DNA of 37,999 bases from Solirubrobacteraceae bacterium (GTDB lineage: Bacteria > Actinomycetota > Thermoleophilia > Solirubrobacterales > Solirubrobacteraceae): positions 1 through 37,999 of the forward strand of contig JADGPN010000009.1 in the NCBI GenBank assembly GCA_017882465.1, given 5' to 3'. Each line of letters starts with the position of its first letter. Within the stretch, counting starts at the first letter, position 1. Shown here piece after piece: positions 1 to 37,999 of the stretch. Under the pieces are notes generated by a model. It was not told where the DNA came from. It saw nothing but the letters and a program-made list of their open reading frames with translations, and did no database searches. Made by a program: the position numbers and the translations under genes.

Positions 1-391
1 GGGGCCGCTTCAGAACCAGCCCGTGAGCAGCCAAAACACGACGGACGGTCGCCGGCGAGACCCACACCAGTCCGAGGTAGCTCCCGCGGTGCGCGAGCTT
101 GCGATGGGAGCGATCGATATCGCCCCATGCCTCGAACAGCTGAAGGATCGCCTGCTCCTCCACGGGTCTGAGCCCGTGCAACGCCGCACCGGGCTTACGA
201 TCCTCCAGGCAGCCGTCATCACGCCGGCGGCGCCACCGCCACACCCGCCCCTCGTCCAGCTCGAGGTACGTGCAGGCGCGACGGTGATCCCACCCGTCCA
301 GCACGGCCTTATCGATCAGATCCAGCAGCTCATGCTTGGTGGCCGTGTCGACGCGGCGAGGGACCCGGCCACTCAGTCCCAGCGCTCTTTT
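1..391 (-). CDS. IS3-type transposase OrfB, N-terminal part, continues beyond window
   Basis: Reading the minus strand in the -1 frame relative to orfA gives an uninterrupted protein from the A-AAA-G slip site (391-387) to the window edge. It contains KHELLDLIDKAVLDGWDHRR, a TYLELDEGRVWRWRRRR stretch and RSHRKLAHRGSYLGLVWVSP followed by TVRRVLAAHGL. These are typical of the region before the DDE integrase domain of actinobacterial IS3 transposases. No convincing start codon lies near the overlap, so expression by -1 frameshifting as OrfAB is likely. The catalytic DDE residues lie outside the window, so whether the copy is active cannot be judged. Confidence 0.75.
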
Positions 392-720
392 CCCTCCGCG
401 AGCATCAACCGCACGCCCATCTCCTTCAACGCCTCCGACAGCCTGGCGATCTCCGCCCTCGCCGCCGCAAGCTCTGGGTCCGGGCCGCCCTGCCGCACCC
501 CCGGCCGGGACGCCGCGAACGCGTCCAACGCGCCCTGCTTACCGACCTGCCGCAACTTCACGATCGTCGATCGATCCACCCCCGCCCGGTCGGCCGCCTC
601 CACCGTCGAGACTTCCCCGCGCACCAGCGCGAGCCAGATCTCATACTTCTGCGAAGGCGAGAGAAACCGCTTCCTCCGACGGCCCCCGACACTGCCTGCT
701 GAATGTCCCGGCCCGGTCAT
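373..720 (-). CDS. IS3-type transposase OrfA (helix-turn-helix)
   Basis: A small basic protein of 115 residues that would bind the element's ends and start transposition. The first half holds a helix-turn-helix of the IS3 OrfA/transposase_8 kind (FLSPSQKYEIWLALVRGE, then VEAADRAGVDRSTIVKLR). The C-terminal part is a leucine-patterned helix (ELAAARAEIARLSEALKEMG), as in IS3 proteins where it mediates oligomerisation. I chose ATG 720 because an AGGAGG-type ribosome site lies just upstream (726-731); a TTG at 723 is also open. The last codons contain A-AAA-G at 391-387, where the ribosome can slip into orfB. Family assignment is firm; the exact IS name is not. Confidence 0.85.
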   Translation of the reverse strand: MTGPGHSAGSVGGRRRKRFLSPSQKYEIWLALVRGEVSTVEAADRAGVDRSTIVKLRQVGKQGALDAFAASRPGVRQGGPDPELAAARAEIARLSEALKEMGVRLMLAEGKERWD

Positions 721-999
721 CAAGACCTCCTACTGATCGTGCCGGAAGCCTCGCGGATGTGGGCTAATGAAATCCGGGATCTGTGTCATTGACTCAGACG
801 CAAACCACCTCCTCACGGTTAGATTGATGATTGACCGTGAGGTACGTCATCATGGCTGCGATGCCTTCTCGCCATGAGAGAAGCGGAGCCGCTCTCGGTG
901 AGCACGGACGCCCTGCGCTGGCGCTCGTCAACTCGCGGCGCAATGGATCGAGCGGGCCGATCGACGAATTGGCATCGACTGCCACCCGGTGGGAGCGCG

Positions 1000-1321
1000 C
1001 TCGCTCGCTAGAGGTCCCCTCCGGCGTGCGGCTCATCGACACGCCCGATTTCCACGACGAGTGGAAACCCGAGGCGCTCAGCCAGGCCGAGGCGCTCGAC
1101 CTGTATCAGGCGGCCGCACAGACGTCGACTGGACGTACGTCTCATCAGGCGCGATCCTCGCGCCGGGCGAGTGGACCGGGCGCTACCGGACCGCGGGTGA
1201 CCAGCTACTCGCCGGCGACAACGGGCGGTCCGAGATCTCGATGGAAGACTTCGCGGTCGCTTTGCTCAATGAGATCGAGCAGGGACGGCACGTCGGGCAG
1301 AGGTTCACCGCGGCCTGGTGA
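1000..1321 (+). pseudogene. NAD(P)H-binding oxidoreductase remnant (NADH-flavin reductase-like), frameshifted
   Basis: Two adjoining pieces in different frames match the C-terminal half of the atypical SDR/NmrA-like family often called NADH-flavin reductase (COG2910 type). The first, about 1005-1115, reads SLEVPSGVRLIDTPDF then EWKPEALSQAEALDLYQAAA. The second, about 1118-1321, reads DVDWTYVSSGAILAPGEWTG then RYRTAGDQLL and ends EIEQGRHVGQRFTAAW. The join at about 1112-1122 needs a one-base frame change. The N-terminal Rossmann GxxGxxG half is missing upstream, where 780-1000 shows no homologous sequence. I call it a dead gene, possibly truncated when the neighbouring insertion sequence moved in. 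A sequencing error could explain the frameshift but not the missing N-terminus. Confidence 0.7.
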
Positions 1322-1591
1322 AGAGCGCCATGTCGAGCGAGTGCCTCGCAAGTAAGAGCAAAGCAGGCGCTGCCGCCGCCCAGTTGATCTGGTGGACCGG
1401 CTGGGCAGCGCAACGCGACGTCCTTGCAAGGTCGCGCTCGGCGAGGCCGGCCACATCGCCCGCGACCCACACTCAGCGATGTGCGGGCTGTCAGGGAGAG
1501 GGGGCAGGCGCCGGAGCGGGTCGGCGGGCCCAGACCAGCCAAGGTGCGGGCGCGTCCCCGCCGGCGCCCGCCCTACTCCCGATCGTGGGTC
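1322..1591. other. Non-coding or decayed gap
   Basis: No reading frame here has a believable start, a ribosome site and family-like residues; the open frames are GC-rich shadows. It lies between the oxidoreductase remnant and a convergent small gene. I see nothing I can name. Confidence 0.4.
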
Positions 1592-1975
1592 CTACGGCTG
1601 GGGGAGCTCGATCGTGCGAGCGATACCGTCAGCCTCCTCCTGCGCCACCTTCGGAGGCGGGTTCAGCGCGCCTGTCGTGCTCGCCCGGTTCGCGGCGTCA
1701 ACCGCCTGCTCGAGGGCATCACCGAGCACCGGCGCCTCGCTCGACTCGACGCCTTCGAGCACGATTTGGTCTCCCTGCACGATGTCGTTGACGTTGAGTC
1801 GCAGGTGCCCCACCGCGGGATGGCCGACCAGCTCCCGGCTCAGCCGCGCGGCGAGGTCACGCGACCAGCGCGGGCTCGGACAGCCCGACAGCTGAACACG
1901 GACGCGCACACCGGTGCGACCCTCGGGTAGCGGCTCGCCTCGAGCCCGACTGACGATCTGGTAATCCTCGGACAT
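1592..1975 (-). CDS. Conserved-looking hypothetical protein, 127 aa
   Basis: I do not recognise the family. The start ATG at 1975 is well supported by a GAGGAGG ribosome site about 7 bases upstream. The protein begins MSEDYQIVSRARGEPLPEG, has alternating hydrophobic stretches (GVRVRVQLSGC, VGHLRLNVNDIVQGDQIVLE) and a helix ALEQAVDAANRA, so it is probably a small soluble alpha/beta protein. No signal peptide, membrane segment or metal motif is visible. It stands alone, facing the remnant at 1000-1321. Codon use looks like the rest of the window, so I think it is a real gene rather than a shadow. Function unknown. Confidence 0.6.
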   Translation of the reverse strand: MSEDYQIVSRARGEPLPEGRTGVRVRVQLSGCPSPRWSRDLAARLSRELVGHPAVGHLRLNVNDIVQGDQIVLEGVESSEAPVLGDALEQAVDAANRASTTGALNPPPKVAQEEADGIARTIELPQP

Positions 1976-2268
1976 TCTGTCCCTCCTCGGATTGCTGCAT
2001 CTCCGTCTCTGTTGGGAGGGTGTCCGGCGCTCCTGCAGTCGAAACAAACTTCAGCCGCTGGACTCCTCGTCAACGCCATCCACGGTCGGCGTGCCCCTCC
2101 ACGTCCCGTGTAAGACTAGACTCGCGCCGCAGACACTTGTTTGATCAGCGCTGCCGCGAACTCAACAGCAGCCTGACCGGCGCCGCATACCTCGCGCGCG
2201 GAATCGCTCGACGGCCGCACACTGCTCACCGGGGATCGGCCTCGCGGCGCCCAGCCGGCGGTGGCTGA
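1976..2268. other. Intergenic region without recognised features
   Basis: This gap lies between the start of the 127-residue hypothetical gene and the end of csoR. It must hold the promoter of the hypothetical gene on the minus strand, but no clear -35/-10 pair stands out. No RNA gene or repeat was seen. Confidence 0.4.
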
Positions 2269-2568
2269 TCACCCGCGGCGCATGAGGCGTCCGACCGCCG
2301 CCATCAGCTCGTCGGTCTTGGCATCCCGGTCGTTGTCCTGCGCGCCCATCACGCAGTGGTGGGCGTGGTCATCGAGCAGCCCGAGGGCGACCTTGTCGAG
2401 GGCGGCCTGCACGGCCGAGATCTGGGTGAGCACGTCGATGCAGTAGCGCTCCTCGGCGACCATGCGCTCGATGCCGCCGACCTGGCCTTCGATGCGTCGC
2501 AGCCGCTTGATGAGCTGGTCCTTGGAGGCCGAGTAGCCGCGCGTGGGGGTTGTCTCGTTGGTCATCAT
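2269..2568 (-). CDS. csoR: CsoR-type copper-sensing repressor
   Basis: A 99-residue DUF156 (CsoR/RcnR) regulator: an all-helical DNA-binding protein that releases DNA when it binds Cu(I). The family signature KDQLIKRLRRIEGQVGGIERM is present. The metal ligands Cys43, His68 and Cys72 have exactly the spacing of the Mycobacterium tuberculosis CsoR ligands C36, H61 and C65 (25 and 4 residues), which favours copper over nickel or formaldehyde sensors. Two adjacent ATGs (2568, 2565) are possible. No Shine-Dalgarno lies in front, while a GATAAT hexamer lies 7 bases upstream, so the mRNA may be leaderless. It is divergent from the YHS permease and they share a G/C-tract operator at 2583-2600. Confidence 0.9.
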   Translation of the reverse strand: MMTNETTPTRGYSASKDQLIKRLRRIEGQVGGIERMVAEERYCIDVLTQISAVQAALDKVALGLLDDHAHHCVMGAQDNDRDAKTDELMAAVGRLMRRG

Positions 2569-2575
2569 AGCGAGA

Positions 2576-2604
2576 TTATCAGATACCCCCAGGGGGCATA
2601 TGCT
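2576..2604 (+). promoter_or_regulatory. Promoter with CsoR-like operator in its spacer
   Basis: On the plus strand TTATCA (2576-2581) and TATGCT (2599-2604) are separated by 17 bases and would drive the permease. The spacer holds the dyad CCCCC-A-GGGGG (2586-2596) flanked by AT-rich bases, the type of G-tract operator known for CsoR proteins. On the minus strand GATAAT (2580-2575) ends 6 bases before the csoR ATG. Binding would therefore block both genes. The hexamers are good but not perfect matches; the operator role is inferred. Confidence 0.65.
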
Positions 2605-2635
2605 AGGTTGAAGGCATGACCGCGAAGGGACAGCG

Positions 2636-3946
2636 ATGAGCCCGGTGCTCGACGTCATCTGGCATGGCCTGCGGGATGCGTTCCTGATGGGTTGGGAGGT
2701 GTGGTGGGCGCTGGTGTTCGGGTTCTTCATCTCCGCCGTCGTGCAGGCATGGGTGCCGCGCGAGCGGATCGAGAGCGCCCTGTCGGGCAGCGGCTTTGCG
2801 CCCATCGCCAAGGCGACGGGTCTGGGCGCTGCGTCCTCCTCGTGCTCCTACGCGGCCGTTGCGATTGCCAAGAGCCTGTTTCAGAAGGGAGCGTCGGCGG
2901 GCTCCGCGCTGGCCTTCCAGTTCGCCTCGACGAACCTCGTGTGGGAGCTGGGGCTGGTCCTGTGGGTTCTGATCGGCTGGCAGTTCGCGCTGGCCGAATA
3001 TGTGGGCGGCATCGTGATGATCGTCCTGATGACGCTGTTGCTGCGCGGCTTCGTGTCCAGGCGCCTGGAGGAGCAGGCACGCGTGCATGCTCAGCAGGCC
3101 GACACCGGGCACCAGCACCATCCCGCCGGCGAGACGATGAGCTGGCGCCAGCGTCTGAGGAGCGCGTCGGCGTGGTCAGACGTGGCCCACAACTTCCGGG
3201 GCGACTGGCAGATGCTGTGGAAGGAGATCACGATCGGGTTCCTGCTGGCTGGGTTCGTCGCTCAGTTCGGCAACGACTTCTTCAACAGTCTGTTCCTCAA
3301 GGGCTCCCCGGCGCTGGTGCAGACGCTGTGGGGCGCGTTCATCGGCCCCGTGATCGCCGTGCTGAGCTTCGTCTGCTCAGTCGGCAACGTGCCGCTGGCG
3401 GCGGTGCTGTGGAGCGGGGGCATCAGCTTCGCCGGCGTGATGGCGTTCATCTTCGCCGACTTGATCGTGCTGCCCATCCTCGCCATCTACCGCAAGTACT
3501 ACGGCACCACGTTCACGGTGCGGATCACGGCGCTGATGTTCGTGACCATGGTCATCGCCGCACTGATCATCGACGCGCTGTTCAGCGGCCTGAGCCTCAT
3601 CCCCAGCGGCCCGCGCCCGAGCCGCGGTGACATCTTCGGCTCCATCAGGCTCGACTACAAGCTTGTGCTCAACCTGGCCGGCCTGGTCCTCTTCGCCACG
3701 CTGTTCTGGCTGACCGCCCGGCGCGGCGCCACCGATCCCGTCTGTGGGATGAAGGTCGACCGCGCCAAGGCACTCACCGAGGAATTCGGCGGTGAGTCTT
3801 TCACCTTCTGCTCACGCCACTGCCTGCACAGCTTCGAGATCGACCCGACCAAGTACGTCGGCGGACCACCCGTCACGCCGCACGTCGGCGGCGCGGAACA
3901 CCCGGACGAGCATGACCACGCTCACGCAGGACACGACCGCGCCTAA
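2636..3946 (+). CDS. Permease (ArsP/DUF318 family) fused to YHS metal-binding domain
   Basis: A 436-residue inner-membrane protein with about 8-9 membrane segments in two blocks, residues about 15-150 and 195-355. The repeated family motifs are GLGAASSSCSYAAVAIAKSL and SVGNVPLAAVLWSGGISFAG, both from Pfam PF03773 (predicted permease, ArsP-like). A cytosolic His-rich linker (HQHHPAGE) separates the blocks. After the last membrane segment comes a YHS domain (about 365-408: DPVCGMKVD ... FTFCSRHCLHSFEIDP), with Cys residues suited to soft metals, and a His-rich tail EHDHAHAGHDRA. Divergence from a CsoR with a copper signature suggests export or handling of copper or a similar metal; the substrate is not proven. 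An AAGGGA sequence lies in front of ATG 2636. Confidence 0.85.
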   Translation: MSPVLDVIWHGLRDAFLMGWEVWWALVFGFFISAVVQAWVPRERIESALSGSGFAPIAKATGLGAASSSCSYAAVAIAKSLFQKGASAGSALAFQFASTNLVWELGLVLWVLIGWQFALAEYVGGIVMIVLMTLLLRGFVSRRLEEQARVHAQQADTGHQHHPAGETMSWRQRLRSASAWSDVAHNFRGDWQMLWKEITIGFLLAGFVAQFGNDFFNSLFLKGSPALVQTLWGAFIGPVIAVLSFVCSVGNVPLAAVLWSGGISFAGVMAFIFADLIVLPILAIYRKYYGTTFTVRITALMFVTMVIAALIIDALFSGLSLIPSGPRPSRGDIFGSIRLDYKLVLNLAGLVLFATLFWLTARRGATDPVCGMKVDRAKALTEEFGGESFTFCSRHCLHSFEIDPTKYVGGPPVTPHVGGAEHPDEHDHAHAGHDRA

Positions 3947-4069
3947 TTCCGGTGGCGACCATTAGCGGCCGCACGCGGAGCCCGCGGGCGCCCTTGACAA
4001 CCGAGGCCGGGCTGGACAGTCTGGGCAGCCGATAGTCGAACCTGATTGTGGATGGGAGCGTGGCCGGCG

Positions 4070-6334
4070 ATGACTGCTGTGCTGTACCGATTGGCGCAGT
4101 TCTGTATCCGGCGCCGGATCTTCGTGCTCGTCCTGTGGCTGGTCGTGACCGCGGTGCTGGTCGTGGTCTCCGAGAAACTCGGTGACCGGACCAACGACAA
4201 CCTGTCGCTGCCCGGAACCGACAGCCAGCAGGCCACCGACACGCTGGCCAAGTCGTTCCCGGACCAGTCCCACGGAACGAGCCCGATCGTCCTGCACGCG
4301 TCGAGCGGAAAGCTCACCGATGCCAAGTACGCCGATGCCGTCAACCAGGCCGCTGCCGACGTGGCCAAGGCCTCGCACGTCGCGTCGGTGGTCAATCCGC
4401 TGACGCCCCAGGGAGCGGCGGCGCTGAGCAAGGACCAGGCGACCGGATACCTGTCGGTGACCCTGTCGGAGAGTCCCGGCGAGCTGTCCACGGCGCAGGC
4501 GCAGGCGATCATCGACGCCGCCGCCGCTCCGGCCCACGCGGCGGGGTTGGAGGTGGAGACGGGAGGTCAGCTGGGGCAGAAGGTGTCCAAGCCCTCGACC
4601 GAATCCAGCGAGCTGATCGGGATCGTCGCGGCGATGGTGATCCTGACTCTCACCTTCGGGACGGCCGTGGCGATGCTGCTGCCGATCCTCAATGCGATCG
4701 TGGCGTTGCTGGCCACCCTGGCGGTGATCCGCCTCCTCGGCCACCTGATCGCCGTTCCCACCGTGGCCCCGACGCTGGCCACGATGATCGGGCTGGGGGT
4801 CGGCATCGACTACGCGCTGTTCATCGTCACGCGGCACTTCCGCGGCCTGGGGGAGGGGCTCGAGGTCGGGGAATCCGTGGCTCGCTCCGCCGCCACCTCT
4901 GGCGGGGCGGTGTTCTTCGCCGGCGGGACGGTGACGATCGCGCTCGTCTCGCTCGCCGTGGCCCAGATCCCGCTGGTGACGACGATGGGGCTGATGGCGG
5001 CGATCGCGGTGGTGATCGCGGTCCTGGCCGCGCTCACGCTGCTCCCGGCCGTGCTCGCGATCACCGGGACGCGGATCAACTCGCTCCGGATCCGCGAGCA
5101 GCGTCCTGCGGCCGCCGCCAGGGACGGGACCTGGGGCAAGTGGGCCCGCGGGGTCGCCGGCCATCCGGTCATCGCCGGCGCGGCGGCGTTGGCGATCCTG
5201 ATCCCGCTGGCGATCCCGCTGTTCTCGCTGACGCTCGGGCAGCAGGACGTGGCCGCGCTCTCGACCTCGACCACCGCGCGTCGCGCCTATGACCTGATCT
5301 CGGCCAACTTCGGACCGGGAGTCAACGGGCCGCTGATCATCGCCACCTCACTCGGGTCGCCCGCTAAGGCGGCAGCGTCCGGGAGTCCGCCCAGTGGTCC
5401 CTCGGGCTCCGATCCGCGCGCCGGCGACCCGCGGCTGCAGACGCTCCAGAAGGACGTCTCGTCAACCCCCGGGGTTGCGGCGGTGACCCCGATCCAGATC
5501 GACAAGGCCGGCGCGACCGCCTACTTCACGGCTATCGCCACGACCGGGCCGGCCGCGACGGCGACCGCGAATCTGGTCGAGCATCTGCGCTCGACGGTGA
5601 TCCCGGGCGCCGAGCAGGGCACCGACATCCGAGCCCATGTCGGCGGCAGCACGGCCGGCTATGTGGACCTGGCCTCCCGGATCTCGGGCAAGCTCCCACT
5701 CCAGATCTTGGTCGTGATCGGCCTCAGCTTCCTGCTCCTGATCATCGCCTTCCGGACCCTGGTGGTCCCGGCCCAGGCCGCGGTCATGAACCTGCTCTCG
5801 ATCGCGGCCTCCTACGGGGTGCTGACGGCGATCTTCCAGTACGGCTGGGGGAGCGGCCTGATCGGTCTCAGCGGGCCGGTCCCGATCGTCTCCTACGTGC
5901 CCCTGTTCATGTTCGCGATCCTGTTCGGACTGTCGATGGACTACGAGGTGTTTCTGGTCACCCAGATCGAGGAGCACGTCCGCGCCGGCGAGGACAACAA
6001 GAGCTCGGTGATCTCCGGGCTGGTCACCAGCGGGCGGGTGATCACCGCCGCGGCGGTGATCATGGTGTGCGTATTCGGCAGCTTCGTGCTCAACGGCGAT
6101 CCGACGATCAAGCAGTTCGGCGTCGGGCTCGCCGTCGCGGTGATCCTCGATGCAACCGTGGTGCGCTGCTTGCTGGTGCCTGCGGTGATGGTCGTGATGG
6201 GCCGCGTGAACTGGTGGCTGCCGCGGTGGCTGGACCGGCTCCTCCCGCACGTCAACATCGAGGGCACGGAGTTCTTCGGCGAGGATCAGCGCTTCGGCGA
6301 GGCTCAGCGCGTGCGGGTCGAATCGTCCTCGTGA
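4070..6334 (+). CDS. MMPL-family RND transporter
   Basis: A 754-residue exporter of the MMPL type, which moves lipids, toxic compounds or siderophore-like molecules across the membrane using the proton gradient. After a basic start (FCIRRRIFVLVLWLVVTA) comes a periplasmic loop, then two blocks of membrane helices carrying the paired family motifs GVGIDYALFIVTRHF (near residue 245) and GLSMDYEVFLVTQIEEH (near 620). Length and the two-fold layout fit full-length single-chain MMPL proteins. I chose ATG 4070 because the first membrane helix follows at the normal distance; ATG 4052 or TTG 4046 would add a few residues. The 3' end overlaps the next, convergent gene by 31 bases. Substrate unknown. 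Confidence 0.88.
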   Translation: MTAVLYRLAQFCIRRRIFVLVLWLVVTAVLVVVSEKLGDRTNDNLSLPGTDSQQATDTLAKSFPDQSHGTSPIVLHASSGKLTDAKYADAVNQAAADVAKASHVASVVNPLTPQGAAALSKDQATGYLSVTLSESPGELSTAQAQAIIDAAAAPAHAAGLEVETGGQLGQKVSKPSTESSELIGIVAAMVILTLTFGTAVAMLLPILNAIVALLATLAVIRLLGHLIAVPTVAPTLATMIGLGVGIDYALFIVTRHFRGLGEGLEVGESVARSAATSGGAVFFAGGTVTIALVSLAVAQIPLVTTMGLMAAIAVVIAVLAALTLLPAVLAITGTRINSLRIREQRPAAAARDGTWGKWARGVAGHPVIAGAAALAILIPLAIPLFSLTLGQQDVAALSTSTTARRAYDLISANFGPGVNGPLIIATSLGSPAKAAASGSPPSGPSGSDPRAGDPRLQTLQKDVSSTPGVAAVTPIQIDKAGATAYFTAIATTGPAATATANLVEHLRSTVIPGAEQGTDIRAHVGGSTAGYVDLASRISGKLPLQILVVIGLSFLLLIIAFRTLVVPAQAAVMNLLSIAASYGVLTAIFQYGWGSGLIGLSGPVPIVSYVPLFMFAILFGLSMDYEVFLVTQIEEHVRAGEDNKSSVISGLVTSGRVITAAAVIMVCVFGSFVLNGDPTIKQFGVGLAVAVILDATVVRCLLVPAVMVVMGRVNWWLPRWLDRLLPHVNIEGTEFFGEDQRFGEAQRVRVESSS

Positions 6335-7440
6335 GCACTGCGCCGCGACCCGCGCAACCGACGGGCCGCGCGAAGCCTCCGTCGCTCCGCGCGCGGCGGG
6401 CGCAGGTTCAGCGGGCGGCCGCGGGAGCGGCGCAGGATCAGGAAGGCCAAGGTGCCCCACATGGCGGGGATCCAGAGGGAGATGCCGTGATAGACCACGG
6501 TGGCCGCGGTCGCCGTCGTCGCGTTGATTCCGTACAGGGCGAGCATCCCCACCAGGCTGCCGTCGAGAATGCCGATCCCGCCGGGCACGGGAATCAGGTT
6601 CGAGAGGTAGCCGATCTGATAGGCGAGCACGATCGGGGCCAGCGGTGGCGAGGCGCCGGCGGCGTGAAAGCAGGCCACCAGCACCCCGATGTCGCACCAC
6701 AGAAACGCGACCGCGCCGATCAGCCGCCAATCGGGCTGGGTGAGCAACTCGAACGTGGCCCTGATGCTGGTCGCCGCCCCGTTCAGGACGGTGCGCAGCC
6801 GGCCCGGCGCCCGGCGCTCGGCGGTGCGCTCGGTCACGGACGGAAGGGCGAGGAAGAACAGCAGCACGGCGATGCCGACCGCCGCGGGCACCAGGCTCAG
6901 CAGCGGGTTCTGGGGTCCCGGGAACAGGCCCGTCCAGAGGCCGAGTCCCGCGATCACCAGCGTCAGCACGTTGACCGCGCTGGTGAGCAGGAACAGCACC
7001 GCCGAACGCTCCGCGACTCGGCCGGCGGGCGCGCCGCGATCGACCAGCAGCCAGGCGCCCACGGCCACGCTGCCCGCGCCCCCGACCGACACGGCGGCGC
7101 CAAACGCCAGCTCGCTCAGCGCCACGCGGGCGCCGAAGCGGATCGGCGCCCGCTCGAACACCTGCAGGAACGCGAGCACGTAGCCGAGGCAGGACAGGAT
7201 CTCCAACACCACCGCCGCGACCAGCCACCATGGGTTCATGTCGGTGACCACCTCGGCCACCTGGTGCAGTCCCGGCACCGCCAGCAGCAGGCCGGTGACC
7301 AGAGCCACGAGCAGGCCCAGCGAGATCAGTCCGTTGCGGAGGCTCCGGCTGGCCTTCGTGGCGTCGAGACGGGCAGCATCCGCCTCTGATGGATTACCCG
7401 CATCGTCCTGGATCGCCGGCACTGTTGAGTATTCAAGCAT
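6304..7440 (-). CDS. LPG-synthase-type membrane protein (UPF0104 family)
   Basis: A 378-residue polytopic membrane protein similar to the flippase/transmembrane half of lysylphosphatidylglycerol synthase (LPG_synthase_TM). About 8 hydrophobic helices run from residue 35 to 340. The recognisable family stretch is AYQIGYLSNLIPVPGGIGIL followed by DGSLVGMLALYG, with the NLIPVPGGIG motif. The tail is strongly basic (RRSRGRPLNLRPPRAERRRL), as expected for a cytoplasmic end. The soluble aminoacyl-transfer domain is absent, so it is probably a lipid translocase or polyisoprenyl-type helper rather than a full synthase. Start ATG 7440 has no strong ribosome site. It is divergent from the metallo-hydrolase (36-base gap) and overlaps the MMPL gene tail to tail. 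Confidence 0.75.
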   Translation of the reverse strand: MLEYSTVPAIQDDAGNPSEADAARLDATKASRSLRNGLISLGLLVALVTGLLLAVPGLHQVAEVVTDMNPWWLVAAVVLEILSCLGYVLAFLQVFERAPIRFGARVALSELAFGAAVSVGGAGSVAVGAWLLVDRGAPAGRVAERSAVLFLLTSAVNVLTLVIAGLGLWTGLFPGPQNPLLSLVPAAVGIAVLLFFLALPSVTERTAERRAPGRLRTVLNGAATSIRATFELLTQPDWRLIGAVAFLWCDIGVLVACFHAAGASPPLAPIVLAYQIGYLSNLIPVPGGIGILDGSLVGMLALYGINATTATAATVVYHGISLWIPAMWGTLAFLILRRSRGRPLNLRPPRAERRRLRAARRLRGSRRSAHEDDSTRTR

Positions 7441-7476
7441 CCCCGGGTTCGGTGCCGGGATGTCATCCTTGAGGCG

Positions 7477-8271
7477 ATGAGCGCGGTCGAGCTCGCACAG
7501 GGAACGGTGGCCGGGATCCGGGCCGAGAATCGAGGCCCGTTCACGCTCAGCGGCACCAACTCGTGGATCGTCGGGCGTGGACCGGCGTGGTTGGTCGATC
7601 CTGGGCCGATGCTCGAGGATCACCTCTCGGCCCTGGTGGCCGAGCTCGAGCGCCGCGGTGGTCTCGGCGGGATCGCCCTGACGCATGACCATGCCGATCA
7701 CTCGGGCGCCGCGCCGGCCCTGCGCGAGCACTTTCCTGATGCCCGCCTGGCGGCGGCCCGCGGGAAGGTCGACGTGGAGCTCGAGCACGGGAGCCGCTTC
7801 GGACCACTCGAGGCGATCGCGACGCCGGGTCACGCCCCCGACCATCTCGCCTTCGTGGCCGGGGACGTCGGGTTCACCGGCGATGCCGTGCTCGGTGTGG
7901 GAAGCGTGTTCATCGCGCCCGACCCCGGGGCGATGGCCGGCTACCTCGAAGGCCTGCGGATGCTGCGTGAGCGGCGGCTGGCCATCATCTGCCCCGGGCA
8001 CGGTCCCGTCATCAGCGACCCGCGGGCCAAGCTCGATCAGTACCTGGCCCACCGGCTGGACCGGGAGCGGAGGCTGGCGGCGGCGCTCGACGGCGGCCTG
8101 CGCCGCGTCGACGATCTGATCGCCGAGGTCTGGGATGATGCGCCCGAGATCCTCAGGCCGGCGGCTGTGATCACGCTGGCGGCCCATCTGGACAAGCTCG
8201 AGGACGAGGGCCGGCTCCCGGATGGGGTGCAGCGTCCCGCGGGCTGGCCGATCAGCGGGCTACAGCCCTGA
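7477..8271 (+). CDS. MBL-fold metallo-hydrolase (LACTB2-like)
   Basis: A 264-residue hydrolase of the metallo-beta-lactamase fold. The zinc ligands are visible: THDHADH (His70, His72, Asp74, His75), GHAPDH (His119), GDAVLG (Asp136) and GHGPV (His185), a complete two-metal set. The C-terminal 70 residues (VDDLIAEVWDDAPEILRPAA) form the winged-helix-like tail of LACTB2-type proteins, many of which act on RNA or thioesters. Start ATG 7477 has a short GAGG site in front. Its end overlaps the end of the convergent dehydrogenase gene by 12 bases. The real substrate cannot be read from sequence. Confidence 0.88.
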   Translation: MSAVELAQGTVAGIRAENRGPFTLSGTNSWIVGRGPAWLVDPGPMLEDHLSALVAELERRGGLGGIALTHDHADHSGAAPALREHFPDARLAAARGKVDVELEHGSRFGPLEAIATPGHAPDHLAFVAGDVGFTGDAVLGVGSVFIAPDPGAMAGYLEGLRMLRERRLAIICPGHGPVISDPRAKLDQYLAHRLDRERRLAAALDGGLRRVDDLIAEVWDDAPEILRPAAVITLAAHLDKLEDEGRLPDGVQRPAGWPISGLQP

Positions 8272-9351
8272 TCCGAGTCGGCGCCGCGCGAGCTCCATCG
8301 CAGCGGTCAGGGGGGTCGCGCCGATGGAGGCGGAATCGTCGAAGACCTTGCGCAGCGTGTCCCCGATGCCCCGCACCCGGCGCCTGGCCGATGCCGGGTC
8401 ATAGCCGTCGAGCTCCTCGGCGATGTTGATCAGGCCCCCGGCGTTGACGACGAAGTCAGGGGCCCACAGGATGCCGTGCGCGGCGAGCAGGTCGGCGATG
8501 CCGTCGTCGGCGAGCTGGTTGTTGGCCGCTCCGGCGATCACCTTGCAGCGCAGCCGCGGAACGGTGTCGTGATCGAGGAAGCCTCCCAGCGCGCAGGGCA
8601 CCAGCACGTCGACGTCGGACTCGACCGCCCGGTCGGGGTTCGCCCACCTGGCGCTCAACTGGTCGGCCAGCGCGCGCTTGGCAACGTCGACGTCGGCCAG
8701 CACCAGCTTGGCGCCCGCCCGAGCGCACCGCCTGGCCACGCGCGAGCCCACATGCCCGAGCCCGATGACGCAGATGCGCCGGTCGCGGAGCACGGAGGAG
8801 CCAAAGGCCCGCTCGCACGAGGCGCGGATGGCGGCCTCGACCCCGAGCGCCGTGGACGGGCTCGGATCGCCTGATCCCCCGCGACTGCGTGCCAGCCCCG
8901 CAACGTGACTGGTGCGCTGCGCGATCACGCTCATGTCACGGCTCGAGGTCCCCACATCCTCGGCCGTGATGTAGCGCCCGCCGAGCGCCTCGACGGTGTC
9001 GGCGAAGTCGAGCAGCGCCGCCCGCCGGCGCTCGGACGGGAGCCGCTTGGCGGGCGGAACGATGATCACGCCCTTGCCGCCGCCGAGCGGGAGGTCGGCC
9101 ACCGCTGCCTTGTAGGTCATCGCCCGGGAGAGGCGCAGCGCGTCGCGCAGGGCCGCACGCGAATCGTCATAGCTCCACATCCGGCAGCCGCCAAGCGACG
9201 GCCCGCGGACCGTCGAGTGCACGGCGACGATGGTGAACAGCCCGGATCGCCGCCCGCGCCGGACGAGTACCTCCTGGTGATCGAGCTTCTCGGGGTAGCG
9301 GTCCAGCGTGTCAGGGACCGCCGCCGAGATTCCCGCTGCCGCTCTGGCCAC
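8260..9351 (-). CDS. Glu/Leu/Phe/Val dehydrogenase family protein (leucine/valine type)
   Basis: An NAD-dependent amino-acid dehydrogenase of 363 residues that would convert a branched-chain or aromatic amino acid to its keto acid plus ammonia. The catalytic pair is Lys81 (MTYKAAVADLPLGGG) and Lys93 (GGGKGVI), 12 apart as in leucine dehydrogenase (K68/K80 of the Bacillus enzyme). The Rossmann half carries CVIGLGHVGSRVAR, and VNAGGLINIAEE marks the usual C-terminal motif. The best start is GTG 9351, which overlaps the sigma-factor gene by 41 bases; no clear ribosome site is seen there, so coupled translation is likely. Substrate preference (Leu, Val or Phe) is not decidable. Confidence 0.85.
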   Translation of the reverse strand: MARAAAGISAAVPDTLDRYPEKLDHQEVLVRRGRRSGLFTIVAVHSTVRGPSLGGCRMWSYDDSRAALRDALRLSRAMTYKAAVADLPLGGGKGVIIVPPAKRLPSERRRAALLDFADTVEALGGRYITAEDVGTSSRDMSVIAQRTSHVAGLARSRGGSGDPSPSTALGVEAAIRASCERAFGSSVLRDRRICVIGLGHVGSRVARRCARAGAKLVLADVDVAKRALADQLSARWANPDRAVESDVDVLVPCALGGFLDHDTVPRLRCKVIAGAANNQLADDGIADLLAAHGILWAPDFVVNAGGLINIAEELDGYDPASARRRVRGIGDTLRKVFDDSASIGATPLTAAMELARRRLGSGL

Positions 9352-10885
9352 CCGCAGCGGCCGGGCCGGGGCCCGCCGCAGCGGGAACCGGGATCGGACT
9401 CACCGGAGTGCTACCCGAGCTGGTGCCTCCGCTGGGGGACTGCGTGCTGCCGCCGCCCACCGCGCCGTTCGAGCCCGGGCTGCCCGGAGCGGTGGAACCC
9501 CCCGCCGAGGAGCCGCCGGCGGCGCCGGTACCGCCTGCCGTGGTGTCGGCTCCAGGCGCCGAGGTGGCGCTGGTCGCGCCAGGGACCGGGGTGGCGCCGG
9601 TCGCATTGGTGGTCCCGGTGGGACCGTTCGCGGCTGGATCGAGCTCGTTGACGCCGGGGGCGGTGGGCGTGGCGGTCGACGAGGCGGCGGAGGCCTGCGA
9701 AGGTGCCACGCTCGCGCCGCCGGCCGGCGGCGGCGTCGGTTTGGCCGCCGGGGAGCTCACCGGCGGCCCCACGGGGCTGGCGGCCGCCGGCGCCGCGATG
9801 GTGGCCGCGGATGCGGGCGAAGACGGTGCGGAGGACGCCGTGCCTGGGCCGATCGTTGCGTGGTGAGCGGTACGGTGATGGACCGCCGGTGCGATCGTGC
9901 GCTGGATCTCGGCGGCACCCCCGGCGGTCACCACGGCCGCGGCGAGCAGCGTGGCCACGTGACCCGCACCGGCGGCGAACACGCCCGCCGAGGCAACCGC
10001 GCCGGTGCTGGCCGCGCCGCCCGCTGCGGCGGCTGCGCCGCCGCTGCCGACCGCCCCGCCGCTCGCGGCGCCGCTGCCGATGCCGAGGGCATGGCAGATG
10101 ACGCCCAGCGGGCCGAGGGCCGGAACGAGCGCTGCCAGATCGCGGCTGACGCCGCGCATCTGGCCGCGGAACTCGCGGCAGCCCCTGCAGTCGTGCATGT
10201 GACGCCGCGCGATCCCGCTCGGACGAACGCCGCGATCATGGGAGCCGATCAGCTCCTCACGGATGTGGGCGCAGGCGACGTCACGCGCTTCGAGCGCGTG
10301 GGCGAGCCCCACGCGGGCACGCACGAGCAGAGACTTCACGGCCGGGACCGACACACCGAGTGTCACGGCGAGGTCCGCGTAGCTCATCCCGCCCAGCTCC
10401 CGCATCAGCAGAGCCGATCGCTGCTGCTCGGGCAGTCGGCGCACGTCCGCGACCAGTCGCCGGAGCGACTCACGCCGCTCGGCCTCCTCGATCGGGTCGT
10501 GGTCCGGCGGGCGGACCAGCCCGAAGACCTCCGGAGCCGGGGGCAGCGGGCGCCGGAGCTCGTCGATGCAGCGATTGTGCGCCACGCGATACAGCCAGGC
10601 CCGGAGGGCCAGCTCGCGGTCGTTGGCCCGCAATCCCGCGTACGCGCGCACGAAGATGTCCTGCAGCGCATCCTCGGCATCCTGCCGGGACCCGGGCAGC
10701 ATCTGGCGCGTGTAGGCGAACAGGCGCTGCCGGTAACGGTCGTGGATGACCCGGAACGCCTCGTCGTTGCCGCTCCGGAACAGCGACACCAGCTGCTCGT
10801 CGGAACGGAGGCGGAGCAACGGAGCCCCGAGCGAGATCCGAGTCCGCGCGATTGCTGCCGGTGCTTGGAGGGCGGAGGCTTCCAC
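9311..10885 (-). CDS. ECF sigma factor with C-terminal zinc finger, membrane segment and low-complexity tail
   Basis: A 524-residue protein. Region 2 lies at about 30-105 (LFRSGNDEAFRVIHDRYRQR, AEDALQDIFVRAYAGL), region 4 at about 142-200 (LPEQQRSALLMRELGGMSYA, GVSVPAVKSLLVRAR). These direct RNA polymerase to promoters. After that comes a zf-HC2-like element with His229-x3-Cys233-x2-Cys236, the signature of zinc-binding anti-sigma domains. A hydrophobic stretch at about 295-325 could cross the membrane, followed by about 195 residues of Ala/Pro/Ser/Thr/Gly. So sigma factor and anti-sigma-like parts lie on one chain. GTG 10885 has an AAGGA site 7 bases upstream. Usual ECF factors are only about 200 residues long. 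Confidence 0.85.
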   Translation of the reverse strand: MEASALQAPAAIARTRISLGAPLLRLRSDEQLVSLFRSGNDEAFRVIHDRYRQRLFAYTRQMLPGSRQDAEDALQDIFVRAYAGLRANDRELALRAWLYRVAHNRCIDELRRPLPPAPEVFGLVRPPDHDPIEEAERRESLRRLVADVRRLPEQQRSALLMRELGGMSYADLAVTLGVSVPAVKSLLVRARVGLAHALEARDVACAHIREELIGSHDRGVRPSGIARRHMHDCRGCREFRGQMRGVSRDLAALVPALGPLGVICHALGIGSGAASGGAVGSGGAAAAAGGAASTGAVASAGVFAAGAGHVATLLAAAVVTAGGAAEIQRTIAPAVHHRTAHHATIGPGTASSAPSSPASAATIAAPAAASPVGPPVSSPAAKPTPPPAGGASVAPSQASAASSTATPTAPGVNELDPAANGPTGTTNATGATPVPGATSATSAPGADTTAGGTGAAGGSSAGGSTAPGSPGSNGAVGGGSTQSPSGGTSSGSTPVSPIPVPAAAGPGPAAAGGQSGSGNLGGGP

Positions 10886-10942
10886 GCGCTGATCCTTGCC
10901 CCAATGTAACGGGTTATGCGGCCGGAAGTTGCGCGTTGGCGC

Positions 10943-12382
10943 TCAGGACAGGCTCACCATCACGTGCTTGACCTCGGTGTAGTCCTCGAGCGCGTACATG
11001 CTCAGGTCCTTGCCGTACCCCGACTGCTTGAACCCGCCGTGGGGCATCTCGGACGCGAGCGGGATGTGGTCGTTGACCCAGACACAGCCGAAACGCAGCG
11101 CCTTGGAGACGCGCATCGCCCGGCCGATGTCCCGGGTCCACACCGATGAGGCCAGGCCGTACGGTGTCCCGTTGGCCCAGGCGATCGCCTCGGCCTCGTC
11201 GGAGAACTGCTGCACGGTGATCACGGGTCCGAAAATCTCCCGCTGGATCATCTCGTCGTCTTGGCGCAGACCGGAGACGACGGTCGGCTCGAGGAAGAAC
11301 CCCGGCAGATCGGGCTCGCGACCTCCGGTCGCGAGCTCGGCGTGAGCGGGACGGCGCTCGAGGAAGCCCTCGACGCGCTCCCGCTGCCGGGCGGAGTTCA
11401 GTGGGCCCAGCGTCGTGTCGGGCGCAAAGGTGTCCCCGACCACGAACCCGGCGGCCTGCTCGACCAGCCCCGCCACGAAGTCATCGTGCACCTTCGGGCC
11501 GGCGAGCACGCGCGTCGCAGCCGTGCAGTCCTGGCCGGCGTTGTAGTAGCCGGTTCCGGCGATCGTCTCCAGCGCCGTCTCCAGGTCGGCGTCATCGAAC
11601 ACCACCACCGGTGCCTTGCCGCCCAGCTCGAGATGCACGCGCTTGAGCGTGTTGGCTGCCGCCCCGGCGATCCACTTGCCGGTGTCGACCGAGCCGGTGA
11701 GGGAGACCATGTCCACCTGTTCATGCGTGACGAGCGAGCGTCCGGCCGGATCGCCGTGCCCGGTGATCACGTTGAGGACGCCGTTGGGGAAGATCTCCGC
11801 CGCCAGCTCGGCCAGTTTCAGCGTCGAGACGGGCGTCGTCTCGGACGGCTTGAGCACCACCGTGTTCCCGGCCGCGAGTGCGGGCCCGATCTTCCACACG
11901 CCCATCATCAGGGGGTAGTTCCAGGGTGCGATCTGGCCAATCACGCCGATCGGCTCGCGCCGGACGATCGAGGTGTAGCCACTCACGTACTCGCCTGCGG
12001 CGCGGCCCTCCAGGCAGCGGGTCGCTCCGGCGAAGAAGCGGAGGTTGTCGACCATGAACGGGATCTCGTCGCCCCTGAAGGCGGCGACGGGCTTGCCGGC
12101 GTTGGCCGCCTCGAGATCCGAGATCTCGTCGGCATTCTCCTCGATCGCGTCGGCCAGCTTCAGGAGTGCACTCGCGCGCTCGCCGGGGGTGGCGTTGGCC
12201 CATTCCTCGAATGCCCCGCGGGCGGCGCTCACGGCCCGGTCCACGTCGACGGCGGTGGAGAGCGGCGCGTGGGCGATCACCTCTCCCGTGGCGGGGTTGA
12301 GGATCGGCTCGGTCTGCCCCTCGGCGGGGTCGACGAACTCGCCGTCGATGAAGTTCTGCAGTGTGCGGACCGCGGTTGCCAT
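10943..12382 (-). CDS. Aldehyde dehydrogenase, probably gamma-aminobutyraldehyde type
   Basis: A 479-residue NAD(P)-dependent aldehyde dehydrogenase. All active-site parts are present: Asn155 in [10 protein letters not shown], Lys178 in [10 protein letters not shown], Glu252 in HLELGGKAP and the nucleophile Cys286 in [15 protein letters not shown]. The NAGQDC context is typical of aminobutyraldehyde dehydrogenases that feed putrescine into GABA, though betaine aldehyde and other amino-aldehydes are possible. ATG 12382 has an AGGAGAGG ribosome site. It is divergent from the thiolase; the 129-base region between them contains a pair of direct repeats (12446-12481). No putrescine genes are nearby, so the pathway is inferred from the enzyme only. 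Confidence 0.85.
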
Positions 12383-12445
12383 TCCTCTCCTGCGCAAGGT
12401 ATCACCGACCGGCCGCGCCAGATTGGCGCATGTTCGAGATCCGCG

Positions 12446-12481
12446 TCTACGCGCGGGCCATACGCCTCTACGCTGGGACCA
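12446..12481. repeat. Direct repeat between divergent dehydrogenase and thiolase genes
   Basis: TCTACGCGGG-CCATA (12446-12460) and TCTACGCTGGGACCATA (12465-12481) are near copies starting 19 bases apart, about two helical turns. They lie just ahead of the thiolase ribosome site (GAGGAG at 12493). They may bind a regulator or be part of the promoter; nothing proves this. Confidence 0.45.
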
Positions 12482-12511
12482 TAGCTCTGTCTGAGGAGAG
12501 GACCCCAGAGA

Positions 12512-13705
12512 ATGAATGAAATGAATGAAGTTGTGATCGCCTCCGCTGCCCGAACCGCGATCGGCACCTACGGCAAGAGCCTCGGCGGCGTTCCGCCGAG
12601 CGATCTCGGCGCCGCCGCAGCCGTCGCGGCGATGGAGCGTGCCGGCATCGAGCCCGAGCAGGTCGAGACCGTCGTGTTCGGAAACGTGATCCACACCGAG
12701 CCCGGCGACATGTACATGGGCCGCCTGGTCGGGATGAAGGCCGGGATCCCCAAGGAAGTCCCCGGCTACACCCTCAACCGGCTGTGCGGATCCGGCGTGC
12801 AGGCGATCGTGTCCGCCGCCCAGGCGATCCAGAGCGGGGACGCCGAGGTCGCGGTGGCCGGAGGGGCCGAATCGATGAGCCGCGGGCCGTATTGGGTCCA
12901 GAGCGCCCGCTGGGGAGCGCGCATGGGCGAGACGCCGATGACCGACGCGGTGATGGGCTGCCTGACGGATCCGTTCGGGCACGTGCTGATGGGCGTGACG
13001 GCCGAGAACCTGGCCGAGCAGGGACCGATCTCACGTGAGCGCCAGGATGCGTTCGCGGTCGAGTCCCACCGCCGGGCCGCGGCAGCGCGGGAGGCCGGGC
13101 GCTTCGACGAGGAGATCGTCCCAGTCGAGATCAAGGTCAAGCGCGAGAAGGTCCAGTTCGCCCGCGATGAGCACATCCGTGAGGACGCCTCCCTCGAGGG
13201 CATGGCCAAGCTGAAGCCCGCGTTCAAGCCCGACGGGACCGTCACCGCGGGCAACTCCTCGGGGATGAACGATGCCGGCGCCGCGGTCGTGCTGATGAGC
13301 GCGGATCGCGCCAAGCAGCTGGGCGCTCCGGTGCGGGCGAAGATCCTCGCCTACGCGAGTTGCGGGGTCGACCCCTCGATCATGGGCATCGGCCCGGTCT
13401 CCGCCGTGCGCAAGGTCCTGGAGCGCTCGGGCCGCTCGCTCGACGAGATCGGCGTGATCGAGCTCAACGAGGCGTTCGCCGCTCAGGCCTTGGCCGTGAT
13501 CGACGGCCTCGGGCTCGACACAGACAAGGTCAATCCGAACGGCGGCGCGATCGCCCTCGGGCACCCGATCGCCGCGACCGGCGCCGCAATCACGACCAAG
13601 ATCCTGTCGGAGATGGAGCGCGGGGATCACGAGCTCGGACTGGTGACGCTGTGCATCGGCGGCGGCCAGGGCATCGCGATGCTGCTGGGGCGCAACGGAG
13701 CATGA
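12512..13705 (+). CDS. Thiolase (acetyl-CoA C-acyltransferase)
   Basis: A 397-residue thiolase that joins or splits acyl-CoA units in fatty-acid breakdown or acetoacetyl-CoA formation. The three catalytic residues are in place: Cys92 (NRLCGSG), His351 ([11 protein letters not shown]) and Cys381 (LCIGGGQG). [11 protein letters not shown] is the standard family block. Length matches the degradative and biosynthetic thiolases, which sequence alone does not separate. Start ATG 12512 sits 9 bases after an AGAGGA site; a second in-frame ATG follows three codons later. No partner HMG or hydroxyacyl-CoA gene is adjacent; CcdA follows after 28 bases and is unrelated. Confidence 0.92.
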
Positions 13706-13733
13706 GCACCCAGCGCTAGCCTTCCGACATAGG

Positions 13734-14465
13734 ATGGATCCAGCGTCGGGCATCGGGATTCCGGTGGCGTTCGCCGCAGGGCTGATCTCGTTTCTGTCGC
13801 CCTGCGTGCTGCCGCTGGTTCCCGGCTACATATCGGCGGTCGCCGGCGTGGCGCCGGCAGACATCAGCTGGCGCCGGGTGCTGGGTCCCAGTCTCCGGTT
13901 CGTCGCCAGCTTCTCGGTGATCTTCATCGCCCTCGGGCTCCTTGGTCAGCGGGCGCTTCGCGCCACGCTGACCGGTCCGGCGGCGCTCAAGGTCTCCGGC
14001 GCGCTGATCATCGCGATGGGCCTGCTGTTCGTGCTCGCGCCGTTCGTGCCCCGGCTGAACCGCGAATGGCACGTCGGGAAGCTGATGGAGCGGGCCGGTC
14101 GCAGCGGGCCGGTCCTGACCGGCGCCGCGTTCGCGCTCGCCTGGACCCCGTGCACCGGGCCGACCCTGGGCGCGATCATCGGCGCCACCGGTGCCACCAG
14201 CTCGATGGCGCACGGCGCCGTGCTGCTCGTGTTCTACTGCCTCGGGCTCGGAGTCCCGTTCCTGATCACCGGGCTCGCCTTCGGGACCGTCACTTCGGCC
14301 CTGACGGTGGTCAAGCGCCACTACGCGCTCGTGATCGGCGCGGGGGGCGTGGTGCTGATCTGGATGGGGATCATGATCTGGACCGGAGAGTTCACGCAGC
14401 TCAACATCACCGTCAACCACTGGCTGCAGGGCCTGGGGTTGCCGGACCTGAACGCCGATACGTAG
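13734..14465 (+). CDS. ccdA: Cytochrome c biogenesis protein CcdA
   Basis: A 243-residue membrane protein with six predicted helices that carries electrons from cytoplasmic thioredoxin to thiol proteins outside the membrane, needed for c-type cytochrome maturation or disulfide repair. The two redox cysteines are in the usual places: Cys24 (SFLSPCVLPLVPGY) and Cys140 (AWTPCTGPTLGAI). The length is normal for CcdA without extra domains. ATG 13734 lacks a good ribosome site; it lies 28 bases after the thiolase stop and may be cotranscribed with it. No ResB/ResC or thioredoxin gene is next to it, so its partners lie elsewhere. Confidence 0.9.
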   Translation: MDPASGIGIPVAFAAGLISFLSPCVLPLVPGYISAVAGVAPADISWRRVLGPSLRFVASFSVIFIALGLLGQRALRATLTGPAALKVSGALIIAMGLLFVLAPFVPRLNREWHVGKLMERAGRSGPVLTGAAFALAWTPCTGPTLGAIIGATGATSSMAHGAVLLVFYCLGLGVPFLITGLAFGTVTSALTVVKRHYALVIGAGGVVLIWMGIMIWTGEFTQLNITVNHWLQGLGLPDLNADT

Positions 14466-14503
14466 GGGGTAATGCCGCGTACCGCTCGGACGAAGCTTGT
14501 GTC

Positions 14504-14517
14504 TTAGGCCGCCCTAA
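14504..14517 (+). promoter_or_regulatory. DtxR/IdeR/MntR-like box 1
   Basis: TTAGG-CCGC-CCTAA is an exact match to the inner palindrome TTAGG-N4-CCTAA of DtxR-family operators. It lies 62 bases before the ZIP transporter start and just upstream of TG-C-TACGGT (14520-14528), a possible extended -10 element. Binding of a metal-loaded repressor here would block transcription. Confidence 0.65.
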
Positions 14518-14546
14518 CGTGCTACGGTTCCCGATTCCAGGGGGGC

Positions 14547-14560
14547 TTAGGGCCACCTAA
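14547..14560 (+). promoter_or_regulatory. DtxR/IdeR/MntR-like box 2
   Basis: TTAGG-GCCA-CCTAA is a second exact TTAGG-N4-CCTAA site, starting 43 bases after the first, about four helical turns, so both would face the same side of the DNA. It ends 18 bases before the GTG start of the ZIP gene. Confidence 0.65.
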
Positions 14561-14578
14561 CGCACGAACAGGATTCCC

Positions 14579-15442
14579 GTGTCGTTTGCACAGACAGTCG
14601 CGCTCGGAGCGCTGGCAGGGTTCACCATCTTTCTGGGCCTCCCCGTGGGGCGCCTGCAGACGATCAGCACCCGGTCCCGGGTCGCGCTGGCCATGTTCTC
14701 GGTGGGCGTGCTGGCGTTCATCTTCGTCGACGTGCTCTCGAACGCGCGCGACATCCTGGGCCATTCAGTCACCGCCTTCAAGGCAGGTCAGACGTCGCTG
14801 GCCTACGTCATCTGGCTCGTCGTGCTGACGGCCGCCGGATTCACCGCCGGCAGCGCGGGGCTGGCCATCCTGGAGCGCCGGATACGACCGCTGGGCCGGC
14901 GCACCCCGCCGATCGCCGGCGGCGCCCCGGCGGCAGTGCTGACCGTGGGTGAGGCGGATGCGGTGGCGCTCGAGGTCGACGCCGCGCGCAAGCGTGCGCT
15001 GCGCACGGGGCTCACGATCGCCGCCGCCATCGGCGTCCACAACTTCGCCGAGGGGCTGGCCATCGGCGTCTCGGCCCGCGCCGGCGCGATCAGCCTCGCC
15101 ACGGTGCTGATCATCGGCTTCGCGCTGCACAACGCCACCGAGGGCTTCGGCATCGTCGGGCCGCTCGGCGACGTCCGGCCGTCGTGGAAGTGGCTCGGGC
15201 TGGCCGGGTTGATCGGCGGCGGGCCCACGTTCCTCGGCTCGATCGTCGGCTACACGGTTACCAGCCGGCCCCTCGAGCTCGCGTTCTATGCCGTCGCCGG
15301 CGGCGCGATCCTCTACGTGATCGGCGAGGTCTGGACCGGCATGCGCCGCTATGGCCACCGCGAACTGGGGCTGCTGCTGCTGAGCGCCGGCTTCCTCGTC
15401 GGTGTGGTGACCGACCTGGTGATCACCTACGGCGGCGGCTGA
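14579..15442 (+). CDS. ZIP-family divalent metal transporter
   Basis: A 287-residue membrane importer of the ZIP family (zinc, iron or manganese). The paired metal-site motifs are HNFAEGLAIGV (His154, Asn155, Glu158) and HNATEGFGIV (His184, Asn185, Glu188), in neighbouring membrane helices as in the family. About eight helices are predicted, with a cytosolic loop near 100-140. GTG 14579 has a short AGGA site upstream. Two DtxR-like operators lie in front, so the gene is probably shut off when iron or manganese is plentiful; this argues for iron or manganese rather than zinc as the main cargo, by inference. A strong hairpin overlaps its stop codon. Confidence 0.88.
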   Translation: MSFAQTVALGALAGFTIFLGLPVGRLQTISTRSRVALAMFSVGVLAFIFVDVLSNARDILGHSVTAFKAGQTSLAYVIWLVVLTAAGFTAGSAGLAILERRIRPLGRRTPPIAGGAPAAVLTVGEADAVALEVDAARKRALRTGLTIAAAIGVHNFAEGLAIGVSARAGAISLATVLIIGFALHNATEGFGIVGPLGDVRPSWKWLGLAGLIGGGPTFLGSIVGYTVTSRPLELAFYAVAGGAILYVIGEVWTGMRRYGHRELGLLLLSAGFLVGVVTDLVITYGGG

Positions 15443-15450
15443 GCCGCCGC
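15432..15450. terminator. Strong hairpin between convergent genes
   Basis: GCGGCGGCT-G-AGCCGCCGC is a perfect 9-bp inverted repeat that overlaps the ZIP stop codon and lies 7 bases beyond the end of the oppositely directed small gene. No U-run follows on the plus strand, so it is a terminator-like hairpin rather than a classical intrinsic terminator. Confidence 0.45.
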
Positions 15451-15456
15451 GCGTTC

Positions 15457-15684
15457 TCAAAAATCCTCGTCCTCGTGCCGCTCGTGCCAGCGCAACGAGG
15501 CCGCCTCGGCGCTGGCGGAGTGATGGTTGGGAACGATGCCCTCGGCCTCGGGCACGCCCAACGGCACCGGGTGCTCGACATCCTCGTCGGGGTGGCGCTC
15601 GCCCCAGCGTGCCGCCGCGCCGTCCGAGTCCTCGCCGGGATGGAGATTGCCTGAATGCTTGCTCGGGTTCGTCTCGTCAGCCAT
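15457..15684 (-). CDS. Small His/acid-rich hypothetical protein, 75 aa
   Basis: Unknown function. The start ATG 15684 is supported by a GAGGAGAG ribosome site 7 bases upstream. The protein is soluble, very acidic and rich in histidine. It contains the same short motif twice: RWGERHPDED (residues 26-35) and RWHERHEDED (65-74), separated by a Pro/Ala-rich linker with NHH. Repeated His with Asp/Glu could bind divalent metal, and its neighbour across the hairpin is a metal transporter, but no experiment or family supports this. No membrane segment or signal peptide is seen. Confidence 0.65.
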   Translation of the reverse strand: MADETNPSKHSGNLHPGEDSDGAAARWGERHPDEDVEHPVPLGVPEAEGIVPNHHSASAEAASLRWHERHEDEDF

Positions 15685-15760
15685 GCCGCTCTCCTCGTCC
15701 GGTTCACTCGCAGCGTAGCGCCGCTGTCACCGGCGGGCAACGTCTCCTAGAGTTGGCGGC

Positions 15761-16693
15761 GTGTCCGGCAACCGCGATCCGTTCACCTCCGGCGAGTCGG
15801 TGCCCGTCGCCGGCGGCGCGCTCCATGTGGCTCGTGCCGGCGTCCGGCCGGCGGATGCCGAGGCGATTGTGGTCGCCGTCCACGGCATCACCGCATCCCA
15901 TCACGGCTGGCGGATCGTCGCGCGTGAGCTGCTCGCGGCACAGCCCGACGTATGCATGCTGGCCCCCGATCTGCGAGGCCGCGGTCACAGCGCCGGCGTC
16001 GGGCCGCCGTACGGCATCGCCGCCCACGCCACGGACGTGGCCACGGTCCTGGAGCACTTCGGCTGCCGCCGGGCGGTGCTGGCGGGACACTCCATGGGCG
16101 CCTTCGTGGTGGCGCGAGCGGCGGCGGACGATCCTGATCTGGCGTCGGCCGTGGTGCTCATCGACGGCGGCCTCCGGATCCCGGCACCCGATGACATCGA
16201 GGCCGATGCGCTGCTCGACGCGGTGCTGGGGCCGGCGATCGCCCGCCTGAAGATGACGTTCGCCTCGCCCGAGGAGTACATCGAGTTTTGGCAGCGCCAC
16301 CCCGCCTTCGCCGGGCGCTGGAACGACGACGTGGAGGCGTACGTCCGCGCCGACCTGACGGGCGAGCCGGGCGCTTTTCACAGCGTCGTCTCGGAGGCCG
16401 CGGTGCGGGTCGACGGCACCGAGCTGCTGCGTGACGAGGTGACGCTCGAGGCCGCCGGCCGGGTGCGCGCTCCGCTGTGGTTGCTGCGCGCTCCCCGGGG
16501 CCTACTTGACGACCCCAACAGCCCGCTCATCCCGGAGCCGGCGCGAGACCGGTTCGCCGAGCTTCAGCCCTCCGCGCAGGTCGTCGATGTGCCCGACGTC
16601 AACCACTACACGATCACGCTCGGCGCCGGAGCAGCAATGGTCGCCCACGCCGTCGTGGCGGCGATCGGGCACGGCCGCGGCGTCACTGCTTAG
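15761..16693 (+). CDS. Alpha/beta hydrolase
   Basis: A 310-residue alpha/beta-fold hydrolase. The nucleophile elbow is GHSMGAF with Ser111; the oxyanion region is VAVHGITASHHGW; the catalytic His is His282 in DVNHYTITLG; Asp250 or 251 (GLLDDPNSP) is a likely acid. A cap region lies between about 145 and 225. It resembles generic esterases/lipases and haloperoxidase-like proteins with no sign of a special substrate. GTG 15761 is used as start because the ATG codons inside lie too far downstream; the ribosome site is weak. It is followed after 63 bases by the GH15 gene in the same direction. Confidence 0.85.
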   Translation: MSGNRDPFTSGESVPVAGGALHVARAGVRPADAEAIVVAVHGITASHHGWRIVARELLAAQPDVCMLAPDLRGRGHSAGVGPPYGIAAHATDVATVLEHFGCRRAVLAGHSMGAFVVARAAADDPDLASAVVLIDGGLRIPAPDDIEADALLDAVLGPAIARLKMTFASPEEYIEFWQRHPAFAGRWNDDVEAYVRADLTGEPGAFHSVVSEAAVRVDGTELLRDEVTLEAAGRVRAPLWLLRAPRGLLDDPNSPLIPEPARDRFAELQPSAQVVDVPDVNHYTITLGAGAAMVAHAVVAAIGHGRGVTA

Positions 16694-16756
16694 ACCGCCG
16701 GCGGGCGATCGACACGCTCGTGTGCGAGATGATGGCCGCTGTTCCGTGAGCCTTCC

Positions 16757-18655
16757 GTGAGCCCCAGCATCCAGATCCCGCCCCACGACGTCCCCCTGAG
16801 CGGCGGCTCGCCGTTCCCGCCGATCGCGGACTACGCCTTCCTGTCCGATTGCCACAGCAGTGCCCTGATCGCACCCGACGGCAACGTGGAGTGGCTGTGC
16901 ATCCCGCGGTTCGACTCCGCGAGCGTTTTCGGCAGCCTGCTCGACCGACGCGCCGGCGGCTTCCGGCTGGGTCCGTACGGGATCGTGGTGCCGCTCTCGG
17001 TCCGGTACGAGCCCGGCACGATGATCCTCGAGACGACGTGGATGACGCCGTCGGGCTGGATCATCGTCCGCGACGCGCTGACGATCGGGCTGTGGCACGA
17101 CGAGCACGCCGACCAGACCTCGCACACGCGGCCTCCGACCGATCACGATGCCGACCACATGCTCGTGCGCACCGTCGAGTGCCTGCAGGGCCAGGTCCAG
17201 GTCGAGGCGATCTGCGAGCCGATCTTCGGCTACGGGCGCACGCCGGCGAACTGGACGATGATCACCGACGACTGGGCCGCCGCCGAGGCCAGCGACGGCG
17301 AGGTGACCCTGCGGCTGCGGTCCGATCTCAGGCTCGGGATCGAGGGCAACCGCGCGCGCGCCCGGCATACGCTCACCACGGGGGAGCGGCGCTACGTCGC
17401 CCTGGGCTGGTCGCACGGCATCGCCTGCCCGTCCGGCGGCGAGGACGCGCTGCAGCGGCTCCGCGTCACCTCCCAGTACTGGCGCAGCTGGCTGGCCGGA
17501 GGCCGCTTCCCGGATCATCGCTGGCGCTCCTACCTCCAGCGCTCGGCGCTGACGCTCAAGGGCCTGACCTACGCCCCCACCGGCGCAACGGTGGCCGCTG
17601 CCACGACCTCGCTCCCGGAGACGCCGGGGGGCGAGCGCAACTGGGACTACCGCTACTGCTGGATGCGCGATGCGACGTTCACCCTGTGGGGTCTGCACGC
17701 GCTCGGTCTCGACTGGGAGGCCGACGACTTCATGCAGTTCGTGGCCGACCTACAGCGCGACGAGGGCGGCGCGCTGCAGATCATGTACGGCGTCGGTGGC
17801 GAGCGCGACCTCACCGAGCAGACGCTCGACCATCTGACTGGCTACGAGGGCGCGGTGCCGGTGCGGATCGGCAACGCGGCCTCCGTGCAGCGCCAGAACG
17901 ATGTCTACGGCGCCGTCCTCGACTCGGTCTACATCCACATGAAGGTGCGCGGCCTGCTGCCCCAGCGGCTGTGGCCGGTGCTCAAGGACCAGGTCAGGTG
18001 CGCCATCAGTCACTGGGACCAGCCCGACCAGGGGATCTGGGAGGCTCGGGGCGAGCCCAAGCACTACGTGTCCTCGAAGCTGATGTGCTGGGTGGCGGTC
18101 GATCGCGGCGCCCGCCTGGCCGAGTCCCAGGGCGAGCACCAGCTCGCGCAGGAGTGGTCGACGATCGCAGACGAGATCCGCCGGGACATCCTCGAGAACG
18201 GAGTCAGCGCGCGCGGCGTCTTCCGCCAGCACTACGGCACCGACTCGCTGGACGCCTCGACGCTGCTGATCCCACTGGTCCGCTTCCTGCCGACCGATGA
18301 CGAGCGCGTGCGCGCGACGGTGCTGGCGATCGGGGAGGAGCTGCAGGACAAGGGGTTCATTCAGCGCTACAAGGTGGAGGAGACAGATGACGGCCTCTCG
18401 GGCGGGGAGGGCACGTTCCTGATCTGCTCGTTCTGGTACGTGTCGGCCCTGTCCGAGGTGGGGGAGCACACCCGCGCCTGCGCCATGCTCGAGCGGCTGC
18501 TGGCGCACTCGTCGCCCCTGGGGCTCTACGCCGAGGAGCTGGACGCCCGCACCGGGCGCCAGCTCGGGAACTACCCGCAGGCCTTCACGCACCTGGCGCT
18601 GATCAACGCCGTGCTGCACGTGATCCACGACGAGGAATCCGAACCCGCGGGCTGA
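16757..18655 (+). CDS. Glycoside hydrolase family 15 protein (glucoamylase/trehalase-like)
   Basis: A 632-residue protein. The N-terminal beta-sandwich (about 20-250) begins with the GH15 signature IADYAFLSDCHSSALIAPDG and NVEWLCIPRFDSASVFGSLL. The C-terminal (alpha/alpha)6 barrel has NWDYRYCWMRDATFTLWGLH, a substrate-binding motif, and DDGLSGGEGTFLICSFWYV, containing the probable catalytic Glu. Bacterial GH15 enzymes of this length act on maltose-type glucosides or, in some actinobacteria, on trehalose. No signal peptide is seen, so it should act in the cytoplasm on trehalose or glycogen-derived sugars. GTG 16757 is the best start. Nine bases separate its stop from the convergent SDR gene. 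Confidence 0.88.
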   Translation: MSPSIQIPPHDVPLSGGSPFPPIADYAFLSDCHSSALIAPDGNVEWLCIPRFDSASVFGSLLDRRAGGFRLGPYGIVVPLSVRYEPGTMILETTWMTPSGWIIVRDALTIGLWHDEHADQTSHTRPPTDHDADHMLVRTVECLQGQVQVEAICEPIFGYGRTPANWTMITDDWAAAEASDGEVTLRLRSDLRLGIEGNRARARHTLTTGERRYVALGWSHGIACPSGGEDALQRLRVTSQYWRSWLAGGRFPDHRWRSYLQRSALTLKGLTYAPTGATVAAATTSLPETPGGERNWDYRYCWMRDATFTLWGLHALGLDWEADDFMQFVADLQRDEGGALQIMYGVGGERDLTEQTLDHLTGYEGAVPVRIGNAASVQRQNDVYGAVLDSVYIHMKVRGLLPQRLWPVLKDQVRCAISHWDQPDQGIWEARGEPKHYVSSKLMCWVAVDRGARLAESQGEHQLAQEWSTIADEIRRDILENGVSARGVFRQHYGTDSLDASTLLIPLVRFLPTDDERVRATVLAIGEELQDKGFIQRYKVEETDDGLSGGEGTFLICSFWYVSALSEVGEHTRACAMLERLLAHSSPLGLYAEELDARTGRQLGNYPQAFTHLALINAVLHVIHDEESEPAG

Positions 18656-18664
18656 TCCGGCCCT

Positions 18665-19708
18665 TCAGCGGATCAGCTGCTCGGACCTGGCGCCCTGGAC
18701 CATCGTGCGCAGCGTCTCGGCGGCGTCGTGCTTGGGGCGCCAACGGAGCTCGCGGCGGGCCTTCGCGGTGTCCATCAGGACCGGCTCCCGGAATGCCTCC
18801 ACCCACTGGGCCTCGGTGGGCACGAAGGGAAGCCTCGCGACGAGCCCCGCGGTTGTGTCGACCGCCAGATCGGGCACCGGGATGCTGTACCAGCCGAGGG
18901 CGTCGGCGATATCGGAGAAGGTCAGCGTGCCGGGACCGGCGAGGTTGTACACACCCGGGCTGCCGCGTCCGAGGACCGCGGCCCGCATCGCGCTCGCCAC
19001 GTCGTCGTGGTGGACGAGCTGGAAGCGGACGCCGGGATCCGGGAGCACGGGCTTGAGCGCGGGCACGAACTCGAGTACCCGCATCACCGCGGACGGCATC
19101 TTCTCCGAGAGCTGGATATAGGGGATGTTCTCGAGCAGCATGAGCGCGTCGGGCCCGGCGACGATCGAGGGACGGAACACGTAGGCATCGGTGGAGCCGC
19201 CAGCCAGGACGTCGCGGAGCACCCCCTCGAGCTCGGCTTTCTGCGCCGAGTAGTAGTGGTTGTCGGTTCCGCGCGGCTCGATGTCCTCGGTCAGCCACTC
19301 AGGGTTGTCGGAGTGGAACCCGTAGGCCGCCACCGAGGACGCGTACACGAGCCGCTGGGCGCCCGCGGCGACCGTCGCCTCGAACACGTTGCGCGACCCC
19401 TCGAGGTTCACCGAGCGCGTCTCCTCCAGCCCGCCCATGATCAGGAAGGCCAGGTGCACCACCACGTCGGCGCCGGCGACGATCTCGGCGACCGCGTCTC
19501 GGTCGAGCACATCAGCCTGGTGGTACTCGGTCTTGCGCAGCCCCTGGGCCACCGGATCGAAGGGACGGCGCGCCATCGCGACGATCCGGCGCACGTCCCG
19601 GCCGCGCTCGAGCGTACGCAGCAGCGAGCGCCCGATATCACCGGTGGGACCGGTGATCGCGACCGTCAGGCCCTTGGATGCGCTCGCGGACGACGGCGAA
19701 CTTGGCAT
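18665..19708 (-). CDS. NAD-dependent epimerase/dehydratase (extended SDR)
   Basis: A 347-residue extended SDR. The cofactor site GPTGDIG is at residues 20-26, DVVVHLAFLIMGG and NLEGSRNVFEA follow, then the catalytic YYSAQK (Tyr and Lys) and the substrate part VFRPSIVAGP. It would change or reduce a nucleotide sugar, sterol or lipid group; the exact reaction is not visible. It is the second gene of a probable two-gene operon after the Nudix hydrolase (12-base gap). ATG 19708 is the natural start, with a Ser-rich leader of about 12 residues before the first beta strand. Confidence 0.82.
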   Translation of the reverse strand: MPSSPSSASASKGLTVAITGPTGDIGRSLLRTLERGRDVRRIVAMARRPFDPVAQGLRKTEYHQADVLDRDAVAEIVAGADVVVHLAFLIMGGLEETRSVNLEGSRNVFEATVAAGAQRLVYASSVAAYGFHSDNPEWLTEDIEPRGTDNHYYSAQKAELEGVLRDVLAGGSTDAYVFRPSIVAGPDALMLLENIPYIQLSEKMPSAVMRVLEFVPALKPVLPDPGVRFQLVHHDDVASAMRAAVLGRGSPGVYNLAGPGTLTFSDIADALGWYSIPVPDLAVDTTAGLVARLPFVPTEAQWVEAFREPVLMDTAKARRELRWRPKHDAAETLRTMVQGARSEQLIR

Positions 19709-19720
19709 CGCCGGATCCGC

Positions 19721-20350
19721 TCAGTCCTCGTATCCGGGTTCGCCGGGGAGCACGACGCGAGCGATCTCGCCCAACAGCACGACCTTGGGCTGGACCGGGA
19801 GCACGTCCCGGCCGCGGGCAAAGGCGAGGAGCTCGTCAGCGGACGCGAATGCCGACAGCTGCTCCAGGTGCTTGATGGTGGGGAACACGAGCGGGATCTC
19901 CCCCCGCTCCCCGGCCTCGAGTGCGGCCGCGGGCGCGTACCAGCGTGAGTCGACGATCTCGCTTCCGTCGACCTTGGGCTCGGCGCCCTCGGGGAGCGCG
20001 GCCAGGAAGAACCAGGTGTCGAAGCGGATCTTGACCTCGGCGGGTGTGATCCAGCGCGAGAACGGGACCAGCGCCTCCGGACCCGGCACCGACACGCCGG
20101 CCTCCTCCTCCAGCTCTCGGACCGCGGCGGCCCGTAGTGCGGCGTCCCCCTCGCCCTCGTGGGCATCGACCGCGCCTCCGGGGAAGACCCAGGCACCGCC
20201 CATGAAGCGGGACTCAGGGTTGCGCCGCACGAGCAGCACCTCGAGCGCCCTGCCGCCGCCATGAAGCAGGATCACCGTCGCGGCGAGGCGGGGGACTGTG
20301 ACGTCGCCGGGGTTGAGCTCCTCTCCCGGCGCGGGCCGGCCGATGTTCAT
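19721..20350 (-). CDS. Nudix hydrolase (CoA pyrophosphatase/NUDT19-like)
   Basis: A 209-residue Nudix protein that would hydrolyse a nucleoside-diphosphate-linked compound. Before the box it has PRLAATVILLHGG, LEVLLVRRNPESRFMGGAW and VFPGGAVD, as in NUDT7/8/19-type enzymes. The Nudix helix is GGAVDAHEGE ... RELEEEAGV, where the catalytic REUxEExGU part is intact but about five extra residues lie between the first Glu and it. Magnesium binding by the Glu residues is expected. ATG 20350 is clear. It is divergent from the rubredoxin gene across 64 bases and leads the SDR gene. Confidence 0.82.
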   Translation of the reverse strand: MNIGRPAPGEELNPGDVTVPRLAATVILLHGGGRALEVLLVRRNPESRFMGGAWVFPGGAVDAHEGEGDAALRAAAVRELEEEAGVSVPGPEALVPFSRWITPAEVKIRFDTWFFLAALPEGAEPKVDGSEIVDSRWYAPAAALEAGERGEIPLVFPTIKHLEQLSAFASADELLAFARGRDVLPVQPKVVLLGEIARVVLPGEPGYED

Positions 20351-20414
20351 GTTGCGACCCTACCTGGCTTTGGTGATCTAGGCTTCGGCCGATGTACGGA
20401 CTGGCACCTGTCCC

Positions 20415-20594
20415 ATGACGACTCAGACCAGCCACAAGTGGATGTGCGAATCGTGCGGGTTCATCTACGACCCGGCCGAAGGCGATCCCGACGGCGGCAT
20501 CCCGCCGGGCACGGCGTTCGAGGACATCCCCGAGACCTGGTTCTGTCCGGTCTGCGGAGCCCGCAAGCGGGACTTCACGCTGTACGAGGACTGA
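20415..20594 (+). CDS. rubA: Rubredoxin
   Basis: A 59-residue electron carrier with one iron held by four cysteines: Cys11 and Cys14 ([10 protein letters not shown]) and Cys44 and Cys47 ([13 protein letters not shown]). [20 protein letters not shown] is the standard loop between them. It would serve an alkane hydroxylase, an oxidase or peroxide defence; no such partner is adjacent. The start ATG 20415 has no strong ribosome site. Its last 130 bases are antisense to the open end of bioA, a striking tail-to-tail overlap. Confidence 0.92.
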
Positions 20595-21922
20595 GGTCCG
20601 CTGTGCGAACCCGACGCCGACGCGGCTGAGCGGAGCTCGCCCGCGGTGGCCTCGGCGATCGCGTCGGCGGTGATCGACACCAGCCGCCGCAGGTCGGCCT
20701 CGCTGATGGCGAGCGCCGGCATCAGCACGACCACGTCCCCGAGCGGGCGGACGACCGCCCCCCGGCGCTGGGCTGCCAGTGTGACCCGGTGCCCCATCCG
20801 CGCCTCGGGCGGGGCCTCGGCGAGCTCGATCCCGACCATGAACCCGCGCTGGCGAATCTCCGCCACGCCCGCGAGCGGAGCGACGCGCTGCTCCAGCATC
20901 CGCGCCAGGAGCTCGATCTTCGGCTGCAGCCCGTCCATCGTGCGCTCGCGCTCGAACGTCTCCAGGGTCGCGATCGCCGCCGCGCAGGCCAGCGGGTTGC
21001 CGGTGTACGTGTGGCCGTGGAAGAAGGTCCTGTACTCCTCGAACCGGCCCAGGAAGCCCTCGTAGATCCGCTCGGTCGTCAGGGTCGCGGCCAGTGGAAG
21101 GTAGCCCCCGGTGAGCCCCTTGCCGATGCATAGTATGTCCGGGGAGACATCCTCGTGGTCGCAGGCGAACATCCGGCCGGTGCGGCCGAGCCCGGTCGCC
21201 ACCTCGTCGCAGATCAGCAGCACGCCGTGGGCGTCACAGAGCTCGCGGACCCGGGCCAGGTAGCGGTCGGGCGCCATCAGCATTCCGGCCGCTCCCTGCA
21301 CCAGCGGCTCGATGATCACCGCGGCGACCTGCTCACCGTGGCACCCGAGCAGTTCCTCCAGATGCGCGTCGTCGCCCAGCCGAGCCTGCCAGGCGTCGAA
21401 CAGCAGCGGGCGGTAAAGCGAGTGGAAGAGCTCGATGCCCCCCACCGACACCGCTCCGAGCGTGTCACCGTGATAGGCGTTCTCCAGGCAGATGAACCGG
21501 GTCCGCTGCGGCTCGCCGCGCTGCGCCCACCACTGGAACGCCATCTTCAGCGCGATCTCCACCGCCGTCGAACCGCTGTCGGAGTAGAAGACCCGGGTGA
21601 GGCCGGCGGGCGTGACGGTGAGCAGCTTCGCGGCGAGCTCGATCGCCGGTGGGTGGGAGAGGCCCAGCATGGTCGAGTGCGCGACGCGGTCGAGCTGGGC
21701 GCGGACGGCGGCGTCGATGGCGGGATGCCGGTGCCCGTGCACGTTGCACCACAACGAGGACACGCCGTCGATGTAGGCGTTTCCGTCGGTGTCGTAGAGG
21801 TTCGTGCCCTCGGCCCGGTCGATCAGGATCGGCGTCTCGGTGGTGGCCCAGCCCTGCTGCTGGGTGAACGGATGCCACACGTGGCGGCGGTCCAGGGCGG
21901 CGAGCTCGGCGGTGCTGCGCAT
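20465..21922 (-). CDS. bioA: Adenosylmethionine-8-amino-7-oxononanoate aminotransferase BioA
   Basis: A PLP enzyme of 485 residues that makes 7,8-diaminopelargonate, using S-adenosylmethionine as amino donor. The start region [12 protein letters not shown] is the BioA hallmark, followed by [38 protein letters not shown] and the PLP-lysine motif [16 protein letters not shown]. The normal end would be near [19 protein letters not shown], but the frame continues about 65 residues ([13 protein letters not shown]...) across the antisense strand of rubredoxin before a stop at 20465. I chose ATG 21922; GTG 21946 is possible. Last gene of the bio run, 151 bases after bioD. Confidence 0.93.
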
Positions 21923-22073
21923 GGCCCGGCACGCTAGCTCGCGCACCGGCGGAACCGGCCTGCGGGCGAGCCGCGAGCGGGGAGCCGGCGAACGCTAGGG
22001 CCGCGAGACGGTGCCCATAGGACCAGCCCCAGGCGGGTCATCGTCGTCGCACTCCGTCCATGGCGTGCAGCGA

Positions 22074-22769
22074 TCACGTCGGCTCCGCAGCTCCGAGCCA
22101 CTCGTCGATCGGCAGCCCGCGCGCAGCCTGGCCGAGCAGCTCCGGGTCGGCCCGCTCCACCGGTGGCAGCGTGGACACCGGCACCGACCCGAGCCGGGCC
22201 ACGGTGGCCCGGTTCGAGCGCTCGACCTCGGTCGGCTCAGCCGGCCACGGCGTCATCACCACGCCTGCAACCCGCAGCCCGGCTGCTCGCGCCGCCTCGA
22301 GCGTGAGCAGCGTGTGGTTGATCGTGCCCAGGCCGGGGCGGGCGGCGATGAGCAGCGGCAGGCCGAGGTCGGCGGCCAGGCCACGGACGTCGTAGCCCGC
22401 GGCCAGCGGGACCAGCAGGCCTCCCACGCCCTCGATTACCGCCACATCCGCGGCCGCACAGGCGCGGCGCACGGCGTCGCACAGCCGGCCCCGATCGAGG
22501 GGTCGACCCGCGAGCTCGGCGGCCAGGTGCGGGGACACCGGCGGGCCGTAGGAAAACAGCGCCACCTCCTGGGGCGGGCACTGCGCCGCCCTGGCCAGCA
22601 GCTCGTGGTCGGGAGGCCAGTCGGGGTCGACCGGCTCGTCGAGCCCGGTGATCAGCGGCTTCAGCGCTCGCACCGCGACCCCGCTGGATCGCAGCGACGC
22701 CACGATCGCCGCGGCCAGCACCGTCTTGCCGACGCCGGTGTCGGTGCCGGTGACGAAGCAGCCCCGCAA
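22074..22769 (-). CDS. bioD: Dethiobiotin synthetase BioD
   Basis: A 231-residue ATP- and magnesium-dependent ligase that closes the ureido ring of dethiobiotin. The P-loop is GTDTGVGKTVLAAA at the N-terminus. ALKPLITGLDE, VIEGVGGLLVPL and ARPGLGTINHTLLTLEAAR are the family blocks for substrate and nucleotide binding. The first in-frame start is TTG 22769, 16 bases after the bioF stop; no strong ribosome site is seen, so coupled translation from bioF is likely. Length is normal. Confidence 0.93.
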   Translation of the reverse strand: MRGCFVTGTDTGVGKTVLAAAIVASLRSSGVAVRALKPLITGLDEPVDPDWPPDHELLARAAQCPPQEVALFSYGPPVSPHLAAELAGRPLDRGRLCDAVRRACAAADVAVIEGVGGLLVPLAAGYDVRGLAADLGLPLLIAARPGLGTINHTLLTLEAARAAGLRVAGVVMTPWPAEPTEVERSNRATVARLGSVPVSTLPPVERADPELLGQAARGLPIDEWLGAAEPT

Positions 22770-22785
22770 GCCGCCGTGTGGTCGG

Positions 22786-24099
22786 CTACGCCGCCCGCGC
22801 GATCGGCGCGGGCGCCTCGTGGTCGAACGGTCGTGGCGCGCCGCGCGGAGGCGGGGGCTCGCCGGCGGCCGGTCCCGTCTGTGCCGGCTGAAGCTGCCAG
22901 GCGGACTCCTCGGCCCCCGGATCGAGGCGGGTGCGCGGCTCGAACCCGGCCGCGCGAGCGGCCTGAGCGATCGTGCGCGCGGCGGAGCGAAGCTCCTCCT
23001 CGCGATGCGAGGCCATGACCGCCAGGCGCAGGCGCGAGGTCATCGGCGGCACCGTCGGGGGTCTGATGGCTTGGGCGAACACCCCCTGGGCGAGCGCGGC
23101 TTCGCAGATCCGCATCGCCAGCTGGGCGTCGCCGACCACCAGCGGCACGATCTGCGTGCGCGCACCCCGGAGGTCGAAGCCCTCGTGCTCGAGCTCCGCG
23201 CGCATCGCGGCCGCGTTCGAGGCCAGCCGGTCAACGCGGTGGGGCCGTTCCTCGAGCAGATCGAGCGCCGCCATTGCGCCTGCGGCGGCGGGGGGCGGCA
23301 GCGCGGTGGAGAAGATGAAGGTGCGCGCGGCGTTGACCAGGTAGCGCGCCATCTGGCGGTCGCAGGCGGCGAAGGCTCCGTATGAGCCCAGCGCCTTGCC
23401 GAGCGTGCCCACGATCACGTCGACCTCCTCCTCCACGCCGGCCGCGGCGGCGGCGCCGCGGCCGCCAGGTCCCAGGGCTCCCGTTCCGTGCGCCTCGTCG
23501 ACGATCAGGCGCAGGTTGTGGCGCCGAGCGAGCTCGACCAGCTCCGGCAGTGGTGCCACATCACCGTCCATCGAGAAGACGCCGTCGGTCACGATCAGCG
23601 CGGCACGGCCGCGGGCCTGCTCGATCCCCCAGGCCAGATGCTCGACGTCGAGGTGCGAGTAGACGAACACCTCGGCGCGCGAGAGCCGGCAGCCGTCGAT
23701 GATCGAGGCGTGATTGAGCTGGTCGGAGAAGACGACGTCCCCCGGCCGGGCCAGCGCGGCGATCACGCCCGCGTTGGCGAGGTAGCCCGAGCCGAACAGG
23801 AGCGCGGTCTCCCGGCCCTTGAAGGCGGCCAGGCGCTCCTCCAGCCGGCGGTGGATCGTCATCGTGCCGGACACCAGCCGGGATGCGCCCGCTCCCACGC
23901 CCCATCGCATCGCGGCGTCCGCCGCGGCCTCGCGAACCCGCGGATGGTCGGCCAGCCCGAGGTAGTTGTTGGAGCACAGCAGCAGCACGGGCTTGCCGTC
24001 CAGGAGCACGTGGGGGCCCTGCGGGCCGCTGACCAGCCGGGTGCGGCGACCGAGCCCAAGGGCCCCCAGCTCGGCGAGGCGCGCCTCGATCTCGATCAT
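22786..24099 (-). CDS. bioF: 8-amino-7-oxononanoate synthase BioF
   Basis: A PLP enzyme of 437 residues that condenses pimeloyl thioester with alanine. Visible blocks: LLCSNNYLGLADHPRVREA, GASRLVSGTMTIHRRLEERL, SDQLNHASIIDG, LIVDEAHGTGALGPGGRG and the PLP-lysine motif GTLGKALGSYGAF. After the normal end (AARAAGFEPRTRL) comes an extra Pro/Ala-rich tail of about 45 residues, unlike standard BioF, of unknown use. Its ATG 24099 overlaps the bioB stop as ATGA, so translation is coupled to bioB. Confidence 0.93.
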   Translation of the reverse strand: MIEIEARLAELGALGLGRRTRLVSGPQGPHVLLDGKPVLLLCSNNYLGLADHPRVREAAADAAMRWGVGAGASRLVSGTMTIHRRLEERLAAFKGRETALLFGSGYLANAGVIAALARPGDVVFSDQLNHASIIDGCRLSRAEVFVYSHLDVEHLAWGIEQARGRAALIVTDGVFSMDGDVAPLPELVELARRHNLRLIVDEAHGTGALGPGGRGAAAAAGVEEEVDVIVGTLGKALGSYGAFAACDRQMARYLVNAARTFIFSTALPPPAAAGAMAALDLLEERPHRVDRLASNAAAMRAELEHEGFDLRGARTQIVPLVVGDAQLAMRICEAALAQGVFAQAIRPPTVPPMTSRLRLAVMASHREEELRSAARTIAQAARAAGFEPRTRLDPGAEESAWQLQPAQTGPAAGEPPPPRGAPRPFDHEAPAPIARAA

Positions 24100-25301
24100 G
24101 CCGCCTGCGCTCGCCGAGCCCTGGCTTCCCGCGTCTCGCGCCCCTGACCGGTGTTCGGAGCGCCGTCGGGACGCCCGGGGACCGCCCGCTTGCGCTGAAA
24201 GTGGAGCTGAGAGGCGGGATCCCAGAGGCGGACCTCGAGCCCCGCGAGCGCCGGCTCGGGCTCGGTCAGCGCCGCGCCGACGACGTCCGGCGTCTCGCCC
24301 TCGAGCCAGCCGGAGCGGTTGTCGGGGCGCGGGTTGGCTCCGTTGTCGGACTGGCGCGCCACGTTCAGGCCCAGCTCCTCGAACATCGAGCGATCCTCGT
24401 CCGGGGTGTTGCCCAGAGTAGTCAGGAAGTTGCCCATCATCACCCCGTTCAGACCCGCCTTGACGGCCGTGGTCTGGAGCTCTCCGAGGTTCTCCACCCG
24501 TCCGCCGCAGAGACGGAACAGCGCGTCGGGAAGGATCAGGCGGAAGATCGCGATCCACTTCACCGTCTCCCACGGATCCATCAGCTCGCGATCGCCGAAC
24601 TTCGTCCCGGGGCGCGGGTTGAGCAGGTTGATCGGGACGCTGGTGGGATCGATCCCGGCGAGCTGGAAGGCCATCTCGACCCGCTGCTCGCGCGTCTCTC
24701 CGAGGTTCAAGATGCCGCCCACGCATGTCTCCAGGCCCGCCTCGCGCACGGCGTCGATGGTGCGCAGCCGGCCGTCGTAGCGAACCGTGCTCGACACCTC
24801 CGGGTAATACGACGCGGCGGTCTCCACGTTGTGATGCACGCGCTGCACACCGGCCTGCTTGAGCGCCTTCGCGCGCTGTCCGGACATATGCCCGATCGAC
24901 ACGCAGCGCTTGAGATTGGTGTGCTCGGACACGAGTTTCACGCCCTCGAGCACCTTCTCGAAGTCGCGCTTGGACAACCCCTGGCCCTGGGTGACCATGC
25001 AGAAGCGGTGCGCACCGGCGGCCTCGGCCGCACGCGCGTGCTCGAGGATCTGCTCGGGCTCCATCATCGCGTGCCTCGGCGTATCGGCCTCGGCGTACTT
25101 CGACTGGGCGCAGAAGCCGCAATCCTCGGCGCAGCCACCCGACTTGGCGTTCACCAGCGAGCACATGTCGGTCGAGTCTCCGAACCGCTCGCGGCGAGCC
25201 CTCCAGGCCCACTCCACGAGCGCCTCGATTTCCGCGTGGTCCTCGATCTCTCCGAGCTCGAGCGCCTCGTTAGGGGTGATCAGGGGCGGCACGACGGGCA
25301 A
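24096..25301 (-). CDS. bioB: Biotin synthase BioB
   Basis: A radical SAM enzyme of about 401 residues that inserts sulfur into dethiobiotin. The [4Fe-4S] cluster cysteines are Cys57, Cys61 and Cys64 in GGCAEDCGFCAQS. Other family blocks: VTQGQGLSKRDFEKV, VSIGHMSGQRAKALKQAG, VHHNVETAASYYPEV and NLLNPRPGTKF. Compared with usual BioB (about 330-350) there is an extra C-terminal stretch ending in many Arg/Ala, after a WDPASQLHFQRKRAV segment. TTG 25301 or GTG 25292 may be the start; no clear ribosome site was found. It follows the enoyl-CoA hydratase by 34 bases in the same direction. Confidence 0.93.
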   Translation of the reverse strand: MPVVPPLITPNEALELGEIEDHAEIEALVEWAWRARRERFGDSTDMCSLVNAKSGGCAEDCGFCAQSKYAEADTPRHAMMEPEQILEHARAAEAAGAHRFCMVTQGQGLSKRDFEKVLEGVKLVSEHTNLKRCVSIGHMSGQRAKALKQAGVQRVHHNVETAASYYPEVSSTVRYDGRLRTIDAVREAGLETCVGGILNLGETREQRVEMAFQLAGIDPTSVPINLLNPRPGTKFGDRELMDPWETVKWIAIFRLILPDALFRLCGGRVENLGELQTTAVKAGLNGVMMGNFLTTLGNTPDEDRSMFEELGLNVARQSDNGANPRPDNRSGWLEGETPDVVGAALTEPEPALAGLEVRLWDPASQLHFQRKRAVPGRPDGAPNTGQGRETREARARRAQAA

Positions 25302-25335
25302 CGATAGGCCCGCGGCCGGACGGACGGGCGGAGTC

Positions 25336-26121
25336 TCAGCGGCCCCGCCACTCGGCGGGTCGCTTCTCCGCGAAGGCGCGAACGCCCTCGCGGAAATCCT
25401 CCGAGCTGAAGCAGGCCCGGCGGAGCTCGATCAGCTCCCGCTCGACCTCGGGGTCGAGCGCGACGTGGGCGTTGAGCACCGCGGTGATGACCCGCTTGTT
25501 GCCGCGGCTGGCCAGGGGGGCGTTGGCGGCGATCTCCACCGCCATCTCGACCGCCTCCTCGGACAGCCGGCCGGGCTCGGCCAGCGCGTTCACGAGACCC
25601 CAGGAACGCGCGGTGCGGGCGTCGATCCGCCGGCCGAGCAGGAACAGCTCACGGGTGCGGGGCGCGCCGATCGTGTCGATGAACTTGCGGACCCCCGTGT
25701 GGGAGTAGACGAGCCCGAGCTTCGCGGGCGGCATCGCAAGGGCGATCGTGCCGGCGGCGAGACGAAGATCGCAGGACAGCGCCAGCTCGAGGCCGCCGCC
25801 GATCGTGTGGCCGTTGAGCGCGGCCACCGTGGGGTAGGGGTAGGCCCCGACGGCATCGATGGCCGCCGCGAACGGATGGGCGATGAGCTTCTCGGCCTCG
25901 TCGGCGAACACCTCGTCGGGCAGATCGCCGATGTCGTAGCCCGCTGAGAAGGTGGCGCCCTCGCCGGTGACGATCACGCAGCGCGCGTCGAGCCGGGGCA
26001 TCGTGGTCGCGAACTGATCCAGGATCGCGTGATCCAGGGCGCCCCGCTTGCCCGGGTTGGAGATCGTGAGCCTGGCGACGCCCGGTGCCGGCTCGTCCAG
26101 GAGCAGGCTGCCGCTACTCAA
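25336..26121 (-). CDS. Enoyl-CoA hydratase/isomerase family protein
   Basis: A 261-residue crotonase-fold protein. The oxyanion-hole parts are ATFSAGYDIGDL and ALNGHTIGGGLELALSCDL. The first catalytic Glu (Glu144 of rat hydratase) is kept in GGGLEL, but the second (Glu164) is replaced, with MPPAKLGLVYSHTG where PE is normal. So ordinary hydratase activity is uncertain; isomerase or another CoA reaction is possible. The TTG start at 26121 overlaps the stop of the biotin-carrier gene by 8 bases, so the two are coupled. Next comes bioB. Confidence 0.85.
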   Translation of the reverse strand: MSSGSLLLDEPAPGVARLTISNPGKRGALDHAILDQFATTMPRLDARCVIVTGEGATFSAGYDIGDLPDEVFADEAEKLIAHPFAAAIDAVGAYPYPTVAALNGHTIGGGLELALSCDLRLAAGTIALAMPPAKLGLVYSHTGVRKFIDTIGAPRTRELFLLGRRIDARTARSWGLVNALAEPGRLSEEAVEMAVEIAANAPLASRGNKRVITAVLNAHVALDPEVERELIELRRACFSSEDFREGVRAFAEKRPAEWRGR

Positions 26122-26326
26122 GGACCACGAGTGTGTCGCCCTCGGACACCGACTGGCCCTCGGAGCAGCGGATCTCCTTGACCACGCCCGGATCCTCGGC
26201 CTCGACCGGCATCTCCATCTTCATCGACTCCAGGATCACCACGGTATCGCCCTCGTCGACGGTATCTCCGACCTCAACCTCGATCTTCCACACGGTGCCG
26301 GTGATGTGGGCCTCGACCTCTGACAA
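26114..26326 (-). CDS. Free-standing biotin carboxyl carrier domain protein
   Basis: A 70-residue biotinyl/lipoyl-attachment domain and little else. The attachment motif ESMKMEMPV puts biotin on Lys36. The rest (HITGTVWKIEVEVGDTVDEG, VSEGDTLVVLE) is the usual flattened beta barrel. The TTG start 26326 is convincing: AGGAGG lies 6 bases upstream. It should carry CO2 for an acyl-CoA or related carboxylase whose other subunits are not adjacent; a carboxyltransferase begins at 37646 but whether they work together is unknown. It heads the run that includes the biotin synthesis genes, a sensible pairing. Confidence 0.88.
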   Translation of the reverse strand: MSEVEAHITGTVWKIEVEVGDTVDEGDTVVILESMKMEMPVEAEDPGVVKEIRCSEGQSVSEGDTLVVLE

Positions 26327-26430
26327 CTGAGCCTCCTGCGCTCGCGGGACCGCGGCAGCATATCCCCGCGTGCCGACAAAGGATTCAGACGCGCGGCGCC
26401 GCGAAGAGTTCTGGCGTAGCCTGAGAAGCG

Positions 26431-26823
26431 ATGGCCAAGGATGACGGAGCGCTCGACCTCGACCTGCTCGCGGCCTCGCTGCGCGCGGACTCGAGCGATC
26501 TGAGCGCCTTCGTCGAGAGCTTGGCGGCCAAGCTCGAGGAGGTGATGCCCGCGCGCGTACGGGTCGATCGCCGCCGGTCCGGATTGACCGGTCCCAAGCG
26601 AGTGCGGCGGATCACGGTCGACGCCGGCGAGGAGCGGCTGGAGCTGGAGGCGGACAAGGGCGCGATCACCGCTCGGAGGGCACGCCTGTCGGCGGGGATC
26701 GTGCTCAAGAACGAGACGCTGGAGACCGACGAATGGATGGCTGCCCTGGGCGAGGCGCTCGCGTCCGAGGCGCGTCGCAGCGCGAGCACGCGACAGGCAC
26801 TCGAGCGCCTACTAATGGAATGA
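26431..26823 (+). CDS. Hypothetical protein, 130 aa
   Basis: Unrecognised. A soluble, charged protein beginning MAKDDGALDLDLLAASLRAD, with a helix FVESLAAKLEEVMPARV, then a basic strand region (RRITVDAGEERLELEADKGA), and a C-terminal helix full of Arg and Ala. The pattern alternates helix, two or three strands, helix. GAGAAG lies upstream of ATG 26431. The next gene starts 10 bases after its stop, with a good AAGGAGA site, so the two are very likely one operon. No membrane segment. Confidence 0.65.
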   Translation: MAKDDGALDLDLLAASLRADSSDLSAFVESLAAKLEEVMPARVRVDRRRSGLTGPKRVRRITVDAGEERLELEADKGAITARRARLSAGIVLKNETLETDEWMAALGEALASEARRSASTRQALERLLME

Positions 26824-26833
26824 AGGAGACGAC

Positions 26834-27760
26834 ATGGGGTTCTTGAAGCGCGACGACGATCAGGCTCAGCAGGCCCAGGCAGCCGAGGCCCAGGCCCCGC
26901 CGCCGGGCAACGGCGCGCCCGCCGAGGAGGCGCCTCACGCCGCCAGCTACCAGGCCGGGTCGCTGGCCGGGATCCCGGAGTCTGGGCGCCACCGGATCGA
27001 GCGGATGAAGGCGGAGGTCGCGCGCGGCTTCTTCACCAGCGACCTGTCGGTGAACGAGTTTCTGCTCGTCAAGCAGGCTGGGTTCGAGCCGCTGGGGCTG
27101 GTGCTCGGGAGCTCGATCTATCACATCGGATTTCAGCAGGCCAACTGGAGTCAGAACCAGGAGATGGGCGTTCTGACCCAGGCGATGTACCACGCCCGCG
27201 AGCTGGCCATGACCCGCATGGAGGAGGAGGCCGATCAGCTCGGCGCCGACGGAGTGGTCGGCGTGCGGCTGGACATCGGCCGCTACGAGTGGGGGGCGGA
27301 CCTGGCCGAGTTCATCGCCGTCGGGACGGCGGTCCAGCACGCCGCCGGCGAGTTGCATCGCGCCCCTAACGGCCGCCCCTTCACCTCGGACCTCAACGGA
27401 CAGGACTTCGCGACCCTGCTGCGGGCCGGCTATCGCCCGGTGGGCATGGTGATGGGCAACTGCGTCTATCACGTCGCGCACCAGGGCCTGCGCGCGTCGT
27501 GGAAGCAGATCGGCCGCAACCAGGAGATGCCCAACTACACCCAGGCGCTGTACGAGGCGCGTGAGCTGGCGATGGAGCGGATGCAGACCGAGGCCGACGA
27601 GGTACAGGCCGGAGGAATCGTCGGCACCCGCATCGTCGAGCGCAGCCACGGCTGGGGCTCGCACGTGATCGAGTTCTTCGCCATCGGCACCGGGGTGATC
27701 CCGACCAGCAGCGATCATACGATCGAGAAGCCGGCGCTGGTGCTGCCACTCACCGGGTAG
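26834..27760 (+). CDS. Protein with two tandem YbjQ-like (UPF0145) domains
   Basis: A 308-residue protein. A flexible Ala/Gln/Pro-rich lead (to about 55) precedes two similar domains: residues 67-168 (FFTSDLSVNEF ... YEWGADLAEFIAVGT) and 183-289 (PFTSDLNGQDF ... HGWGSHVIEFFAIGT). Both copies have TSDL at the start, a GxVxG-Y-H core, NQEM, an ARELAM-RM helix and a G-VG-R strand. Single YbjQ proteins are about 100 residues, form rings and are described as possible heavy-metal binders; no Cys/His site is obvious here. AAGGAGA lies ahead of ATG 26834. Confidence 0.8.
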   Translation: MGFLKRDDDQAQQAQAAEAQAPPPGNGAPAEEAPHAASYQAGSLAGIPESGRHRIERMKAEVARGFFTSDLSVNEFLLVKQAGFEPLGLVLGSSIYHIGFQQANWSQNQEMGVLTQAMYHARELAMTRMEEEADQLGADGVVGVRLDIGRYEWGADLAEFIAVGTAVQHAAGELHRAPNGRPFTSDLNGQDFATLLRAGYRPVGMVMGNCVYHVAHQGLRASWKQIGRNQEMPNYTQALYEARELAMERMQTEADEVQAGGIVGTRIVERSHGWGSHVIEFFAIGTGVIPTSSDHTIEKPALVLPLTG

Positions 27761-27822
27761 GCGTCTCCTCGCGGCGGCGGCGCTTCACGCACGCTGCCCG
27801 CCGGGGTATCTTGACTCGGAAG

Positions 27823-28608
27823 ATGCCCGACGCTGAGCTGAAACCGCAGGTCTACAAGGACCCAAGGCCGAAGGAGCACTTCGACCCGTTCCACGAGCGC
27901 GTTCGGACGAGCGAGCCCGAGTGGGTCTACGAGGCGGTCCGGGTGCTCACCGTGCTGCACGCGCTGATCACGTACCGCGCGCGCGGCATCGGAGCCGAGC
28001 GGGTGCCCAACGGGCCGGTCATTCTCGCGCCCAACCACGCCTCGTTCATGGACCACTTCTTCACCGGCCTTTGCATCCGCCGGCGGGTGCAGTTCATGGG
28101 CAAGTCGCAGCTGTTTAAGCCGGGCCCGCTGCAGTGGATCTACAGCCACGGCGGGGTGTTCCCGGTCCGGCGCGGCCACCACGACGAGGAGGCGTTCATC
28201 AGCGCCTTCGACATCCTCGGCCGCGGCGGTGCGGTGGTGATGTATTGCGAAGGTGGTCGATCGCGTACCGGGGAGCTCGCCGAGACGGCCAAGCCGGGCG
28301 TCGGCCGGCTCGCGCTCGAGTCCGGCGTGCCGGTGGTGCCGGTGGCGATCCTCGGGTCCTACCAGGTGCGCAATTGGACGAAGCTCTCGTTCCCGAAGGT
28401 GACCATCTCCTACGGGGAGCCGCTCAAGTTCGAGCGCATCGAGCACCCCACGCGCGAGCAGCAGCAGCAAGCGGCCGACGTCGTCTTCGACCGGGTCAAG
28501 GGCCTGCACGCCGAGCTGGAGCGGCTGGGTCCCAAGGGCGCGCTGAAGCTGAATCGCGAGCGCACCCACGCGGCGCGATCCTCGGTGGCGCCGAGCGCCG
28601 GGTCCTGA
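27823..28608 (+). CDS. 1-acylglycerol-3-phosphate acyltransferase family protein (PlsC-like)
   Basis: A 261-residue acyltransferase that would attach a fatty acid to a lysophospholipid or similar acceptor at the membrane. The catalytic HX4D motif is NHASFMD (His72, Asp77). The other blocks are QFMGKSQLF, GGVFPVRR and the phosphate-binding EGGRSRTG (Glu143-Arg146). VPVVPVAILGSYQV closes the domain. ATG 27823 is chosen; a TTG four codons upstream is possible. The 3' end sits inside a 33-base tandem duplication that also contains a GC hairpin. Confidence 0.88.
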   Translation: MPDAELKPQVYKDPRPKEHFDPFHERVRTSEPEWVYEAVRVLTVLHALITYRARGIGAERVPNGPVILAPNHASFMDHFFTGLCIRRRVQFMGKSQLFKPGPLQWIYSHGGVFPVRRGHHDEEAFISAFDILGRGGAVVMYCEGGRSRTGELAETAKPGVGRLALESGVPVVPVAILGSYQVRNWTKLSFPKVTISYGEPLKFERIEHPTREQQQQAADVVFDRVKGLHAELERLGPKGALKLNRERTHAARSSVAPSAGS

Positions 28609-28640
28609 GCGCGACCGGTGGCGCCGAGCGCCGGGTCCTG
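28584..28640 (+). repeat. 33-base tandem duplication at the acyltransferase 3' end
   Basis: A 24-base unit beginning GGTGGCGCCGAGCGCC occurs at 28584-28607 and again at 28617-28640, offset 33 bases. Each copy holds the hairpin GGCGC-CGA-GCGCC. The first copy carries the acyltransferase stop TGA; the second has TAG just after it. A recent slipped duplication is the simplest explanation; the hairpins may act as terminators. Confidence 0.6.
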
Positions 28641-28742
28641 TAGCCGGATTCGGTGCGGCCAGTAAGGCGATTCGGGTGCGCGCGAGGACTCAGTAGACCC
28701 GCGTCAGCTTCGGCCACAGCTCCAGATATCGTGTCGCGGCCG

Positions 28743-29066
28743 ATGACGCTGTTGCGAGCAGACCTGCTGCGAGGTGCCACGATCGTGCTCTGCGGTGACG
28801 CGCGCCCGGCGGTGGGCCGGGAGCTGGAGCGGCTGGGTGCCCGTTGCGCGCCGTTCGACCACGGTCTCGATCGGTCGGCGCTCGAGAACCTCGCCCGGAC
28901 GCTGTCGGTGGAGTGGGCCCGCCACGCGATCACCGTGACCGCGATCGCGCCCGGGGCGGCCACGAGCGACGACGAGGTGGCCGGATTGGTCGCGTTCCTG
29001 CTCTCGCCGGCCGGCGACTACTACTCGGGCTGCCGGTTCGAGCTGGGGGCGGTGGAGGTGGGGTAG
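28743..29066 (+). CDS. Internally deleted short-chain dehydrogenase, 107 aa
   Basis: A small protein that looks like the two ends of an SDR joined together. Residues about 8-38 (LLRGATIVLCGDARPAVGRE) resemble the first strand and helix of a Rossmann fold. From about 45 it continues as the late SDR part: LENLARTLSVEWARHAITVT then AIAPGA and FLLSPAGDYYSGCRFELGAV. The middle, including the catalytic YxxxK, is absent, so it cannot be a normal dehydrogenase. The frame is open and codon use is normal, so it may be a maintained small protein or a recent relic. ATG 28743 is the best start. Confidence 0.65.
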   Translation: MTLLRADLLRGATIVLCGDARPAVGRELERLGARCAPFDHGLDRSALENLARTLSVEWARHAITVTAIAPGAATSDDEVAGLVAFLLSPAGDYYSGCRFELGAVEVG

Positions 29067-29104
29067 GAAGACCGGAGTGCGGGGCGCGCTGGGCGGTGGG
29101 CGGG

Positions 29105-30301
29105 TCAGGCGCTCAGCGCGAGCTCGCTGCCGGTCTCGAGCAGACGCCTGACCTCGGGCAGCGCACCGGGCCGGTTGACCAGCAGGGCTGCGACCGGCCG
29201 GCCGGCGCGACGGTAGATGACCGTGAAGTCCCGCTCCTCAGGGGAGCCGTCGATCACCGTCTCGTCAGCCAGCGGAGCCCGCCCGAGGTACTGGACGCGG
29301 AGGCCGTACTGGTCGGTCCAGAAGCTCGATACCGGAGCAATGCCCGGGTCGAGGCCGAGCATCGCGCGGGCGGCGCGGGCGCCCTGCCGGGCCGCGGCCT
29401 CCCAGTGAGAGCCGGGCATGTGGCGCCCCAGCACCGGGTCGTAGGTGGCGGCAGCATCACCGGCGGCGAAGACGTTCGCGTCCAGCGTGCGTCCGGCGTC
29501 GCCGACCTCGACGCCGGCTGGCGCGCCGCCGGCGAGACCGATGCCGATCAGACCGGTGCCCAGGAGCCACTCCGTATCCGGCGCGACGCCGATCCCGACG
29601 ACGACGTGATCGACCTCGACCGTCGAACCGTCGGACAGGCTCAGCGCCTGGACGTGGCCGTTGCCGACCACGTCCTGCACCTGGTGTCCGAGGACGACGT
29701 CCACGCCGTGCGAGCGATGGAGGTCGGCGAACCAGCCGCCGACCTGCTCCCCGAGCATGTGTCCGAGAATCGACGGTGCAGCCTCGACCATGGTCACCTC
29801 GACGCCCAGCTTGCGGGCGCCGGCGGCCACCTCCTGGCCGATGAAGCCGGCCCCGATGACCACAATCCGGCTGGCGCCGCGCAGCGCCTCGTTCAGCTGC
29901 AGCGAGTCGTCGAGGGTGCGCAGGACGGACACGTTCTCGAAGCGCTCGAACGCCGGCAGCGTCCGCGGACGGCTGCCGGTGGCGATCAGCAGCTTGTCGT
30001 AGGCGAGCTCCGATCCGTCCTCGAGCTCGACCCGGCGCTCTGAGCGGTGCAGTCGCGTGGCCGCGGTGCCGGTCACGAGCTCGAGGTCCTCGTCCCGATA
30101 CCAGTCGGGAGCTCGGAAGAAGACCTGCTCCGGCTCGTTGTGGCCGGTCAGCACCTCCTTGGACAGTGGCGGCCGGTCGTAGGGGCGGTGCGGCTCGGCG
30201 CAGACGATGGTGACCGGGCCATCGTGCCCGGCTCTCCGAAGCGTCTCGCCTGCGCGCTGCGCCGCGAGCCCACCGCCGATGATCAAGATCGAATCGCTCA
30301 T
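29105..30301 (-). CDS. FAD-dependent ferredoxin/rubredoxin reductase-type oxidoreductase
   Basis: A 398-residue flavoenzyme that passes electrons from NAD(P)H to a small iron-sulfur or similar carrier. The FAD motif IIGGGLAAQRAGETL is at the start, PYDRPPLSKEVLTG is the family block, LLIATGSRPRTLP follows, and the NAD motif VVIGAGFIGQEVAAGARKLG lies near 145-165. FAAGDAAATYDP binds the flavin. The C-terminal part resembles rhodocoxin/BphA4-type reductases. ATG 30301 is the start. A rubredoxin exists 9 kb away, but no partner is adjacent. It is divergent from the Ser-rich membrane protein across 241 bases with no clear promoter motif. Confidence 0.85.
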   Translation of the reverse strand: MSDSILIIGGGLAAQRAGETLRRAGHDGPVTIVCAEPHRPYDRPPLSKEVLTGHNEPEQVFFRAPDWYRDEDLELVTGTAATRLHRSERRVELEDGSELAYDKLLIATGSRPRTLPAFERFENVSVLRTLDDSLQLNEALRGASRIVVIGAGFIGQEVAAGARKLGVEVTMVEAAPSILGHMLGEQVGGWFADLHRSHGVDVVLGHQVQDVVGNGHVQALSLSDGSTVEVDHVVVGIGVAPDTEWLLGTGLIGIGLAGGAPAGVEVGDAGRTLDANVFAAGDAAATYDPVLGRHMPGSHWEAAARQGARAARAMLGLDPGIAPVSSFWTDQYGLRVQYLGRAPLADETVIDGSPEERDFTVIYRRAGRPVAALLVNRPGALPEVRRLLETGSELALSA

Positions 30302-30542
30302 GGGAGCAGTGTCGGCGGCCCGTCTAAGAGCAGAGTGAGAGCTGGCGAGAACTTGGCCGAGGCTTTGGGCGCCGTTAGCCGTGGGGGTGGTTGCCCGCGG
30401 TCACGAGCCGCCAGTCCTGAGTCCTAAGAGCGCTGCCACTTCGCTCCTACGTCGTTCTTATCGGTCACTCACGCAACTGATACGGACGACGTTCAGGCTG
30501 GTAATCGCTGAATTCTCGTCACGATCACATGAGGCAATCGAC

Positions 30543-30986
30543 ATGGCTCCCACCAATCCCGACGCAGCCGCTTTCGATCCCGGCATCAACTTCGGCCAGC
30601 CGCGCCGCCAGCGCCAACGGCCAAGCGCTCCCGGGGTGGTCGCCGATCCGAAGACGCTGGCCAAGGCCAGGGTCGCCGCCCGCGCGGCCCGCATCCGCAT
30701 GATCCGTCGCCGGGTCGTGGCCGGGGCGCTGGCGTTGTTCGTCGCCGCCTGGGTGTTCATCACGCTGCAGCTGGTGTCCGGAAACGATCCGGCTCTGAGC
30801 AAGTCCGCCCAGACCTCCTCGGCGGTCACGTCGAGTTCCTCGCCGAGCGTGTCGTCATCCTCGACCGGGCTCTCGACCGCCGCCTCCGGCGGCTCGACGT
30901 CCGGCAGCGGCTCGACGTCCGGCAGCGGCTCGACGTCCCAGAACAGCTCCTCGGGCGGCACGTCGGTCACGACTCAGCAGTCGTAG
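30543..30986 (+). CDS. Single-pass membrane protein with Ser/Gly/Thr-rich outer tail
   Basis: A 147-residue protein: a basic cytoplasmic part (RPSAPGVVADPKTLAKARVA, RIRMIRRR), one membrane helix at about 59-78 (VVAGALALFVAAWVFITLQL), then an outside tail made almost only of Ser, Thr, Gly. The tail includes GSTSGS units encoded by an 18-base tandem repeat. Function unknown. ATG 30543 follows GAGG by about 8 bases. It lies 38 bases ahead of apbE and is probably cotranscribed. Proteins of this layout commonly anchor or space something near the membrane, but that is inference. Confidence 0.7.
   Translation: MAPTNPDAAAFDPGINFGQPRRQRQRPSAPGVVADPKTLAKARVAARAARIRMIRRRVVAGALALFVAAWVFITLQLVSGNDPALSKSAQTSSAVTSSSSPSVSSSSTGLSTAASGGSTSGSGSTSGSGSTSQNSSSGGTSVTTQQS
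30891..30938 (+). repeat. 18-base tandem repeat, 2.7 copies, coding
   Basis: GGCTCGACGTCCGGCAGC is repeated perfectly at 30891-30908 and 30909-30926, with 12 more bases to 30938. It encodes GSTSGS units in the outer tail of the membrane protein and is likely to vary in copy number between strains. Confidence 0.85.
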
Positions 30987-31024
30987 GTCCGCGCCCGACC
31001 ACCCCCGAGCGGAGAGAATCCAGC

Positions 31025-31963
31025 ATGCATGCAGTCACGGACACGATTCCGGTGAGCGAGCGGCGCGAGACGTTCCCGTGCTTCGGGTCCGAGTGCACGG
31101 TGATCGTGGCCGGCGCGGACGCGCAGAACGGCGTCGCGCTGGCCAAGCGCAGGCTGCTCGAGTGGCACCATCGGTTCTCCCGATTCGAGCCGGACAGCGA
31201 GCTGTCCTCGCTCAACGTCGATCCGCGCCCCACCGTGCCGGTGAGCCCGCTGATGCGCCGGCTGCTCGAGGCCGTCGTCGAGGCTGCCGACTCCACGGGC
31301 GGCCTCGTCGATGCCACCCTGGTGGGGGAGATCGAGCGAGCGGGATATGACGCCCACTTCGACACCGAGTCCGTGCCTCTGGCCGCCGCACTCGCTCTGG
31401 CGCCTCCTCGGGCGCCGGGGAGGCCGAGCCAGAGTGCGCGCTGGCGTGAGATCAGCGTCGACCGCAGGGCGGGTGAGGTCACCCGTCCCCCGGGCGTGAA
31501 GATCGACAGCGGCGGACTGGCCAAGGGCGTCTTCGCGGACGAGCTGTCGTCGCTCCTGTCGAGCTACGACCAGTTCGCGATCGACTGCGCCGGCGACATC
31601 CGGCTCGGCGGCCGCTCGGGCGTGCCGCGACAGGTCCACGTGGCCAGTCCGTTCGAGGATGCGACTCTGCACACATTCGAGGTGGTCCGCGGCGGCGTCG
31701 CGACCAGCGGGATCGGAAAGCGCAGCTGGATCGGCCACGACGGCCGCCCGGCCCACCACCTGCTCGACCCGGCGACGGGGCGTCCCGCGTTCACGGGCAT
31801 CGTGCAGGTGACCGCACTGGCGCCGACCGCCACCCAGGCCGAGATCCTCACCAAGGCCACGATCCTCGCCGGCCCCGAGGAGGCGGAGAGTCGCCTCGCG
31901 CACGGCGGCGTCGTGGTGTTCGATGACGGCAGCCACGGTGTGGTGCAGCCGCCGCGGATGTAG
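31025..31963 (+). CDS. apbE: FAD:protein FMN transferase (ApbE)
   Basis: A 312-residue enzyme that attaches FMN to a Thr/Ser of target flavoproteins using FAD and magnesium, usually outside the membrane. Family parts: FSRFEPDSELSSLN, KIDSGGLAKGVFAD (the GG-AKG block), FAIDCAGDIRLGG (in place of the common NAGGD) and HHLLDPATGRPAF. No lipoprotein or Tat signal is visible, which is less usual. The likely FMN acceptor is not in the window: no FMN-bind protein is seen. It follows the Ser-rich membrane protein. GGAGAG lies upstream of ATG 31025. Confidence 0.88.
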   Translation: MHAVTDTIPVSERRETFPCFGSECTVIVAGADAQNGVALAKRRLLEWHHRFSRFEPDSELSSLNVDPRPTVPVSPLMRRLLEAVVEAADSTGGLVDATLVGEIERAGYDAHFDTESVPLAAALALAPPRAPGRPSQSARWREISVDRRAGEVTRPPGVKIDSGGLAKGVFADELSSLLSSYDQFAIDCAGDIRLGGRSGVPRQVHVASPFEDATLHTFEVVRGGVATSGIGKRSWIGHDGRPAHHLLDPATGRPAFTGIVQVTALAPTATQAEILTKATILAGPEEAESRLAHGGVVVFDDGSHGVVQPPRM

Positions 31964-32102
31964 GGGCTACGGCGGACCGTGCGCGTTTTGCTTCGGGGGC
32001 GTGTGATGCGGCGGGGCGCGTGGCGGGCTGGGTGGGAGAACGCCGGGCTCAGCGATCGAGATCGGCGATCGCGTTACCCATCCGATCGATGATCGGGCGG
32101 CC

Positions 32103-32483
32103 TCACGCCGGTTCCTCCGCCCAGGGCACGACGACCGCGTCCTCGTGCGGCGAGTCCCGGGCCACCACATACTCGGCGGCCTCGGTGTCCGAGGCGTTCT
32201 CCAGCACGTGCGTCTCGCGCGGCGGCACGTAGACGAGGTCGCGTGGATCGAGCGTCAGCTCGTGCTCCAGGTGATCGCCCCAGCGGACCACCAGTCGGCC
32301 GGAGAGCATGTACACGGCGCTCTCGCAGCCCTCGTGGTAGTGGGGCCTCGAGCGGGCGCCGGGCGGCACGCGGAACACGGCCATGTAGATGTTCTGGGCG
32401 CCCGCCGTCGCCTGCGAGATCTCGGCGCCGCCAAGCACCCCCCGCGGCACGTCGCGGTCAGGTCCGGGCTTGATCACCTTCAT
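32103..32483 (-). CDS. Cupin-domain protein
   Basis: A 126-residue single-domain cupin. Motif 1 is SRPHYHEGCESAVYMLSGRL, with the metal ligands HxH and Glu; motif 2 is VYVPPRETHVLENAS with the last His. A small sugar, amine or ring-cleavage role is possible, but cupins do too many things to say. ATG 32483 has no ribosome site. A TAGACT hexamer ends 7 bases before it, so the mRNA may be leaderless. The upstream region contains a duplicated piece of the CDF gene end. Confidence 0.82.
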   Translation of the reverse strand: MKVIKPGPDRDVPRGVLGGAEISQATAGAQNIYMAVFRVPPGARSRPHYHEGCESAVYMLSGRLVVRWGDHLEHELTLDPRDLVYVPPRETHVLENASDTEAAEYVVARDSPHEDAVVVPWAEEPA

Positions 32484-32486
32484 TGG

Positions 32487-32574
32487 ATCAAGTCTATTGC
32501 GGTGGCCCGTCGCCCACGGTCGCGCACGCTCCGGGGGAATGCATCAAGTCTATTGCGGCGACCCGTCGCGCACG
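32487..32574 (-). repeat. Duplicated 3' end of the CDF gene
   Basis: Two 32-base near-copies lie at 32543-32574, where the copy holds the last codons and TAG stop of the CDF gene, and at 32487-32518, in the gap before the cupin gene. They are offset 56 bases. Both contain CAATAGACTTGAT with TAGACT. The second copy's TAGACT sits 7 bases ahead of the cupin ATG, so the duplication may have given the cupin gene its promoter. Confidence 0.6.
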
Positions 32575-33485
32575 CGCGGTGCGATCTGGATCTGCAGCGG
32601 AGGCTGCCGGGCAGCCTCGTGGTCGACCTGCAGCGTGGTGTGCTCGACTCCGAAGCGCTGCCCGAGCAGGCGCTGAAGCGTGCGCCGGCAGTAGTGGCAG
32701 TCATCGCCCGCCCGCACCACGACGTGCGCGGACAGTGCTGGGAACCCCGAGGTGACCTCCCATACGTGCAGGTCGTGGACCTCGACGACGCCGGGCTGTG
32801 CGGCCAGCACGCGGCCGATCTCGTCGGGATCGAGGCCCGCCGGCGCCGCCTCCATGATCACCCGTCCGGAGGCCACCAGCAGACGGAAGGAGGCGTACAG
32901 CATCAGCGCCGCGATCAGCAGCGACACGATCGAGTCCGCGCGCGTGAAGCCGGTGGTGAGGATGATCACCGCGGCCACGGCCGTGGCGATGAAGCCGTAG
33001 AGGTCGGTGAGGATGTGCCGGTAGGAACCCTCGACGTTGAGGCTCCGGGTCTCCCGGTCGTGACCGCCGGCCAGGATCCTCGCCACGACCAGGTTGACCG
33101 CCACTCCGACCAGCGCCACCACCAGGACGGTGCCGCCGTGGACCGCGGGCGGGGAGATCAGGCGCACGATCGCGTCGTAGACGATCATCAGCGCGAGCAC
33201 CAGCAGCGTGACGCCGTTGGCCTGGGCGCTGAGGATCTCGGCTCGCCCGAGCCCGTAGGTCATCGACCCGTGAGCCGGGCGCGACGCCAGCCTCGCCGCG
33301 GCCAGCGACAGGGCCAGGGCCGCGGCGTCCGTGAGCATGTGGGCGGCATCGGAGAGGAGCGCCAGCGAGGAGGAGAGGATGCCGGCGACGATCTCGACGG
33401 CCATGAACGCGAGGATCACCCACAGCGCCGCCTTCAGCGCGCCGCGTTCGGCATGCCGGTGGTCGTGGGCGTGATCGTGGGCCAT
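32550..33485 (-). CDS. Cation diffusion facilitator (zinc/cobalt-type exporter)
   Basis: A 311-residue CDF transporter that pumps zinc or a similar divalent cation out of the cytoplasm in exchange for protons. The N-terminus is His-rich (MAHDHAHDHRHAERG). Metal-site motifs HxxxD occur in helices 2 and 5: LLSDAAHMLTDAAALAL and SYRHILTDLYGFIATAV. The C-terminal cytosolic domain carries VHDLHVWEVTSGFPALSAHV, as in family members. ATG 33485 starts 9 bases after the YqgE stop, so they are probably one operon. Exact metal is not proven. Confidence 0.9.
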   Translation of the reverse strand: MAHDHAHDHRHAERGALKAALWVILAFMAVEIVAGILSSSLALLSDAAHMLTDAAALALSLAAARLASRPAHGSMTYGLGRAEILSAQANGVTLLVLALMIVYDAIVRLISPPAVHGGTVLVVALVGVAVNLVVARILAGGHDRETRSLNVEGSYRHILTDLYGFIATAVAAVIILTTGFTRADSIVSLLIAALMLYASFRLLVASGRVIMEAAPAGLDPDEIGRVLAAQPGVVEVHDLHVWEVTSGFPALSAHVVVRAGDDCHYCRRTLQRLLGQRFGVEHTTLQVDHEAARQPPLQIQIAPRVRDGSPQ

Positions 33486-33493
33486 GAACGCTC

Positions 33494-34039
33494 TCAGTTG
33501 ACCGACGGGTCGGCCGGCATCCGCGCAATCAGTGCGTAGCTCCCGCCCTTGCGCGTCAGTACCTCTGGCCACAGCTCGCCCGGCTCCTCCGCGAATGCGT
33601 CCTCGCGGCGGGCGCGCTCGAGGATCCAATCTCCCCGCTCCAGCTCCGAGTCGAGCTGGCCCGGGCCCCAGCCGGCGTGGCCGACGAAGGCCCGGCCGGA
33701 GCGCAGGCCGGGGACGATCTCCTCCAGCGCGGCTCCGGCTCCGAGCACCCCGACGTCGTCGAACGCGATCAGGGCCGCCTCGCTCGGGTCCTCGAACTCG
33801 GCCAGGATGATCACCGATGCGGGTTGCACCGGACCGCCGATATAGAGCTGGTCATCGAGATCGAGCAGCTCGTCGATCTGCGGCACGGACTCGCTCACGC
33901 TCATCTCCGCGGGGCGGTTCAGGACGAGGCCGAGGGCGCCGTCGTCGCTGTGCTCGATCACCAGCACCACCGTGCGCCAGAAGTTGGGGTCCAGCAGCCC
34001 CGGGCCGGCGATCAGGAGCTGTCCGCGAGCCGCTTCCAT
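33494..34039 (-). CDS. yqgE: YqgE/AlgH family protein (UPF0301)
   Basis: A 181-residue protein of the widespread UPF0301 family, whose function is unknown. The signature is GQLLIAGPGLLDPNFWRTVV, then VLNRPAEMSVSES, LYIGGPVQPASVII, and FVGHAGWGPGQLDSELERGD, all in family order. Length is normal. ATG 34039 directly overlaps a TGA of another frame (TGATG). The CDF gene follows after 9 bases. Not a transcription factor despite older AlgH naming. Confidence 0.9.
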   Translation of the reverse strand: MEAARGQLLIAGPGLLDPNFWRTVVLVIEHSDDGALGLVLNRPAEMSVSESVPQIDELLDLDDQLYIGGPVQPASVIILAEFEDPSEAALIAFDDVGVLGAGAALEEIVPGLRSGRAFVGHAGWGPGQLDSELERGDWILERARREDAFAEEPGELWPEVLTRKGGSYALIARMPADPSVN

Positions 34040-34364
34040 CAGCCGCCCCGGCCTTCGGGCGACCGCGACCGCGATCCCGACCGCGGCTGCGTCCGCATAT
34101 GGCCGGCGGCGCCTCGGTGAGGTCGATCGCCTCGCCCGCCGGCTCGCTCGGCTCCAGGTCGAGACCGGCCAGCTCGGCGATCACCTCGAACAGATCCAGC
34201 GCGAGGCACAGCTGCGCTTCTTCGCGCGAGTTGCTGCGCTGGGCGTGATAGAGATCGTGCTCGCGCCATACGAGGATTTTCGCACCAGTGCTGGCTCTGA
34301 TCGCAAGTTGCACCTTCGTGCCCCGACGGAGTGGCCCAGCGATCAGCCGGCTCGGTCGCAGCAC
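33852..34364 (-). CDS. Doubtful hypothetical gene overlapping yqgE
   Basis: The first about 108 codons (34364 to about 34040) read like protein: VQLAIRASTGAKILVWREHD followed by LYHAQRSNSREEAQLCLALD and LFEVIAELAGLDLEPSEPAG. The frame then runs 188 bases into yqgE on the same strand, giving only Arg/Gly-rich residues. A real gene may end nearer 34039 if one base is shifted, which would give TGATG coupling with yqgE. GTG 34364 has no ribosome site; a GTG 17 codons further is possible. I cannot name a family. Confidence 0.45.
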   Translation of the reverse strand: MLRPSRLIAGPLRRGTKVQLAIRASTGAKILVWREHDLYHAQRSNSREEAQLCLALDLFEVIAELAGLDLEPSEPAGEAIDLTEAPPAICGRSRGRDRGRGRPKAGAADGSGSRTAPDRRPGAAGPQLLAHGGAGDRAQRRRRPRPRPEPPRGDERERVRAADRRAARSR

Positions 34365-34366
34365 GA

Positions 34367-34477
34367 ATCGGCGGACGGCCGCGCGGAAGTCCTCGTGCTC
34401 GGCGGTGAACGGCGGGATCGGTCGCCGGGCGGCGGTGGTGCCGCGCCGGCCTTCTCGGGCAGGCTCGCGGAGCTCAT
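34367..34477 (-). pseudogene. Possible fragment of an acyl-CoA dehydrogenase N-terminus
   Basis: ATG 34477 begins a short frame, MSSASLPEKAGAAPPPPGDR. After a one-base shift the sequence reads PIPPFTAEHEDFRAAVRRFV, which closely resembles FTDEHEQLRESIRRFV at the start of the acyl-CoA dehydrogenase at 36559. Nothing else of that enzyme follows. It may be a leftover of a duplicated gene, or the match may be chance over about 17 residues. Confidence 0.35.
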
Positions 34478-34481
34478 CCCC

Positions 34482-35330
34482 TCAGCCGGCCGGCCACGTC
34501 GGCGGGGCCGGGGATTCGACCCCCGTGCCCACCTGGCCGGGCTCGAGCCCCTCCTTGCGGTGACGCAGATCGATGTAGATGACGGCCGTGATCGCCGCCA
34601 GCAGCGGGTAGGTGAGAACGTTCGAGACCACGGCGGCGATCCCGGACAGCACCACGACCAGGCCCACGCTGTTGGCGTGACCGCCGGACTCGATCGCGCC
34701 CACCAGCGCCGCGATCACGAAGTCGACCACGATGATCAGCACGAGGCCCACCAGCAGCGCGCCGAGCGTCGCCCACCAGCGGCCGGTGACCAGCTCCCGT
34801 GAGCGGGCGAGTGCGGCAGGGCCGGAGATGCCCTCGAACATCAGCACCGGAACCGAGACCGAGAGGGCCACCAGCAGGTAGATCCCGGGGAGGATGAACA
34901 GGATGAAGCCCACGATCACCACCAGGCTGGTCAGCAACGAGAGCCAGATCAGGGGCCCCAGCCGCTCGCCGGCGTACTCCAGCGAGTGCCGCCAACCGGT
35001 GGGGAGACCCACGTAAGCGTCGAGCAGCCCTCTGGACAGGGCGCCGATCACCAGGGCCGCGGAGACGACGCGGAGCACGATCGTCACGACGATGTAGGCG
35101 CCGCCGACGCTGGCCGACGGCGCGTACAGGGTGCCGTCGTGGGCGTACACGCCGCTGGGCAATGAGGCCACGAACACGACGCGGTCGATTACCTCGACGG
35201 GGATGACGATCAGCGCGACGAGCTTCCACAGCTCTACCGCGCGGGCGCGGTAGAGCTTCAGCGCCGCATCGAGGATCTCACCGATCGCGAGCGGCCTGGC
35301 GCCCCCACCGCTCGCTGGCCCCACTTCCAT
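34482..35330 (-). CDS. Polytopic membrane protein (glycerophosphodiesterase membrane-domain-like)
   Basis: A 282-residue membrane protein with about six helices. It starts RPLAIGEILDAALKLYRARA, the amphipathic opening found in proteins of the GDPD membrane-domain/YciC-like group, followed by helices such as LVALIVIPVEVIDRVVFVAS, LVVIVGFILFILPGIYLLVA and TLGALLVGLVLIIVVDFVIA. The FILPGIYLLV stretch is characteristic. No catalytic domain is attached, so its job is unknown. ATG 35330 is chosen; another ATG four codons upstream is possible. It lies 44 bases after the acyl-CoA dehydrogenase stop. Confidence 0.75.
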   Translation of the reverse strand: MEVGPASGGGARPLAIGEILDAALKLYRARAVELWKLVALIVIPVEVIDRVVFVASLPSGVYAHDGTLYAPSASVGGAYIVVTIVLRVVSAALVIGALSRGLLDAYVGLPTGWRHSLEYAGERLGPLIWLSLLTSLVVIVGFILFILPGIYLLVALSVSVPVLMFEGISGPAALARSRELVTGRWWATLGALLVGLVLIIVVDFVIAALVGAIESGGHANSVGLVVVLSGIAAVVSNVLTYPLLAAITAVIYIDLRHRKEGLEPGQVGTGVESPAPPTWPAG

Positions 35331-35374
35331 GGCGCCAACCATAGCTTCTGCCGCGCGGCGCCCGATCGCGGTGC

Positions 35375-36559
35375 CTACAGCCCGTAGGAGCGGCCGATGA
35401 CCTCGAGCATGATTTCGTCGGTGCCGGCCCCGATCCGGTTCAGCCGCAGGTCGCGCCACGAGCGCTCGATCCCGTATTCCTTCATGTACCCGGCGCCGCC
35501 ATGGATCTGGATGCACTCGTCGGCCACCTCGACCGCGATCCGCGACGCGTACAGCTTCGCCATCGAGATCTCGCGGACTGGGTACTCGCCGTTCTGCAGG
35601 CGCCAGGCCGTCGTGTAGACCATCTGGCGGGCGGTCTCGATCTTGGTCGCCATCTCCGCGAACTTGTGGCGGATCACCTGGAACTGCCCGATCGCGCGGC
35701 CGAAGGCCTTGCGCTCCTTGGCGTACTCGAGCGTGCGGTCGAACACGTGCTGCGCGCCCGCCACCGAGCCCGCGGCGCCGATCAAGCGCTCTCCCTGCAG
35801 CTCCCACATGATGTGGTAAAAGCCCTTGCCGACCTCGCCGAGTACCGCCGAGGACGGCACGCGCACGTCCCGGAAGGCCAGCAGCGCGGTGTCGGAGGCG
35901 TGCATGCCGAGCTTCTGCAGGCGCTGCTCGCGGATCACGCCGGGCGCGTCCATGGGGACCAGGAACAACGTGAAGCCGTCATACCCGGCGTCGGGATCGG
36001 TCTTGGTCACGAGCACGATCACGTGCGCGCGATGTCCATTGGTGATGTAGGTCTTGGAGCCGTTGATCACGTACTCGTCGCCGTCGCGGATCGCGCGCGT
36101 CTTGATTCCCGATACGTCCGATCCGGCGTCGGGCTCGGTGATCCCCAGGCAGAGGATCTTCTCGCCCTTGATCGCGGGCACGGCCCATTCCTGCTTCTGC
36201 TCCTCGGTGCCGAAGGCGAGGATCGGCGGCAGCGCCATGTCGGTCTGCACGGCCAGGCCCATCGCGAGGCCGCCGCAGTGGGCATGGACCATCTCCTCGG
36301 AGAGCACCAGGCTCGTGTAGTAGTCGCCGCCCTGGCCGCCGTACTGACCGGGCTTGTCGAGTCCCAGGAAGCCCAGCTCGCCCATCCGCGCGAACACCCA
36401 GTCGGGGAAGGTGTTCTCCTCCCACTCGTCGGCGTGGGGCTGCAGCTCCTTGATCACGAAGCGGCGGATCGACTCGCGCAGCTGCTCGTGCTCGTCGGTG
36501 AAGATGAAGTGCCTGCGCTGGGATGCGAAGTCGGGCTTGAGGACGTCGGCGGTGGCCAT
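35375..36559 (-). CDS. Acyl-CoA dehydrogenase
   Basis: A 394-residue FAD enzyme that puts a double bond into an acyl-CoA. Family blocks: FTDEHEQLRESIRRFVIKEL, CLGITEPDAGSDVSGIKTRA, NGSKTYITNGHRA, RKAFGRAIGQFQVIRHKFAE and IQIHGGAGYMKEYGIERSWR. The catalytic base is Glu361 in KEYG, at the position used by short- and medium-chain enzymes rather than the isovaleryl type. ATG 36559 has AGGAGA 7 bases upstream. It is divergent from an enoyl-CoA hydratase, and between them lies an AGAAGT-N10-ACTTCT site that also occurs before the carboxyltransferase. Chain length of the substrate is unknown. Confidence 0.92.
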   Translation of the reverse strand: MATADVLKPDFASQRRHFIFTDEHEQLRESIRRFVIKELQPHADEWEENTFPDWVFARMGELGFLGLDKPGQYGGQGGDYYTSLVLSEEMVHAHCGGLAMGLAVQTDMALPPILAFGTEEQKQEWAVPAIKGEKILCLGITEPDAGSDVSGIKTRAIRDGDEYVINGSKTYITNGHRAHVIVLVTKTDPDAGYDGFTLFLVPMDAPGVIREQRLQKLGMHASDTALLAFRDVRVPSSAVLGEVGKGFYHIMWELQGERLIGAAGSVAGAQHVFDRTLEYAKERKAFGRAIGQFQVIRHKFAEMATKIETARQMVYTTAWRLQNGEYPVREISMAKLYASRIAVEVADECIQIHGGAGYMKEYGIERSWRDLRLNRIGAGTDEIMLEVIGRSYGL

Positions 36560-36626
36560 TGGCTGTCTCCTGTGCGGTCGCGGACGGCGTGCGGTCGGCG
36601 CCGCCGACCGTAGCGAAGCGCCGGGC

Positions 36627-36648
36627 AGAAGTAAACAGTAGGACTTCT
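36627..36648. promoter_or_regulatory. Shared acyl-CoA operator, site A
   Basis: AGAAGT (36627-36632), ten bases, ACTTCT (36643-36648). The wider form has AGAAGTAA and TTACTTCT arms (36627-36634 and 36648-36655), plus a run of three ACTTC units every seven bases (36643-36661). It lies between the divergent acyl-CoA dehydrogenase and enoyl-CoA hydratase genes and probably controls both. A TetR-type repressor is a reasonable guess, not shown. Confidence 0.65.
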
Positions 36649-36698
36649 TACTTCTCACTTCACAGCGCCCTGGCGAATTCATCCGTAGGCTTCCGCGC

Positions 36699-37484
36699 AT
36701 GCCCTACGAAACCCTCCGCTTCGACGTCGCCGGCACCGGCGTCGCGACCATCGCGCTCGATCAGCCCGAGACCCGCAACGCCCTCTCGAACGAGCTCCTG
36801 AGCGACCTCGTCTCGGCGCTGGAGCAGGCCCGTGACGATCCCGCCGTTCGCTGCGTGGTGCTCACCTCCACCCATCGGAAGGTCTTCTCCAGCGGCGGCA
36901 ACCTCGCCGGCTTCGCGGCCGACGTGCCGCTCGTGCACAAGCACTTCGGCACCGACCTGTTTCCGCACGCGTTCCGCCTGCTCGGCGAGCTGGGCAAGCC
37001 GTCGATCTGCGCCGCCAACGGGCACGTGCTCGCCGGCGCGCTCGGCCTGGCCCTGGCGTGTGATCTGATCGTCGCCTCCGACGGCGCGCGGTTCGGCACC
37101 CCGGAGATCAATGTCGGCGTGTTCCCGTTCATGATCATGGCGCTGATCTACCGCAACGTCGGGCGCAAGAAGACCAACGAGCTGCTGCTGCTGGGAGAGC
37201 AGATCTCGGCGGCCGAGGCCGAGCGGATCGGGATCGTCAACCGCGTCGTCGCCGCGGGGGAGTTCGACGCGGCCGTCGCCGACTGGGCCGAGAAGCTGGC
37301 GCGCAAGTCGCCGGTGATGATGAAGCTCGGCAAGGACGCGATGTTCCGCCAGCAGGACATGGCCTTCGCCGACGCCCTGGACTTCCTGCGCTCCCAGCTG
37401 ACGATCGCGTTCTCGACCGAGGACATCCAGGAGGGCGTCAGGGCCTTCTTCGAGAAGCGCGATCCGGTGTGGACCGGCCGCTGA
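36699..37484 (+). CDS. Enoyl-CoA hydratase/isomerase family protein
   Basis: A 261-residue crotonase-fold protein that would act after the neighbouring acyl-CoA dehydrogenase. Oxyanion-hole parts: KVFSSGGNLAGFAAD and AANGHVLAGALGLALACDLI. The second catalytic Glu is present in FGTPEINVGVFPF, but the first is replaced by Gly in AGALGLAL, the opposite of the hydratase at 26121. So ordinary water addition may be weak, or the reaction differs. The C-terminal EDIQEGVRAFFEKRDPVWTGR is typical. ATG 36699 has a weak ribosome site. Confidence 0.88.
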   Translation: MPYETLRFDVAGTGVATIALDQPETRNALSNELLSDLVSALEQARDDPAVRCVVLTSTHRKVFSSGGNLAGFAADVPLVHKHFGTDLFPHAFRLLGELGKPSICAANGHVLAGALGLALACDLIVASDGARFGTPEINVGVFPFMIMALIYRNVGRKKTNELLLLGEQISAAEAERIGIVNRVVAAGEFDAAVADWAEKLARKSPVMMKLGKDAMFRQQDMAFADALDFLRSQLTIAFSTEDIQEGVRAFFEKRDPVWTGR

Positions 37485-37531
37485 GGTGGGCCTGAGGCCG
37501 GCGCTCGCCGCAAGCGGGGCCGCCCGCGACC

Positions 37532-37584
37532 TTGACGTCAATGCGGACGGCCTGGCACAGTGAGAAGTAGAACGTCTCACTTCT
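37532..37584 (+). promoter_or_regulatory. Promoter region with acyl-CoA operator site B
   Basis: TTGACG (37532-37537) is a good -35 with CACAGT (37556-37561) as a weak -10, 18 bases apart. Overlapping and following it is AGAAGT (37563-37568), ten bases, ACTTCT (37579-37584), the same element as site A. The longer arms AGTGAGAAGT (37559-37568) and ACTTCTCGCT (37579-37588) match as an inverted repeat at 9 of 10 positions. Binding here would block transcription of the carboxyltransferase gene. Confidence 0.65.
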
Positions 37585-37645
37585 CGCTTTCGCCACCTTC
37601 GTCCGCGAGAGCGCGCGCCACACCGCCCCCCGACCCCTTGCGCCC

Positions 37646-37999
37646 ATGACCACAGACGCCGCCAGTGCCGGTTTGCTCCGCCCGCTCGCCGATGACCTCG
37701 CCGCCCGCCGAGCGAGGATCAAGGAGGGTGGCGGGGCCGAGAAGATCGCGGCCCAGCACGCGCGGGAGAAGCTCACCGCGCGTGAGCGCCTCGACCTGCT
37801 GATCGACGCCGGGACCTGGGTCGAGCTCGGGATCCACGGCCGGCCACACTTCTCACAGCGCGCGATGGAGGGCAAGGATGCTCCGGCGGACGGCGTGATC
37901 ACCGGCTACGGCAAGGTCGAAGGGCGCTTGGTGGCGGTGTGCGCCTATGACTTCACGGTGATGGCCGGCTCGATGGGCATGACCGGCGAGTTCAAGGTC
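37646..37999 (+). CDS. Acyl-CoA carboxylase carboxyltransferase subunit, partial
   Basis: The first 118 codons of a carboxyltransferase (beta) subunit that moves CO2 from carrier biotin to an acyl-CoA, as in propionyl-CoA or related carboxylases; the rest is beyond the window. Visible: RRARIKEGGGAEKIAAQHAR then EKLTARERLDLLIDAGTWVE, DGVITGYGKVEGRLVAVCAY and DFTVMAGSMGMTGEFKV, the standard N-terminal order. The sequence looks more like propionyl-type than methylcrotonyl-type subunits. ATG 37646 is the first good start. Operator site B lies 62 bases upstream. Confidence 0.88.
   Translation, partial: MTTDAASAGLLRPLADDLAARRARIKEGGGAEKIAAQHAREKLTARERLDLLIDAGTWVELGIHGRPHFSQRAMEGKDAPADGVITGYGKVEGRLVAVCAYDFTVMAGSMGMTGEFKV

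Follow-up and report, generated by a model that had tools for sequence, protein, structure and literature searches.

Several MerR-family regulators have been described that resemble, in one respect or another, the protein considered here. LiuR represses branched-chain amino acid utilisation in Proteobacteria (available text of PMC3223726 and PMC5343134). FtsR controls ftsZ through the motif AACCCTAAAGTAAAGGTTGAGGGTA, and its authors found no ligand, as far as the available portion of their paper goes (PMC6683498); the available excerpt of a review gives 'Fatty acids' for Rv1828 (PMC9909328). BldC is a protein of 68 residues without a sensor domain, with 9-bp direct repeats arranged head to tail (excerpt of PMC5859096). 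Classical MerR promoters have spacers of 19–20 bp (same excerpt of PMC9909328).

The protein to which our analysis leads, here called operon MerR, is like LiuR a MerR-family regulator with a putative catabolic regulon containing acyl-CoA steps, and LiuR differs by its description in belonging to Proteobacteria and in having a larger regulon (13.7 in a table in the available text of PMC5343134). Like BldC, operon MerR has a MerR-type winged helix and a candidate operator of repeated elements, but it has about 235 residues with a C-terminal domain, and the elements are spaced by 7-bp steps in two inverted arms. Among the papers listed by a literature search, none described this regulon.

The stretch of DNA analysed (the window) is 37,999 nt long and is a complete contig (C716) of an assembly of 5.52 Mb in 757 contigs. 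Near its right end, an acyl-CoA dehydrogenase gene (35375–36559, minus strand, 394 aa; Pfam PF00441, PF02771 and PF02770), which has orthologues in the clusters of relatives, diverges from a gene for an enoyl-CoA hydratase/isomerase family protein (36699–37484, plus strand, 261 aa; PF00378, 205.5 bits). Next, a gene for an acyl-CoA carboxylase carboxyltransferase begins (37646–37999, plus strand, 118 codons; PF01039) and is cut by the contig end; this piece is 78% identical to the full-length relative in locus L072. An earlier note, made from the letters, had named all three genes correctly, and it was also right that the window holds no regulator gene. The window holds another enoyl-CoA hydratase at 25336–26121, a distant paralogue with 29% identity, and the window scans gave no operator match there.

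The same note had reported the dyad AGAAGT-N10-ACTTCT at 36627–36648 and 37563–37584 (both unstranded), and these two exact copies proved to be the only ones in the window and in the whole assembly. With up to two mismatches, the dyad occurs at three places in the window against 0.16 expected from shuffles, the third being 36634–36655. The genome scan that the note had proposed bore out the exact pair and gave no enrichment of near-copies: one place has one mismatch (C509:15291) and 27 have two, so that the assembly holds 30 places at up to two mismatches against 62 for a reversed control. Near matches of the dyad thus carry no meaning, and the information lies in the exact pair. C509:15291 and C91:654 were considered as further sites and taken as chance, as both fall inside ORFs of a crude gene call.

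What the relatives keep is a 16-bp core, AGTRRNACKTYYYACT (R at the sixth place), found exactly in the window at 36637–36652 (plus strand, AGTAGGACTTCTTACT) and at 37566–37581 (plus strand, AGTAGAACGTCTCACT, an exact match on both strands). The core sits within an array of about 30 bp in which AGT/ACT triplets are spaced by 7-bp steps. In the extended operator 1 (36629–36659, unstranded), which matches AAGTNNNNAGTRRNACKTYYYACTTNC with one mismatch, AGT stands at 36630 and 36637 and ACT at 36643, 36650 and 36657, with 7-bp steps within each arm; the extended operator 2 (37559–37588, unstranded) departs from the 27-bp pattern at two positions, whichever strand is read. The profile of 43 hydratase-side sites, the window's included, reads AAAGT.ga.AGTaG.ACtTCctACTT.C.AC (lower case, weaker). 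Conservation is strongest at AGT (core 0–2) and ACT (core 13–15), and further AGT/AC triplets lie 7 bp outside these two, in addition to AC at core 6–7. The operator is palindromic about two centres of nearly equal strength, core 7.5 and 4.0 in the hydratase direction, the latter being 11.0 if read in the dehydrogenase direction. The operator is thus an inverted array of triplets, stepped by 7 bp and symmetrical about more than one point.

This frame changes the register of one dyad. Copy 2 starts at core −3 and is centred on the conserved centre, but copy 1, as the earlier note had placed it, starts at core −10, one 7-bp step away. Symmetry about its centre (core 0.5) is near background, and profile symmetry and core alignment together rule out its register as the conserved frame; the true counterpart of copy 2 at site 1 is the two-mismatch place at 36634–36655. 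Sixty-six sites were aligned, 43 from hydratase, 10 from carboxyltransferase and 13 from BKACE promoters (BKACE is beta-keto acid cleavage enzyme); three of them, including both window sites, carry the 12 dyad bases exactly in either register.

Searching 61 genomes for the core with at most one mismatch, at which level the reversed core is about equally frequent, led to 20 stretches, mostly chosen where two core matches shared one contig. Eighteen hold the cluster, and in 15 of these a MerR gene follows the CoA-transferase or BKACE gene; the contig ends first in the other three. The usual order of the operon in relatives is carboxyltransferase, BKACE (PF05853), class III CoA-transferase (PF02515), MerR (PF13411) and carbon-nitrogen hydrolase. 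No MerR gene lies in the window; the contig ends within the carboxyltransferase gene, and in relatives with a full operon MerR lies about 2–3 kb beyond. The assembly has one full-length MerR, on another contig (C610:3358-4056), which begins at carboxyltransferase residue 109. Window positions 37970–37999 and G000:C610:1-30 (L161) encode the same ten residues but one, with 5 of 30 bases different (by eye), so C610 may derive from another strain or from a second copy, or may be a contaminant in the bin.

The N-terminal winged helix-turn-helix of operon MerR is recognised by Pfam (74.6 bits, cut-off 21.6) and by fold comparison. A MerR alignment scanned against 84,980 species matched 198 relatives, and the 80 best of these were retained; they are mostly Solirubrobacterales, Solirubrobacteraceae, Thermoleophilaceae, Conexibacter or Paraconexibacter, some being labelled just Actinobacteria or Actinomycetota and one simply 'bacterium'. 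In a phylum-wide sample, MerR was found in 10 of 296 genomes, all from the window's order, and a plasmid search gave just three partial matches, each below 60% identity.

By fold comparison, the C-terminal domain appears to resemble the sensor domain of Rv1828/FtsR and, more weakly, the oleate-containing domain of Rv1264; its sequence profile found no match in the PDB (best E 0.46). Rv1264 is an adenylyl cyclase with oleic acid in its structure and not a transcription factor, and the match to it is weak for a helical domain. On these likenesses, an acyl-CoA or a fatty acid is a plausible signal. Operon MerR is not FtsR itself: three members score 57.9, 58.2 and 54.1 bits with the FtsR model (NF050798) against a cut-off of 150, and in five of five genomes checked a true FtsR gene (219–224 bits) is separate from the operon MerR gene. 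In the window's assembly, one of these five, the true FtsR gene is at G000:C427:16223-16879 (L257; 218.8 bits), apart from operon MerR.

Conservation of the sites was examined at distinct loci in the 250 bp before each gene, allowing two mismatches in the core; the sites that met this threshold also entered the profiles. The core lies upstream of 47/50 dehydrogenases and 43/54 hydratases, often as one shared divergent site counted from both sides, and is absent from the other 3 and 11. It also lies upstream of 10/58 carboxyltransferase and 13/76 BKACE genes. At the same threshold, none was found before CoA-transferase (0/73), MerR (0/90) or carbon-nitrogen hydrolase (0/68), nor in one mononucleotide shuffle of each upstream region. 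Counts and profile leave out L072, L073, L067, L064, L059 and L074 as duplicate loci, L070 and L071, which are without cluster genes, and L076, which does carry the core before its dehydrogenase. The two loci without cluster genes, both of G016, have a one-mismatch core and were set aside as candidate sites.

Whether the later genes have a site of their own goes with their distance from the preceding gene. For gaps between hydratase and carboxyltransferase of up to 100, 101–300 and more than 300 bp, the core is present in 1/48, 2/8 and 8/14, respectively, and for gaps between carboxyltransferase and BKACE in 9/25 above 300 bp and 0/56 when shorter. The extra site thus accompanies genes that stand apart, and the window's carboxyltransferase, at a gap of 161 bp, is such a case; yet many wide gaps lack a core, and some of these contain intervening genes. 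In G008, a MerR-bearing member of the window's own genus (L072/L081, one contig), a site is found before the carboxyltransferase only and none between dehydrogenase and hydratase. Across genera of related Solirubrobacterales the same promoters carry the sites, which is the conservation in relatives that the earlier note had looked to for added weight.

Its further proposal, a small acyl-CoA regulon marked by the sites, fits where the exact sites fall in regulator-bearing genomes: the 31 MerR genomes with an exact core hold 47 such sites, and all 47 are 4–94 bp upstream of a cluster gene. When 18 chosen genomes of the 56 with MerR were scanned with the 27-bp pattern at up to three mismatches, 32 sites were obtained, mostly one to three per genome, against one match for the reversed control. 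Twenty-eight are upstream of cluster genes, two of these being relocated dehydrogenases in genus g32, and one precedes a further ORF of dehydrogenase type by about 80 bp (start codon by reading). Three operator-like sites stand within about 10 bp of the starts, assigned by reading, of thiolase-like ORFs (PF18313; L240, L241 and L242), one in G231 and two in g32; these ORFs are possibly further members of the regulon. Elsewhere, two genomes without MerR share a two-mismatch core, TGTAGCACTTCTCACC, which lies some 500 bp past the point where the dehydrogenase gene ends (L186:6887 and L188:7101).

How the sites would act can be judged from predicted promoters. Before the carboxyltransferase, a −35 element TTGACG (37532–37537, plus strand) and a −10 element CACAGT (37556–37561, plus strand; overlapping operator 2) are predicted with a spacer of 18 bp, and the core of operator 2 lies directly behind this −10, over the expected start. 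Of 23 promoters of carboxyltransferase or BKACE genes, 11, including that of the window, have TTGAC at −34/−33 from the core (shuffle mean 0.05), as do 7 of 43 hydratase promoters (shuffle mean 0.07). Among these 18, 17 also carry CANNNT at −10 to −5 from the core, a conservation not independent of the operator because its last three bases are the operator's outer AGT. For the dehydrogenase, the predicted −35 is TTTACT (36630–36635, minus strand), overlapping the outer triplet of operator 1, and the predicted −10 is TACGGT (36607–36612, minus strand), outside the operator, with a spacer of 17 bp. T[TC][TC]AC occupies this −35 place in 41/47 loci, again not independently since it overlaps the operator, and TANNNT the −10 place in 20/47.

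With predicted spacers of 17–18 bp and the core either downstream of the −10 or upstream of the −35, the classical layout of 19–20 bp is not found, which argues against the classical MerR mechanism and not against the MerR fold. As judged from sequence, the promoter geometry favours repression, and the repression would be the main effect because the core covers the expected start just downstream of the −10 or abuts the −35. Alternatively, MerR could bind the sites mainly as an activator, either classically or from upstream at the dehydrogenase promoter, where the centre of the core lies some 44 bp ahead of the start expected from the predicted −10, a place that activators use too. MerR proteins typically convert from repressor to activator, according to the available excerpt of PMC9909328. 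We consider this unlikely, given the spacers and given that the core, at the promoters of carboxyltransferase, BKACE and some hydratases, covers the point where transcription is expected to begin.

The link between MerR and the sites was examined in 250 genomes of the class, with MerR called at E ≤ 1e-30 and genomes matched by eye. MerR is present in 56 and the exact core in 33, 31 of them bearing MerR, so the exact core occurs in 31/56 with MerR versus 2/194 without (Fisher 6e-22, kinship ignored). The reversed core also matches roughly 30 of the 250 (by eye); because the counts of genomes are so similar, the evidence is the location of the sites and not their frequency. G187 and G154 have an exact core with neither MerR nor a cluster gene in the stretches examined, and were taken as chance. 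In L223 (G272:C1:4643587-4644274), the MerR match is in two pieces, possibly by a frame break, and two exact sites persist.

Among the 58 genomes with the carboxyltransferase (E ≤ 1e-150), the 42 with MerR were all scored, as were 12 of the 16 without; of the other four, G026, G240 and G201 have the dehydrogenase and hydratase starts off their contigs, and G096 (47% identity) was left aside. Upstream of the dehydrogenase or hydratase, the core at up to two mismatches is found in 42/42 genomes with MerR versus 1/12 scored without, and at up to one mismatch in 39/42 versus 0/12. The MerR-less genome retaining a two-mismatch site is G081. In another, G138, the contig concerned (L196, G138:C144) carries a carboxyltransferase near-identical to that of G185, from another family (branch 0.0036), and is probably a stray contig in the bin; it holds a two-mismatch core away from the hydratase, and without G138 the MerR-less count is 1/11. 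Relatives that keep the carboxyltransferase but lack the site, a situation named in the earlier note as telling against its reading, do occur; they make up most of the scored genomes without MerR and none of the 42 with it.

Genera g1, g29 and g35 each show contrasts in MerR and site. On a quick carboxyltransferase tree of 54 rows (with long branches for G228 and G015, the C610 piece for the window genome, and G081 counted as site-bearing), the presence of MerR changes at least eight times, four of them forced by well-supported branches. In independent pairs from the tree, the site never goes opposite to MerR, and the four pairs on supported branches are too few for significance (median p 0.125). 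Genus g32 has a MerR with 49–53% identity to the nearest query, and some of the enzymes are encoded elsewhere. Here ACCT replaces the ACTT/ACGT of the core in six of the seven best sites, before two dehydrogenases (72–74% identical) and four CoA-transferase/MerR operons, a fifth operon having ACGT; the change is seen in one lineage, and the operon sites were located, without a shuffle control, at up to four mismatches to patterns, one of which came from the two dehydrogenase sites. In g32, the diverged MerR and the operator seem to have changed together.

These lines of evidence bear on which protein recognises the sites. Acyl-CoA repressors of the TetR type are frequent in actinobacteria, and TetR operators often have the size of a 16-bp inverted repeat. 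The earlier note had suggested such a repressor, and one encoded elsewhere, TetR-type or other, could read the sites with MerR as a passenger gained and lost along with them. That guess has found no support: a Pfam scan of 20 neighbour representatives gave no TetR domain, and the regulator travelling with the sites, the only one recognised by eye among the recurrent families of 38 loci (mostly MerR-chosen), is of the MerR family. The joint occurrence of MerR and site and the operator change in g32 also speak against it, and the outer triplets, 12–14 bp from the centre, would be far for one TetR dimer, so that we hold this reading to be quite improbable. The comparisons (site conservation, site location, the joint occurrence of site and MerR, and their joint change in one genus) point to an undescribed MerR-type protein encoded in the carboxyltransferase operon, which is very probably the cognate regulator of the sites and would bind them directly. 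That the dyads arose by chance or form an attenuator or other RNA structure is hardly credible, even though the dyad at up to two mismatches is no commoner in the genome than its reversed control, because the sites are conserved across genera at the same promoters and ahead of different transcription units.

We thus favour, as the likely explanation of the whole, a local regulon specific to one pathway, in which MerR binds the two sites as operators, mainly represses, and is released by an acyl-CoA or fatty acid. MerR would be made from the end of the operon that starts with the carboxyltransferase gene, of which the window contig stops short. It would bind the AGT/ACT array at the divergent dehydrogenase/hydratase promoter, and also at the promoter of the carboxyltransferase, or of BKACE in other species, wherever that gene begins a transcription unit of its own; in this way MerR would control its own gene too. 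The bound protein would mainly repress, its operator occupying the start point or adjoining the −35, until an acyl-CoA or fatty acid in the C-terminal domain releases it. More tentatively, operon MerR may belong to an undescribed subfamily paralogous to FtsR, in which the orphan sensor of the Rv1828/FtsR type has turned into an acyl-CoA or fatty-acid switch; AGT triplets phased by 7 bp across the transcription start would then be read by several dimers, or by one dimer with extra half-sites, and repression would work by occlusion, not untwisting.

In this way, sequence connects a MerR protein that lacks annotation with its likely operator and with its target enzymes, across an order of little-studied soil actinobacteria. 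The operator is a clean annotation marker, as the cluster was marked by each of the 47 exact sites found in the 31 MerR-bearing genomes that have an exact core. An apparently FtsR-like sensor fold inside an operon of acyl-CoA enzymes narrows the candidate ligands and makes the question testable. If the reading as a switch paralogous to FtsR is true, the ligand, made by the neighbouring enzymes, would show what this sensor fold binds.
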